From: Picocystis sp. L7
Lineage: Eukaryota > Chlorophyta > Picocystophyceae > Picocystales > Picocystaceae
Assembly: GCA_020975725.1 (NCBI GenBank)
Contig: QXJR01000028.1
Location: 496,001 to 560,000 of the forward strand
Direction of reading: 5' to 3'
DNA length: 64,000 nt
Both the position numbers and the translations under genes were made by a program. Under the pieces are notes generated by a model, which was not told where the DNA came from, made no database searches, and saw only the letters and a program-made list of their open reading frames with translations. This document shows positions 1 to 64,000 of the stretch, in pieces; the stretch's first letter is position 1, and each line of letters starts with the position of its first letter.

Positions 1-1
1 T

Positions 2-577
2 CTGCTTATTGGGCTGTCGGAGGGTATTCTGTTTAGTGGAAACCATGAACAATCTGCCCATTGGATGTCACAGGTATACGGATTCATACTTGGAGTCGGG
101 GATCTAAGCCCAAACATGGGTTTATACTGGTACCTGCTGGTGGAGATGTTTGATGACTTCCGTGGCTTGTTCACGTTTGCTCTACAAATGGGGTCTTTGG
201 CTCTGCTGCCTGTCCTGTTTCTCAGGCTTTCTGATCGGCCAGTTTTCTTGGCCTGCGTCCAGGCTGTGATCATCAGCTTGTTCAGGCCTTACCCCACATT
301 TGCGGACCAAGCTCTCTATTGCACACTTATACCACTCTTTTCAGATCAGTTATTGAGGATGAAGCACAAAGCGGCACTGGTGAATGCATTTCTCTGGATC
401 GACGCGCTTGGTCCCGTCTTTTGGTACCTCTGGACTTGCTTGGGGGTCGCCAATGCTAACTTTTACTACGCAGTTTCTCTGGTATATGCTTGTGTCCAGA
501 TACTACTGCTTAATGACATGATTGGTGCTGCAATTGAGTACCAGAGAGAAATAAAGAAGGAAAAGAAAGATATCTGA
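2..577 (+). CDS. PIGU: GPI transamidase subunit PIG-U, C-terminal part (partial)
   Basis: This is the C-terminal part of PIG-U (CDC91 in yeast), a multispanning ER membrane subunit of the GPI transamidase that attaches GPI anchors to proteins. The frame is open from base 2 with no start codon needed, so the gene begins left of the window; an internal ATG lies at 65. The segment VYGFILGVGDLSPNMGLYWY and the later ANANFYYAVSLVY match strongly conserved family blocks, and several hydrophobic helices alternate with short loops. It ends in a Lys/Glu-rich tail, which fits a cytosolic or ER-retained C terminus. The stop codon lies only 10 bp from the stop codon of the opposing TBC gene. Identification rests on recalled family motifs and is firm. 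Confidence 0.9.
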   Translation: MLIGLSEGILFSGNHEQSAHWMSQVYGFILGVGDLSPNMGLYWYLLVEMFDDFRGLFTFALQMGSLALLPVLFLRLSDRPVFLACVQAVIISLFRPYPTFADQALYCTLIPLFSDQLLRMKHKAALVNAFLWIDALGPVFWYLWTCLGVANANFYYAVSLVYACVQILLLNDMIGAAIEYQREIKKEKKDI

Positions 578-587
578 ACGGGGGGGA

Positions 588-1712
588 TTATTTACCGGGG
601 CTATTGAAATGGCTCTTCGCCCTCTCGAATAGGATGCTCCACATGTGGGCACGGGAGAGTACTATTTCCACATCCTTCTCGGTCCAGTCCGCCGTTGGTA
701 GGCGCTGGAGGAATAGAATGATGCCCTGGAAGTCCAATTTTCGCAACCGTTCCGACCAATGCACTAGCAGCGAGGCACAAACATAAACTAGAAAGTCACA
801 AAAGCGAGGGCCTTCAGCAAGATAGGTATCCCATACTCGAAGGACACAAACTGGAAAGGGCAGTTCCCTTAAAAGTAAACAGTTCACCCAGCGAAATGCA
901 AACTGGAGGTACTCTACTCCTTGCTGCTCCAAGTGAGCCGCCAACGGCTCGTCGATTCTTCTAACCATGTCCTCCAACAGAAGGACCTTTTCTTGAATAC
1001 CTGGCTGTGCTGGTGTATAGTGATCTTGGATTCCATCTAGAAGTCTAGACAAGCACCAGTAAGCATCCGCCTCTGCGATCACCAGCTGCTCTTCACTCAA
1101 AGTCTTTATGTCCCACTCTTCCATAGGTTCTTCGAAGAATTCTGAGAGAAAGACAATGATGAAGGGTGTCACAAGATCGTTGATACCCTGCACGTAACCA
1201 CTAGCAGGTGTCCTCAGTGCGCGGATGTACAATACACGGCGCAACATCTCCTGGATCCTATCATTATCCCTTACAAAACGGACTCCGGGTGCCGTCCTTG
1301 GCACATCAATACTTATTTGGTGCATTGTCGCATTTTCATCCGTCGATCTCAGCTTGTGTGTTTCGTGGTAGTACTCAGGTAGCATGTCCGCATACTCTTG
1401 ACGTTTCCTGGCCAACACAGCTTCCCGCCTCTGGACGTTCACCGGGACGTATCCTGACAGGATTCTCCAGCAGCAGGGTCGGTGCTGGTTCGGTACACCG
1501 TTCCAGGCAAGCGCACGAAGCATTTCAAGATCCAAGTTGGGCCTATGCAGTAGCTCTCTGAACTTCACTTCCCTCGCCGTCGCGTACGCCTGCTGCCCAC
1601 CTGCGGTTCCTCTGGTATCGTCGTCCAAGGCCTCGACACTCCCTGCTGCACTGACCACTGCGTGTGTGAAACCCATCACCGCACGACTCGCAGTCTCCTC
1701 GCCTTCCCGCAT
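588..1712 (-). CDS. TBC-domain Rab GTPase-activating protein (GYP1/TBC1D22 type)
   Basis: A 374-residue protein consisting mainly of a TBC domain, which stimulates GTP hydrolysis by Rab GTPases in membrane traffic. The catalytic arginine finger motif ISIDVPRT is present (Asp136, Arg139), as is the glutamine finger YVQGINDL (Gln175). The IDVPRT form is that of the GYP1/TBC1D22 branch. The ATG at 1712 was chosen because it is the first ATG upstream of the domain on the gene side of the transposon; 1676 is an alternative. The frame stays open past 1712 into the MULE terminal repeat, so a chimeric reading frame of up to 778 codons exists, but its upstream part is transposon. Across the pre-insertion junction the frame also continues to an ATG at 7552, so the real N terminus may have been cut off by the insertion. 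Confidence 0.88.
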   Translation of the reverse strand: MREGEETASRAVMGFTHAVVSAAGSVEALDDDTRGTAGGQQAYATAREVKFRELLHRPNLDLEMLRALAWNGVPNQHRPCCWRILSGYVPVNVQRREAVLARKRQEYADMLPEYYHETHKLRSTDENATMHQISIDVPRTAPGVRFVRDNDRIQEMLRRVLYIRALRTPASGYVQGINDLVTPFIIVFLSEFFEEPMEEWDIKTLSEEQLVIAEADAYWCLSRLLDGIQDHYTPAQPGIQEKVLLLEDMVRRIDEPLAAHLEQQGVEYLQFAFRWVNCLLLRELPFPVCVLRVWDTYLAEGPRFCDFLVYVCASLLVHWSERLRKLDFQGIILFLQRLPTADWTEKDVEIVLSRAHMWSILFERAKSHFNSPGK

Positions 1713-1823
1713 CGTCCAGCTCTCTCCTCGTCGACACTGCACGCGTCCAAGAGGCACTCGTGCCTGGCGAAGCCGTAGGCGGACTGCGAAGGTAAACTCA
1801 GGTGTGAATCTTTCTCGGGGGGG

Positions 1824-1832
1824 ACGAACTCC
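1824..1832 (+). repeat. Left target-site duplication of the MULE
   Basis: The 9-mer ACGAACTCC directly abuts the left end of the element and is repeated exactly at 7529-7537. Nine bases is the usual target duplication length for Mutator-like transposons. Confidence 0.93.
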
Positions 1833-3175
1833 GGACGCAGTCCCATCCACTCCAAATGGGGGCCCTGGCTCCACGGACTCTGTGGATGGGGCGATGAAAG
1901 AAAAGGGGCCTCTCTGTCGATTTCGTTGTACGAGCGCAGTTGTGCGTCGAGGATATATCGAGATCTTCGGTCGTGGTATCGAAATGTTCGCTGTTTTTCT
2001 TCCCCACCTTTTCTTCCGAAGTTGGCTGGATCGAAATCCATCCCAAGTCCACAAGATCCTTGGGAAAGTCTCCAGTGGTGTCGGAATTCCCAGGACCGTG
2101 CAGAGGACACGCCCTGCTGCGGATCGGCTGCCGAAATGGAACGGACGGACGAAGCGACCGAAACGATGCGAAACCGGCAAGCCACGACGTGCAAGCGATA
2201 TTCCGAGAGGATCGATCCATCGAACGTCTCGGAATGTCGCTCGCCGAAACAACCGCGGTTTCGAAGCCACGCTTGTTCCGAACGCGACGAAACATCCGCT
2301 CCGACACCGACAACAGCACACCGGAAGGAGGAGCGGTGCGAGGCATCTTTCGAAGGAGAACGTCGCGAGCTCTTGGTATTCCGCGAAACGGAAGGTAAAC
2401 CTGCCGTTATCGATGGATACTGATGCTTCCAACGAGGCGTTTGGACGCAAACCCTTCCACGCGTGGGCGCTCCAACTGGTCGACCTCGGTGATGGTGTCG
2501 GACAAGGAAGAGCGCGGTGGGCCTGATCGGCAGCCGGTGCGGGATTCGTACGAAACGTTTCGGAAGGCCCTTGGAGCGCAATCATCCCAAAGTTGTCAAG
2601 GCTGACGCCACTCACAAGTGGCCACAAGCACCGGCTTTGGAAAACCGAAGGAGATCCATTCGTCCAAACCAAGTTCGCGTCCGTGATGCCCACTTGTAAC
2701 GACCCATGGTCAGCGGCCTTGCTACACCATGCATCGACGGTGTAATGCGTGGTGGAGCAAGCCCGCTGCGGACGCATCGCCAAAGATCGCATCTCCGCAG
2801 ATGCGAGCCGGTCCTCTTCTGTCCGAGGTGGGTCGTCTGGAGTTGTTTCTCCTGAGCCTGGGGAGCGGGGAGAACTGGACCTCATGCAGCAGGATCTGCC
2901 AGGATCCGGCCAGAATCCCGCCAAAACGACCCGTGTGCGCTACGTACGGACGTGCACTCGCGCGGCGAGCTTCACGCAAGCGAAGAACGAACAGCGAGGG
3001 GAATGAAAGAAGGTGAGAGAGGAGAAGGGAGTGGAGGGCGAGGCACTCCTCGAAAAGGAGAACAACGCCAACTGCGCGAGAGAGAGGTGCTGACAAAAAA
3101 AATCATCTGCACCTGCAGGAAGTGAACACAGCCAAGGCACCATGCAGCGGAGTGATCATGTCTTGCGTACTTGCA
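1833..3175 (+). repeat. Left terminal inverted repeat of the MULE (1343 bp)
   Basis: Reverse complement of 6186-7528 with three visible substitutions and no gaps. It is GC-rich and has few stop codons in most frames, so several long overlapping open frames occur on both strands; these are not supported as genes. Its inner end covers the first 11 codons of the transposase gene (start at 3142), so the promoter of that gene must lie in the repeat. It also holds a mirror of the internal hairpin described for the right repeat, at 2191-2208 and 2227-2244. Confidence 0.95.
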
Positions 3176-6156
3176 ATAGAAACATATGTGCCATCGATGT
3201 CATTCAAGATGTATTTCAATTCAGTACAAAGAAGGAAGCTGCGAAGAAGCTTACCAAATACAAAGCCTTGAAGAAGAATGTTGCATTAAAGAGCCTCAAA
3301 TATGAAGCATTCATCAGCAAGGGGGGGAGGATAGCTTGCCTTGCAGCTATCTCATCTTGGTGTGATTTAATGTGCTTACTTCAGAGTTGCCGGGATAAGC
3401 ATTTGATAGTAAATTTCATGGAACGCAATGCCGTTCTTTTGCGCTCTACTTTGGGTGATGCGCCTGTGGTGGGCGAGCATGTACTCGAACGGACTCATGG
3501 GTTCGGAGCTAGCTCTTTACATCTTCTTCGGAGTTGTCAAGCTATAGCCTTGCATGAGAGCGCAATGCAAAATGAAGTACACTTGTTACCTTTGACAGAA
3601 TCTTTGTTCCTGGATGACCTCATTGATGACCTAGGCCAAGCTTTCAATCACAAGTACAACATTGAGAGATCAAAGTACAAGACTGAGGATTGCCTTAACG
3701 TTAGGTATATCCGACTAGCATGCCAGGCACGTGGGAAACCATCATCTAAAGTCAAGAAGAGAAGGGCGAAAGATTCCATCAAATGTGATTGCAAATCTGT
3801 GTGCACACTAAAAGGAAAGGTGGACGAGGACACGGGTCGTATACTTGTTTCTGACTTGCCCTTGTTATACTTCTGTCACTCACATGATTGCACATCTCCG
3901 CAATCTGGAATATTTCGACCTCTTCATCCTTCCCTTGAAATGTTCATCCTACAACACAAGTGCATGACTTTGCAAATGGGCGACCTTCAGCGCCTTTGTT
4001 GTGAGAAGGGATCATCTCTAGCCACTAATGGGAAGGAGGAAATTAGACTTGGTCCGGATGCCCGCTTCAAGCCAACAATAAATCAAATCAAGAATGTCCT
4101 AAAACGAGATGCATTGAAAACGTGGCGAAGAGGTAATGATCAAACTAATCTCAGAGCAAAAGGTTTGGGCATGGCAAAAGATGAAGACACCTTTGTTGTT
4201 TTCCGGGAAAGTAGAGAACGTCAACATGCAATTCATGGGAAGTTAGGGTTCTTCAGTCCATCCCACGACGGGCCAAAAAGTATTTGGGTTTATGGAGGTT
4301 TGAGGAAGGGTACCGTTCCTCATGTATCCTCGACAGTTTTGCCGTATGAACGACCACTTGCGTCTAGTCACACAAAGGGGCGGCAAAGATTTCTTTTCCT
4401 ATGGATGACGAGGCACGGAAAATACATGCTTGAGAAGTATGGTTGTTGGGTAGGCTTCGACTCTACATACCGTTTGAATATGTATGGGTTCCCTCTCTCC
4501 ATCCTGGTGGTTAAGACTAACATGGGCAATGCTTTCCCCGTGTGTTTTTACTTGTCTGACCTGGAAGACACAAGCACACATGAAGAGGCTATAGCTTTAG
4601 TGAAGTGGATTTGCCCTAACTGGCGCCCGGAGACAGTATTAAGCGATTGCGCCATGGAACTAGTTCACGCAGTAGAATCAAATTTTCCTCTAGCTACGTG
4701 CATTTGGTGCCATTTTCACGTGGAGCAAGCATTGTTGAGACATGTGAAGAAGAAGTACGTTAACGTAGGCAAAGAAGTTGAGAGGCAAAAGCTCATGAAA
4801 TTCATGCATGCACTTCTCTATGCAAAAACGAAGGTTGCGTTTGAGAACGTTGAATTGGAGTTCAAGCAGTACCTCAAGCATTTTGGATTCGAAGCGACCG
4901 AAAGATACTACCACCAATACTTGAAAAAGCATGAGATGCGGTGGGCGACCTATGCGCGAAACAAGAAGAGGTGTTGGGGTCATGTGAAGAGCATTAATAC
5001 CAACAACTTGAACGAGTCATTCAATGGTAAGCTAAAACAACAATTCGGTTTGAAAAGAAACAAATTGGTCACCTCCCTGGTCATGAAGCTCATGAATGTG
5101 GCCAAGATGTTCTGGACAGATTATGTGCATGCTAACACCATGCAAAGCAATCCATATCGAACGTTATATATTGAAGGGAACATTATCCCCACGAGAGATT
5201 TGTGCGTGGTAAGACGACCTGACATTGTGGTGAGGGCCCTTGCTACTAATCAAAAGAAAGGACAAACAAACAACTACACCATCACCCCAATCGATTCCTC
5301 CTTAGGACAGTCATGGTTGGTGTCAGGAAGCCGGTTTGTACAATACACTGTCAAGAATGATAGAAACTGTTGGACTTGCACATGCGTGGCTTCATCGAGA
5401 GCGAGAATCCCATGCCATCACATCTTTGCAACATTGCAGCATACAAAGATGGATTTCTGCAGTGTGGAACTCCTCGGTCCGCACTTTTGTATTGACGAAC
5501 AATGCGTAGACTGTCCTGATGGGCGCACATTAGGGGATGCGGTGACCTCTTGTGTAGACACATACGGCGTCTCCTGTCCACAAGATATGGGGGAAGAACC
5601 CACATATGCGCTTAGTATTTCTTCTCAGAGCCCTCTGAATGATGACGATGAGTCAAGGCAAGCGGTGATGGACCAGTTACGAGCATTGCGAAGCAACTTC
5701 TTCCAGGTGGCAAACCCGAATCCCACATCTCTCGCATTGTACAAAGGCGTGCTCAAAGTCGTTGAGGAGTACGCAATGACGGCAGCTCCTCATACTCAAT
5801 CAAGTACATCACATGCTCAGACTGAAATACTTGCCACGAGTAAGAGACTTTATGACTTTTGTATGGAAGGTGCCTCCAATGATCAGGTTACCCGCTTACA
5901 ACAATGCTTGCCATTGGTTGCTGCACTCCGAGAAGTGACGCAGGGTTCAGTGCCAACACTTGGGACGCCAAAGGTTGTCAAGAAAAGGAAGAGGCAGCAG
6001 GTGAGAGAATCACCACTGCTATCGATGGAGAAATTTGTTAAGACTCATCAGCAAACATATGCAGTGAATCAGAAAAACAAAGTCGTGCGCACATTGAGCC
6101 AGTCCCTAAATGACATACCGCTGAACCAAACATGCGAAAACCGCATACACAGTTAA
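3142..6156 (+). CDS. MULE transposase with SWIM zinc finger
   Basis: An uninterrupted 1004-residue Mutator-type transposase. The catalytic core shows the first acid in the segment VGFDSTYRLN (Asp440), the second in LSDCAME (Asp502) followed by the family CxxCHFH-like block (Cys520 onward), and the likely third acid in NLNESFNG (Glu625). A SWIM zinc finger follows at Cys746-x-Cys748-x9-Cys758-x-His760. A Lys-rich segment around residues 985-990 could be nuclear targeting. The ATG at 3142 lies inside the left terminal repeat; it is the first ATG of the frame and no better start is seen. Codon use is more AT-rich than in the neighbouring host genes and in its own terminal repeats. No intron is needed. 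The enzyme would bind the terminal repeats and move the element. Confidence 0.95.
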   Translation: MQRSDHVLRTCNRNICAIDVIQDVFQFSTKKEAAKKLTKYKALKKNVALKSLKYEAFISKGGRIACLAAISSWCDLMCLLQSCRDKHLIVNFMERNAVLLRSTLGDAPVVGEHVLERTHGFGASSLHLLRSCQAIALHESAMQNEVHLLPLTESLFLDDLIDDLGQAFNHKYNIERSKYKTEDCLNVRYIRLACQARGKPSSKVKKRRAKDSIKCDCKSVCTLKGKVDEDTGRILVSDLPLLYFCHSHDCTSPQSGIFRPLHPSLEMFILQHKCMTLQMGDLQRLCCEKGSSLATNGKEEIRLGPDARFKPTINQIKNVLKRDALKTWRRGNDQTNLRAKGLGMAKDEDTFVVFRESRERQHAIHGKLGFFSPSHDGPKSIWVYGGLRKGTVPHVSSTVLPYERPLASSHTKGRQRFLFLWMTRHGKYMLEKYGCWVGFDSTYRLNMYGFPLSILVVKTNMGNAFPVCFYLSDLEDTSTHEEAIALVKWICPNWRPETVLSDCAMELVHAVESNFPLATCIWCHFHVEQALLRHVKKKYVNVGKEVERQKLMKFMHALLYAKTKVAFENVELEFKQYLKHFGFEATERYYHQYLKKHEMRWATYARNKKRCWGHVKSINTNNLNESFNGKLKQQFGLKRNKLVTSLVMKLMNVAKMFWTDYVHANTMQSNPYRTLYIEGNIIPTRDLCVVRRPDIVVRALATNQKKGQTNNYTITPIDSSLGQSWLVSGSRFVQYTVKNDRNCWTCTCVASSRARIPCHHIFATLQHTKMDFCSVELLGPHFCIDEQCVDCPDGRTLGDAVTSCVDTYGVSCPQDMGEEPTYALSISSQSPLNDDDESRQAVMDQLRALRSNFFQVANPNPTSLALYKGVLKVVEEYAMTAAPHTQSSTSHAQTEILATSKRLYDFCMEGASNDQVTRLQQCLPLVAALREVTQGSVPTLGTPKVVKKRKRQQVRESPLLSMEKFVKTHQQTYAVNQKNKVVRTLSQSLNDIPLNQTCENRIHS

Positions 6157-6185
6157 TCAAACATTAATAAGGAAGACTAGCCTGC

Positions 6186-7528
6186 TGCAAGTACGCAAGA
6201 CATGATCACTCCGCTGCATGGTGCCTTGGCTGTGTTCACTTCCTGCAGGTGCAGATGATTTTTTTTGTCAGCACCTCTCTCTCGCGCAGTTGGCGTTGTT
6301 CTCCTTTTCGAGGAGTGCCTCGCCCTCCACTCCCTTCTCCTCTCTCACCTTCTTTCATTCCCCTCGCTGTTCGTTCTTCGCTTGCGTGAAGCTCGCCGCG
6401 CGAGTGCACGTCCGTACGTAGCGCACACGGGTCGTTTTGGCGGGATTCTGGCCGGATCCTGGCAGATCCTGCTGCATGAGGTCCAGTTCTCCCCGCTCCC
6501 CAGGCTCAGGAGAAACAACTCCAGACGACCCACCTCGGACAGAAGAGGACCGGCTCGCATCTGCGGAGATGCGATCTTTGGCGATGCGTCCGCAGCGGGC
6601 TTGCTCCACCACGCATTACACCGTCGATGCATGGTGTAGCAAGGCCGCTGACCATGGGTCGTTACAAGTGGGCATCACGGACGCGAACTTGGTTTGGACG
6701 AATGGATCTCCTTCGGTTTTCCAAAGCCGGTGCTTGTGGCCACTTGTGAGTGGCGTCAGCCTTGACGACTTTGGGATGATTGCGCTCCAAGGGCTTTCCG
6801 AAACGTTTCGTACGAATCCCGCACCGGCTGCCGATCAGGCCCACCGCGCTCTTCCTTGTCCGACACCATCACCGAGGTCGACCAGTTGGAGCGCCCACGC
6901 GTGGAAGGGTTTGCGTCCAAACGCCTCGTTGGAAGCATCAGTATCCATCGATAACGGCAGGTTTACCTTCCGTTTCGCGGAATACCAAGAGCTCGCGACG
7001 TTCTCCTTCGAAAGATGCCTCGCACCGCTCCTCCTTCCGGTGTGCTGTTGTCGGTGTCGGAGCGGATGTTTCGTCGCGTTCGGAACAAGCGTGGCTTCGA
7101 AACCGCGGTTGTTTCGGCGAGCGACATTCCGAGACGTTCGATGGATCGATCCTCTCGGAATATCGCTTGCACGTCGTGGCTTGCCGGTTTCGCATCGTTT
7201 CGGTCGCTTCGTCCGTCCGTTCCATTTCGGCAGCCGATCCGCAGCAGGGCGTGTCCTCTGCACGGTCCTGGGAATTCCGACACCACTGGGGACTTTCCCA
7301 AGGATCTTGTGGACTTGGGATGGATTTCGATCCAGCCAACTTCGGAAGAAAAGGTGGGGAAGAAAAACAGCGAACATTTCGATACCACGACCGAAGATCT
7401 CGATATATCCTCGACGCACAACTGCGCTCGTACAACGAAATCGACAGAGAGGCCCCTTTTCTTTCATCGCCCCATCCACAGAGTCCGTGGAGCCAGGGCC
7501 CCCATTTGGAGTGGATGGGACTGCGTCC
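6186..7528 (-). repeat. Right terminal inverted repeat of the MULE (1343 bp)
   Basis: Inverted copy of 1833-3175. Because the transposase start lies within the left copy, the same promoter region is present here pointing outward-to-inward from the right, reading antisense to the transposase. Open frames starting in this repeat (for example at 6437) run out through the right end into flanking DNA and mirror those of the left repeat. Confidence 0.95.
7117..7170. repeat. Imperfect hairpin inside the MULE terminal repeat
   Basis: Two 18-base arms, GCGAGCGACATTCCGAGA at 7117-7134 and its complement at 7153-7170, pair at 16 of 18 positions around an 18-base loop containing the palindrome GGATCGATCC. 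The same structure exists in the left repeat. Mutator transposases bind sub-terminal sites, so this could be a binding site, but that is inference. Confidence 0.6.
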
Positions 7529-7537
7529 ACGAACTCC
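7529..7537 (+). repeat. Right target-site duplication of the MULE
   Basis: Second copy of ACGAACTCC, exact, directly after the right end of the element. Confidence 0.93.
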
Positions 7538-9105
7538 ACCCGTGACGCCCATGGAAGTCAGGATGGGATCGAAAGAGACCCAGGCAAAGTTCAGAGCAAG
7601 TCCACCCGCTTCGATATGCGAAGGGCAAGTGCACAAGCGTTGGATGGGAAAGGTGGACCGAAGGATCTCCAATTCATTCGGATGGCACCCTACGGAAGCA
7701 AACGTACATCTCCCACGCAAGGCGGAGGGCGAAGTTGAGCGCATGGAAAATGATGGACGCATGGAGATGGATCTTGAAGTCGCAAAGACGTTATCGTGTC
7801 AAAAAGGATTTCGGCACGTGCGCGCCTTCGCCCCTTTCAATACCGAAGAAAGATGGAGCTTCGTTGAATCGACACACTGCGAACGTAAGAGAACTACGAT
7901 GACCATCCGGTTTGGCGTCTAAGAAGCCTAGATCTGCGTCGTCTGAGACCGAGCATACAGATGTGCGAGCTTAGGTTGACGAAGTCAACCGTGCAATGCT
8001 GTAATTCTTGGAATCCAACACCGGTTTTCCCTCTCCATGTGGGAAGATGTCGTGCAGTGTAGATGCAATGGATGCCCAACAACCTTGTTTCTTCCTTTTG
8101 CCTACTTTGACACAAAAAACGCTTGCCATTGTACTTGTGGACGCAAACATTTCCACGACCGTGCAACGTACGAAACTGGTAGCTTTTTCTTCCGAGAACC
8201 ACGGATATGGCAATGGTATCCTTTTGTTTGGTGTCCTTGAGAAGTTGTGAACGCGTTGCACCATGCATCTTTGTCACCGAAGTGATTCCTCTTGTATTGT
8301 TGGTTGATTACCAATAGTGCAATTTGATAATTGCAATGCACGTCCATCGTGTGTAGAACCTGATCGCGGCGCTTTAGCTTGGCATTGCGGTTGGGCGGTG
8401 TCTATGAAGTTGGCGTTCAAGGGGCACGTCGCACCATTGCTCTCGGTTCAACACCTTTCATCCCACGCGTGCGAGACAATTAAACCTCGAGCCCCCAAGC
8501 AACACCGGAGCATTCCGCTCGAATAGCTTGCTTCCATGGGAACCTCGTCCAGGTTCATCGACGATGCTTTCGTTCATGGAGGATCTCTTCGTTCTTTCCT
8601 CTCCCGTGTGTTGTTCCCTTCCTTCGCGAGAAGATTCTCCTGGTTTCCCCCTTTTTCTTTTCGTCATCGAGGACCGTTTCCTCCGACCCATTCTGCCGAG
8701 TACTCGAACTCTTTGCCACGGATTCTCCTGGGAGAACCGCGTTCCAGTTCGGATCGGATCCGGTGCTTGGGTCGAAAGGACGGGGTTCCTTTCTGCCCCC
8801 TTTCAAGTGGATGGGACTCTCGGTTTCGGGTTCGATCGTACCGGGTTTGGAGGGGGGGGGGGGAAGGGGAGGGGTCGGACGGATGCGAGCCGTCGTCTCC
8901 TCCCGCTGAAACCGACTTGGGCGGTTCGACCCCGTTGTCTGTGGCACAGCCTACGTCCACGCGTGGTGCGAGGACGGTTGAAGGCGGCCGAGGGCGTGTG
9001 AGGGAGGGGCGGGTGACGTGACTGCCGGTTGGGCGGGAAAGGGGAGGGACTGGAGGCCCAGCAGAGGCAGGGTTCGGAGGGAGAAAAGAACTGGGCACGT
9101 ACCAC
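7538..9105. other. Intergenic; former 5' flank of the TBC gene and GC-rich 5' block of the AP2 gene
   Basis: The part next to the transposon (7538 to about 7900) was joined to the TBC gene before insertion and keeps an open frame in phase with it, with an ATG at 7552 on the minus strand. From about 7920 to 8500 the sequence is AT-richer and unrecognised. From 8520 to 9105 it is GC-rich with few stops, typical of the 5' blocks before genes here. A run of twelve G sits at 8852-8863. The segment 8795-8818 resembles the outer end of the MULE terminal repeat. Confidence 0.5.
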
Positions 9106-10170
9106 ATGGTGGCGCACAGCAGCCAGCGAAAGCGCATCCCGGTGTCGTTCAAGGCCGGGCCAAACATGGAGAAAAAGACGGGACCCGAAGAGGACCAAGG
9201 GAAGGAAGCACCCACCTTCACCAAACCGGTGGGAAAGAGATGGAGCGACCAGAACGTCGCTGCCAGGAACCTTACCCTACTGAAGACCAAGAAAACCTTT
9301 CGAGGTGTCTACAAAGACAAAGGGGGGTGGGAAGCAAAAATTTCGCTGGGGGGTATAAAGAAATACCTGGGAAGATACGACACTGCAGAAGATGCAGCCA
9401 AAGCGTGGGATACGGCAGCTCTCAAGTACAGAGGACCTTCCACCACACTGAACTTTCCTCAGGAAAGCAAAGCGGGGAAGTCAGAGGAACCCGTCGCTGA
9501 AGCAGCAAAACCGGAAGCCTTGGGAGCAGGTGTTTCGACCAAAGCGCCACCTCCCCATGAACCGGATGCTGATGCCAAGGATCAGGAACACGAGCTACCC
9601 GAGCCAATGGACGAGCAACCCTCAGAGTTGGTTGTTCCACTCCTGTCAACAAAAGATCCCATCCAGGACCAGGTCAACAAATTGATGACCACCGTTCAAG
9701 CCCTCAACAAGGAATCGGAAGCTGCCAAAAAGAGAGAAGCAAAACTGCAGAAGGAAGTCGCCAAGGCGAAAAAAGACGTAGGAAATTTGCAAATGGATGC
9801 GAAGCAAGCGAAATTAGACATAGAAAACCTCACTGTTCAGCTTCAAAGGGAACAGGCCACAACAAGCTATCTACAATGGCATGTGATGTCCATCTACTCT
9901 GTGCTTAGCTCGGCTGGGCACACGATGGCCCCTATGCCAACCCCATCTGGGAGTGCGCCACAGGATGGATCTGGTTTCCAGGCACCCTCGAGCACGGCAT
10001 GTGGAGAAGCACAGCATACCACTCCCAAAGCAGCTGCGCATCTCTTTCAGTCCCTTCATGGAAAATTTGGTGGAGAGGGCAGTTCTCAGATAGCTAGCGG
10101 GCTGCCCAACCTGACATTCCCTGGACCCATCACTCCACCAGTGCAGGGTGACAAGTCTATTCCAAGATAG
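9106..10170 (+). CDS. AP2/ERF-domain protein with coiled coil
   Basis: A 354-residue protein with one AP2/ERF DNA-binding domain at about residues 64-120. The YRG element is represented by FRGVYKDKGGWEAKISLGG and the second half by YDTAEDAAKAWDTAALKYRG, followed by the usual LNFP. Downstream, residues about 190-258 are rich in Lys, Glu, Ala and Gln with heptad-like hydrophobics, predicting a coiled coil for dimerisation. The remainder is low-complexity Pro/Ser/Gly. AP2 proteins are transcription factors in plants and green algae; a single AP2 domain joined to a coiled coil is not a standard land-plant arrangement. The ATG at 9106 is the first in frame. It converges with the ubiquitin-like gene 208 bp downstream. 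Confidence 0.85.
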   Translation: MVAHSSQRKRIPVSFKAGPNMEKKTGPEEDQGKEAPTFTKPVGKRWSDQNVAARNLTLLKTKKTFRGVYKDKGGWEAKISLGGIKKYLGRYDTAEDAAKAWDTAALKYRGPSTTLNFPQESKAGKSEEPVAEAAKPEALGAGVSTKAPPPHEPDADAKDQEHELPEPMDEQPSELVVPLLSTKDPIQDQVNKLMTTVQALNKESEAAKKREAKLQKEVAKAKKDVGNLQMDAKQAKLDIENLTVQLQREQATTSYLQWHVMSIYSVLSSAGHTMAPMPTPSGSAPQDGSGFQAPSSTACGEAQHTTPKAAAHLFQSLHGKFGGEGSSQIASGLPNLTFPGPITPPVQGDKSIPR

Positions 10171-10378
10171 TTTTGACGCTACGCTGGCCATGGTCACATG
10201 TTATTCAAGGCGTCACACACGTACAACAAAAGGCTTGGAGATAGGATGATCAGCGGACCTGCATCTCATTCATATGACTTACAGAGGCAACGAGTGTGAT
10301 CAGATCCCCACCCAACTTAGTAACCAATTGCTTTTCCAGCAACCTCTCTCTATACCCTGGAAGCCTCAACTTCACATT

Positions 10379-11518
10379 CTAGTGAGAAACATAGTCCGCA
10401 TACCTCTCAGGTCTTTGGCGATCCCGCTTTTCGATCTCTTCCCAATTGATATCTGGTGCGAGCGTCGTCAACGCGTCGTGAAAGTTCTTCCCTGGTCCCA
10501 CCCCACCATGCCTGACAATTGCCCAGAACATACGTGGCGAAACTAAGGCCATTGCATCTGGCTTTAAATTCTTCCTTGCAACGGGGTCTTCATCGCAAGC
10601 AACCACTCTCAGGATTGCAGGAAGTAGCATGGCAGGTATCCCGGTAACTAATTCCTTCCTGGCTGCCCCCCTTGAGCCCACTTGGTACTCTATTTCCAAG
10701 CGGCCCGACCCGTCGCTGAGCTCCCGGAACTTGACACGACCTAGAAGTGCAGCAGATACCTTGCGATTCGCTTCGGATTCAGCACCAACTTTGGCCCTAG
10801 CCTCGCGCAGGGATTTTCTGAGCGACAAGTGTGCAGACTTTGTCAATTGACCTCCACCTCCTGCAGCAGCGTTGACCAAATCGGCTGCCATTCGATTCTC
10901 AACTTCCTTCATGGTGGAACTTTCGCTTCCTACCAAGGTGTTGTCTGCATCATTGTGTATGCTGTCATCTGCGTTCCCCAGTACCCTTCCTGTACCGGGC
11001 ATTCTACCAATGCGCCGTTTCTTGGGTTTCCTTTCCCCGGGACGAGCTTTGTCTGAAGCTTGAGGAGATGGGACCGGTGTCCCGGCAGCAGCACCTTGTG
11101 TTCGAATGGCTGTCGGGGTGGGCATATCATCTCGAATTGCCGCTCTCTTATTCTTCTTTTCAATGTCCACAGCCTCCTGTGCCCCATTGCTTGGGGGATT
11201 CGAGGATGCATCAGGTTCTTGCGGCGTGCCAATCGAATTGGAACCTCCACCTCCTCCATCTGTCCTCTCCAGGAAGATGGTTCCTTTGTCCAACAATCCA
11301 ATCTCCTCCAGCGTCTGGTTGTCTTTGTGCACACGTGGGAACACGTCTTGAGGTGGAAAACCAGCCCTTAGTTTCACTTTCTTCGCAGCCACACGTGTGA
11401 GCTTCCCTGCCAGCTTCGCCAGGTCCTTGACGGTGGTCTTTCCTCCTTGTTTCAGCTCCAGTTCCTCCACGTTCCCTTTCGGACCACGCACACGCAGCTT
11501 CCACTCCCCTCCTGCCAT
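10379..11518 (-). CDS. Ubiquitin-like (OTU1/UBX-type) domain protein with conserved-looking C terminus
   Basis: A 379-residue protein. Residues about 4-84 form a ubiquitin-like fold resembling the N-terminal domain of OTU1/YOD1, with a basic loop then GFPPQDVFPRV and a final GTIFLER strand. In OTU1 that domain contacts the Cdc48/p97 ATPase. No OTU protease domain follows. The middle (about 85-190) is low complexity with a basic KPKKRRIGR nuclear-signal-like patch. The last ~170 residues look folded and end in a helical segment with MFWAIVRHGGVG and WEEIEKRDRQRPERYADY, which I do not recognise by name. The start at 11518 (MAGGEWKL) places the domain at the N terminus as in OTU1; an in-frame ATG lies 22 codons upstream. 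A Cdc48/p97-linked or nuclear adaptor role is inference. Confidence 0.7.
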   Translation of the reverse strand: MAGGEWKLRVRGPKGNVEELELKQGGKTTVKDLAKLAGKLTRVAAKKVKLRAGFPPQDVFPRVHKDNQTLEEIGLLDKGTIFLERTDGGGGGSNSIGTPQEPDASSNPPSNGAQEAVDIEKKNKRAAIRDDMPTPTAIRTQGAAAGTPVPSPQASDKARPGERKPKKRRIGRMPGTGRVLGNADDSIHNDADNTLVGSESSTMKEVENRMAADLVNAAAGGGGQLTKSAHLSLRKSLREARAKVGAESEANRKVSAALLGRVKFRELSDGSGRLEIEYQVGSRGAARKELVTGIPAMLLPAILRVVACDEDPVARKNLKPDAMALVSPRMFWAIVRHGGVGPGKNFHDALTTLAPDINWEEIEKRDRQRPERYADYVSH

Positions 11519-12294
11519 CCCTGGGGACCTTCTTGAAGTGGTGTGGTGAACGGACCTTGGATCCCCTGAACACACGTCCACCATCGAGGGAGGATGAGGG
11601 AGAGGTTCCAGGCAGGGACCCAAACGCCAGAACCGACGATGGGAATGCCAAGACGGTTCGAACGAGCAAAGTGGCGACGATGAAGGGTTGCCTGCTTCCT
11701 CGAACGCGAGGTCGATGCCTGGGAATGCAGCAGGAGCGACTCGGACCCTCGACGTGCGATGGATAGGTCCGAAAACGCCGTCGCTAGGCAGGGAACTGGC
11801 GCGGTCGAAGGCTGCCTGCGTTCCGAAACACGAGGTGGAACCGTCCAGCGGCATCCAGCTCCATCCTCCAAGTCCTGGAGCGTGCGGAACGTACGTGCCG
11901 ATGGATCTCCGGGGACGAGGGAAGAAAAGAAATTGCACATGTCGCATCGTGTCGTCTTTCGAAGCCGGAGCTGGCCGCACGAGACCTCCTCGTACGACGA
12001 CGAGAAGGTGCATGCTGGTCGCAGACACTTCGCCTTCTGGACGCGGCGTTGCGTACAGGGCGCACGCAGTGAAGCGTTCCATCGTCTCGTGCGAAGAGAT
12101 CGGGACGAGCGCCGAGTAATAAAAGGAAAGCAAAACAGGTTCAATAATGTGTTCTATGGAAGCAAGTCCACAAGTCAAGCATGCGAGTCCCTATGCACAG
12201 TGGTAAGTGCCGTGCGTAAAATACTGCTGAGCATGTGCCAAGCTACAGTTGTTGCACCGTGGTGCCCTGTGCTCTTGTGCGAGGCAAGGAGGGT
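11519..12294. other. Intergenic between two minus-strand genes
   Basis: This stretch is the 5' flank of the ubiquitin-like gene and the 3' flank of the HMG-box gene. The first 600 bases are GC-rich and stop-poor in several frames, without any family match I can see. The open frame that runs upstream from the ubiquitin-like gene to 12178 is treated as leader. Confidence 0.5.
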
Positions 12295-12801
12295 TCACAT
12301 CGGAGTGAGCCCACGATAAGCTGCGATCTCTTGTTCATAGCGCATCTTGTCCTTCTCGGCCATGTCCAGGTACTTGGCTTTCTCTGCTTCCGGCATATCT
12401 GCCCACATTCTCCCAAGCATCTTTCCGATGTCTCCGAAGGTGATGCCTGGGTTTCCCTTGACGATCTTCTCGCGGTTCTCCTTGCAGAACAGCACATAGG
12501 GCTGGAGCGGCTTCTTCGGCGCCTTGGGATCTTTGCCAATCATCATCTTGTAGGCGGACATTTCTTCTTCGTACCTAGCTTTGTCTTTCGCCGCCATAGC
12601 GACAAACTTTCCCTTCTCCGAACTGTCGAGTTCTGCCCACTTCTTCCCGAGGACTTTTCCGATGTCTCCGAAACCAATGCCGGGATTCTCCGCTTCGACG
12701 ACCTTGCGCATCTCCTTGCAGAAGAGCACGTACGGCTGGAGCGCCTTTTTGGGCGCATTGGGGTCCTTCTTGCGCTTCTTGTCCTTGCCGGCCTTGGTCA
12801 T
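12295..12801 (-). CDS. High-mobility-group protein with two HMG boxes
   Basis: A 168-residue chromatin protein made almost entirely of two HMG boxes (about residues 15-85 and 91-160) behind a short basic tail KDKKRKKDPNAPKK. Each box carries the PYVLFCKE, PGITFGDIGK-type and LGxxW signatures of HMGB/NHP6 proteins, which bend DNA and loosen nucleosomes. The boxes are very alike, pointing to an internal duplication. There is no acidic C-terminal tail as in animal HMGB1. The gene lacks introns, and the ATG at 12801 directly precedes the basic tail. A long GC-rich block lies upstream. Confidence 0.93.
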   Translation of the reverse strand: MTKAGKDKKRKKDPNAPKKALQPYVLFCKEMRKVVEAENPGIGFGDIGKVLGKKWAELDSSEKGKFVAMAAKDKARYEEEMSAYKMMIGKDPKAPKKPLQPYVLFCKENREKIVKGNPGITFGDIGKMLGRMWADMPEAEKAKYLDMAEKDKMRYEQEIAAYRGLTPM

Positions 12802-15800
12802 GGCGCCCGGTGGTCCTGGCCCCGCACGTTCCCTGTCAGTCTCTGTCGACGCACTCGACGCGCCTCTTTACGACAGTTCGAAAGCGGTCGGAGGACTCAC
12901 TGAGAGAACGCACTCCCGCTCCTGGGGTTCTCTGTCTGCCGCACGTGTGAGAGTGGCAGAGAGATCTGGCACCACCCGCACTGTCGGCCCCCTCCCTCCC
13001 CCTGCCCCTCCCCTCGGTGGGGTCGCCACCCCTGCCACGCGCCCAGGGCCGCCCCGCCACGATCGGGGAGGGGCGTCTCAAAGAAACGGGGGGGTGACCG
13101 CGTCGAGGGAGGTCTGTCCGCAGAAGAAGGGGGGAAGGGAAGGGTTTCAGACGCACCGAGGCGAACGGATCCTCGAAGGCAAGAGAAACCGGTCGAAAAC
13201 GAACCCAACAAGCCGTGGACGAGAAACGGAAATACGAAACAGTGGCGGACGAGGAAGGAGGGGAAAGCGTGTCCTCGACACGAGCGATTCGCTTGCAACG
13301 ACCGCCGAGGATTCCAGAAACATACGAGGATCGAGAGAAGAAAACAGCAGCCTCCTCGACGCGTTGCGTGAGAAAAATCTCAGCACGCCGTACAGAGGGA
13401 AGAAATGTCGTCGCCCGCAGAGGTTTTCATAGTGTGAAGAAAGCGATCCTCGACAGTGACCGAGTATATTTGAATTTCAGTGCGAGAACCGTGCCCATCC
13501 AGACCAACCGTCAATCACCGAGGGACGGTTCTGCCCGGATGCGGTCAACGGACCGATTTCGAATTGGTTCGGAAAACGAGAATATTCTCCCGGGTAGCCT
13601 CGACAGGTCTCTCCCTCGAGGACTCTTGCTAGACCCACGTGCTCAACTTCTCGGGCACTTGCAATGCCTCGCAAACAATGGACCCGGTCATGTACCATAG
13701 AAGTTTTCACATGCGTGGAGTACAACAAGCTGAGGTAGATTCACGATGAATTTTCTCACAATGTGCGTGGACGAGGTCGCAACGTTTAGCGGACTTGTGG
13801 AGCAATATTTTAGAAATGGAATCAATGTTGAAACATGTGGTTGTGAATGCTAAGGATCGATTTCAAGCCTTGAGGTGTAAATTGGACTTTTCCCATTCTC
13901 CTATTTCACGTGAAGAGATTTGGTGGATGCTTGCTCACTTGCTTCTAAAGAATGAAATGAAGTGCAAGTCATTTGGGTGACGATTGCGAGTGAAATTTTC
14001 ATTGATGTAGAGCCAAGTATAAAGTATTTGTTTGTCCATTGTTCTCAATCATGTCTACGCTCTCCCAAACAACTATCGCCTGCTTTAAGTGATGCACAAT
14101 AGGAATGAGTGTGTTTAATCGTGGATTAAAGGGGTGAGAAACGACATCCACGGAGAAGACACGCGTTGCAATGATCGAGCAAAGATGGTATCGTTTGACA
14201 TTTGTCCACTCCCCTTCCATTTCGCTTGATAAACCATTGAAAGAAGCAGCATTTGTCCAATCATACGTCACGGGCTATCCCAGCGATGATTTCGTGAATG
14301 CGAAAGGAATCACTAGGCTTCCTTTTAGGGATCACTTTGTTATGCATCAATCAAGCGAATAAACCGGAAGCTTTGTTGAGTGCATTCGAATCGAACTTGA
14401 TGAAAATATGAACAGTTGTTCGCATTTTTGGATTGTTTGCAGCACGACATGTCCATGACGGTCGCAATTTGTCTTGGGATAGCAATTGACATAATGTACA
14501 TCGTCTTTTTTCCAAGAACGGGCAAAAAGACGTGAAGAACAAGCTTTGCTCATCTTTGATTTCGCATGCAAAGGATCTTTGCGAAGTTTGAAGGTTGCGC
14601 AAAAGAATTGTTCGTTGTTGTCTACAAACGAGTTTGCTTATGTGAAAGCATGCCGCCTCACCAATGAAAGGAATCTTGGAGATGTGAAACGTTCGAGAAG
14701 CAAGGTTATCCTTTCAAGCTTGGGTGGAATAAATGGAAGATATCACCCTTCCTGTTAGTTGTGAACGAGTACGTATTCCCTTGGTACCACTCGGAAGGAA
14801 GGGCAACCATGTAGAGGTGTGGTGTTGGGCGCCATCTTTGAAAGCACACTGTGAAAGATAGCTCAAACATGGCTTTGTCATGTTGTAGTACATCATTCCA
14901 AAAGATGACGAAAGCGTTGTTGGGTAATCAAAGAGATCAATAGGTATGGCAACTTGCTCGTGCAACATGGCTAGTTTCTATAACGTTCGTCAAGCATAAG
15001 CGTGGAGTTCCTTTTTTCCCGTGGATTCAAGGAACCATTGAGCTTCCGAGGAGTCGTCCATTCAAAGTGAGGAGTCCTTTAAGTACATAAACTTCGCCAC
15101 GCTGCTGATGCCTTTGGGTAGGGCCTCACCCTCTAACCGCCAAAAGTACGAGCGGAGTTGTACAACGAAGTTCAGTATCTATGTGGGAAGCTAGATGGCA
15201 TTTTTTCTCGTAGAAGAGATTTTGTGTACGAAGAGTGTTGCAATCAATAGCTTGGCCTCTGCAAAAATCCTCGATTCTTACTATGACCTATGGGAACTTT
15301 GCGACCTTTTGCACAACTTTGCCTAACCAAAGGCTCATCGTGAAAATGACGAAGTTAAGACGCCACAAATATTTGAGGCAAAAGAAAAGGTGTTTGACTA
15401 CTAGAGTTATGCCTATTTTTTTCAGTGCAAGAAAAGGATGCATTGCTTGCAATATTCGTATCTCTCAAGCATTAAGCGTTGCACGCAGGCCGAGCCTTCG
15501 GATAAGGATGTATTGAGCACACACAGTACCAATCACACATGTATTGAGAACAAAGTCGCCATGGAAAGAGCTATATAGGGAACAGATCTCAACCACAAAT
15601 TGAGGAAGCTATTGGATTCTACTTATGCGCTGCATGGCCTTACACAGGAACAACGGAGACTTTTAACATGCTAGTGAAAGCCGAACAACACACGACCAAT
15701 GCTCGGTGCATTGCACACCACCAGAATGGAAGAGTCTACTCGTTCGTTGATCGCTAGGCAACGCCGACAATTTCTATGGACAAACCTTGCGAGGGCTCAC

Positions 15801-15990
15801 TGCATTGAACTACGCAAAATCCAAGGCCATGATCACTCCATTCGTACGTACTACGGAGCAGTTGTGCAGGCAATGCATGGAAAGGTAGTTCCTTTATGTC
15901 CCCCTAAATGAAGATAATTATTTCACATTGATGCAAAGAGAGAAATGTAGAAGAAAAAAGTCACAGCCACAGCAAAAACAGCAGAGGTTT
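12802..15990. other. Long intergenic stretch, no gene recognised
   Basis: About 900 bases next to the HMG gene are GC-rich, stop-poor 5' flank. From about 13700 to 15950 the sequence is AT-richer with only short open frames on both strands. None shows a domain, a conserved motif or a plausible splice chain. It could be old, decayed transposon sequence, but no terminal repeats or enzyme motifs are visible. Confidence 0.5.
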
Positions 15991-17340
15991 CTAAACCCGT
16001 GACATCCCCTCAGTAAATCCTGGAGATTCGCACACGTAGTGGCCATCCGTGCCGATTCCAAATCCTTTGGGGTCAGCAAATACATTCTCCAGGAGCTGTG
16101 AGCGATCTGGGAGCGGGCTTTCGTCTGCAAACTCAACCGATTCTTCGACTACATCTGTTATCCGCTTTTCTAGCTCTTTCAGCTTCTCTTCTGTAGCAAG
16201 CTTGTTCTCAAGTATGTACTTTTTGAATGCTGGGAGTGGATCCCTCACGGCAAATTTTGCTTTCTCTGCTGGATCACGAAGCTCGTCAGGGTCTGCAAGT
16301 GAATGTCCTCGGAACCTGTACGTTTCTGCTTCAATCAATGTGGGGCCTTCTCCATTACGTGCCCTCTCGATCGCTTCAAGCGCATATTTCTGACATTCTA
16401 GCACATCCATACCGTTGATGCGGTAACCCGGCATTCCAAATGCAGGTCCCTTTTTGTAAATATACGGCTCTTTATCTCCGAGGGAAGGGGCAGTAGCACG
16501 GAAGTGGCTCATGCCAATAGCCCACAAGTTGTTCTCCACGACAAACACAATGGGAAGCTTGTACAAAGACGCCATGTTTAGGCATTCGTAAAATTGACCA
16601 ACATTGCAGGTCCCATCTCCGAAGAAAGCCATTGTGACTTGATTTGCAGACTCATCTTGGAGTACTTCTCGGCGGTATCTCGTCTGGAATGCCGAACCCA
16701 GTGCCACCGGTATTCCCTCTCCAATAAAAGCAAAGCCTCCAAGCTGTGCATCCGACGCAGAAAAAGAGGCCAACACGAAGGCAAACGTCAGTCATCACCT
16801 CCTCCCGCACAGACACACGTCTTGTTGTGCATGCGCGTAAACGCCCGAGTGACGCACCATGTTGTACTCTGCGGAGAACATGTGCATAGAACCACCTTGC
16901 CCACGACACAAGCCGGTAGTCTTTCCGAAGAGTTCGGCCATCACCTCCCGCGCAGGGACGCCTTTGCTCAGTGCATGCACGTGATCCCTGTACGTAGAGC
17001 ATATGAAATCGTCCTTCCGCAGGTTCTTTATGAAGCCCGTCGACACGGCCTCCTGACCACTGTACAGATGGACGAATCCAAACATCTTGCCACGGTAATA
17101 CATCTGTGCACACATGTCTTCAAACTCACGGCCGAGAAACATGTCTTCGTACAGCATGAGCGCATTTTCGCTGTCCACTTTCGGCGAGCTGGAGTTCGAG
17201 CCTCCCTTGGCTCCACTCTGGGATTTGGTGTCTGCTGACTGCGCCCGCAAGATCCGTCCTGGGCGGGCCGCCACGCCCACGTGGGTGCGAGGAGTGCGTG
17301 CAACGTGTCCGGTGCGTGGCACTCTCGGAGCGTACGCCAT
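15991..17340 (-). CDS. Plastid pyruvate dehydrogenase E1 alpha subunit (two exons)
   Basis: E1 alpha of the plastid pyruvate dehydrogenase complex, which makes acetyl-CoA for fatty acid synthesis. Exon 1 is 17340-16858 and exon 2 is 16743-15991; the 114-nt intron 16744-16857 starts GTGCGT and ends CAG, and splicing joins SAEYNM to [10 protein letters not shown], restoring the family sequence. The 411-residue product matches the cyanobacterial/plastid form ([39 protein letters not shown]) rather than the mitochondrial form. The thiamine-diphosphate motif begins at GDGTCN (residues 203-208) and ends VVENN. The first ~45 residues are basic and Ser/Ala-rich with no signal peptide, fitting a plastid transit peptide. 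In red algae this gene is generally plastid-encoded, so the nuclear copy favours a green alga. Confidence 0.95.
16744..16857 (-). other. Intron of the PDH E1 alpha gene
   Basis: A 114-nt intron with donor GTGCGT and acceptor CAG. Without removal the frame stops shortly after exon 1; removal gives a continuous conserved protein. Confidence 0.9.
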
Positions 17341-19959
17341 GATCGCAGACGTTCTTCGGTCGGACGCAACCGTTGACGTGTGATTTCCGATCCGATCGTC
17401 ACCAGCCGTCGTCTAACCGTCCAATCGAAGGGTGGACGGAGAAGATTCTCCCGAGGAGGACCCCAGGGAATCTCCCCCAGTGGAGGCGAAAGACCTTCCT
17501 CTGCGGGATGGGCGGGATTCGAGCAAGGGAAACCGGAAATACCCCGACTTGGGCCGGGGAACCGGTTGCTGTCGAGGAGGGCGGGGTGGACCCCCGTGTC
17601 CACCTTCCAACCGGAGCATCTCCGCCCTCGCTGAGGATTTGCTCAAGGCCCTGCGACAGCCCTCGGCATTGCCCTCCTCAGCGGTACATGCACCGTTGGC
17701 CAGCTATTCTCCCCGTCGTTGGTCGGGATAGCCGTATCCGTTCGGACGATCGTCGGTTTGGGAGAGAACGCGGTTCGCACGGAAAAACAAACCGAGAGAA
17801 CGGACACAAGTGGACGTGCTTCCAACCAGGCGTAGCAAGAGTCCTCACCGATGTGCTCCAACTCACTGCTCGCGCTCCCGACCAACGGCTTCTCCCGTCG
17901 GCATTTCCGAAGACATTGATCGTCCCTTCACGATCGTCGGCTTCCCGCGAAAGTTCTTGCACCTATCGCAGGGTCCAGCGTGGCACGAATCTTTCCAAGT
18001 GAAAAGCTTGTAAAGTCGGTTATGTATGCCAAGTTGTACGATCGAGCAGCTTGGCCTTGCCAAGCCTGCTCACACAAGTCTCAACTCGAGGAAGAGTTCA
18101 CTCGTCGCGTGCACAAGGGCGTTAATTTAAGTGTTCAACGAAGTTCGAATGAAGCCACGAAGTGCTCTTGTTGCCAACATCCCAATCACTAAGAGAACAA
18201 CACTTTGAAGAGTTTTGTGAGCTGAAGTAAGGGGAAATGACCCATTTCACATCCTTAAGCCAATACGAAACGGTTCCATAATATTGAAACAGTAAGCTTT
18301 AAGGGAGGGCACTCATGGATGGAAATACCTCAATGCTTACAAGGGCTTGGAACGAACACCGTCTGCCAACAAAGAAGACGCTTGTAATGTTGAACTCGGA
18401 CATCTTCCTAAGGATATGCAACACGATGTAAACTAGGTTGGCATGCTTGGTTCATAGGAGTAGAAGACCATGGGATCAAGCAAAGCTGTCTTTGAAACAC
18501 GTTTGTAAGAGCGTTGGAGTGGTTGTGTCGAGACAAGGGATCCAACGGATCGTACAACGAAAATTGGCACAAGGGACTTGTTCGTTCGCCTATTACATTG
18601 CACAAAGTGCTCAAGAGTGCTTTGAAGGACGTGACTCCTTCGTCCACATGTGCGTCTCTCTGTGTGTGATCAATCTTCGGTGACAGGGCCGATCCTCTAC
18701 GCATCCTAGCACCAGCAACTAAGGTTTGCTATACCTCTAGGAGTACGGTATCAAGGCCACCCCTACCGTAAAATGAACACCGTCAAGTCAGCCCCGCTTT
18801 TGTCGCGTGAATGCAGAAGTCCTCTTCTTTTGTTTTGCACACGTACAAATATACTAAACGAAGCGATCTCAAGGCGTTGGTCCAATTTGATCCGGAATTC
18901 CGTGGACATTGGGATTTTGTAGAACCTAGAGTGCTGGACATGAATTCATATAGTTGAAATTCTACCCTAGGTGGATGTGGATGAGCAAGCAAAATTGGAC
19001 TCATTGTTGGCCTCCTTGTAAGAGAGGGACTTTAATCGAGACATGGGTGGGCAACACATACAGTGCTAGTAGACAGAAAAGTTTGAAGATAGAGAGTCAT
19101 TCTTTGCTCTTGCAACGATCGCGCCACCGTCCCAAAGCAAAGGTCGGTAACCTCAACCAAAGTCTCAAAAAAGTTTGCAATGCATAGGTTGTATGGCCAA
19201 CACATGCGCATCCCTAGTTGTAAGTGTCCTTACTTCGTGCATGTCGATCCAATTGGTGGATGAGGCAGAGTCGAAGTTCTCACCGAGTACTCCGGGTGGT
19301 TGCTGAATTGCAGGAAGCAAACCGTCCATGCTACTTTCTTCTCATTGCTCTGCATGAGATTGGATGTTATGTGCATCGCCCAAACAAACCATAAAGGTTG
19401 CAAGGACGTTCTTCGTTTTGAAGAAGAGACCGTCGTTTTTAGAAGGCCCGTCTCTTGCACTTCACATTCCGTGTTTGCACTTGGTGCAGTGATGAGAGTG
19501 GATTGCCAAAACGTTGGTTTTTCGATGTCAATCTGGATGGTGTGCGCAAACGTATTTTCTCGGCAACTTGCGGAGCGTGTGTCACCTTTCCGAGCCCTCA
19601 TTCCACACGCAACGCCGAGGTTTCGAACCGTATTGTCCATCGCAATTGCATGTCGTTGGCCTCGTGCTTACCCCAACCACGGTGGGGAGAATCGAATGTC
19701 CAGTCCAATACCTCCGGGTTCCACCCTTTTCTTTTGGTGTTCTTTCCTGGGTCCCTTCCAATCGAACCCTTCCTTCTGCCCGGTCGACCTCCCATCAGCA
19801 CATGCTCGGACGTGTGGTTTCTACGGTGCGATCTTCCGATCGGTCTCGTCGAGGTGCTTCTGGCGCGCATTCGATCGATCTGGAACGGATCTCACGCACG
19901 TCTTCGATCGGAGGCACGTGAATCTGATCGTGTGCGCCCGTCGGTGAGACAGGGACGCC
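17341..19959. other. Intergenic, no gene recognised
   Basis: GC-rich 5' flank of PDH E1 alpha up to about 17950, then about 1.6 kb of AT-richer sequence without identifiable coding or RNA features, then a GC-rich block from about 19600 that forms the 5' flank of PSMB4. Open frames here overlap on several strands and carry no domain signature. Confidence 0.5.
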
Positions 19960-20919
19960 ATGTATCCCGCACCCACAGGACACTCGCCTGCGATCGGACC
20001 TGGAAACGCCGGTCCACCAGCACTGCTGCCTTACGGTGGACATCCTGGGCCGAGGAAAACAACACACGTTCCGAAGCACGGAACGGAACCCTTCGTGGTT
20101 GATCCAGCTGCAGCACTGGAGGGAACAGATGGTTTGTCCGATCCCACGAAGCACACACAGTGCGTGCCGAACCGACGCAAACTCTTCGTTCGTCGCCTGC
20201 TGGATTAGCGGTCTGACTCTCCCGTCGAATACGAATCCGTGCTGTGCAGGTACCCATACGTGACAGGAACGAGCGTGTTGGCAGTCAAGTACAAGGATGG
20301 AGTCATGATGGCAGCCGATACACTGGGATCCTACGGCAGTACGAAGAGGTACAAAAGCGTGTGCAGGATCAAAGAAGTTGGGAACAACGTCATGCTTGGT
20401 GCAAGTGGCGAGTTGTCGGACTTCCAATACATTCAAAAGCTACTTGACGAACTCACCACAGAGGATTTCATGATGGACGACGGGGCTGTCTTATCGCCCC
20501 AAGAGATTTTTTCTTATCTGCAAAGAGTCATGTACAACAGACGCAATGATTTCGATCCCTTGTGGAACAGTCTTGTTGTTGCTGGTGTAGACAGGAAAGG
20601 GGTACCGTTTTTGGGTTCGGTAGGAATGATCGGTCAAGCGTACACAGATTCCCATATCGCCACTGGCTTTGGGAATGCCCTTGCAAGGCCTCTTTTTCGC
20701 AGCGAACAGAAGGATGACATGTCAGAGGCCGACGCAGAAGAATTGCTAAAAAAGGCACTGAAAGTTTGCTACTATAGAGACAAAAACAGCATCAACAAGT
20801 TCCAGTTAGCAAAGGTCACCCAGACAGGGGTCACTGTCTCTGAACCCTTCAAATTAGAGACCAATTGGGACTATGGTGCATTTGTTAACCCTAGCAAACA
20901 TGTACCCGGAACTTGGTGA
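19960..20919 (+). CDS. PSMB4: 20S proteasome subunit beta type-4 (two exons)
   Basis: A non-catalytic beta subunit of the 20S proteasome core. Exon 1 (19960-20159) encodes the propeptide and exon 2 (20250-20919) the folded part; the 90-nt intron 20160-20249 has donor GTGCGT and acceptor CAG, and a split CAG codon joins HTQ to YPYVTGTSVLAVKY. The 289-residue product is slightly longer than human PSMB4. Family blocks include AADTLGSYGS, LGASGELSDFQY, MYNRRNDFDPLWN and YYRDKNSINKFQ. As usual for this subunit there is no N-terminal catalytic threonine arrangement. The propeptide is Gly/Pro-rich. The gene converges on DIM1 with only 55 bp between stop codons. Confidence 0.95.
20160..20249 (+). other. 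Intron of PSMB4
   Basis: 90 nt, donor GTGCGT, acceptor TGCAG. Located between the propeptide and the conserved core. Confidence 0.9.
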
Positions 20920-20974
20920 TCGAAGTGTCTCGTGCATTGATCGGGTGGCAATTTGTCTTTCTTTTGATGGGGCT

Positions 20975-21585
20975 CTAGTACTTGTACTTGGTTGAATAGT
21001 CCTTTGGAGAAACGACCAAACCAGCGCCCTTACGTGCCCCCCGATACACTGTCTCGACTATGTCAATGAACTCCTGTTTATCCGTAAGCGCCCAGTTGAT
21101 CTTGTTGTTATTCCCGGTGCCAAGATCAACCATTATGTGTTTATTGCGAAAGAAGAACATGACGGTGCAGGGATCGTACAACTCATACATGGCATTGAAA
21201 TCTGGCACCTTGTCGATATCTACAAGGTAAATGACAGCGAAATTCTTCAGCTTCCCTGCCACGCCAACCAGAGTCTGCGCCGAAGAACCACGAGTGTGTC
21301 AGCAAGAACTTGGAGGTACACAGCTGGACGACGCGGCGACGAGTAGAACTAGCGCACCTCGTCCATTTGCATGCAAGTTTCGTCCCAGTCACGTCCGAAC
21401 CGGATGATGACGACCCGATCTTCTTCCGCCTGAACGCGTTTCGGACGCCATTCGCGAATCGCAGGTTAGTCGATGCATCCAGTGTCCTCACCGACCAATC
21501 TGCGACGCAGGAATCGTTCTTTACACACCAAAATGGCCTGATCGACGGCGTATCCGCTGTGCAAGTGCGGCAGCAGATACGACAT
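20975..21585 (-). CDS. DIM1: U5 snRNP protein DIM1/TXNL4A (three exons)
   Basis: A 142-residue thioredoxin-fold protein of the U5 snRNP and U4/U6.U5 tri-snRNP, needed for pre-mRNA splicing. Exons are 21585-21529, 21429-21358 and 21274-20975, giving 19, 24 and 99 codons plus stop. Introns of 99 and 83 nt have donors GTGTGT and GTGCGC and both end CAG. The spliced product has exactly the length of human TXNL4A and reads MSYLLPHLHSGYAVDQAIL, then EDRVVIIRFGRDWD, then KNFAVIYLVDIDKVPDFNAM and the near-invariant YELYDPCTVMFFFRNKHIM. The residue after the first splice differs from many homologues (Ala for Ser), a trivial change. Identification is certain from sequence conservation. Confidence 0.97.
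21275..21357 (-). other. Second intron of DIM1
   Basis: 83 nt, donor GTGCGC, acceptor GCAG; joins QMDE to TLVGVAGKLKNF. Confidence 0.9.
21430..21528 (-). other. First intron of DIM1
   Basis: 99 nt, donor GTGTGT, acceptor TTCAG; joins VDQAIL to AEEDRVV. Confidence 0.9.
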
Positions 21586-22809
21586 CCTTCGTACCACCAG
21601 CCACGCGCAGAACCCGATCCGATTGTTCGAGCGATTGCCTTCGATGTGCCGAACGAGGACGAAGCTCTGTGCGCGGTCAACCTGCCGTTTGTCTCGTGGT
21701 CGGCCGAGCACACGCTGGTTCGAGCGCTGGAAGAATCGAGACGAACAGTTGTGTCACCGAACCAGGGTGAATGGTAAGCACACCAGCCACGATTCTGCTC
21801 CATTAAGAACACCTGGACAAGACCCTGCAGTGCATGACCAAACTTGGGAATGCCACAGCAACGAAGGAATGGTCAAGGCATGAAAGGGAAACGTCCGGTT
21901 TGTCATGTACCTTTCTCCTCTTCGTCTTTGGAGGATGACAAGAGCTACCACACATGCTCCAAATGGAGCATTCGAACGCAGCGAACCGATGTTCAGCCCA
22001 AAGTGGGACAGAGGAACGGGACGTCACAATATTGATTTGTCGTAACAAACACAATTGCTGCTCTAGTTGACTGCTCATAGGCACTTTTACCGGCGAGCTA
22101 TGATGGTAAGCTGCTCCAACATCATGTTTTCTTTGCGCTAGTATTCCGCCGTCCGTGTGCATGGCACAATTGCAACCTGAAGAGCTATGAATTTATACAT
22201 GAAGTGCCTGGTTTAGCTGTTTGATAAGAAGGCTGGTCAACATGGTCGGCGCTTCGAACAAAGCATCCCCCCAGAGCTGGCGATCGACTATGGCTTTGTG
22301 ATCTGATTCGAAAAACACCGAGTCAGCTACTCCGCTCTCACCAGCAATGCTGTGCTGCACGTCTTTCTGGCAGCTTTGGAGAATGAACTCGGCTAATGAG
22401 GATGGAAGAGTTTGGCTAGCCTAGAAGGACTTCGTTGTGTCGTGGCTTGCCAATATTTTTAGGCAACCTCTTGAGATGGCAAAGTGATTGGGAGCACTTG
22501 CTACATTCACCTATGGCCACCAACAGTTTAAGGGAAGGGAACAAGTGCATTCTTTCTCATCGACTCCTTACAAATACAAATGATGCATATATGTGGACAA
22601 AAGCCCTCCATTCTTGCAATACAAATTTTCCTGCAATGCGCCTTCCTTCCATACACCTTTCCACGCCCAAGTAAATAGAATGCTTTACTTTGGGGGGTGC
22701 AAGAGAGGGACCGCGCAGCTTTTAGCTCCTTCATTCTTGGACAACACTGTCTATAGCCAATAATCATGGAGTGAAAAGAGGGAGCAAACCATAAAAGAAG
22801 GAAAGGCAT
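21586..22809. other. Intergenic between DIM1 5' end and ClpP 3' end
   Basis: The 200 bases upstream of DIM1 are GC-richer; the rest is of mixed composition with no recognisable gene, repeat or RNA. Confidence 0.5.
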
Positions 22810-23954
22810 TTACAGGCTGGATACTGCAGTTGGGCTTAATATGACTTCATCGATCAAGCCATATTCTTTAGCTTCTGCAGCCGACATGAAGAAATCCCTG
22901 TCTGTATCTTCTGTGATTTTCTCGAGTGACTGGCCAGTGAATTCAGCAAGGTACCCATTCAGGGTGAGTTTGTGATGAAGGATTTCATTTGCTTGAATCT
23001 CAATGTCAGCAGCCTGTCCTTGAGCACCACCAAGAGGTTGATGGATCATGATTCTTGAGTGGGGCAGAGAATACCTTTTCCCTTTATGACCCGAGGCCAA
23101 CAAGAAAGCACCCATGGACGCTGCCAGTCCGACACAGACCGTGGCACAATCTGGCCTTACATGCCTCATCGTGTCAAAAATAGCCATTCCTGCGGTAACT
23201 GAACCACCGGGAGAGTTAACGTACAACACAATATCTTTCTTAGAGTCCACCGAATCGAGGTACAAGAGCTGTGCCACGATAAGATTGGCCATGTCATCAT
23301 CCACGGCGCCACCAATCCGGATCACCCTTTGTAGGAAGAGCTGACTGATGACGGATTGAAATCTCTCCATCACCATTGGGGAGGGAGGGGGCGGTCCTTG
23401 GTTCGCCATGATTTCTTGCTGCGTCAGGTATGTCTGGGACAACAACTCACTGTTCGGAAACGCGTTGGGCGGAAGGTCAGAAACCGAAGAATCCAAGTAT
23501 CGATAGCGCATCCGAATCTCGCCGCTCGACACCACTCACCCGCTCTTTTTACTCATGGTTGGTCCGACCAGCATCCTATGGAGGGCAACCAGAGAAGACG
23601 TTGCCAGAGGCAGCCGTCGAAGGCGTCGTGTCAGCCCAGAGCTACGGAACGTGTGGCGTCATCCGGGTTCGCCCAGTCGTGCGTCTTCGGCCATTTCTTT
23701 CTGCGTCCAGGAATCCTCCTCTGCCTTCCACACGGACGAAGCAGCGGCTGTTTGTTCTCGGATCCTCGCGACTCGATTCCGGTTCTCCTCCGACTTCGTG
23801 GCTTCGCGCACCTCGGGTCCCAATCGTTTCGCTGCGCCTCCGCGACCAGGCGCGATCCACCGGTCCTCGCCTTTCCCGACCGTTTCCCGGTCTCTCGGGT
23901 CCTCGGCTTGGCGGAGGCGACGCATGCGTGCTTGGAAGCGGCGCGCACGGACAT
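22810..23954 (-). CDS. Plastid Clp protease proteolytic subunit (ClpP5-like), proposed three exons
   Basis: ClpP is the serine peptidase ring of the Clp protease. The core is certain: [17 protein letters not shown], the serine in GLAASMGAF, the histidine in [10 protein letters not shown] and the aspartate in [10 protein letters not shown], closest to nuclear-encoded plastid ClpP5. The 5' end is proposed: exon 3 (23449-22810) preceded by a 90-nt intron (23450-23539, GTGAGT to ACAG), a 36-nt exon 2 (23575-23540), a 236-nt intron (23576-23811, GTGCGC to ATAG) and exon 1 (23954-23812). All junctions keep the frame and give a 272-residue protein whose first 40 residues are rich in Ser, Ala, Lys and Arg, like a transit peptide. 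The simpler alternative is an unspliced start at ATG 23511 (MRYRYLD). The core is firm, the upstream exons moderate. Confidence 0.75.
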
Positions 23955-24301
23955 GGCTGCGGGATGTCGCGAAGATCGCAGCACGAAAGGAGGGGAACAC
24001 GTCGGCCCCTCTGCACCTCCCTCAGGGAGTTTCTTCTCGAACGAGCCGGACGTGTCCGGGTGGATCTCGGGGGACAGACCGGGCAGGAGGTCGGGTTCGA
24101 AGGGGATCGTGAAAGGGGAAGTTCCGGGTCTGTCGGTCAAGCGCATGGGACCGAGGCGAGAAACCCGAGCCAAGGCGACCGACACCAACGTGTGCATGGA
24201 CCAACCAAACGGACACAAGCGAGCTCGATTGGACATCTGTGCGCCGCCAACACCAGGAGAAGCGAAGGAAGAAACGTGGATGCAACTGGGATTGGAACAG
24301 G
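23955..24301. promoter_or_regulatory. Shared upstream region of ClpP and MnmA
   Basis: Head-to-head genes leave a GC-rich stretch of about 350 bases if the three-exon ClpP model is right. It must hold both promoters. No TATA box or other defined element stands out. Confidence 0.4.
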
Positions 24302-25666
24302 ATGCGTTCATGGTCGCGAATCAAGCCGTGGGTGCTGCGTTGGTCGAGGAGCAACTGGACGGTCGGACTGGATGAGGCTGCAGAGGAAGCCCTTCGATCT
24401 GGACCGCAATTGAGGAAGGCCGTGCAAGAAGCAAGGGTGCCGGATGTGGGTGTGGCGATGTCTGGTGGAGTCGATTCCGCCGTGACCGCCCTCCTCCTCA
24501 AACGAGCAGGTTGTCGGGTCACCTGCTACTACATGAAAAACTGGGACCCACTGGAAGAGGCTGGTGAAGCAGCCTGCAATTCAGACGACAGCCTTAAGAT
24601 GGCTCGGCAGGTTTGCGAAAGAATACAGGTGCCCCTGCTCGAATTGGACTTCGTCAAAGAGTACTGGAACGATGTGTTTGTGAGATTTCTGGAAGAATAC
24701 CAAGCAGGATTCACACCGAATCCGGATCTCTTCTGCAACAGGCACATCAAGTTCAATGCGCTCCTTCAAGTCGTGCGTGGAAAGATTGGACACGATGTGC
24801 TTGCTACAGGTCACTATGCTAGGATAGAACAGGAAGGATCTTCGAATGAAGTACGCCTGATGAAAGCTGTAGATGAAGCCAAAGACCAGACGTACTTCCT
24901 GGCAAGTGTGCCTCGTGCTGCACTTCAAAGTGTTGCTTTCCCCATCGGTAGATTGTACAAGTCACAAGTAAGGGATATTGCTCTTCAGGAGAAATTACCC
25001 AATGCTGGTAGAAGGAGTAGTACCGGAATTTGCTTCATTGGCAAGAGATCGTTTGCCAACTTTCTGGCCGAGTACATTGTCCTTAAAGATGGGGTTTTTG
25101 TTGATGTTGATAGCCTTCTGGCAAGGGATTGTCCACCGATTCATTTGGGGATGCACAACGGTATGCAATTGTACACTTTAGGACAAAGGGCACGGATCGG
25201 AGGACAGCCAGAGGCATGGTATGTGGCGGGTAAGGACAGAGAAAAAGGTCACGTGTATGTTGCCAAGGGATGGGGGCACAGAGCACTCTTCAGCTTATCC
25301 GCCTCTGTGGAGGAATTCTTCTGGGTATCTGGCATACCTCCAGCCAAGTTAGTAGCCGGGGATGCGATGCACCTCTCTTGCAAAGCTAGATACAACGAGG
25401 ATCCATCACAGTGTTATGTCGAGTTTGGACGGGGCGGTGTTGGGCCCTCTAGTCTTTTTCCGATGCCAGAAACCTCTGGAGTGCTGCAGGGCCAGCTCAA
25501 CGTTCGATTCAAAAATCCAGTGCGGGCTATCACACCACGTCAAGCATTGGTTTTGTATGATGGAGACGTCTGCCTAGGTGGTGGTCCCATCGGCCATGTT
25601 GGATTAACACTTGCAGAGCTCTCTGTTGGCAACAGCGTAACTCTCAAGGAAAGTGCTTGCTTGTAG
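24302..25666 (+). CDS. Mitochondrial tRNA-specific 2-thiouridylase (MnmA/TRMU)
   Basis: A 454-residue enzyme that places sulfur on the wobble uridine of certain organellar tRNAs using ATP. The PP-loop SGGVDS begins at Ser54. The catalytic cysteine lies in NPDLFCNRH (Cys145) and the second, persulfide-forming cysteine in STGICFIGKR (Cys244). The central and C-terminal beta domains keep family blocks such as LGQRARIGGQPEAWYVAGKD. The start at 24302 gives the leader MRSWSRIKPWVLRWSRSNW, basic with aromatic residues and no acids, typical of mitochondrial import; the open frame upstream of it has no ATG. No intron is needed. A plastid or dual location cannot be excluded. Confidence 0.93.
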   Translation: MRSWSRIKPWVLRWSRSNWTVGLDEAAEEALRSGPQLRKAVQEARVPDVGVAMSGGVDSAVTALLLKRAGCRVTCYYMKNWDPLEEAGEAACNSDDSLKMARQVCERIQVPLLELDFVKEYWNDVFVRFLEEYQAGFTPNPDLFCNRHIKFNALLQVVRGKIGHDVLATGHYARIEQEGSSNEVRLMKAVDEAKDQTYFLASVPRAALQSVAFPIGRLYKSQVRDIALQEKLPNAGRRSSTGICFIGKRSFANFLAEYIVLKDGVFVDVDSLLARDCPPIHLGMHNGMQLYTLGQRARIGGQPEAWYVAGKDREKGHVYVAKGWGHRALFSLSASVEEFFWVSGIPPAKLVAGDAMHLSCKARYNEDPSQCYVEFGRGGVGPSSLFPMPETSGVLQGQLNVRFKNPVRAITPRQALVLYDGDVCLGGGPIGHVGLTLAELSVGNSVTLKESACL

Positions 25667-26633
25667 AACTTTTCCTCCTCTATGATCGTCTGCACCTTAG
25701 CCAAATGGATCAGCGTCCATACGCACAGCAACTTCAAAGCGCCAGTTGCTTCAATTTTTCCTCGTGAGTTTTTTGAATGAGTGTCGAATGACGAAATGGT
25801 GAATACTTTTCGAACTATCCTATCGAGTGAGTGCTTTCCATGCGATACGGGCACATTTTGGGATTAGTTTCTGCCCGAGCATCCTGCAGAGTTCTCTCCA
25901 GGCCGGTGTAGTACACGACAGGCCCCTTTTGCTGCTGCTCCTGGGATCCGAACACCGTAATCGATTTAAGTGCTCACTGCCCCACCCATTCCCTTCCGGT
26001 ATAGGTGAAGCCATCGAGGGTAACGTACGTGCAACTGGATCTGGTCTGCAATCTTGTCCATGCTTTTTACCGAGAGCTGCCCATTGAAAGACTTGGGGCA
26101 GGTTGGCCTGATTCATGGAAAAGGATAGGAAGTGGGACGACCCAAGATTCGATGGCGGACACTCCATAAACTATGAATGGTTACTCGTGATCGATTTCAC
26201 AGTAACAGTGGATGCATCTTGGATGCCTGACGCCAACAGCTTGAACTAGGTCCGAGCCAAGAGGAAGAAGGCAACGTCGACTGGCTCTGGACGGGCGGTT
26301 CTGTCTTTCACGGCTCCTTCCTTCGAACCATGACTGAAAGAAACGCAATCGCGTTTCTTCGAGTCATTTCACGGACAGGAAGGCTCTCTTTCGATTGGTG
26401 GGTCCTCGGCCCGGTCAGGAGCTGGATCCTTGATGGGGACGGTGTGGGTTCAACCCCACCCCGCCCCTGGTCTTGGTTCCTTTTCCCTGGAAAGGCAGGG
26501 TCGTGTGCCGGACTGGACTGGGGTCCGACCCTGTTTCAGCGGTTTTCAGGGAAATTCCCGGTCTCCATCCCGCGGCGGTCCGACGTGCGCTTCAACCGAA
26601 GGCCACTTGCTGGACGGTTGGAAAGCACGAGAC
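25667..26633. other. Intergenic between MnmA and the syntaxin gene
   Basis: Nothing identifiable in the first 550 bases. From about 26270 the sequence becomes GC-rich and stop-poor and is the 5' flank of the syntaxin gene. Confidence 0.5.
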
Positions 26634-27563
26634 ATGTTCAACCTGCTGGGAAACGTCAAGGCGGACGAGAATGTGGAGATGTCGGCCAGGTCGCACTCCC
26701 TCAACAACGAAGTCGTGGTAGACATTGATGAGACGAAGGCGAACGAAGAACAGGCGTCTCTGACCAGCTTCTATGACACCGTGACAGAGATCAAGAAGCT
26801 GTTGGCTTCGATCAAGAGAAACCTCGCGGACATCCAGGCGGAAAACGAAAAAAGCAAGTCCACCACGAAGGCGAGTGACATGAAAGGCATCAGGGAGCGC
26901 ATGCAGACGGACATCGAAGAAGTGGGACGGACTGCACACTTGGCCAAGAGCAAACTGGAAGGGCTGGACAAAGAAAACGACCGCTGCAGGAAGCTCCCTG
27001 GATGCGGACCAGGGAGCAGCATGGACAGAACGAGGACTTCGGTGACGGCAACTCTGAGAAAGAGGCTGAAAAACACCATGGGAGAGTTTATGACCCTGCG
27101 CCAGACAATTCAGGACGAATACAGGGAGGTTGTAGAGAGGCGGGTCTTCACTGTGACAGGGGAAAGGGCATCAGAAGACGAAATAGAGCATCTCATTGAA
27201 ACAGGGGAGAGCGAGCTGATCTTCCAGAAAGCAATTCTGGAACAAGGCAGGGGACAGGTGCAAGAGACGCTGGCTGAAATCCAAGAGCGTCATGCAGCAG
27301 TTCGGGATCTGGAGCGTAGCTTACTGGAACTGCATCAAATATTCCTGGATCTCGCTGTCCTCGTAGAAGCTCAAGGAGAGATGCTGGACAACATCGAAAA
27401 TCAGGTATCGAAATCAGTGGACTACATCCAAGAAGGCAACAAAGCCCTTCAAAAGGCAAAAGTCATCCAAAGGAACACCAGAAAATGGATGTGCTTTGCA
27501 GTGATTGCTCTTCTAGTGATAGCCTTGATCATTGTTCTGGTCGTAGTAAGACCATGGGATTAA
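26634..27563 (+). CDS. SYP1-type Qa-SNARE (plasma membrane/cell plate syntaxin)
   Basis: A 309-residue plant-type syntaxin, the t-SNARE that drives vesicle fusion at the plasma membrane or forming cell plate. An N-terminal three-helix region (about 40-180) precedes the SNARE helix (about 210-265) and a C-terminal membrane anchor (about 285-305) ending RPWD. The segment LPGCGPGSSMDRTRTSV is a hallmark of plant SYP1 proteins, and RRVFTVTGE, LEQGRGQVQETLAEIQERH and LELHQIFLDLAVLVE are the core. The zero-layer glutamine is in that last block. The ATG at 26634 is the one giving the normal length; the frame is open upstream through the GC-rich leader. This gene is one of the best pointers to a green-lineage host. 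Confidence 0.95.
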   Translation: MFNLLGNVKADENVEMSARSHSLNNEVVVDIDETKANEEQASLTSFYDTVTEIKKLLASIKRNLADIQAENEKSKSTTKASDMKGIRERMQTDIEEVGRTAHLAKSKLEGLDKENDRCRKLPGCGPGSSMDRTRTSVTATLRKRLKNTMGEFMTLRQTIQDEYREVVERRVFTVTGERASEDEIEHLIETGESELIFQKAILEQGRGQVQETLAEIQERHAAVRDLERSLLELHQIFLDLAVLVEAQGEMLDNIENQVSKSVDYIQEGNKALQKAKVIQRNTRKWMCFAVIALLVIALIIVLVVVRPWD

Positions 27564-29477
27564 TCTGGGCGTCGTGGATGGTCCAGAAACATCAATGCAT
27601 GGGCTCACGAGATAGGGGTCGTGCTTGGAAAGCTCAGATAGAGGAAACCATTAAAAATGTTTCAATCGATCGCAATTGCACTGCCCCCATTTGCTCGGAC
27701 ATCGAGGAAGTGTGTAGACGAATGGGTTGAACTACCAGAATCACAATTGTTGCGGTTTTGTTCTTAAAGAATTGCTGATAGAGTTAACGATGTGTATTTT
27801 TGGATTGAGAATTGACGTTCTTCATTGTGTAGGTGTCACCGAACCCTTGACCGGTTGTGAAACTATTTCGCCATTATTTTAGGTTGCGAAAGCCTTTGTC
27901 CTTTTTCCATTTCGATAGCACCAACCCAAGTTTCCAACGCTCTTTCTCCTACCTTATGTGAATCATTGGTGGCCGTTGACTATATTGATTCTTCATGTCT
28001 TTCCTGGAGAGAAAGCTAAAGCTACGCCCTTGCCACCATTCAAAATTCTTCTCCCTCGTTGTCAAAGCAGAAGCGATTTCTCTCCATCAACTCGTGCATC
28101 CCCGAGTACAATGCGCTACCATGACAATTGCACATCGAGTGCATATACTTGAGTACAAACGCTATCTCGACTAACACACGCTTTCTAGTACATATCCATC
28201 CCTTTTTGCTACTCGCACGCCAAGTCATCCATACCTCCGTATTGCAGTTGAAGCACAACGATATAAGGACTGCCCCACTCAATCAACCGCACAAGCCATT
28301 CTTTCTTATGCCGTTTGGAAAAGGCGTGAAACGGCACTTTCGGTATGAACATAAACGCTCCTTTATTCTGCAACAATGAAGACACCTTTTGGCGTAATCA
28401 TGATGAACATGGCCTTCCCGGTGCGCGGGACACTCCATGCCAAGCAGTCTCTCACAACTCAGAGATATTTCCGGCCCTCACAATCAATTCCAAACTTCGC
28501 GTGCAAAGCATGTGTTCAAGATCAACGGCTTCAAACATCATTTGGCCACGTTGGATGGACCGTTTGAGGGGCATGGTAAAGTGCTCAGAAGCCGAATCCG
28601 CCCGAATTCATTGCCTTGGTTACACATAGGCTCCTTTGCAAGAAGCGCGCGATCACCAATATCAATCCGGTGCATTTATTGAAGGGTCATGTGCATAAAA
28701 ACCTTTGGTCTATTGTAAAATTTGTATGTTGAGGCACTGCCTAGGTCAAGGATTCGGATCGAAGTACGCTATTCATTGTATGGTAAGGGCTTGGAACAAT
28801 TTCGAGAAGAGATGCATTTGTCTCGTCCATCACCACCATCGTATGCATTTTCCGCAGGCAGAATGCTAGAGATCTTTCTACGCTCCATGGAAGCTAAAGG
28901 ATTGGGGTGTCAAAGAATTCTTTCCTTCTCTGACCCTGAAAGAACTCCTTGACCTGAAAGAGGAACATGCGACCATTGGAGCCCTTCCCATGTTCGTTTC
29001 CTCGTCCGGCATGATCATGGATGCGCATTTGACGGTACACATGAATCGCGAACGACCCCTTTCACAACCACGGGTTCGCTTCCTCGCCAAACGCCATCGT
29101 GGCCCACCTGCCTCGCCTTTGGGCATGGGTTCGAACCTGGCAGGGTGTATCTTCCTTTCGGGGGTGTGACTGCCCCCCTTTCGAGGCCTTCGTTCCCTCC
29201 AGAACCCCCCTTCGATTCCCCGCGCTTTTGAGGGTCAGTCGTTTCTGGCGCCAAAGCTCAAGCACGCACGTAAGCGCGCCGGCACCAGCCGAGGACCAAG
29301 CTCAGGCTCACGCACCGTTCGGTGCCAGGAAGGAGACGAAGGCAGCACAAGTGAGGTGGAAGAATGGTGAGTCGATCGATCTGCGGACGAGTCAACGCAC
29401 GAGCGAAGGAACACGTGGTGCACTTCCGTCTTTGAATCCGAAGGTGAACGTGGTCGTTCCGCGCCGCCGATCGGACG
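27564..29477. other. Intergenic between syntaxin and centrin
   Basis: AT-richer sequence to about 29000 with no recognised gene, then a GC-rich, stop-poor block to 29477 that precedes centrin. Open frames in the second part overlap on both strands and show no family signature. Confidence 0.5.
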
Positions 29478-30118
29478 ATGAAGCGTGATCGATGGGCGAA
29501 TAAAAGACAGGTGGCTGACGCTGGTACCCTTCGTCGGCGAAAAGGCGTTCCGAAAGCCAATCCTTCGCCGCGAAAGGCGCAAACAGGGCTCTCTGACCGA
29601 GGAACAGAAGCAGGAAATTCGGTGAGTCCGTGTGCAGGATTCTTCACCCTCTCCGAAACCAATGCGGGAATCGCTGACCCACTCACGCCACCGTTCGTAG
29701 GGAGGCGTTCGATTTGTTTGACATCGAAGGCACAGGTACCATTGATGCAAAGGAACTCAAGGTTGCAATGCGCGCTTTGGGATTTGAGCCCTCGAAGGAA
29801 GAGATCAAGCAGATCATTGCTGATGCAGACAAGGAAGGTGACGGGAATATCGAGTTCGAAGATTTCCTTAATCTCATGACTCTCAAATACAGCGAGAGGG
29901 ATCCGAAAGAAGAGATCATGAAAGCTTTCAAGTTATTCGACGAGGATGAGAGTGGGAGGATCTCATTCAAGAATCTCAAAAGGGTAGCCAAAGAACTCGG
30001 TGAAAACATCACCGACGAAGAGTTGCAGGAGATGATTGAAGTCGCCGATCGTGATGGTGATGGAGAAGTGAACCAAGAAGAATTTGTACGAATCATGCAG
30101 AAGACGAGCCTGTTTTAA
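29478..30118 (+). CDS. Centrin (EF-hand protein of basal bodies), proposed three exons
   Basis: Centrin is a calcium-binding EF-hand protein of basal bodies/centrioles and nuclear pore-linked repair complexes. The last exon (29701-30118) and the one before it (29587-29621) are firm: [10 protein letters not shown] joins EAFDLFD across a 79-nt intron (29622-29700, GTGAGT to GTAG). Four EF hands follow, with loops starting [29 protein letters not shown] and DRDGDGEVN, and the protein ends KTSLF as centrins do. The firm frame has no ATG upstream; a 76-nt intron 29511-29586 (GTGGCT to ACAG) would join ATG 29478 ([11 protein letters not shown]) in phase, giving a short basic N terminus. That first exon is a proposal. 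A centrin implies a flagellated stage or centriole-like structure, but is not proof. Confidence 0.85.
29622..29700 (+). other. Intron of centrin
   Basis: 79 nt, donor GTGAGT, acceptor CGTAG; the split codon CG/G restores Arg-Glu-Ala of the first EF hand. Confidence 0.9.
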
Positions 30119-30412
30119 ATCAGCGCGTACTCACCTACTGTTTCGAGTTGCATGGGCTCTACTAGCATCCGGAAATGCCATGCTAGTACGAAACATCTTA
30201 ACTTATTGCGTATCATACACTTGCCGTGAATATATGTTTGCAGTGTCAACAAGCACACTTTGCACCCCTTCCCCCAGCCACTACAAAGCCACGCACTTTG
30301 ATAGGTGCAATTTGCTAGTCAATGTTGCAGGTGCAGGCAAAGGCTTGGGCATGCGTAAATCTACAGAATTATGCTTCCAGTTGGTTGGCAACAGCAAAGG
30401 AAATCCAACCCT
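30119..30412. other. Convergent 3' region between centrin and GYF gene
   Basis: 294 bases between two opposing stop codons; expected to hold both 3' UTRs. No specific element seen. Confidence 0.5.
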
Positions 30413-32390
30413 CTATTCATCCATAACTCCCTGGATATCTTCAAATCCATACTCTTCCTCGACTGCTTCCAAAATTTGGTCTAACTCATCCCCAGGCATA
30501 CCTTTGTCCATCAAGAGCAATTTCAATTTCTCAATTTTTGCTCCTTCTTGTCCTAAACAAGTCAGGAGATCAGACATTTGGCTTTGCTGATCCTGTACCA
30601 AGTTTACTTCCTCGCATTCCGGATCAGCAGCCTTGCTCGAAGAATCACCCCCAACATCTGACAGACCAACATTCCTCAAACACTCCAATTCGTCACGAAG
30701 ACTATCTATCTCGGCTTGCAGTTCCTTGTTCTGCCTCTGCAGGTAAGATATTTCTGACCCCATCGCAGAAACGCCTTCACCTGATGTGGGTCCACCCACT
30801 TCAAGCGTTTTGTCGTGCTCTCTTGCAACAGGCAAGTCTGCAAACTCGTGGTTTATATCGCTCGCCGTGGTTTCAGCCAACTCATCAGATTCAACAACTG
30901 CTTGACGAAGACCTTGGTCTACATCAGCACGTTCTTCTTGTTGAATTGGACTGCCGTGGGCAGCCTGTTCAATGGACTCTGACACAAACTTACGTTCATT
31001 TAGTCCATTTTCAAGGGTTCCATTGGATATTGGTTCAGGGGTACCAGCAAGAGATGCACTTAACAACAAGTGCAATTCCCAGTAAAGTTCTTCCTGGGTT
31101 TGCCATACTCTAAGTTCTGGAGGTAGGTACTCCCTCCATCCCTGCAACTCACCGATCTGGAACGGACCTTGAACTGCACCGTAAAGATCTCTATAATGCC
31201 ATCCAGAGGTACCATCGATAGAAGGGCAAGGAGGAATTTCGCTATCTTTCTCACCAGCAGCAGCATGGTTCTCAGTAGGAATGGACAACTGAGCAGTCGC
31301 TTGTTCACCACCTACATCCGTTTCTGTGTCCGAGCCAAACTCTGCTTCCACATCTGAGCAACCTTCGTTGATAGCTACAGCCTCGGCAAAAGTCCTTGGT
31401 GGTACCATGTCCGAGGTAAGGCCATTCTTGGCATCCGGAGATCTAAAGTTCATAAATGAAGATGTAGAGTGTGGAGTCTGATAGCCTGAAGCGCTCTCCA
31501 GGTGCAGCTCTTCCTCATCCGGTAGCTCATCGAAGGATGGAGCAATTTCTTGCCCAAAAATGTCCCTCTGTTCTAGCTCATCATCTGGTGCTTCCCCATA
31601 CTCATGTGGTAGAGCAGTATGATTTGCTTCGCCACCCTCTGCTTGCAATTCGTGAGGTACAGATTCTCCCAAGGTTTGAATGCTGCGCGTCAATGCTTGT
31701 TGCACTGAACTCTCAATATTCGGCTGAAGCGTCTGAGCCTGCCCCGGTCCTGCGGTAGAACCTGCACCAGCGGTGGGAACGAACAGGTTCACTGGTGGTG
31801 CGGCATCTTGCCCTACGGCTGGTAGGCCAGGAACTCCAAGGCCGGAAGAACCTTGCGTACTGAAATTCCCTACGGTAGGGTACATCGGACGAACCCTTGC
31901 TGTGTTACGAAACGCGTTTCGACCACCTGGACCAGTTTGTCCGGTGCCTTGCGGAACTTGTGGCGGTGCCTGTCCTTCCGTGTGAGCGGCTTGATCGAAG
32001 TTTCCCGTGAGAGACCTCTTGGGTGGAGGAGGTGGCGCCAAGTCTGCCACGTTCGGAGGTTCTTCTCCTTTCAACCTCCAGCATTTCAGCTGTTCGACAC
32101 GCACATCGAAGAGACCTTTCGTTAGCTCCGGTTCCGACGGCTCGTTCTCGAACGATCTTATCCTTCGACTTTGGTTCTGGCATACGCTTGGCGCACCTTT
32201 TCGTCGTAGAAGAACTGGTTGTTTTGTCCAAGTTTCATCTTCGCCGGTTTCTTCTTCTCCTCCTGTCCATCTCCCTGGGTCCGTTCTCTTCCCGTCAGTC
32301 CCGTGCAAAGCAATCCGCACTTTCCTCCCTTGCTCCAGCCGGGCCATGGCTCACCTTGGCAGGTGCACGTCCGCCGAAGATCCGTGACAT
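30413..32390 (-). CDS. GYF-domain protein with N-terminal Sec16-like motif (three exons)
   Basis: A 592-residue protein from exons 32390-32355, 32262-32197 and 32089-30413. Introns of 92 and 107 nt have donors GTGAGC and GTGCGC and both end CAG. Splicing makes an N-terminal segment, KMKLGQNNQFFYDEK then LKCWRLKGEEPP and a Pro run, which resembles the short conserved C-terminal motif of the ER exit-site scaffold Sec16. A GYF domain follows at about residues 328-380 (GWHYRDLYGAVQGPF with a later W and WQTQEELYWEL); GYF domains bind proline-rich peptides. Acidic, Ser-rich low complexity surrounds it, and a coiled coil lies near residues 480-505. The Sec16-like segment is at the wrong end for Sec16 and no Sec16 central domain exists. 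A role in ER export or mRNA-linked adaptor function is inference. Confidence 0.75.
32090..32196 (-). other. Second intron of the GYF gene
   Basis: 107 nt, donor GTGCGC, acceptor AACAG; joins FFYDEK to LKCWRLKG. Confidence 0.85.
32263..32354 (-). other. First intron of the GYF gene
   Basis: 92 nt, donor GTGAGC, acceptor GACAG; joins a 12-codon first exon (MSRIFGGRAPAK) to EEKKKPAKMKLG. Confidence 0.75.
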
Positions 32391-34044
32391 GATCCTGTTG
32401 TGTTTCGCGGTCGGTACTTGGACGTCCTGTTGTGCCTTCTCCCACACGGCCTGCCAACCCAACAGCCAGAAGATTAGAAGGACCGAAAAGGACGGGTTGA
32501 CCCGACAACGGGTCGGATAAATAGGAAGAGGTTGAAGGAAGGGAAGATCCGATCACCCAAGTTCGAAGTATCAAGGGAGGGGGAGGGAAGATTGGGAGAC
32601 ATGTGTCCGAAGCCCACAATGGCGGGAATCCAAGAAAAAGGTGCACGCGACACCGCCGGTTGGATTCGGAAAGCCGTGGAGCTTCGCAAGCGTGGAAACA
32701 TCAAGTGTGCCTACGGACTGGCATCGATGGGCGCGTGAAAGGACACGGATGCATACATGATTCTCCATCGCGGTCTACCCACAACCCATCATCACGCTTG
32801 CTTTGTGTTTGTGTGGTTGAGGGTCACGTGTTGTAACGCCGGTGCAAAGAACGGAATGTCGATTCGTTTCGAATCTCAAAGGAAGGGGGATCTCTTTGCG
32901 CTCGTCCGGCCTTGCATAGCATGCATCATTCAACGACATGAACATGACAACGCACAACCCACTAGGTTTGCTCTACACAGACTTCTTGTCAAATTTTCAA
33001 GCAATGGCAAGATAAAAACCTTCCATAATGACATGAAGAGGAATGTCGAGACACTCGGCCCTTCGTTTCGAAATGTTTCCCAAACCTATCGTGTAGTGCG
33101 GCTCAATTGCGGCCGAGACTCTACTTCGAGATACCATCGAATCGCTTGAATGATATTGGCTAGATACAATGAGCACGGAATCGTGATCCCCCCAAAGATA
33201 CCCTTTCCTTTTTGTAAGGAACACACAACTAATAATCCTTGACCCGACAAGAAGAGAGTATCTTCGATACGCTTTTACATCATTGCCAAAAAAATAATGC
33301 CTTCATACCGGGCCTAGCCAGGTCGACAAGGAAACATGACCCATGAGATATGGAGAACATGCTCGAGTTGTACATAAAAATTGGCGTAGAATTGACTTGA
33401 CTTTTTAAGGGATCGCGAGCACGACAAGAGGAGATTTTTGCACAGGCACAAGGATGTATGAATTCAAGCAAATACGATGAAATAAAGCCAATATCGAAGA
33501 AAGTATGGAGCTTATGTATCTCGGAACATCACATCTTGAATAGGGGGTTTAAAGCCGAGGGATTCTCCCACTTTCAAAGAAGACAATCCATAGTCTACGC
33601 GTCGCCCTCAACAACTGCATGATGCGTGCAAATTGTCCGAGCCTTTGCATAAAAGAAACACGAAAGCATGATGCACAAGCGCATTGTGAAAAACTTCATT
33701 CGTCGTTGCAGCTGGGCTAATGGTTTCTTGAATGAACTCTTTCCATCCCATAGAAATCCTATGCAATCACGGAGTCTACCCGAATGAACATGTTGCAAGT
33801 GGGTGGGCTTGTACATTGAGGATCTGGTTGGACAACATGCTAGAAGTGTATGTTGCATATTCCCCAAGACGGATCCCCCGGAGTGTTCTTTTCGGGTTGA
33901 TTCACATCGAGGCTTTGCACCCGGAGGGCGACTGGTTGCCCTCACAACACATCCCAACACCATCGCATCTGCCTGGGAAGCCGGAACCGAAGGCGAGCAT
34001 AGAGACGGAGAAAAGGTGTACGTTTGTCTTTGAGGCGTAGAAAC
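32391..34044. other. Intergenic between the GYF gene and bL36m
   Basis: GC-rich flank to about 32750, then AT-richer sequence with no identifiable gene or repeat; short open frames only. Confidence 0.5.
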
Positions 34045-34302
34045 ATGCGTGTCAAAGCTTCGGTCAAGCGGATGTGCGAGTCGTGCAAGGTCGTGCGACG
34101 TAGGAGGAGGGTGTACGTTGTCTGCAAGGCCAACCCTAGGCACAAGCAAAGGCAAGGCTACCACACCTCGGCCATCGATTCAATCGGCGTGGAACGCGCG
34201 TCGTGGAGCGAGCATGACAGTGCGGGTCGACAGGAGCAGACGATCAATTCCTGTTTCAGTGCCCAAGCAGAGCTAATCCACGCACGGTGTTCGGTCTGGT
34301 AA
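34045..34302 (+). CDS. Mitochondrial ribosomal protein bL36m
   Basis: A small ribosomal protein of the large subunit, 85 residues from the ATG at 34045. The core [20 protein letters not shown] followed by [17 protein letters not shown] is a clear L36 zinc-ribbon, with Cys11, Cys14, Cys27 and His33 as likely zinc ligands. The form resembles nuclear-encoded mitochondrial L36 of plants, which also lacks a long presequence and has a C-terminal extension. Here the extension after KQRQG is about 45 residues of unclassified sequence. An intron or earlier stop in that tail cannot be excluded. A plastid destination is less likely, since plastid L36 is usually plastid-encoded. Confidence 0.82.
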
Positions 34303-34602
34303 GTCAGATGGTTCGACCAAGCGAACGGCATGCGCGGAAGTTATGTAGGGCTTTGGACAGTGGCTGACCGTGCGGATTACGTAGCAGCCAAGATTTTCAG
34401 GTCCATAGACCACGGGGGCAAGCGATGGATACACTTTTCAAGTGAAAGGGGTTCATGCAATCAGAGCGATATTTTGTTGGACCATCGCCTTTGACGGCGG
34501 ATGCAAGTGCAAGTTTTTCACCCAGGTAGTGCACCTGGTACCTCATCCACAAGTAGACATCAATGCTGCAAACTTTATTACTGATGCAGGTTCTACCCCC
34601 TA
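34303..34602. other. Convergent 3' region between bL36m and DPM3
   Basis: 300 bases between opposing stop codons; no feature recognised. Confidence 0.5.
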
Positions 34603-34869
34603 CTACACCTTGATCCCCTTGGCTAGCAACTCCTGTTTGGCTGCTAGTATATCATCCATTAGCTCACGATATTCTGCCTTGCATGTGGGCAAGGAATAAA
34701 CCGATGTAAAGATGTTGATCACTGCGTAGATACCAAAGGCTATGACTGCCCAAGCTGGCAAGAATTGCACAAGCCGGGGGTAATGGGATGCGAGCGACGT
34801 CCTTGCAAGTATGCTCCAAAACGCAAGAAACAGGAGTATCCGGACAGAAATTCCTACAACCCTCCTCAT
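34603..34869 (-). CDS. DPM3: Dolichol-phosphate mannose synthase subunit 3
   Basis: An 88-residue ER membrane protein that anchors and stabilises the catalytic subunit of dolichol-phosphate mannose synthase, which supplies mannose for N-glycans and GPI anchors. Two transmembrane helices (about 5-25 and 38-58) are followed by the conserved cytosolic C-terminal coiled segment YSLPTCKAEYRELMDDILAA and KQELLAKGIKV, the part that binds DPM1. Length fits DPM3 (about 90 residues). The ATG at 34869 directly precedes the first helix; the open frame upstream is GC-rich leader. Its pathway feeds the PIG-U-containing GPI pathway, though the two genes lie 34 kb apart here. Confidence 0.88.
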   Translation of the reverse strand: MRRVVGISVRILLFLAFWSILARTSLASHYPRLVQFLPAWAVIAFGIYAVINIFTSVYSLPTCKAEYRELMDDILAAKQELLAKGIKV

Positions 34870-37845
34870 CTCCAATGCGTTCAGAGCTGGGCACTGCAGT
34901 CCGAAGACAGGACGTTCACCTGTACAACGACCTGGCCTTCGATCGGATTCTTCAGGTATGCGCCCAACGTTCCCTCTCCGAAAAAGTGAAATCGCCTGCG
35001 TCTCAACGCACACCACTGACGGAACCACAAGCCTTGCCTTCGTACGGCCCGTCCAATGCAAGCTTTCCGACTGATGGATCCGCCGTATGCCTCGACGCAA
35101 ACAATACGTTCTCACACCACCAGACACGCGCTCGCGGGCAAGATCCGACCGCCACTCGGGCCATCAATGGTCAAATCAATCAATCAGGGCAGATCTCCAT
35201 TGGCCAAGGTTGCCCCCATGCAATTGAAGTACCCGAGGTAGTGCACAAGCAGGTGTTATTCTTTGACGAGACTTGGCGATTACAAGGTACACTAGATTTC
35301 TCCTTGTTTCTTGGTATACGGTGCTGATTCGATGCCGTCTTCTACGAATGGTGATCAATGTACGGGTGCGCACAATCAAATGGAGAGTGCCGCTTTGTTG
35401 AGGAATTTGCAATTAAATCGAGCGCATCATTTCAAAAACATCATCAAACTCTGTTTTAATTGGTTGACAACATTTGCTTTTGCGTCGAACCATGTGGTTT
35501 TGTTCTTTGAACGCTTCAAAGCGCAGAGCTAGTCAAAGAGTTGTGCGGAGCGTTTGACGTGAGGCCTCACGTCACCCTCCTAGTACATTCACTGGAAAAT
35601 GCTACTAGGCAAGTGATCGCTTTGTTTGGCCAAAGGTTGTAAAGTTCAAAGAGTTGTCAAGATCACCAATAATCCAATCTTCTACGCCATTCACCTCGCT
35701 TTTAGGCCTTTGTTTAAGGAAACAATGCGTATCGGTGCAAGGGCATTTTTATTGTAATACAAAACAAGCAAGGAGTTTCCACCGTAGACAAAACGAAGAA
35801 GTGCATTGCCTAAAAGCAACAATGCCCATGCGCCCTAAAATTTTCAATGTTTTCACGTATCGAGTCTATTTGCCACTTTTAACCCAACTATCTCTACTCA
35901 ATGTAGCTTTGCGACTTCTAGTCGATGTTCCGCTCTTACAATGACACCCAATTTTTGCTACGTAGTGCTTGCGACGGCATTGCGTGTGATCACTTTGGTA
36001 AAGTTAGAGTTTCCTTGGATCAACATATGTGCACTTTGGTGCTATGTAAGTAGTTTCGCTAGGCAATCGCGTTTGAAGTGAGCATGATTTCACAAGATTC
36101 CGAATTGTTCACCATGCCACGATTCGTCCCTAATTCTACATTGCATTCCCTCTCATTTTCCCGATGCTTGCATTTGACTTGCCCGTGAGTTCGTTGCATT
36201 TTACAATTAGATAAAACGCATCCACGTGTGCTCACGTGTCTGGACTGCTAATTTTCAGCCGGTGAGGGAAGATTGAAGCTCACATTCTACTACTTTACGT
36301 CACATGCCTTTGGATTAGATAACAATTAGTTGCCTTGATTGGCGGAACATATGCACAATGGGTTGATACAAAATGCGGCAACAATACATGGTCCATGTGC
36401 ACGCTCCGTCTGACTGCCAGCAGCAAAGTATCAATCCTTAAACATTGGTATCACTATTTGTAGTTTTTCCTTACAATTTGAGAGATGAATGTCCGGAAAC
36501 GATTGTAAGCGAGTGTTTCGACTTAAGAGGGAGTGGCATGCCGCATATTTCGATCGCTTCAGAAAGCAAGAAGGTGCACAACGCAAGCGCAATTGTCCTC
36601 TTCTTGCCCTCTTTCTTCTACAACAAAATGGTATCTCAATGAGATTGCTAGTTCACAAATTAAATTGGATGCAAAGTTGTACTCAAACGATTTCATCTTG
36701 CATAGAGATGCTTTCTTGCTTTTCGAGAATCAATTGAGGAAGTACTGTGGAAGCAATGTACGAAAACGACAAGGTGAGAACGACAATCTTAGAGGAATAA
36801 AATATCATTCCGAGATAGAGCATACGTCCCAAATAAGCTCTTTCTTTACACACAATCATTTTTCTCAATAATTCACGGAGAGAATGGTGCAAGGAATCGA
36901 TTGGTACATTCGAGTCATTTTCAACTCAAGAGCAATCAATAAATTTTTTAAGCAACAAACATCAGTCTGCTACGAGCACGGAAGGTTTTGCTTACAATTG
37001 CCCAATCTTTGCTTCATTGTCAACTTTATCTTGAACAAATAGAATGGCCTTAAAAGCATTGAATTTCGACTTGCTAGCCAAGAATGTTGATTTCCCTAGT
37101 GGCTATCAACAATTGGGAAACTAGCGAAGATGAGCATACAATTATCTTGAGAGAAAATTGTTGTCTTTGCGCATAATTGGAAGAACTCCCGTAAACACCG
37201 TTTTTTGTTGAGCTGCAATTCCTTAACTGATTCAAAAAGCACTCAAAAATAAAAACAGTGCGACATATGTACTTTTAACCTCCTCTGCACGTGCAATCGC
37301 AAATGGATTGGCGAAGTCTCATGTCACATGAACACAACTTGGACTTTCTGGGGCTGCCTAGATAAATAGAAGTAATGGCATCGCAATCCACGAAGTAGCG
37401 TTGCATCTGCCACTCATGTGTGGGCGAACATTCGAGATTCAACCACTCTTGGACCTTCACAATCTTCCCGGTAGCTTCTGACAGAGTCTATCACAATCTA
37501 CCTGTCTCACCAATATCAAAGAGCTCTCCACCAATGGTGCCAGACTGTTGCCATAGTTTATCCTCTCACCACAAAGAACAAATGGATTCCGGTTGGAACA
37601 AACGTGCAGATTAGAGTTTATACCCATACCCGTGTACTCAGAAAAAAACCCCACAATGTACAATTAAGTCTGCTTCACGCTGGATTGCGTTCAATTCATC
37701 AACCAATTGAACTTGGATGTGTCAATCAGAGCATGCCATTTCTGTTCAACCTCAGTTCCATGGGTACTGGATGCTTGAGCTTTGACGACTTGATTCGGAC
37801 AGGGAAGCGCACCCAGTAGGAAGATGGCAAGATCAACATTATCAA
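34870..37845. other. Long intergenic stretch, no gene recognised
   Basis: Short GC-rich flank of DPM3 to about 35250, then about 2.5 kb of AT-rich sequence. No open frame longer than about 110 codons, no domain motif, no long direct or inverted repeat noticed. Possibly decayed mobile DNA; unproven. Confidence 0.5.
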
Positions 37846-39369
37846 CTATGGGATGCTTACTTCTGTTGTGTCCCTTTCATTTATGTCGTATTTGGTACCT
37901 GCCCCATCTGAAGACAGCTGAATTTCATCCTTTGCTGCGAAATAATTTGAGAAGGGCCACAACTGGTTGACTCTAGAGCCAACTTCCACCACGGAAGGAA
38001 GCAACGAGAGCAGTGCTTCCATTGCAACCTGCAGTTCATAGTAATGCAGACGAGCATGGGGTGTTGCTAGTTTATCATGCTCCAAGATGCGCTTGCCCAG
38101 ATCATCAGCGGTCAGCCTTGCGCTTCCATCTACTGCATCGACCACAACTCGGTAGCATTCTGCACGGATCAATTTTCTCCTCATATTGAAGCTATTCTGC
38201 AAGAATCTGCGTGCAGCGGCGTCAAATCTTGCCAAGTGATCGTTCGTGCAAGACTCGTAGGCCCTAAATTTGTCTGCAAGCAGTTGGAAAGTATTGCAGC
38301 ACTCTTCAACAAGTTCTGCCATGAGCTCTTCTCCTTGGACAATTTGAATAGCATATCGTAGAAAGCTGTCATAATCTATATTGGTTGATTCCGTGAGCAT
38401 ATCGATGACATAGCATGCCCTCCTCAACAGCTTCAGCATGGAAGCGACCTCCCGTACAGGAACTTTCCCGTTCCGTGGCCTTTTCGGGAAACACCATGGC
38501 AAATACACCTTGTGCTTGAAACATTGAAAGACCCCAATCTCCATACGTGCTGCTGGTAGCATGTTTTGAGCTTTGAGTATACGTGCTCGTATGTCGTCCA
38601 GTGCTTCGGACACTTGTTGAATTTTTTCTCGGCTCATCGGTGCTTGGATTGTATCCTCTGGATGAACGTGCTCCAAAGACAGGCGCACAACGTCTGCAAG
38701 CTTCTCCAGACTGATTGCGATATTTATATGTATCTTTTCTGCAGCACTTGCAGGATGAATGATACTGATAAATAGCCCGATCACAATGCCAAGAGTAATT
38801 CCAACCGTGCGGGTTGTAGCCACCTTCAGGACCTGCAGATTCGAATCTTCTTGTCCAACACCTGCCATGCTAACGATCAAGTATGTAACTCCACAGAGTG
38901 TTGTGCCGTACTGTACTTTTTTCACGGTCAAGCCCACCACGTATGTGACAAAGATCATCAGCCCTCCTATCAATGACATGTACCACACCTGGGGCAAGAT
39001 CAACCAACTCACGAGGGCGATTCCTGCACCGAGCACTGTGCCAAAGAACCTCAGCACACTCTTGACGGTTGCATCTCCAATGAGTGGTATGGTCACAAAC
39101 AACAAGGTGATTCCTGCCCATCGCAGAGAAGCACTCCATTGTTGTCCCCACGCCGATCCTTCTCTCAGGGAAGGGCTTCCGGACCAGAGTAGCAGCAGTC
39201 CGATGGCGGTTCCGAGGTACAGTCCGTGCACGACGTTCCATTTATTGGTGAAGGAGGTGGCAAGCGCTTTCCAGCACCGCTGTGCGTATCCCATCGCCAC
39301 GTCCCAGCCTCCTCCGCCCGCACGCACGCGGTCGGTGTCCTTGGACTCGACGCGTTTCGAGGCGGACAT
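37846..39369 (-). CDS. ALMT/FUSC-type membrane transport protein
   Basis: A 507-residue membrane protein of the aluminium-activated malate transporter/FUSC family, anion channels or efflux proteins. About six hydrophobic helices occupy residues 40-210, among them VVHGLYLGTAIGLLLLW, SLIGGLMIFVTYVVGL and TRTVGITLGIVIGLFISIIHP, followed by a long soluble helical C-terminal domain. This architecture (six helices then a cytosolic helical half) is that of plant ALMTs. Substrate and membrane are unknown. The ATG at 39369 (MSASKRVESK) is chosen because upstream sequence is GC-rich leader without membrane or targeting features. The gene is head to head with the GTPase gene, 315 bp apart. Confidence 0.8.
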   Translation of the reverse strand: MSASKRVESKDTDRVRAGGGGWDVAMGYAQRCWKALATSFTNKWNVVHGLYLGTAIGLLLLWSGSPSLREGSAWGQQWSASLRWAGITLLFVTIPLIGDATVKSVLRFFGTVLGAGIALVSWLILPQVWYMSLIGGLMIFVTYVVGLTVKKVQYGTTLCGVTYLIVSMAGVGQEDSNLQVLKVATTRTVGITLGIVIGLFISIIHPASAAEKIHINIAISLEKLADVVRLSLEHVHPEDTIQAPMSREKIQQVSEALDDIRARILKAQNMLPAARMEIGVFQCFKHKVYLPWCFPKRPRNGKVPVREVASMLKLLRRACYVIDMLTESTNIDYDSFLRYAIQIVQGEELMAELVEECCNTFQLLADKFRAYESCTNDHLARFDAAARRFLQNSFNMRRKLIRAECYRVVVDAVDGSARLTADDLGKRILEHDKLATPHARLHYYELQVAMEALLSLLPSVVEVGSRVNQLWPFSNYFAAKDEIQLSSDGAGTKYDINERDTTEVSIP

Positions 39370-39684
39370 CCACCGACGGTGTGGCGACGTTTCCACCACG
39401 AGCAAGGAGAGGCGTCCTTCAAGCGGTCCAGGTGATCCAGGTCGCGAGTAGGAGATGCTTTCGTCGAGCCACGGGATCCTTTCGGTCGGACCTCGCCTGC
39501 TTCGGCTTCTAATCGCACCCACGTGTCTTCCAGGCCGCCTTCGCCTCGATGCTCAATCGAGGCCACGAACCGACGTCGAACCGCTCCCCTTAACTTCGTC
39601 CGAGTTAACCCCAGTCGCCTCGCCTGGTTTCCATCGGCATTCCACCGTCGGCATCGCGCGACGTTCGAGCGGACGAATCCGACG
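39370..39684. promoter_or_regulatory. Divergent promoter region, ALMT-like and GTPase genes
   Basis: A 315-bp GC-rich gap between divergent start codons must hold both promoters. It is open in several frames; no named element identified. Confidence 0.5.
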
Positions 39685-41307
39685 ATGCGCGTCATGGCGA
39701 GGTGCCTCGTGCGGTTCTCGTCGTCCGTGAGAAGGCCTGGAAGGTCCACGAACCGCGCCTGGTGGTCCCTGCACGCGACAATGGCGGGGAAGAGGATGGA
39801 ACACGCCGCCAAGGGACGCACGCACGCACCAAACGCGGCCGAACCAGCCGCTGCTGCGGCATGGAGCGAAAGGAAGGCGCCTGAAAGGTGCCCAGGATGC
39901 GGCGTGAAGTTGCAAGACAGAAAGCCGGACATGCCTGGGTACTTCGTGCGTCCCAAAGACAAGACGGCGGATGCGACCGTGGTCGAGGACGAGTTCGACT
40001 CGAACTTCCAGAGCTCGGCCGCCACGGCGACGGTTACGAAGACGGACGAGGAACGAGGATCAGGAGAAGGAGACGAAGAACTGGACGTCGTCTGCGCGAG
40101 ATGTTACTCTTTGCAACACTATGGAAGGATCAAAAGCCTCGCCGCCGAATCGGAACTCCCCGGATTCGACCTGGAAAGAATCATTGGCAATCGGATTGCC
40201 AGAGAGAAAGGCAGGCGAGCGGTGATCTGCTGCGTGGTGGATGCGGCGGACTTCGACGCCTCCCTTCCCACCGAATCTCTGCGCGGTTTGTTGGTCAGTG
40301 CGAAGGTCCTGGAGGAAAGGGAGAACCGGCTGACCAGGGAGGGCAGGTCTGCCACACACGTCGTGCTGGCGGTGACCAAATCTGACCTGTTGCCCAAGCA
40401 ATGTGGATTGAAGAGGCTCGAAGGTTGGTACCGTCGGCGGTACAAGTCGCAAGATCTCCCTCCAGTTTCGGCCGTGTACCTCGTGAGTGCCCAGACAGGA
40501 ATGGGGATGCAAATGCTCCTGGAAGGGTTGGAGGAGCTTTGTGGCAAACTGGGCGACGTCTGGGTGATTGGCGCGCAAAATGCGGGGAAGTCTTCCTTGA
40601 TCAATGCAATGCACCGATGTGTGAGTGACGGGGCAATTACGAAACAGAGGGCGCTCACGGAGGCAGCCATCCCAGGAACAACCATAGGGGTGGTGCAGCT
40701 AAGCGGCATTTTGCCCACGGCCAGATGCCGCGTGTTCGACACGCCTGGAGTGCTGCACACGCATCAGATCACCACCTTGCTCTCTGCTGCAGAAGTTCGA
40801 ATGATACTCCCGAGAAGGGCACTGAAGCCCCGTACATTCAGGTGTGAAGTGGGGGGCTGCATCAGCCTGGGAGCTAGTGCACGGGTCGAAGTGGTATCCG
40901 CTCCCTCCTCTACGATTTACTTGACTTTTTGGGGTTCAGACGAGATTGTCTGTCATATGGGAAAAGCTGCGACTGCTCCTGAACTATGGAACAAGCACGC
41001 AGGCACATCATTGCAGCCTCCTGCTGGTGGAAAGGAGAGATTTGGGAAGCTCCCTGAATTGGAGGTGACGGAGATCGATGTTGTCGGAAACTCTTGGAGG
41101 GAAAGCTCTGTAGATGTCTGCATCGCAGGCTTCGGGTGGGTGGGTGTGGGCGTCACCAGAGAGTGCAAGCTCCGCGTTTGGACGTTTCCTTCCGTAGAAG
41201 TATCCACCCGGGAAGCCATGATACCAGATTTTGCTAAACAATTCGAGACGCCAGGCTTTACAAAATCTCTGCCCCAGAAGAAAAACAATAAGAAGACGAA
41301 ACATTGA
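39685..41307 (+). CDS. BPG2/YqeH-type circularly permuted GTPase (organellar)
   Basis: A 540-residue GTPase of the YqeH/BPG2/NOA1 group, which assist organellar small-ribosomal-subunit or rRNA maturation. An N-terminal zinc finger has CPGCGVKLQDRKPDMPGYF and a second Cys pair CARCYSLQHYG. The G motifs are permuted as in this family: TKSD (G4) and VSAQTG (G5) come before GAQNAGKSS (G1) and DTPG (G3). The C-terminal beta-rich domain keeps GNSWRESSVDVCIAGFGWVG. The basic start MRVMARCLVRFSSSVRR suggests import into mitochondria or plastid; closeness to plant BPG2 favours the plastid. The tail is Lys/Asn-rich. First in-frame ATG chosen. Confidence 0.9.
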   Translation: MRVMARCLVRFSSSVRRPGRSTNRAWWSLHATMAGKRMEHAAKGRTHAPNAAEPAAAAAWSERKAPERCPGCGVKLQDRKPDMPGYFVRPKDKTADATVVEDEFDSNFQSSAATATVTKTDEERGSGEGDEELDVVCARCYSLQHYGRIKSLAAESELPGFDLERIIGNRIAREKGRRAVICCVVDAADFDASLPTESLRGLLVSAKVLEERENRLTREGRSATHVVLAVTKSDLLPKQCGLKRLEGWYRRRYKSQDLPPVSAVYLVSAQTGMGMQMLLEGLEELCGKLGDVWVIGAQNAGKSSLINAMHRCVSDGAITKQRALTEAAIPGTTIGVVQLSGILPTARCRVFDTPGVLHTHQITTLLSAAEVRMILPRRALKPRTFRCEVGGCISLGASARVEVVSAPSSTIYLTFWGSDEIVCHMGKAATAPELWNKHAGTSLQPPAGGKERFGKLPELEVTEIDVVGNSWRESSVDVCIAGFGWVGVGVTRECKLRVWTFPSVEVSTREAMIPDFAKQFETPGFTKSLPQKKNNKKTKH

Positions 41308-43329
41308 ATTTTTGATGGCAATCTGAGCAATTTTGTGGAGGAACACCGCTGCTGCGAACTTCAGCAGTGTGGCGCAAGAAAAGTCTGGGCAATCCAGAGA
41401 CGAAGCTGTGCAATGGTTACTTCCGATGTGGTCAGGACCAGTCCCTGCAGAGCTTTTTGAGGACCTCTGGACAGTTGGTAAACGAACCTGGCTATCTTGA
41501 TCAAGCATCCAGGTGACAGCACTACTGCTTTTTCGAAAGGAGATTCGCACCACTGATGCAGGTAGGGTTGTAGGTGCAGCCCAGAGTAGCTTCTGGATAG
41601 TTAACCATCCCGACCTTTGAGAACGTCCATGACTAATTCACACAGGTGCTGCACTAAAAGTCTGGCAACATCAGACGTACTGTACTTACTGTTTCTTTTT
41701 GTGCACTCAAGGATCCATTGCGCTGATAATGGTGGCAAGGGTCAGGAGTGAAATGATGCAGGCTTTTGACGAAACTATCCTCTGCATGTTTGTTGAATGT
41801 CTAAATCAAATGCATGAATAAGTTGCTTGTGGGGACTTGCCATGCACGAGCTAGATCTAACGTAATATGGGTAGGCACACACTTGTGCACCACATGCTGG
41901 TTCCTTGACAATCCTCATTGCAATTCTGCAAGGAATTGCAAGACATGCGTGGTACTGGCAAATATATGTTGCTTTTTATAGCACTATAGACATTGAGTCT
42001 TCAAGAGCTTGTACCGAAGATTTGCAATCAAGGTCTTGATCTGCAGCAGTTGCACCGGTCACTAAATGACCTCTCAAGCAGGCAAATTGCTATTTCATAC
42101 ATCTTAAGCAACGTTTTTCCCAGAGAAAGACAATCCTTATTCCAGCAAGTGTTTGTAGTTCATAGAATTCTGCTTCTGGTTTTCGTCCACCTAGCACTTG
42201 CATCTCTGCTGAAATGTCAGCGAGCATTTCCTGACGTTTGCTGTTGTTCCTCTAAGTTCTTTCCACACAAGGCACTTTTGAAAGTCTTGAAGGGTGCGGA
42301 TCGGAAGGGTGCTCAAATGTACTACTACCTGGACAATTTGCACATGTAAACGAGCACTGCATCCCATTGCAATCTGCTTGCTTCAGAGCGCTCCCTAAAT
42401 CTTCAAGAGGATCTTACGAACTAGCCTGTAAATGCTATGCAATCAGCACTTTCACTCAGGATAGGTATGCAGTATCCATGTCTGTGGAACGAAGCATGGA
42501 GGTGGTCCAAGGAAAAACATCTTGAAACATTCAGGTCCCTGGTTTTCGCATGAGCAATCACCTAGCATTGCTTACGACCAATCGTGCCCTCTTTACGGAG
42601 TCAGTCTTCTGAGCTGCTAGAAATTTTTGCGAGGGCTCTCCTTTTTTCTGTCTGTGCGAAAGATACTCCAGCTCTGGAAGAGTCTTCAGGAACTGCTTAG
42701 CTCCCTTAACATCTACAGGTTGAAAAAAGCTCGATGACTTCCAGTGGGATGTCACCTCGCAAGGACGGGCCGATAGTCATACTATCACAGGGTGGGTTGA
42801 TAACGATGGCAGACAAAAAAGTGGGAAGCACACAGCTTTTCGTCTTCCCCCTGCCGCACGTACTTCTTAAAAGACATCTACTTTTTGATTGTAGGGGGTA
42901 GGCTCTTTCCCACCCATTTTCAATGGAACAGTGGCTTCCACAGTGACAACTCTTCATTGCACGTCTGACAATACCTGCTTGTAGATGCCGACTCCATATC
43001 ATGCAGGCTTAAGGATTGTGCGACTGTACCCACAGGCCAAGTCCGAGGCTTGTCAAGACAGTCAGGCTCTGTTGAGGGTATTCAAGAACGGCCAGTAAAG
43101 CAGGTAACCAGAACATCTAGTAACGGAGACCTTGAGACAAGTGCATGGAAAATCTGAGTTTGCAAATAAGAACTTTGTATCTTAATCAAAAAAACATCGC
43201 AGGCAAAAAGCTGGATTTCCGGGTAGGATCAATGCAGGACAGCTGTCAGTATCATAGGCACTCAAATCAGTGCATAGCAGGGTAAATGTTTGCTTAAAGG
43301 GTACCAAGTCATCCACACCAAATTCATGA
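41308..43329. other. Intergenic between GTPase and TFIIB
   Basis: No gene recognised. A frame on the plus strand at 41993-42349 (no ATG at its start) and a minus-strand frame at 42558-42755 are the best open stretches, but neither shows a family motif or a splice chain. Confidence 0.45.
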
Positions 43330-44322
43330 TCAAGCATGCAGCTTTGATTTAACTTTCTCCGGCGCACTGTACCAGGACGGTACAATCTCTTCCGATGCTG
43401 TGCAGAGGTCTCTGTAGCTGGCCATCAGTGTTACCTCAGCGACTCCAGTGATGAGAGCAATACGTTCAGGCATGCACCGGTCCTCAGGCGATCCTACCAA
43501 TGACAACATATAAATGACTGCTGCAGCTATGGAAATGGGGCTCTTCCCATACCATGGGGACTTGCTGTAGGATCTCATTGGGTCAGTGACCACTTCAATA
43601 GCTTGCCTTGCAGCCTTCTGTAGGTCATGTGAAAGGCCTAAATTGTGGCAAAAACGGACAATGTACTGGTCAGCATGGATAGTGTGAGCTTGAGGTTTGA
43701 AAAGCGTTCCGCGCTCAAACACGTTCACAATGGCTTTGTAAGCACGGCCAATCTCAGTTTTGTTGGTGCTTGACGTGGCTCCGCACACTTCCTTGAACGT
43801 TTTAGCTTTCTGTTCCTGCCTGCAAGCAATGTATACTGTTGCCGCCTGGACAGCTTGAGGATTGCGGCCTTTGATGCTTTTAGAATCTATGATCCTCTTG
43901 TACAGCTCGCAAGCTCTGTCTTTGACAGCGCTGTCCAGCCCCAAACTGTCACAAATGTTTGTGATCCCTCGAAAAGCAACAATCAACTGTCTGTCTGGGT
44001 TGTCTACACGTGCAGCTGCCCGTGACAATGCTGCACCAATGCCGGCCTTACCGTCATCCGGCTTACCGATCATGAGTCCAAGACCACCCCCGGACAAGAG
44101 TGCGTTCACTGGTCCACCAACTCGGTTGGGATCGGCACCAGTTTCCTTGTCACTGTTTCCAAACGTTCGCCATTCGGACGACTCATCGATCCCACGAGCC
44201 TCCAGGACGAGTCCACAGCCCGTGCAAATGAGGTCGCCAGATGCATGGTCCTCCACGATGGGTTGCGGAGTGAGACACTCGCGGCAAGACTGTTCAAACT
44301 TGAGGCGTTCGGAAGCCTGCAT
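43330..44322 (-). CDS. TFIIB: Transcription initiation factor IIB
   Basis: A 330-residue general transcription factor that bridges TBP and RNA polymerase II at promoters. The N-terminal zinc ribbon has Cys13-x2-Cys16 and Cys33-x2-Cys36. The B-reader/linker follows (SSEWRTFGN and DPNRVGGP), then two cyclin-like repeats starting near residues 105 and 205, with the conserved segments VYIACRQE, FKEVCGAT and PISIAAAVIYM. Length and order are standard for TFIIB rather than Brf1 (no C-terminal extension). No intron is needed. The first ATG gives the normal N terminus. Confidence 0.97.
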   Translation of the reverse strand: MQASERLKFEQSCRECLTPQPIVEDHASGDLICTGCGLVLEARGIDESSEWRTFGNSDKETGADPNRVGGPVNALLSGGGLGLMIGKPDDGKAGIGAALSRAAARVDNPDRQLIVAFRGITNICDSLGLDSAVKDRACELYKRIIDSKSIKGRNPQAVQAATVYIACRQEQKAKTFKEVCGATSSTNKTEIGRAYKAIVNVFERGTLFKPQAHTIHADQYIVRFCHNLGLSHDLQKAARQAIEVVTDPMRSYSKSPWYGKSPISIAAAVIYMLSLVGSPEDRCMPERIALITGVAEVTLMASYRDLCTASEEIVPSWYSAPEKVKSKLHA

Positions 44323-45975
44323 TTACGTGGACGACTGGAGCATGCTCCTGGCCAGACTTTCGCCCCCTCAACGTTGGAGGAGCGAGATCGGCTGGACCAC
44401 AAGCGCTTCTGTTTCGCTACGAAAGGGTCCTTCGTGCACGAACCCTTTCTCAGGTGCAGTGCGTTTCGCGAGCGGCAGGACACCTCCTTTCGCCTAGGAG
44501 CACGGCAGGAACCTGCTGTGCGCACTCCTTCGCGTGCAAAGCACGTCTTCCACGGACGTCGACTCCCAGCACGATCCTTTCCCGCGTCGTTGCACGCGGT
44601 TCTGGATCGAGCAGTGCCGCCACGACGAGCGATGTCTGTGCTGTCGAGCACGAAACCGGGGTTAACTTCTTGGCTTAACTCGATCGCCTTCGGTTCACAC
44701 CAGAGAACGGTCCGATGGGAGAAGTTCCTGTCCACGCTTCGATATTTGGATTGCGTCTTCTGCCATGGTCAAGGCCGCGTGACCGAGCCGAAGAAAGGAC
44801 GCTCCCATGAAACCGACGGACGTGCGAGGAAAGGTACGCGGCACTTCCTTCGACATGAAATCCACGCACGTTGGTCGAGAAAGACACCCGTATGTATCAT
44901 CGACACGAACCGGAGTTCGCCCCGAAGGTATTCGGAAGTCGAAGAACATCTTCAAGTGGTGAAACACGGAAACGTGGCATGCAATTGATGCATGAAATAG
45001 GATTTGCTAGCCCCACCTCCTCTGCATGTGGGCAAGTTCCTCGCCTTGCACTTCTTTGCCCGTTTTTTGTTGGACTTTCGTTTAGAATCGGGCCCATTGA
45101 GATACGTAAACAAGAAGCCTTTTTTCGAATGGATTGTGGTAACGACACCCACACCGATGATTTTGGCGATTTCTGCACCGAACGAGATCGCCTCGAAATG
45201 CGGAATCGGATGGTGTTTCCCCATGAAGAGTGTGTGTCTTGCTTTCCTATTGTTGGTCTTTCAACAAGTATCAACACACCCATTGGAGTAGCATTGAGGA
45301 GTTGGCGTCCTTTTCCTCTTGGTCCTTCCTCCCACCACGTACCAGCATTTGCGGGTGACAAAACGTCGCTTTGGCTTGCCATGGAAGTGCTCCAGAGTCC
45401 ATCGTGTGCCAATGCATGGAGTGCGTTCAAATGCACTAGAGTCTTCCTCGAAAGCCTTCGCGACGCGTCACTCGATCGACGGTTGCGTCTTTGGATAAGC
45501 CCATGCACCCCAAAGCTCAATCCACTCCGTTCCACCTTTCCCTTCCTGTTCCCGAACGTCACGTGGGTTGTGGTTGGGTGGCACCTCTTGTGGTGGCCAT
45601 CCCTTCCTCGATCCGATCATCTGACCCGAGAACCGATAAGGCGATCGATCCTTCACACTCGTGGTCGTGCCTCTGCGGGCATCGTCCTGCAGAGATGGAA
45701 GTCGCAAGCGCACGGAAGGGAAGCGCGCCGATGCGACACGTCAAGGCGAAGGTGAGCCGGACAGGAGGCGAGGGTTGGCGGGACGGATGGGCGGACGGTC
45801 GGCTGCACGAACGTGGATCGCACGTGCACGAGTGCTGGTGCATCCCTGCACGCGTGCGGACGGGAAGGACGCGACGAGCGAAGAATCCACGGCGCACTCG
45901 TGAAGGCGGAGGATTCGAGAGCGAAGCATCGTCCAAAGGCGATCGACAGAAGCGTCCGCGGCACTGGACGAGCCG
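44323..45975. other. Divergent intergenic region between TFIIB and CAS
   Basis: GC-rich, stop-poor flanks at both ends (to about 44900 and from about 45450) with a mixed middle. Several overlapping open frames but no recognisable protein. Confidence 0.5.
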
Positions 45976-48000
45976 ATGGACAGCACTGCTGTGCTGCTCG
46001 CCACCACGACGAGCGATGCGATATCTTCGGCCGAGGCCAGGGAAACGCAATCGATCGAGGTGTTTGCTGACCTCACGGGCATGGTTCCGCGCTTCGCCGC
46101 ACAGGTCGCCATTTGCTTGCGACGGAAGGTCGGAAGCAGGTGCTGGGGTGCCAAGTTGACAGTAGTTCGTGCTACGATGGATGGCGGAGGAGCCATGAAG
46201 GTGGGCGAATCTGTTCGAGAAACGACGAATGGGCCCAAGACCATCCTCTCACTAGGTGATTTGAATGCTCCCTTGTCTCCTCAGGCAAATGATGGAAACT
46301 TGTTGGATGGAGTAAAGCAGATCACGTCCAGCCTCGAAAATGCCAAGGATGCAGCCAGTGACTCCTTGTCAGGATTGGCGACGATGGTTTCAGAATCCAC
46401 TGCCAACACCCCCGCGTTATCCAAGTCCAAAGCCCTGTTGGAGCAGTCGCCCGCGTTTGCAGACTTTGAAGCATTTTCTTATGCCATATCCAATGCGATC
46501 CCAGATGAATTGAAAAATTCGATGGAAGCACTGGCACAGAACCCAACCAACCTTGCCTTTGCTGCATCCACGCTTCTTGGTCTTCCGTTAGTGGCATTCT
46601 GGTTGATCAGGTTTTACGGATACGGTGGAGACCTGACTCCCAAGAAGGCTTTGGGCACTTTGAATACAGGAAATGCGGTCCTGGTAGATATCCGATCGGA
46701 TGCCGAGAGGGCAGAGGGCATTCCAGATTTGAGATGGACAGCCAGAGGGCGTGGCGTTGCCTTTCCGGTGCTCAGTATGCAGGGCAAAGAAAGATCGATG
46801 ATTGCATCACCCAATGAGTTGGCACTTCAAGCCACCGCCGTTGCAATCGCTGGTCTTAGGCAGACATCTGGTGGTGGTCCAATTATTTTGATGGACAGGT
46901 CTGGCAATGGTGATGCTGTTTCTGTTGCAAAGCTTCTTGCACAACAAGGTCTCACCAACGTCTTTGCGGTGAAAGGAGGCTTCAAGTCTTGGAAGGCAAC
47001 TGGTCTTGATGTCAAGCAAGGTGTGTCTTCTTACCAAGAAGGTACTATCAAACTTGTCGCAGAGAAAGCTGGGGAAATTACAGAGGACATTAGCAAGGGC
47101 TTTGAATCAAAGTCCAGAGAAGTCCTGACCACACCTGTGCTTGCTCTCTATACTCTTGGTGTATTGGGGGTGGCATTGCTGGTTGCAACTGGGACATACA
47201 AAAAAGTACTAGAAACTGTGGGGGTCTTTGGCATCTCGACCACCGTTTTCTTGAGGGTAATAAGCTACAGGGATGCCTCAGAAGCGGCAAAGGATGTGGA
47301 CAAGTTGTTGAGAAGTGTGGGGATAAGGCTTCCAGAGATAAAGAGGAAGTTACGGAAAGCTTTGGTATCTTCTGGTGATACAGGCAAAGTTGCAACAACA
47401 GTCGAGTCATTCGTAGGGGACACTGGTTCCCTCGACAAGAACGTAGTTTCTGAACCTCTGCCGCCTGCTACATCTAACGTTGAGCCTGCTGAAACTACGC
47501 CCGACACCTCCCCTGGAGATGATGGGCTGCCTGATGTGGCCGAAGGGTCTAAAGCAGTTGCAGCTGCTGATCCTGAAGATTCTTCAGGAAGGAAGGCTGA
47601 AGTTCGGTCTTGGATAGAGAATTGGCGTGCTTTGCAGTCTCCTGCTTCTGTAAATGGCAGTGTGGATGTAGAGTCGCGTGTTGCAGAAGCAAGAGCTTGG
47701 ATTGCGAACTGGCGCGCAGAAAACACTCCTGCCGCCATGGAAGAACCAAACAATGAGGTATCGAAAAGCAAGGAGGAAGTGCGCTCTTGGATAGAGAATT
47801 GGCGTGCTTTGCAGTCTTCTGCTCCTGTAAAAGGCGGTGTGGATGAAGAGTCTCGTGTTGCAGAAGCGAGAGCTTGGATTGCGAACTGGCGTGCAGGAAA
47901 TACTCCTGCTGCCATGGAAGAACCAGAAAAAGAGGTATCGAATAGCAAAGAGGAAGTGCGCTCTTGGATAGACAATTGGAGACTGCAGCAAGAGAAGTAA
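45976..48000 (+). CDS. Thylakoid calcium-sensing receptor (CAS)-like protein with rhodanese domain and WIxNWR repeats
   Basis: A 674-residue homologue of CAS, a thylakoid membrane protein that in plants and Chlamydomonas links calcium to photosynthetic regulation and CO2-concentrating genes. A leader (about 1-65) with MVPRFAAQVAICLRRKVGSR resembles a transit peptide; ATG 46081 is an alternative start. Hydrophobic helix 1 is at about 192-212. The family hallmark GYGGDLTPKKAL then begins the rhodanese-like domain (about 212-345), which lacks an obvious catalytic cysteine. Two more hydrophobic stretches lie at about 386-404 and 409-427. The tail has five WIxNWR motifs (Trp546, 575, 605, 634, 664), alternating spacing 29 and 30 residues. 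Plant CAS ends soon after the rhodanese domain, so the tail is an addition. The CAS assignment is good; the role of the tail is unknown. Confidence 0.82.
   Translation: MDSTAVLLATTTSDAISSAEARETQSIEVFADLTGMVPRFAAQVAICLRRKVGSRCWGAKLTVVRATMDGGGAMKVGESVRETTNGPKTILSLGDLNAPLSPQANDGNLLDGVKQITSSLENAKDAASDSLSGLATMVSESTANTPALSKSKALLEQSPAFADFEAFSYAISNAIPDELKNSMEALAQNPTNLAFAASTLLGLPLVAFWLIRFYGYGGDLTPKKALGTLNTGNAVLVDIRSDAERAEGIPDLRWTARGRGVAFPVLSMQGKERSMIASPNELALQATAVAIAGLRQTSGGGPIILMDRSGNGDAVSVAKLLAQQGLTNVFAVKGGFKSWKATGLDVKQGVSSYQEGTIKLVAEKAGEITEDISKGFESKSREVLTTPVLALYTLGVLGVALLVATGTYKKVLETVGVFGISTTVFLRVISYRDASEAAKDVDKLLRSVGIRLPEIKRKLRKALVSSGDTGKVATTVESFVGDTGSLDKNVVSEPLPPATSNVEPAETTPDTSPGDDGLPDVAEGSKAVAAADPEDSSGRKAEVRSWIENWRALQSPASVNGSVDVESRVAEARAWIANWRAENTPAAMEEPNNEVSKSKEEVRSWIENWRALQSSAPVKGGVDEESRVAEARAWIANWRAGNTPAAMEEPEKEVSNSKEEVRSWIDNWRLQQEK
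47611..47997 (+). repeat. 177-bp tandem repeat encoding the WIxNWR tail
   Basis: Unit one is 47611-47787, unit two 47788-47964, and a third partial unit is 47965-47997. Each full unit encodes 59 residues with two motifs, WI(E)NWR and WI(A)NWR. The two full units are closely similar at the DNA level, so the duplication is fairly recent, while the half-units have diverged in sequence but keep the motif. Confidence 0.85.
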
Positions 48001-49454
48001 TGTAAACACAAATTACATGGTCCATTCAACCTGTTCCTCTTTTTCTGTTTGGGTTGCCTGCGAAATCGTTCAACCATGACTTTTTGCTGCACAACTGAAG
48101 TTTTGTATTTCTACCATGTTAGCCCTCGTTGCGCTATTGTTGCACTTGTAAGTGCGGGTTCATTTGATGTAGAGGTCAGTTCTATCTCGCTGATTCGGTT
48201 TGCCATGTCGTTGTCTTCACTGTCTATGCTGTGGTTTGATCAGCATGTTGCTTCAATGGTGAATCCAAAACATCGTTTCATGTTGCTCAACTCAAGATTG
48301 CTCTGACCTCCAATGTCAACGTCAGCAGCTCATTGGTGATGGACTCAGGAGATATCATTTACGTTGAAATTCTGATTTCGTTGCCATTCCTCGACCTATA
48401 GTGGTGCTCAATTTTTCCAGTGATTCTTTAAAAGGGGCGATGGGAGCGGCTCTGATTGCTCTTGCTTCCCTTGTGATACGAACGAAAGTCAATGAATGTG
48501 CTTGAATATTGTCCATTGAGATGCCGAGTGTAGGTACTCTTCACTTGACTACCGAAGGCCAATTTTCTGTAGGTGCCACATGTTCTTCCGGGAAACAAGC
48601 GAATCGGCACAACAATAACACAGACCTAAGACGGATGAAGAGGATGCTCCTACTCTTGCCGCAAAGCTCCACAGCTGCAATTCATGCATGCTACAGGGTA
48701 GATCAAGGCGCTTGCAGAAAGGTGCTGCCTGTCATAGTTCATCGTTTTACTCGGCAAATCTTGTTGTGACAAACACACTTGTTGGTTCATTAGCATTGTG
48801 TCAAGGTGAAACAAAATGCCAAGCATGTCATTCAGTCATCTGCATCTCCTTGTCCATCCATGACTGATGCCAATCCTGTAAATAAATGATGGCTTTGGAG
48901 CTTTACTTAAGTGATCGTTTAAGTGTCAACGTTTCTAATGTACCAACCTCGCATGTGCAATAAAACAAAGCCTGAATCATAGAATGGCGTTAAGTTTTAG
49001 GCATTCCATGCTCGTGAATTGCCACTTGAAGCGCAAGACAAGCGCATGAACTGGGGGCAAATTAACTCATTGAAATGTGGGTTTATGCAAACTACTAGGT
49101 ATCTCTCTTGTAATTGCCAGGGAAGGTGCGTGTTCTGTCAATGTTGCAAGTGATCGTCTTCAAACCATCACGACTACTTTGAACGGAGTCAGTGCAGTTA
49201 AGGAGCGTGCCAGCACAAACTTGCACCTAAGGGCCGTGCCTACCATTGAGTTGTACAAGGGATGCCCAGCCCATCACCAATCAGAACCCATGCAAAAACG
49301 GAACTTCAGTCGACCTTGCCATCCAAACAGTACACAGTATACTATAGCAGCCGCCGATCGATAATGGGAATGAGATATCACACTAAAGGGATTCGGGAAG
49401 CGAATTCATAACATGGCGGAGTGATTATCCACGTTTCAGATGGCCTCTTATTTT
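48001..49454. other. Convergent intergenic region between CAS and CS-domain gene
   Basis: 3' flanks of two opposing genes. AT-rich, only short open frames, no repeats or RNA genes recognised. Confidence 0.5.
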
Positions 49455-50324
49455 TCACCGATGCACCTGGATTTTCCTCCAGGAAGTTCTTGCCCATTTG
49501 CGAAGGTAAATCTTCACCCTTCCCCCATCAGTGCCATCGACCGTGTACCTGCATCGCTCGACCACAATTTCCATCGGCAACTCGGTCACAGCAAAATTGT
49601 AGTTCTTTCCATCCAGATTTTCACAGCGGAAGTCAAAGGAGAGCTCCCGAAATCGAACCTTTATATTTTTGGAAGGTACTTCGTGCACGCCTGGTATCTT
49701 CAGGTAGATATAGACACCTCGCTCCTCATCTCTCCAGCTGTAATTGTCAACGGCAATTTCAGGCAATTTTTTGGGGACAGTGATTCTTCCCAAATCATGC
49801 CAGTTGTCCTTTGATGCTTTCTTCAGTTCAACAGTCACTGAGTACTCGCCATCGGTGTCTTTTCCAACCCTGCTGTTCACAATCATGTGAGATTTCTCAG
49901 GAATGATACCTTGACAAGGTAGCCTCGTACACTCCAGCACATGTACAGTGCCTTCTTGGTTCGTGAGTTTCAATGTGAAGGAATTGTGGCTGAATTTTAC
50001 GGCCAGCCCATCTTCGTGTATCACCCCCATTGAAGCGAGGGGCAGCTCCACGAGTACGTGGCCGTCCTTTTGCGTCCACGAGAAGTTGGATCTGTCCAGG
50101 TACTTGATGGCTTCCACTTCTTTGTTCGTGCTCCATGCATTTCCTCTGGCGTTTCCCGGTCGATCGGATCCCTGGATGACTCCTTCGCTGGTCAGTCGCG
50201 TGCCTTCTCCTGGCTTCAGCTTCGGCTCGACCACCTCGGGTTCGACCATCGTCTCCACCGCCTCCTCCTCCTCGTCTTCGCTGATCTCTGCAGCTATCTT
50301 GTCCCATTTCGCGTAGTCCGTCAT
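49455..50324 (-). CDS. Tandem CS-domain (p23/CacyBP-like) protein
   Basis: A 289-residue protein with an acidic N-terminal region (MTDYAKWDKIAAEISEDEEE) and two CS domains. The first (about 78-170) starts FSWTQKDGHVLVELPL; the second (about 190-285) starts YSWRDEERGVYIYLKIPG and contains KNIKVRFRELSFDFRC and KIYLRKWARTSWRKI, much like CacyBP/SIP. CS domains are beta-sandwich modules found in Hsp90 co-chaperones and in SGT1/CacyBP ubiquitin-ligase adaptors. No SGS domain or TPR is present. Two CS domains in one chain is less usual. ATG 50324 gives the typical acidic start; upstream is GC-rich leader. Function beyond co-chaperone or adaptor is inference. Confidence 0.82.
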   Translation of the reverse strand: MTDYAKWDKIAAEISEDEEEEAVETMVEPEVVEPKLKPGEGTRLTSEGVIQGSDRPGNARGNAWSTNKEVEAIKYLDRSNFSWTQKDGHVLVELPLASMGVIHEDGLAVKFSHNSFTLKLTNQEGTVHVLECTRLPCQGIIPEKSHMIVNSRVGKDTDGEYSVTVELKKASKDNWHDLGRITVPKKLPEIAVDNYSWRDEERGVYIYLKIPGVHEVPSKNIKVRFRELSFDFRCENLDGKNYNFAVTELPMEIVVERCRYTVDGTDGGRVKIYLRKWARTSWRKIQVHR

Positions 50325-51010
50325 CTCGCAGGAACGAACGTGCACGTCTCTTCCACGTCCTTGCTTCTGAGGCTCTGAAACCACCACCACAGGTCCAAGG
50401 AACCGCCTCGATCGTGGATGTGTCTGTTCCCGACCCACAAGGAACCCGATCCAGCCCATCGGTGGTGTCCCGAACCCACCCGAAGCTTCCTTATCAACGT
50501 TTCCCTTTCGAATCGAGCCATCCCGGCGAGGGTCGACCGAGGAAGGCGAATCGTCGAACCCGAGTGTTCACCGGTCAGGGTTCAGGAACGATCGGGTCGG
50601 GATCCGCCTTGGAAAGGGGGGAACGGCACCCATTGCTTCCCAGGAACGAACAGGAAGGGAGCTATGTGCAGACGAGGTGCCAGCAGGAACGTGGGGAACG
50701 GACAACCTATGGTGGAAAGCCAATGAATTCGGATGGCGAAGAATCACGTGCAACGAAAGCAGAGGTTAAATAACCATGATCGCCCGACTGAAGTGTGCGC
50801 AAACGGACGGCTGTTCTGATTCAGGATGCGTCATCCGCGCTGCAACGCCTGGACGGTTCTGAATCGAGAATCCATGGTAGACGCGATCGAAGACCCCCCT
50901 GTTGTTGAGCTCATGCAATACCATGTCGACAAGCGTGCGGTTGTGCCAGGTAATCGAATCACTGCAATTGCGAAGCGACTTATGTAAAATGCTGAGTGTA
51001 TCGCAACCCA
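50325..51010. other. Gap between CS-domain gene 5' end and Nup107 3' end
   Basis: GC-rich 5' flank of the CS-domain gene to about 50770, then the Nup107 3' flank. No additional gene seen. Confidence 0.5.
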
Positions 51011-53833
51011 TCACAGCATCGAATGATCGTAACGCAAACTTGCGCAACAAGCTTGCTCTTCCAGCATCAACATCTGTGCGACCTCATTGGTCGAAAAGAG
51101 GTAGGACATGCCGTTCTCTCCTCCCCTTGCCACTATCTGCATGATCTCGGAACCTGCCCCTACAGTATCATTGAAAGTACACAAAAATGAACGGAGTTGG
51201 AGGCACTTCAGGCACAGGCGAGGGATGCACACACGCCGACATACCTCTCGCGCAATCTCATGATGATTGGACTCGAAGACCCGTACAATCGGGAAGTAAC
51301 CATCTGGCATTAGCTCACCTTTTAGGACCGCGCTTGCAGCAGAAACAAGCTTCTCCAGCAACGAAGATGCAGATGTGCCTTCTGAGGTAGATGAAAAACC
51401 AATCTTGAGCTCAAACAAAGAATTTTGCTCTGATGGGTAAGTATCAAGGGCGAATACCATGCCAGTGGGACTGTTCATGTTCCAGGTTTCCAAACCAGAA
51501 CGAGCAAATTCCTCTACTTCCCTTGTTTCAACTGGTGAACAAACGAACGAAGCAGGATCTAGAGAATCGACGCTTTGGGCACCTGAGTTCTTTTCAACAG
51601 AAAAAACAAGACGCACTTCATGAGAAGTTGCCACTTCGATATCCTCATAGGAAGGTAACCGCAGCCATGATGATTTGACCAGCCGCATACCCGCTGCTAA
51701 GCTTCGTCCTGCTTTTTCTTTCATGTCGAGAAGCTCGAGATCATCATGCTCGGCTGAATTCTCATCCCCTGCACACCTCACCCAATCATAAAAAGCCATG
51801 CTAAAGTCAAGCCATGCCTTCCATTCCGATATTTCATTGAAAGCCTCTTCTGTGCCCATTCCAAGGATGTCTTCGGGCAATACTTCGTTAAGGAAGTACG
51901 CCAAAGAGTCTGAAGCATCAACAGTATCTGCCAAGGCTAACTCTCTGCATACTAAGCATGCATGTTCGGCTACTTCTGGATGTGTGCTTTCCAACATGCA
52001 AAGCCACTCTGATGACCGGATTTTGGATGCGACGTAGTCTGCATGGCTTAAACTATGGTTCAAGCGTGATGCTGCCGTAACCTTTCTAACAATTCTCGAG
52101 AAATCTTCATGCGATAGGTAGCTAATACCTAAGTGAACTGCTTTCTGTCTCTCTTCAAATGAGGCTTTGGATAGGGTGTCCAAAAATATGCAATAAGTCT
52201 GGTCCAAAAGGCCTCTTCGAAGGTGCAAAGCATACACAGGAATCAGGGAATGCTTCCCATCCTCAATGAGATGTACAATATACATCTGCACTAGCTTGTT
52301 TACAGTATCTTGAAACACCCCAAATTCGTTCGCAACATCGACGGTACTTTGAAGCCGACAACCAGCAGCAGACAACACTTTCAGCAGCCAAAGCCCAAGA
52401 TGAGCAGCAAAACGGATCAGAATCGGGCCACAGCCAGGCTCTTCCCCTTTCAAAAGGCCCTGATCGAATACAAGGGACTGGACAAAGAGGAGCACATCTT
52501 CGTAGTTGCCTAGCACCATTTTTTCCTGCAACTTTCGAAAATGACCCAGCGCATTTCGTCTTTCTCGGCTAGCCCAACGCGACGAAACACTAGCAAATAT
52601 CTCTTCGATACTTCCTGGCATCCTCTCCATTATATCTGAGACAGGCCATCCAGTGGGAGACATAGCTGCCTTGGCTCCTCCAACATTGAAGTTGTCTTGG
52701 ATATCAAGCACCCTTGCTTCTGTGTTGATTCCTGACAGCTGGCAGTGAACTTGCACATCCAGCCATGATTTCGAATATGCCCACAGTAAGTCTTCCCAAC
52801 TTTCGCATGCAGGTAGTATGTGTTCAATGTAACCACACATTGCAGCATATACTGCAGCCTCCATGGTGGACCTGCCACTTTCCGACAACTTTTTTGACAT
52901 CACAAAACAAGTCCATTTCCAGATGTTGAGATGGAATGAGGTCCCATTCTCAGTCTCGGAGGCATATTCCTCTTCAAATTCTTCTTTTGAAGAGTAGTAT
53001 TCTGTGGCCTCGAATGCAACATTTCCAACTGGAAGCATACCGAATCGACCTGATCCAAGCAAACTTGATGCCCTCCAATATTCTCCAACATGGCAGCACA
53101 GTTCGGCAGCATGATGACAGCAGCCACACCTTACCAGTTTCCAAACCCCTTTCATGAGTCTCTCCTCGTCGTCCATATTGTCTGAAACAAGTGGCAGCTT
53201 TTGACGGATGCTTGCATCCGGATCAAGCTCAGTGACTATATCCTTCTCAACACCTCTCTCGATGGCATGCTTTGTTTCTTGCAGCAGACCTTCATTCTCG
53301 GCGAAACGGCCTACGTCGGAAAAATCTCCTTGTTCCTCAGACCAGTTCAAGGCATCCTGGGCCATCGATTCTAACCAATACACTACCTTTGCTAACTGCC
53401 ACAGCCCTTGGTCTTGGTGTACCGAAGATGCTGCAATCTCTCTGAAAGTTTTCCCCATAGGTGTGGACTTGACACTTGGTCTTTGTACGAGTGGCTCAAC
53501 ATCGCCTGCTAGGTGCCACAGCAACCGCCACGTTTGCGATTCTAATACCAGTTCCTTAGCCTGTGCCTCCATCTCCCTAGAAACTCCCAATCTGTGCATA
53601 TTTTCACGTGCTTCTCCTTGAATCTTCTCGGCTTGACTTTTACAAGCCTGCTCTAGCGCCAGACATGCAGTTTCTGCATCCAGGCTGTTGGATACGAAGA
53701 CTCTCTCTGCTACCCTTGCAAATTGTGACTCAAGAGACAATTCGGCCAGATTGTTCGTTTCAAGAACATCCTCCTGGAATGGCAGCGGAAAAGCATTCGC
53801 TCGGACGCTTTCTCGGGCCACCTCTGTCATCAT
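51011..53833 (-). CDS. NUP107: Nucleoporin Nup107/Nup84
   Basis: A 940-residue alpha-helical nucleoporin of the Nup107-160 (Y) complex, the scaffold of the nuclear pore. It is helical throughout with no transmembrane segment or FG repeats. The diagnostic part is the segment around residues 280-310, VRCGCCHHAAELCCHVGEYWRASSLLG, split here as VRCGCCHHAAELCC and GEYWRASSLLG, matching the conserved Nup107 motif of a Trp-Arg-Ala after a paired-helix repeat. Length fits the family (about 900-1000). ATG 53833 (Met-Met-Thr) is chosen; the open frame upstream has no ATG. No intron is required. Confidence 0.85.
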   Translation of the reverse strand: MMTEVARESVRANAFPLPFQEDVLETNNLAELSLESQFARVAERVFVSNSLDAETACLALEQACKSQAEKIQGEARENMHRLGVSREMEAQAKELVLESQTWRLLWHLAGDVEPLVQRPSVKSTPMGKTFREIAASSVHQDQGLWQLAKVVYWLESMAQDALNWSEEQGDFSDVGRFAENEGLLQETKHAIERGVEKDIVTELDPDASIRQKLPLVSDNMDDEERLMKGVWKLVRCGCCHHAAELCCHVGEYWRASSLLGSGRFGMLPVGNVAFEATEYYSSKEEFEEEYASETENGTSFHLNIWKWTCFVMSKKLSESGRSTMEAAVYAAMCGYIEHILPACESWEDLLWAYSKSWLDVQVHCQLSGINTEARVLDIQDNFNVGGAKAAMSPTGWPVSDIMERMPGSIEEIFASVSSRWASRERRNALGHFRKLQEKMVLGNYEDVLLFVQSLVFDQGLLKGEEPGCGPILIRFAAHLGLWLLKVLSAAGCRLQSTVDVANEFGVFQDTVNKLVQMYIVHLIEDGKHSLIPVYALHLRRGLLDQTYCIFLDTLSKASFEERQKAVHLGISYLSHEDFSRIVRKVTAASRLNHSLSHADYVASKIRSSEWLCMLESTHPEVAEHACLVCRELALADTVDASDSLAYFLNEVLPEDILGMGTEEAFNEISEWKAWLDFSMAFYDWVRCAGDENSAEHDDLELLDMKEKAGRSLAAGMRLVKSSWLRLPSYEDIEVATSHEVRLVFSVEKNSGAQSVDSLDPASFVCSPVETREVEEFARSGLETWNMNSPTGMVFALDTYPSEQNSLFELKIGFSSTSEGTSASSLLEKLVSAASAVLKGELMPDGYFPIVRVFESNHHEIAREVCRRVCIPRLCLKCLQLRSFLCTFNDTVGAGSEIMQIVARGGENGMSYLFSTNEVAQMLMLEEQACCASLRYDHSML

Positions 53834-54492
53834 GACCTCCGTTTGCGACGGTCGAGATGCTTTGCAACTCCCTCTAAGATATTCGAAGGACTGGTTCTCA
53901 CGATCGATAGCGCACAAGAAGGCAAGGAAAGCGTTGTTTCGGGTTGAACACAGCCGTCGCTCCGTGCGTGCTTCGCGTTCCCTTCCGACTGCCTTGTCTG
54001 TCGCCTTCGAATCTGGTTCGGCTGCTCACGTCTCCGGTACTCCTTTCTGCACCGCTGTTCCTTCCTCTTCGCTTCGTTTCCGATCGTTGCGGCACGATCT
54101 GCTCAGCATCCACTCGGTTGCGCGCACTTCGAGCTCGTCTTCGGGGCGGGTGGGTCCCTGCCCTTCCGTTCGGACCGATTGAACCGATGGATCCGGCGTT
54201 GGTTTCGGGTTCAGACCCGCGAGGATCTCCTTTCTCGTCCGGATCGATCCCATCGAAGGGAACGGTTCGATGGACCTTCCCTCACCCCTCTCCCTCCCGG
54301 TGGATCGAACACGACCCAAGGGACGACGAGGGAGGTATCGGTCCAGGGAGTTTCTTCTCGGTTCGGTTTCGTCACGTCTCGGCCAACGGAAGCGGCAGTC
54401 GTCTTCCTTGCAGTTGCCTTCCAAGCCTTCGCACCGCCTCCAAAAGAACTCCTCGGAGAGCATCTCAAGATCTTGGACGAACCGTGCTATAC
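53834..54492. promoter_or_regulatory. Divergent 5' region of Nup107 and NAD(P)HX dehydratase
   Basis: A GC-rich, stop-poor 659-bp block between divergent start codons. It carries long overlapping open frames on both strands that lack family features, and must contain both promoters. Confidence 0.5.
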
Positions 54493-55635
54493 ATGCCTCG
54501 ATTGCGCACGAAACTGTGCAGGAAGATCTGCGTGACGAACCTCGTTCGTCGACTGGCGAAGGAAACCAAACCCACAACGAACCTGCCGGCGATTGGGATC
54601 CCTCCAGGACGTGCCGGCACTGAAAAGGACAAGTGGTTTTCGAGACGATTGATGGCAACGGGAACAGGGTCCATGAGCACGGAAATCGATCCTGTGCTTC
54701 GATCCATGCACGATGCAATACCTCTCCTCGAAACGACGAAACACAAAGGGCAGTGTGGGAAAATCGCGGTGGTTGGTGGCTGCGAAGAGTACACTGGAGC
54801 TCCCTATTTCGCTGCCATGACTGCCCTATTTGCAGGAGCAGATCTGTCACACGTGTTCTGTGGGAGAAGTGCATCTGGAGTGATCAAGGGGTACTCGCCT
54901 GATCTAATTGTACACCCCTACCTACCAGACGACACCCACAGCGAATACGGTGGACATGATTTGACGGATGAAGAGCTCGAAGCAGTTTCCACCCATTGTG
55001 CAAATCGCGTGGCCAAGTGGATGCCCAAATTTGACTGTCTTATTGTTGGACCGGGAATGGGGAGATCAAAGGCGATGTTGGCGACCGTGTCCAAGGTGAT
55101 CAAAAGCGCCCGTGGAGCCAATATTCCAATTGTAGTGGATGCCGATGGGCTCTTCTTGTTAACCAAGGACTTGGCCCTGGTATCTGGGTATGACAAGGCA
55201 ATTCTGACTCCTAATGTGGTAGAACTTCAGCGCCTTGCCAATTCGGCAGGCCTCGCTCACGAATCGGCCGAGGATACTGCCCAGAATCTCAGCCAGGAGC
55301 TCGGCGGCATCACCATCCTCTCGAAAGGTTCAACTGATTTCGTGTGCTGCGGGAAATCCTCGCTCACATGCAAGGAAGTAGGCAGTCCCCGGAGGGCTGG
55401 TGGCCAGGGCGATGTATTAGCAGGTTTCGTAGGTCTGTTTTCAGCTTGGGTTCATAGCTCCTCGGCTGATTTGAGTCATGCACCACCTACTCTAATTGCT
55501 TCATACAGTGCATGCGTGCTTGCCAGGGAGGCATCCCGCCTTGCCTATGCACGACTTGGTCGTTCCCTTACTGCGTTTGAAGTGACGAAAGAAGTTGGAC
55601 GTGCCATGCAAAACATCTGGGGAAACCTACCTTGA
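54493..55635 (+). CDS. NAXD: ATP-dependent NAD(P)H-hydrate dehydratase
   Basis: A 380-residue repair enzyme of the ribokinase-like fold that turns damaged NAD(P)H hydrate back to NAD(P)H using ATP or ADP. The motifs are clear: HKGQCGKIAVVGGCEEYTGA for the nucleotide site, LIVGPGMGRS, VVDADGLFLL, ILTPNVVELQRL and the GGQGDVLAG loop with the catalytic Asp307. From the ATG at 54493 the first ~53 residues are basic (MPRLRTKLCRKICVTNLVRR), suggesting organelle import; an internal ATG at 54652 would give the cytosolic form, so dual targeting from two starts is possible. No epimerase domain is fused. Confidence 0.93.
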   Translation: MPRLRTKLCRKICVTNLVRRLAKETKPTTNLPAIGIPPGRAGTEKDKWFSRRLMATGTGSMSTEIDPVLRSMHDAIPLLETTKHKGQCGKIAVVGGCEEYTGAPYFAAMTALFAGADLSHVFCGRSASGVIKGYSPDLIVHPYLPDDTHSEYGGHDLTDEELEAVSTHCANRVAKWMPKFDCLIVGPGMGRSKAMLATVSKVIKSARGANIPIVVDADGLFLLTKDLALVSGYDKAILTPNVVELQRLANSAGLAHESAEDTAQNLSQELGGITILSKGSTDFVCCGKSSLTCKEVGSPRRAGGQGDVLAGFVGLFSAWVHSSSADLSHAPPTLIASYSACVLAREASRLAYARLGRSLTAFEVTKEVGRAMQNIWGNLP

Positions 55636-58531
55636 TTGCATACCTCCCAATACAAGCTTTCTGCTTTCAGCTGTACTCCATCTGAAATTGTGGTCATTGT
55701 TTTTTGTACGCATTTCTTACTTGGCTAGAGAAAAGATAAACAATATGCAGTGCCCTGCGGGCACTAACTGTTTACAACACCCACCGATGCCGAGGCTGTG
55801 AACGATGGAACAACTTCACTCATATCAAGAGCATATGCTTTCTGATCCCTGTCGGTCCACAATCAAAGATGAGTTCTGAAGATGGAAATGCACGGCCTGC
55901 GTTGTTTCAGAAATAAGAACTCTAGCATTCACTAGGCTGCTGAGTTTTGGGATTTGACACTGTTGGTGCGTAGAATGCCTTTCACGTTTCACACAAAGCA
56001 TTTCTGTAGACATATACGGTAGTTATGTAGCAAGTGTGAAGGAAAAGGGAGATTGTGATGGAGTAGTCAATTTTGTTTCCTTCATGCAACCCCAGAGCTG
56101 GTTCGAGTCCAGCTAAGAAGACTTGGCATAGACATGGCTTGTGCAGTCCAGGGGCAGAGATGAATCTCTTATCACTATCTTTATCATTGTCATTCTTTTT
56201 TGCCAATTTGCCGCCGTAGAATGGGATGCTTGCTAGGTATCCAAGTGGCATGCTTCCCACGTGCAATGGAGCGGGGATTATCGTCTGACATTTCCTTGCC
56301 TATGAAGAGCACGTCATTTTCGATCTAAAAGTTTCTGAACAGGAGACAATCTCAGACCCTCCTTACGGTTCCACCTCTTGCAATAGGAGTCCAAGATTGT
56401 TTTACAAGTTCAGCACGCCAGCTCGAAGTTTCAAACGTAAGTTCAAAAAAAAGTACGTACCGTTAAGCTTCTTCGAATCCAATTTGTAAAATGGATTCCA
56501 TACAAGCAAGACAGTTTTTGACTCGTACAAAGAAGAAAGAGCATCAATACTAGCCATGTCCGATGCCTTTAAACATCTACCAAAGGAGTAGACGACCTTT
56601 ATCAGAGCTCAATTTTGTCAATTGCCACAAGTGGAACTTGTTCTCTCAAAAACGCTCCACCAAAGTCGGGAATAAGCACACCCACATATCATTTGCAATG
56701 TACCCCAATGTTACATTTGTAAGTACGAACTCGCGAATCATTGATTTTAAAAGGAAAGGTCCTTCATTATGCACACCTCGAGCTGTTCATTCGTTCCGAG
56801 TTCTTGCCCTGTGGTGCGAATTTGGAGGAGTTATTCATGCCGCCCTTGTGCATGCTGGAAGTTCTGAAAACAACAAATCTTCCTGCATCTGCTTGTCATA
56901 GTTATCATGTGTATGTCCCTCGGGTGTGCAAGTGTATGTAGCGTGCCCATGAGACATCCAATATGTCATGGCACTGCGTGTACATTATTGGTAGCTAGGT
57001 TATGTCAACGCTCAACTCATCTTCCTAAATAAGAAATCAGATTGAAGACCTTGTGGGTTCGGAGACATGCAACGTTTGCATGAATCCTAAGCGATTGCTT
57101 TAGACGAGGCTTCTTACTCGGATTAAACTAGTGAATGCACAAGAGCGATTGAGAGCAAAGTTGAGCATGTATCTATACCGAACGGCACACTTATTATACA
57201 TTTGAGCGGGTGCTTGTGCAAGAAAAGAGGGTTGGTGCAATGAGTTGAGCACTAGTTCCCGTGAAGAACAACTTCTTTCTCTTTGATCGCACACCGTTGG
57301 AATCATGCTTTTTTAAACATTATGTCTCAAATGCTTGCGAGTGAGCAATATTCTAATCACTTTCCGACTTATGTGTTTCATGTGCGCTTTGCTTCCCCAC
57401 GATGCGAATCTTTGTATGGTGAGTTTTGGCATGCAACATGTGGAGATGCCAATCCAAGCCCTCCTCTAGTGCATATTCTTCTACACTGTACTACACATTG
57501 CAATGTCTAAGAAAATAAAATTGAGGACAATTGTATATTGATGCTCGCATGGGCATGAGTTTGCCAACACAAACGATATTTCTTGTGAAAGGTATTTCGG
57601 GTGCGTGGGTATTTCTTCCCTCGTTGTTGGTTGATAGCGAAGCAATAGAGAAACTTTGATGTAACTTGTTCAGATTTGAAAGGTGCTTGTTTCCTTTTGA
57701 GCGCGGTTGCTGCAGAACGAAACATCTAGCCACCAAGGAGCGTTTCTCTCTGGCAAGGCTATCGGATCTCTAAAGGATCTTGAAGTTTTTGGGATGTTGA
57801 GGTTGACGTCAAACGACCATAGCTTTGCCACTGCGTCTTAGTTTGAAGCAAGCACGTTCTCCATCTATTCATTATTGATTTTTCTTGCTTAATGGAAATA
57901 TTTTCATGTGGAGACATCATGTGCACGACTTTGCTAGCCAAAGTAGGCATACAAATTTCATTAGGGTCGACGAGATTCACATTGAGATGGGTTTGACCAA
58001 TCGTCTTTACTATAACATTAGTGTGTGAAAAAACAGCACACGCAAAGAACAAAGGTGAAGCAAGGGAGTGTTGCTGAAACGTACGATTGACCCCAAAAGC
58101 GTGATTGGTATAAGGATCCTCCGAGGACCCCATTTCGAGGGCTTCCAACGTGTTGAATGAAGGCGAGTTGCTAAAATGCCGGAGTGGACCTTGCACGACC
58201 AGGGTGTTTGTGTCACCTTCTATAGAAATGCCCTTCCCTTCGCGTGAAGCAGCATCGAGATTGGTACCATTCCTTTCAAGAACGTGCGGATGGGTCGTGG
58301 TGTTGGGGCATGACCCTTTGGGTCTTGGGTTCTATCGAGTGACTTTGGATCTGTCCTGTCCATCCTTCGATCGTCGACCTTTCCTTCTTCGGTGGGACGG
58401 GTTCAGGTATCCCCTTTCCCTTTCACGTATCTCTTTCTGGATCGGTCGTCGGCCGGGGTGGGCCCGTACGGCCTCAACCCTCTCCTGCTCTGACCACAGA
58501 GCACAGTCGCGTACGTTTGGAGGCGGCCACG
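55636..58531. other. Long intergenic stretch, no gene recognised
   Basis: About 2.6 kb of AT-rich sequence with short open frames only, then a GC-rich block from about 58260 that is the 5' flank of the ferredoxin gene. A T-arm-like 17-mer at 56097-56113 has no matching acceptor stem and is not called as tRNA. Confidence 0.5.
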
Positions 58532-58987
58532 ATGTTGGCCCGGTTGGCGACAGCATGGGCTCGATCCACGCGGATAGGACGGTCCATGAATCCATGCCGA
58601 TCATCTGGAACCACGGCTCAAGAAGGGAAGGAATGCCTGTCGGTGACATTCGCCAAGGATGGAGAAGAATGGACCGTGCCTTGGCCGATGGGTGAAAGCC
58701 TCCTCCAGGTCGCTCACCAGAACGACATCGAATTAGAAGGAGCATGCGAAGGATCATTGGCGTGCTCTACATGTCACGTGGTGGTGGAAGATGAGAACAT
58801 GTACGAGAAGATGGAGGAACCTAGCGATGATGAGAACGACATGCTCGACCTCGCCTTCGGACTCACCGAGACGTCGAGGCTTGGCTGCCAAGTTCTCGCG
58901 AAGCCCGAGCTCGATGGACTCCGAGTAAGGATACCCTCCGCAACGCGAAATTTTGCAGTGGATGGGTTCGTGCCCAAGCCTCATTGA
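58532..58987 (+). CDS. Mitochondrial [2Fe-2S] ferredoxin (adrenodoxin type)
   Basis: A 151-residue ferredoxin that donates electrons to mitochondrial iron-sulfur cluster assembly and related enzymes. The cluster ligands are Cys72-x5-Cys78-x2-Cys81 and Cys119, the adrenodoxin spacing, with the surrounding blocks [17 protein letters not shown] and [16 protein letters not shown]. The acidic recognition helix between them is present. The N terminus from ATG 58532, [17 protein letters not shown], is a good mitochondrial presequence (Arg, Ala, Leu, no acids). It is not a photosynthetic plant-type ferredoxin. It converges on the ACC gene 171 bp away. Confidence 0.95.
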
Positions 58988-59158
58988 ATCGCATGGAAAG
59001 GGCGCGTCAAGCTGGGCGTGAACCAGGCAGTTGACAACCATTCACGCCAACAGCGGTGGATTGAACCGTAGTAAGAATAAATTCCGCGTAACAAGCAGCT
59101 GTGGACCCTTACGCTGCTCTACCCTTGAATCCAAACTATTGATGAATCTCAAGCACCC

Positions 59159-62100
59159 TCACTTCTTCAGTGCTTTGAGGACCTCCTTCCTTGTAGAGTT
59201 GTCCATGGCGGCCATGATATCCAGAACGAGAGAGATTGTCTTCTCATGCTTGGATGCACTGATCCATTTGCGAACGGACCTGGGATCTGACTCCAGCCAG
59301 GACAAGACCTTCAAGTTGTCCTTGGACTTATCCACTCCAAACTTCTTTTCTACCAACTCCGTTAACCCTCGCTTAGCCATTGCATGGTCGGCTCCAGGTA
59401 CCTCTGCCACATACTCCGATATGATACGTTCCTCAGCCAACCGGCGGCGCACTCTGAAGTAGAAGAACTCACGCGAGTCTTCCCATTTCAGGGCTTCACA
59501 GATGACACCCTTTGCCTTCATCCTACCGCTCCGGTCATGCAGATCAGCAAACTCGTGCGCAACCTGAAGATACAGAGGCAGCAGCTGCTTCTCTCTTTCT
59601 GCTATCTGCACTGAGTTGATTTGTGGGTCTTTGTCAAGTTCAATCAACCCAGGATCAAGCCTGTGCATGGTTCGAATCTGGTCCGCAGCCCTATACTTTA
59701 CTTCGCAAATACCTGGAGGCTCAAGGATACCACCCCTTGCTTCAGTATCAGCATACATCTCCATTTGCTCTACATTGATCGTCGGATCCACTACAACCCA
59801 AGCTCCGCCACGTAACTCTCCATTTGGAGGAATGTATATGAAGACAGGCTGACGATAGACGCGTAGTTGATCGACAATCATTGCTCCAAACTTGAGGATC
59901 TCTCCATACATGTCCCTTGTTCCACCACTAAAGCCACGCCAGTTGGCAAATATCATCAGTGGGAGGTTCTCCCCGTTGTTAAAATCTTGGATGGCCGTAG
60001 CAGTCTTGTAGGCGCTGTCGGGAAACCATACTTGACCAGCTTGCTGAAGAACAGTCTCTCGGGATTCAGGATTGGCAGGGTCTGCTGGGATCCTCTGTTC
60101 CATGAGCCTGGTTTCCACAGCAATGACTCCCATTGGTATACCTCCCAATCGAGCTCTACCTACCACAACACTTTTGCCCCATTCTTGCAATGTCTCTGTG
60201 AATGAGCCTTTGTCAAAGAACCCAGACAACCACGTACCGTCTTCTGCAATGTGGCCAGCTAGCATCGATCTTGGGTCATAGGGCGTTTTCGAAGGCTTGA
60301 ATGCAATCTTCCTGTTGGGCAAATCTGGAGTGACAGTTGGCACTGGCAGTGAAGATGCAGTTTTTGGCACGTAGCTAAGCCACTTGGTGATTGCTGCTAC
60401 ACCTTCTCTATCGTCTAAGACCTCCATGTGAGTGATTCCATTCGGCATCATGACCTGAGGCCCACCCAATTGGTCTTGCGAGGTGTACACTTCGCGTCCT
60501 AACAGCTTGTTAAGTGCCTGGTATCCTGTCAATATGAGAGGTCCATTCTGCATCTGAATAACCCTCTGCCCTAGACGACAGAGGTAAGCGCCTATCCCTA
60601 CGCTCCTGCCTGTGACATAACTCAAGGTAAAAGTTTCTGTGTACGCTGTGCTGGTCTCACCAGCGATCATTCCAGACCCCCGCAAGTTTTCTACCCCTAT
60701 ACCATGCGCCTGGCCAATAATATCTGTCAGCACCATTCTTACTTCTCCCGAGGATTCATCCAGTACCTTGCGGGCATTAACTGTTCCCTCTGGAAAACGG
60801 GCAAAGTCATCAGGTGTTAGGTAAAGATACTTGAAGCCGGCTGTTGGATTTGATTCATCATTCCAACCGACTTTGAAGTACGGTTTCACCTCCTCTACCA
60901 GTCCAATACGAGCACCACTATTACATGCCATGTAAATTCTTGGAAGAGCATTCATTCGAGCATACTCTGAAGCGGCTTTGAAGAAATCGTCTTCAAGAAC
61001 ACCAAAGGAACCACTTTGGACAGTGCAATCATTTGCAATCATGACAATTTCTCGTCCATCTGGGTACTCGGGAGTCTTGAGGAAGCAGTGCCAGGCAACC
61101 ATGCCAATTTGGTTCGTCCCAACAACACGGGATGGGTCCCTTGTAAGGCTACCCTCTTGTGACAGTATCAATTCTTCAGCCTTAAACAACTTGTCAAGAG
61201 GGGGCATTTGCATCTTTGCCGCACTACCTGTCTCATTCAGATATGTAGTCCAGTCCTGAACCAGCTGCTTCTCAACTAGACCCAGGAAGTCATAGCAGTA
61301 AGTTGTTCCGATTCGTCTGGCAGCTGCACGTTTCCGCTGGATGGTGCCTGTGATAGGGTAAGGGTCAAGGAAGCAAGTTCCATTGTCCTCCTCCCCGACC
61401 GTGCAGAATCTGATGGCTGCTCCAGTAACAGGGTTCAGCTCCTCCCTGTACATCTCCAACTTCAGCCACTGCCCTGACATTGACGACGCCATAAGGCGAA
61501 TGGGCACAATGCCTGAACCAATATCGCACCTAAGCCTGACCTCAATCTCGTCGACACGCAACTTCAGCAGCTCATTGGTGTTTGCGGTAATAAAGCCTCT
61601 CATCACATCGCGCAACTTACCAACCACTCCCTCCTATGCAGAAAACGAACAATTCCTTAGCTTGTGCTCATCAACAAACCGCGCATCCGCAAATATCCGC
61701 AAGTCAAACGCAACGTGCCTCAAAATCTTTGTCTTTCAACTCAGGAAGCACATTGAGATATAGTCGTGTAGACGAAGTTTGCTGTGCCCTTGGATCAAGC
61801 ATGGCTAGCTGTAACGCATCGATTGCCTTCGCCAATATGCGCTCTAGCCCACCTTTCGCGATATCTCTACTATGACTGATGCGTCGCAACAACAGGTGAA
61901 AGGGCCTCAGGTTTCTCCTCCCTCCATCTTCTTCGAGCTTCCCCTGTCCAACATAAATGTGAAGATCCCTGTTCACAGTAGCGATTCTTTCCAGGTCATA
62001 GTTTTTCAAACGCGACAGTTCTAATAGATGCGCCACAGTAGGCCGTGAACCGCGGTAAAGAGGATCTTCCTCATAATCACGGGCCATAGTAAACGTGTTG

Positions 62101-64000
62101 TAACGAGGTAGCTGCAACTTCTTGTACGCTAGGGTGTTCACAAACTTCACGCCTAACCGCACCAGTTCATTTTTGTATGGATGGAGGAGTTCAGCAACTT
62201 GTAATGCAATGTCTGTGTTATTATCTTCACTGTTCATGGCAATATGGAGGACGTTCACAGGGTCCACCCATGTTGACAAGTCCATGTCATCTGGGCAGTG
62301 AACCTCTAGGCTCCGACGGTATGCTTCCAGCACCTTGGGCATTCGGTCTTTCAGGTCATGCAAATCTTTAAGGACTGCAAGCATCCCGTATCGAACGGGC
62401 GAGATATCTATAGGAGTGTCCCGAAATCGGAAGGACCATTTCACAAGCATCGGATAGTCGCCATCCTGCTCAATAGTGTCCAAAGCCAGCATGTTGTGTG
62501 CACGATAGACCCTTTTCACGTATACTTCTAGAGCAGCCCTGTGCACCACCACGTTGTCATCCTCAAACAAGCTGGGGAGTAGATCTACAGCAAGAGTGGG
62601 GGACTCCACAAGGGCCTGCAAGTCACCTTTGGGAGCACTCCCCCACTTTCTCTTCAGCGCCTTCTTGCCTACGAGGAAATCCCGAAGCTCTGCTAATCTA
62701 ACATCAATGGGAGGAAGCCGCTTCTCAAGTAAGGTATTGGACGCCCTCAGAGCAACCTCTCCGTATTCCTTGCCACGGAGCTTAGCAAGCCTTTCGAGTG
62801 CAGATACCATACCAGAGGAAAGTTTTGCATGGTCATCAGCCCAGCCGATCGGCCCATAACTCTGCATTCCACCAGCGCAACGTTGGGGAAGTGTTGGTAG
62901 CTGCCGCAGAATGCTCAGCATCAAGTTGTTCCGATCTTCGATGTGAAGATGAGCAACAACGGTAGAAGTGACAGTGTTCAAGCTATCTGGGTTAGCCTTC
63001 ACTAAGGCTTTGACTGCAGCGTCGAAAGACTTGCCAGCAAACTGTTCTTCCACTACAAGGTATCTTTCAAAGATGTCTGTCAGTATGTTCACTGCATTTC
63101 CCCATAGACCTTGAGAGTAGTTCTCGCACAAAATACGGATTGGCTCCAATGCAGGAAGATTAAGCGCAGCAACTTCCTTGCTCAACAGAAGAAGATCCTC
63201 CCCACTGCTTGCTGACAAGGACTCCAGTCTGGACACAATCCATGCAGGAACCTTGTTGCCTGCTGCTGCGCAAGCATCCTTAGCTGACAACGGAAACAAG
63301 GCTGGGTCGCAGAGGGTTGCAAGCAGTCTCTGAACTGCTGATTCCCCATCCCATGTGTAGCCATCAAGTATCAATTTGACATCTTCCAAAGAGCGTTTAA
63401 ATGCAGCTAATGTGTCCCAACTGGACGACAGCTTCTGATCATCCACCCCTTCTCCAACGGGGTAGAATCTTCCAGTGAATGGTATAATCTTTTTCGCCTT
63501 GCTGGGGTTCGCTAGTTCCAGTTCAGCTAGCAGTTCACCAGCGTCGATTATGCTACCTGGTGGCTTGTTGTAAGATATTTTCCCGGTTTCTGGAGCTACT
63601 AGAGGCATGACCATTTTCATTGCCTCTACTTCCGCGTAAGGCTTTCCTTTCTCCACCATTGAGCCTTCCGGCTGCAAATATCGAACAATCTTGCCAGTGA
63701 CATCAGAGCGACATTCAGACGGGTCGAACTGGATAGGTACAAGGCAAGTCGTGCCATCCAGAACCATTCGCAAGCCAAGGGGCTCTTCCATTCCTGAAAT
63801 CCTGTGTGATGAACCACCAAAAATTGTAAGTAGAGTGCCATCGGATTGCTCACGGACTTTGGCATCAACAACGTTTGTTCCAAGTTTAAGTCTGAAAGCA
63901 TCTGGACCCGAGCGAGTGACATTGAACAAATACTTGATGTCTTGGTATACTATCTCCATTTCAAATTGGGTTTTGAGTGAGGAGACAGAGATTTGACCCC
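59159..64000 (-). CDS. ACC1: Multidomain (homomeric) acetyl-CoA carboxylase, C-terminal two thirds (partial)
   Basis: Acetyl-CoA carboxylase makes malonyl-CoA, the first step of fatty acid synthesis. This window holds the biotin carrier domain, central domain and carboxyltransferase; the biotin carboxylase domain lies beyond the right edge, into which the frame stays open. The biotinyl lysine is in VEAMKMVM (codon 63615-63617). The carboxyltransferase shows YLYLTPDDF, NLRGSGMIAGETS, LGREVYTSQDQLGGPQVM, TPYDPRSMLAGH and FANWRGFSGGTRDMYGE. Exons are 64000-61710 and 61633-59159; the 76-nt intron (GTTTGA to CATAG) joins DFEARC to EGVVGKLRDV and restores the family spacing. The donor is weaker than others here. 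This eukaryotic form may be cytosolic or plastid; the N terminus needed to judge is missing. Confidence 0.95.
61634..61709 (-). other. Intron of acetyl-CoA carboxylase
   Basis: 76 nt, donor GTTTGA, acceptor GCATAG. The upstream exon meets a stop inside it, and the downstream exon is open in phase only after removal. The exact donor could be a few codons upstream. Confidence 0.75.

Follow-up and report, generated by a model that had tools for sequence, protein, structure and literature searches.

The open reading frame at positions 45976-48000 of the window (the whole 64-kb stretch of DNA analysed here) encodes a rhodanese protein of the CAS/RBMP2 type, the domains of which follow the order described for RBMP2 of Chlamydomonas reinhardtii (Cre09.g416850); this likeness is one of published layout. 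We propose, with a probability of about one in two, that the product is a plastid membrane tether with the RBMP2 order of domains, in which five helical stickers on a flexible tail would hold a stromal partner multivalently. One helix and a hairpin would anchor the protein in the thylakoid membrane, or in pyrenoid tubules if the host possesses a pyrenoid. Behind the hairpin, an acidic and flexible linker would connect to five short helices about 30 residues apart, each offering a conserved face, E-x-R-x-W-I-x-N-W-R, and these five individually weak stickers would jointly keep a repetitive stromal partner at the membrane. Rubisco, bound through a lineage-specific, non-Volvocalean motif, is a candidate for this partner.

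Domain organization of the encoded protein

RBMP2 has been described as a protein with a helical N-terminal region, a transmembrane (TM) helix, a rhodanese domain, two hydrophobic helices and a long tail with repeated Rubisco-binding motifs, or RBMs (PMC13345187). Its rhodanese domain is non-catalytic, with Asp in the position of the Cys. CAS, as presented in the available text of PMC6682602, consists of an N-terminal domain, a single predicted TM helix, a rhodanese domain and a short variable end; the same text reports CAS-like proteins throughout Viridiplantae and states that an orthologue was not found in cyanobacteria, red algae and glaucophytes. According to an excerpt of PMC10473203, the catalytic Cys is missing from the rhodanese domains of both CAS and RBMP2; because this loss is common to both, it does not separate one from the other. 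The features of the present frame upstream of its repeat tail are as follows (window positions).

45976-48000, plus strand: whole open reading frame, 674 aa, no internal stop (translation)
46081..46176, plus strand: putative chloroplast transit peptide, aa 36-67 (reading of the translation, not predictor output)
46294..46536, plus strand: helical N-terminal region ahead of the first TM helix, aa 107-187 (low-confidence single-sequence AlphaFold2 model)
46549..46617, plus strand: first TM helix, aa 192-214 (Kyte-Doolittle up to 2.1)
46615..47010, plus strand: rhodanese-like domain, aa 214-345 (PF00581, 8tfs_A)
46894..46896, plus strand: Asp307 at the rhodanese catalytic Cys position (phmmer alignment to GlpE)
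47122..47187, plus strand: second hydrophobic helix, arm 1 of the hairpin, aa 383-404 (Kyte-Doolittle up to 2.16)
47206..47265, plus strand: third hydrophobic helix, arm 2 of the hairpin, aa 411-430 (Kyte-Doolittle 1.66)
47302..47361, plus strand: cationic amphipathic helix directly behind the hairpin, aa 443-462 (lipid-binding discriminant D 2.44)
47386..47580, plus strand: acidic, proline-rich linker, aa 471-535 (charge count)

Met36, at window position 46081, is the likelier start of translation because the residues downstream of it resemble a transit peptide and the 35 residues upstream do not. In the translation, aa 36-67 are basic, contain no acidic residues and have VVRAT at the end; the product would be nuclear-encoded and plastid-targeted. 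The codon score of the frame (89) is the fourth in the window, behind 95, 93 and 91, the same gene having been part of the training set. The helices over aa 107-187 reach a pLDDT of only about 31-37 in the single-sequence AlphaFold2 model, and this region includes several moderately amphipathic stretches (hydrophobic moment <=0.51). Over aa 68-191, 8 basic and 16 acidic residues were counted.

A preliminary description of this DNA had placed a hydrophobic helix, the string GYGGDLTP and a rhodanese-like domain in one frame, and all three are present there, as seen in the translation, in the Kyte-Doolittle profile and in the match to PF00581. The string stands between the first TM helix and the rhodanese domain. 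PF00581 covers aa 221-341 (E 2.5e-8) and was the sole Pfam family found up to E 5, while the PDB chain 8tfs_A aligned over aa 214-345 (E 1e-16) and is 37% identical where it aligns. In NCBIfam, the whole protein matched the GlpE, MoeB and one rhodanese-related family, all below the cutoff, the GlpE model being matched by the rhodanese region at E 2.7e-5. In phmmer, GlpE (1gmx) matched only weakly (E 0.1), and in this alignment Asp307 stands opposite the Cys of MCYHGNS, taken as the catalytic one. Because Asp replaces Cys, the domain is probably not a sulfurtransferase, and its role might instead be to dock other proteins or to organise the membrane.

Hydrophobic helices were called in 19-residue windows with a Kyte-Doolittle value above 1.5. 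For the first arm of the hairpin such windows span aa 382-408, and the low-confidence model has a helix at aa 385-404. The second arm is marginal, with a single passing window (aa 411-429, 1.66) and a helix at aa 408-430 in the low-confidence model. Because RBMP2 has also been described with a hairpin, this element is not a novel addition to CAS; the idea that a CAS homologue had been extended by a further hairpin thus keeps its parts, all of which are present, and loses its novelty. The helix at aa 443-462 has the highest lipid-binding discriminant of the whole protein (D, calculated by the formula used in HeliQuest). Between aa 430 and 470, behind the hairpin, 10 basic residues stand against 6 acidic ones, and this positive charge suggests that the repeat tail would face the stroma. 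The linker that follows has 14 acidic versus 3 basic residues.

Searches for relatives of the rhodanese domain gave little. A query with its alignment against genome contigs, in a collection of non-eukaryotic genomes, returned three loci from 74 candidates (27-33% identity), two from Cellvibrio and one from Consotaella, and no algal or cyanobacterial locus. Among viral contigs, none of the 15 candidates obtained with the rhodanese alignment, and none of the five obtained with the whole protein, was confirmed.

The neighbouring genes and the composition of the window bear on the host. A proteasome subunit in the window matched best the chain 7qve_u, presumably from spinach, at 264.7 bits (next match 207.6). 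A centrin was less informative: 3kf9_A came first with 217.5 bits, ahead of centrin-2 chains (210-213) and of 3qrx_A (190.3). The window also encodes a Clp protease and the E1 subunit of a dehydrogenase, both read as plastid-type. The GC content is about 50%, and several long genes are apparently single-exon. The sequence TGTAA, the polyadenylation signal of Chlamydomonas relatives, occurs within 600 bases downstream of one of 14 genes, namely the frame described here, and AATAAA downstream of none of the 14, gene ends being approximate in both counts. The host is probably a green alga and not a close relative of Chlamydomonas: the green lineage is suggested by the CAS-like gene and by the proteasome subunit closest to 7qve_u, and the single-exon genes, the GC content and the scarcity of TGTAA speak weakly against a Chlamydomonas-like alga.

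Sequence and selection in the repeat tail

The tail consists of two full tandem copies of a 177-nt unit followed by a fifth half-unit, and it carries five WIxNWR motifs.

47589..47765, plus strand: tandem unit of 177 nt (59 aa), copy 1
47766..47942, plus strand: tandem unit of 177 nt (59 aa), copy 2, 89% identical to copy 1
47611..47628, plus strand: motif 1, WIENWR, aa 546-551 (helix in two single-sequence models)
47698..47715, plus strand: motif 2, WIANWR, aa 575-580 (helix in two single-sequence models)
47788..47805, plus strand: motif 3, WIENWR, aa 605-610 (helix in two single-sequence models)
47875..47892, plus strand: motif 4, WIANWR, aa 634-639 (helix in two single-sequence models)
47965..47982, plus strand: motif 5, WIDNWR, aa 664-669, followed by five residues (helix in two single-sequence models)

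The motifs start at aa 546, 575, 605, 634 and 664, with spacings of 29, 30, 29 and 30 residues, and the motif scan confirmed the alternating spacing, the repeat analysis the 59-residue unit, that had been noted earlier. Tandem Repeats Finder gave 629 for this array and 40 to 61 for the remaining seven rows in the window. The pattern W[ILV]x[ND]W[RK], scanned in six frames of the 64-kb window, occurs nowhere beyond the five tail motifs; the looser W[ILVMF]xxW[RK] has one extra occurrence, in a 113-residue frame. The tail is acidic: the pI of aa 560-674 is 4.84, and over aa 536-674 acidic residues outnumber basic ones by 24 to 20.

Of the 58 codons compared between units 1 and 2, 17 are different, and 10 of these change the amino acid; the estimates of dS 0.22, dN 0.09 and dN/dS 0.41 come from few sites, with 7.5 synonymous changes and 11.5 changes of amino acid. 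All 10 amino-acid changes lie outside the 12 core codons (chance about 0.08) and also outside the 22 codons that make up the longer helix face (chance about 0.005, for a region picked post hoc). The comparison of the two half-unit types reflects an older divergence and is more telling: over 14 codons, pS is 0.72-1.02, near saturation in all six pairs, and pN is 0.21-0.36. The pattern E.R.WI.NWR is identical across the five copies. Since the core is unchanged though synonymous sites between half-unit types are near saturation, these comparisons, all of them based on few sites, suggest purifying selection on the motif core, with the spacers between motifs drifting.

Known families were of little help for the tail. 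Among solved structures a single match was obtained, to RNase H at E 0.47, and the profile of the five units had no match; NCBIfam returned four unrelated families, below the cutoff only, and none of 208 candidates found in viral contigs with the tail alignment was confirmed.

Candidate partners and alternative explanations

The Rubisco-binding consensus is given as [D/N]W[R/K]xx[L/I/V/A] in the available portion of PMC8320531; excerpts of two other papers give WRVDI for the motif of KEY1 (PMC13086578) and WRXXL in a study of a transporter (PMC12056506). All five tail copies have the NWR core and none fits the full consensus. The final hydrophobic residue is lacking throughout, as the preliminary description had observed, and the identification of the tail motif with the canonical one was rejected. 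In six frames of the window the canonical motif has two occurrences outside the tail, read as chance, in stretches of 17 and 212 residues, the latter running antisense to a YqeH-like gene.

The aligned parts of two EPYC1 peptides read TRSVLPANWRQELESLRN (7jfo) and SRSALPSNWKQELESLRS (7jsx). Both have Leu four residues past the Trp, where the tail motifs have Gln or Asn, and Pro ahead of NWR. The EPYC1 motif forms its helix mostly downstream of NWR, whereas in the tail the models have NWR close to where each helix ends. EPYC1, as far as the available texts describe it, is similar to the tail in repeating short elements with an N-W-R core along a disordered stretch, and differs from the present protein, which is membrane-anchored and has an acidic tail. 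CsLinker of Chlorella sorokiniana binds the Rubisco large subunit via E169, F173, L174, R176 and K177, according to an excerpt of PMC11570498. Here too a Glu stands four residues ahead of an aromatic-aliphatic pair, with E, W and I present in 5/5 copies, but the positions of R176 and K177 (+3/+4) hold Asn and Trp; the basic pair occurs in 0/5, and a basic residue follows at +5. The resemblance is slight and could be of chance origin. FLIPPer, a pipeline for finding linkers, treats distances of 20-120 residues as workable for the cross-linking of Rubisco, and the spacing of 29/30 residues falls within these limits; the disorder of the tail is guessed from low-confidence models.

The likeliest single partner may still be Rubisco, a tentative assignment at clearly less than even odds, favoured because of the analogy with RBMP2 alone. 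Against it stand the motif mismatch, the acidic tail and the dispensability of the RBMs in RBMP2: without all six RBMs, RBMP2 is still found at the pyrenoid centre and a network resembling the reticulated region persists. These RBMs may nonetheless make contributions that the deletion did not resolve. Since RBMP2 tolerates the loss of all six, a tail of this type need not be essential. The suggestion of a multivalent tether from a thylakoid or pyrenoid membrane to a stromal partner is supported by the RBMP2-like architecture and by a motif conserved among drifting spacers.

An excerpt of PMC10473226 reports that the Volvocalean motif has not been detected in further lineages of algae, and it poses as an open question whether other pyrenoids work on this principle through motifs of their own. 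A more specific version of our proposal, which we consider doubtful, is that a non-Volvocalean green alga has kept the RBMP2 membrane module with its stickers swapped, E-x-R-x-W-I-x-N-W-R binding the alga's own Rubisco at another surface. If so, a membrane-to-matrix tether would predate the Chlamydomonas motif in green pyrenoids, and stickers would have been replaced while Rubisco and linkers diverged. The protein is a concrete candidate for such use of other motifs, having an RBMP2-like anchor and a distinct, well-defined sticker of about 16 residues. If the partner were another enzyme, the protein would still be a plastid membrane tether of a kind not described in the literature searched.

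The foremost alternative, possible but on the unlikely side, is a multivalent tether for a different stromal enzyme, comparable with TROL and TIC62, which hold ferredoxin-NADP reductase (FNR) at plant thylakoids. It gains from the fact that the tail motif fits neither of the Rubisco-binding modes compared, EPYC1-type or CsLinker. The FNR-binding pattern of TROL and TIC62, the proline-serine motif PPxSPxP, has no match in the protein, and an FNR tether of their type acting through this pattern was discarded; we know of no such repeats in TROL. In the literature searched, we found no published enzyme-docking motif resembling WIxNWR, and the matches to WIxNWR-like strings were not plastid-related judging by title and abstract. 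An algal counterpart of the FNR tethers would be unknown, because a 2017 paper states that orthologues of the plant proteins were not identified in Chlamydomonas. TROL itself (Arabidopsis AT4G01050), as presented in the available text of PMC4854468, resembles the present protein in being a thylakoid rhodanese-like protein that docks a stromal enzyme, and differs in its FNR docking site.

We judge it improbable that the five helices associate among themselves or attach to the surface of the membrane, so as to cluster the protein and bend the membrane with no soluble partner. Each motif helix does have a Trp, Ile, Trp face, and the shape of the tubules depends on the rhodanese, membrane-contact and TM regions of RBMP2 and not on its RBMs. 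However, the discriminants of the motif helices are 0.20-0.76, in four of five cases lower, and in one slightly higher, than those of the EPYC1 Rubisco-binding peptides (0.66 and 0.67), and far under that of aa 443-462; as membrane-binding elements these helices were set aside as weak. Two single-sequence models, both of low confidence (whole protein, mean pLDDT 37.3; tail, 52.6), place a helix over all five motifs and coil between them, and the pTM of 0.23 for the tail model argues, weakly, against a packed bundle. Taken together, the modelled helices and coils, the low lipid-binding discriminants and the positive flank of the hairpin favour a flexible tail in the stroma that bears weak helical stickers.

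A very improbable reading takes the protein for the ordinary orthologue of a thylakoid rhodanese of the green lineage, its repeat tail being lineage-specific and having little function. Arabidopsis AT3G59780, which may be one such protein, also has a hairpin behind the rhodanese domain, and slippage can spread repeat tails; against this, the motif core has stayed constant while synonymous sites between half-unit types approach saturation. An excerpt of PMC4854468 lists AT3G59780 among the rhodaneses of the chloroplast, under location code T, taken as thylakoid. The chance that faulty annotation or assembly created the tail, or that splicing removes it, is practically negligible, given one open frame from the rhodanese domain to the last motif, a unit-to-unit change that disfavours amino-acid change (by the few-site dN/dS above) and a high coding bias, though the gene belonged to the training set.

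Comparison with CAS and RBMP2

With CAS (At5g23060; Cre12.g497300) the protein shares the N-terminal domain, the TM helix and the non-catalytic rhodanese domain. CAS has one predicted TM helix, whereas here a hairpin and a repeat tail stand behind the rhodanese domain. Orthology with CAS, the first reading, was dropped since these two elements are at odds with the CAS topology, and the coupling of calcium sensing to CO2 fixation that had been suggested finds no support in a protein that departs from the one-TM plan.

For RBMP2, the literature search yielded no reported homologue or ortholog, the term 'RBMP2-like' denoting a mutant phenotype there, and among the matches listed for a broader query on RBMP2 and other lineages, only a 2023 review mentions RBMP2. 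The two proteins differ in size, 165 kDa in RBMP2 versus about 70 kDa here (inferred from length), and in their motifs, six in RBMP2 versus five here, of which none matches the Rubisco-binding consensus. They agree in the succession of a TM helix, a rhodanese domain and two further hydrophobic helices (the second arm of the hairpin being marginal here), and in the Asp that takes the place of Cys, here by way of the weak GlpE alignment. The helical region at aa 107-187 corresponds in position to the helical membrane-contact (MCP) region in RBMP2, and both proteins end in a long tail with repeated W-R motifs; by this analogy, it is plausible that the protein works like RBMP2.

Cationic helix of the RBMP2-like protein

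Immediately C-terminal to the hairpin (the second and third hydrophobic helices) of the RBMP2-like, probably plastid-located membrane protein lies an amphipathic, strongly cationic helix:
47302-47361, residues 443-462 of the protein
Its lipid-binding discriminant, calculated with the HeliQuest formula, is 2.44, the top value within this protein, and the helix could aid in bending the membrane surface or in reading it.

Probable Mutator-like element

Three features lie within the span 1833-7528:
1833-3175, first inverted repeat arm
3142-6156, open reading frame with a MULE transposase domain, flanked by the arms
6186-7528, second inverted repeat arm
The arms (1343 nt each, 100% complementarity) and the transposase frame together resemble a Mutator-like element whose terminal repeats are long and appear recent. 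A RabGAP-TBC gene adjoins this element.

Other genes of the window

The remaining features are as follows:
10388-11521, protein weakly matching the OTU1 ubiquitin-like domain (E 7.3e-5)
37846-39522, FUSC/ALMT-family membrane protein, apparently encoded by one exon
39523-41307, YqeH-like GTPase (family match)
59159-63959, minus strand, two neighbouring frames
The YqeH-like GTPase contains a CxxC region, read from its sequence as zinc-finger-like. The gap of ~76-82 bases between the two minus-strand frames is probably a single short intron, and these frames, judged by reading of the sequence, resemble a homomeric acetyl-CoA carboxylase.
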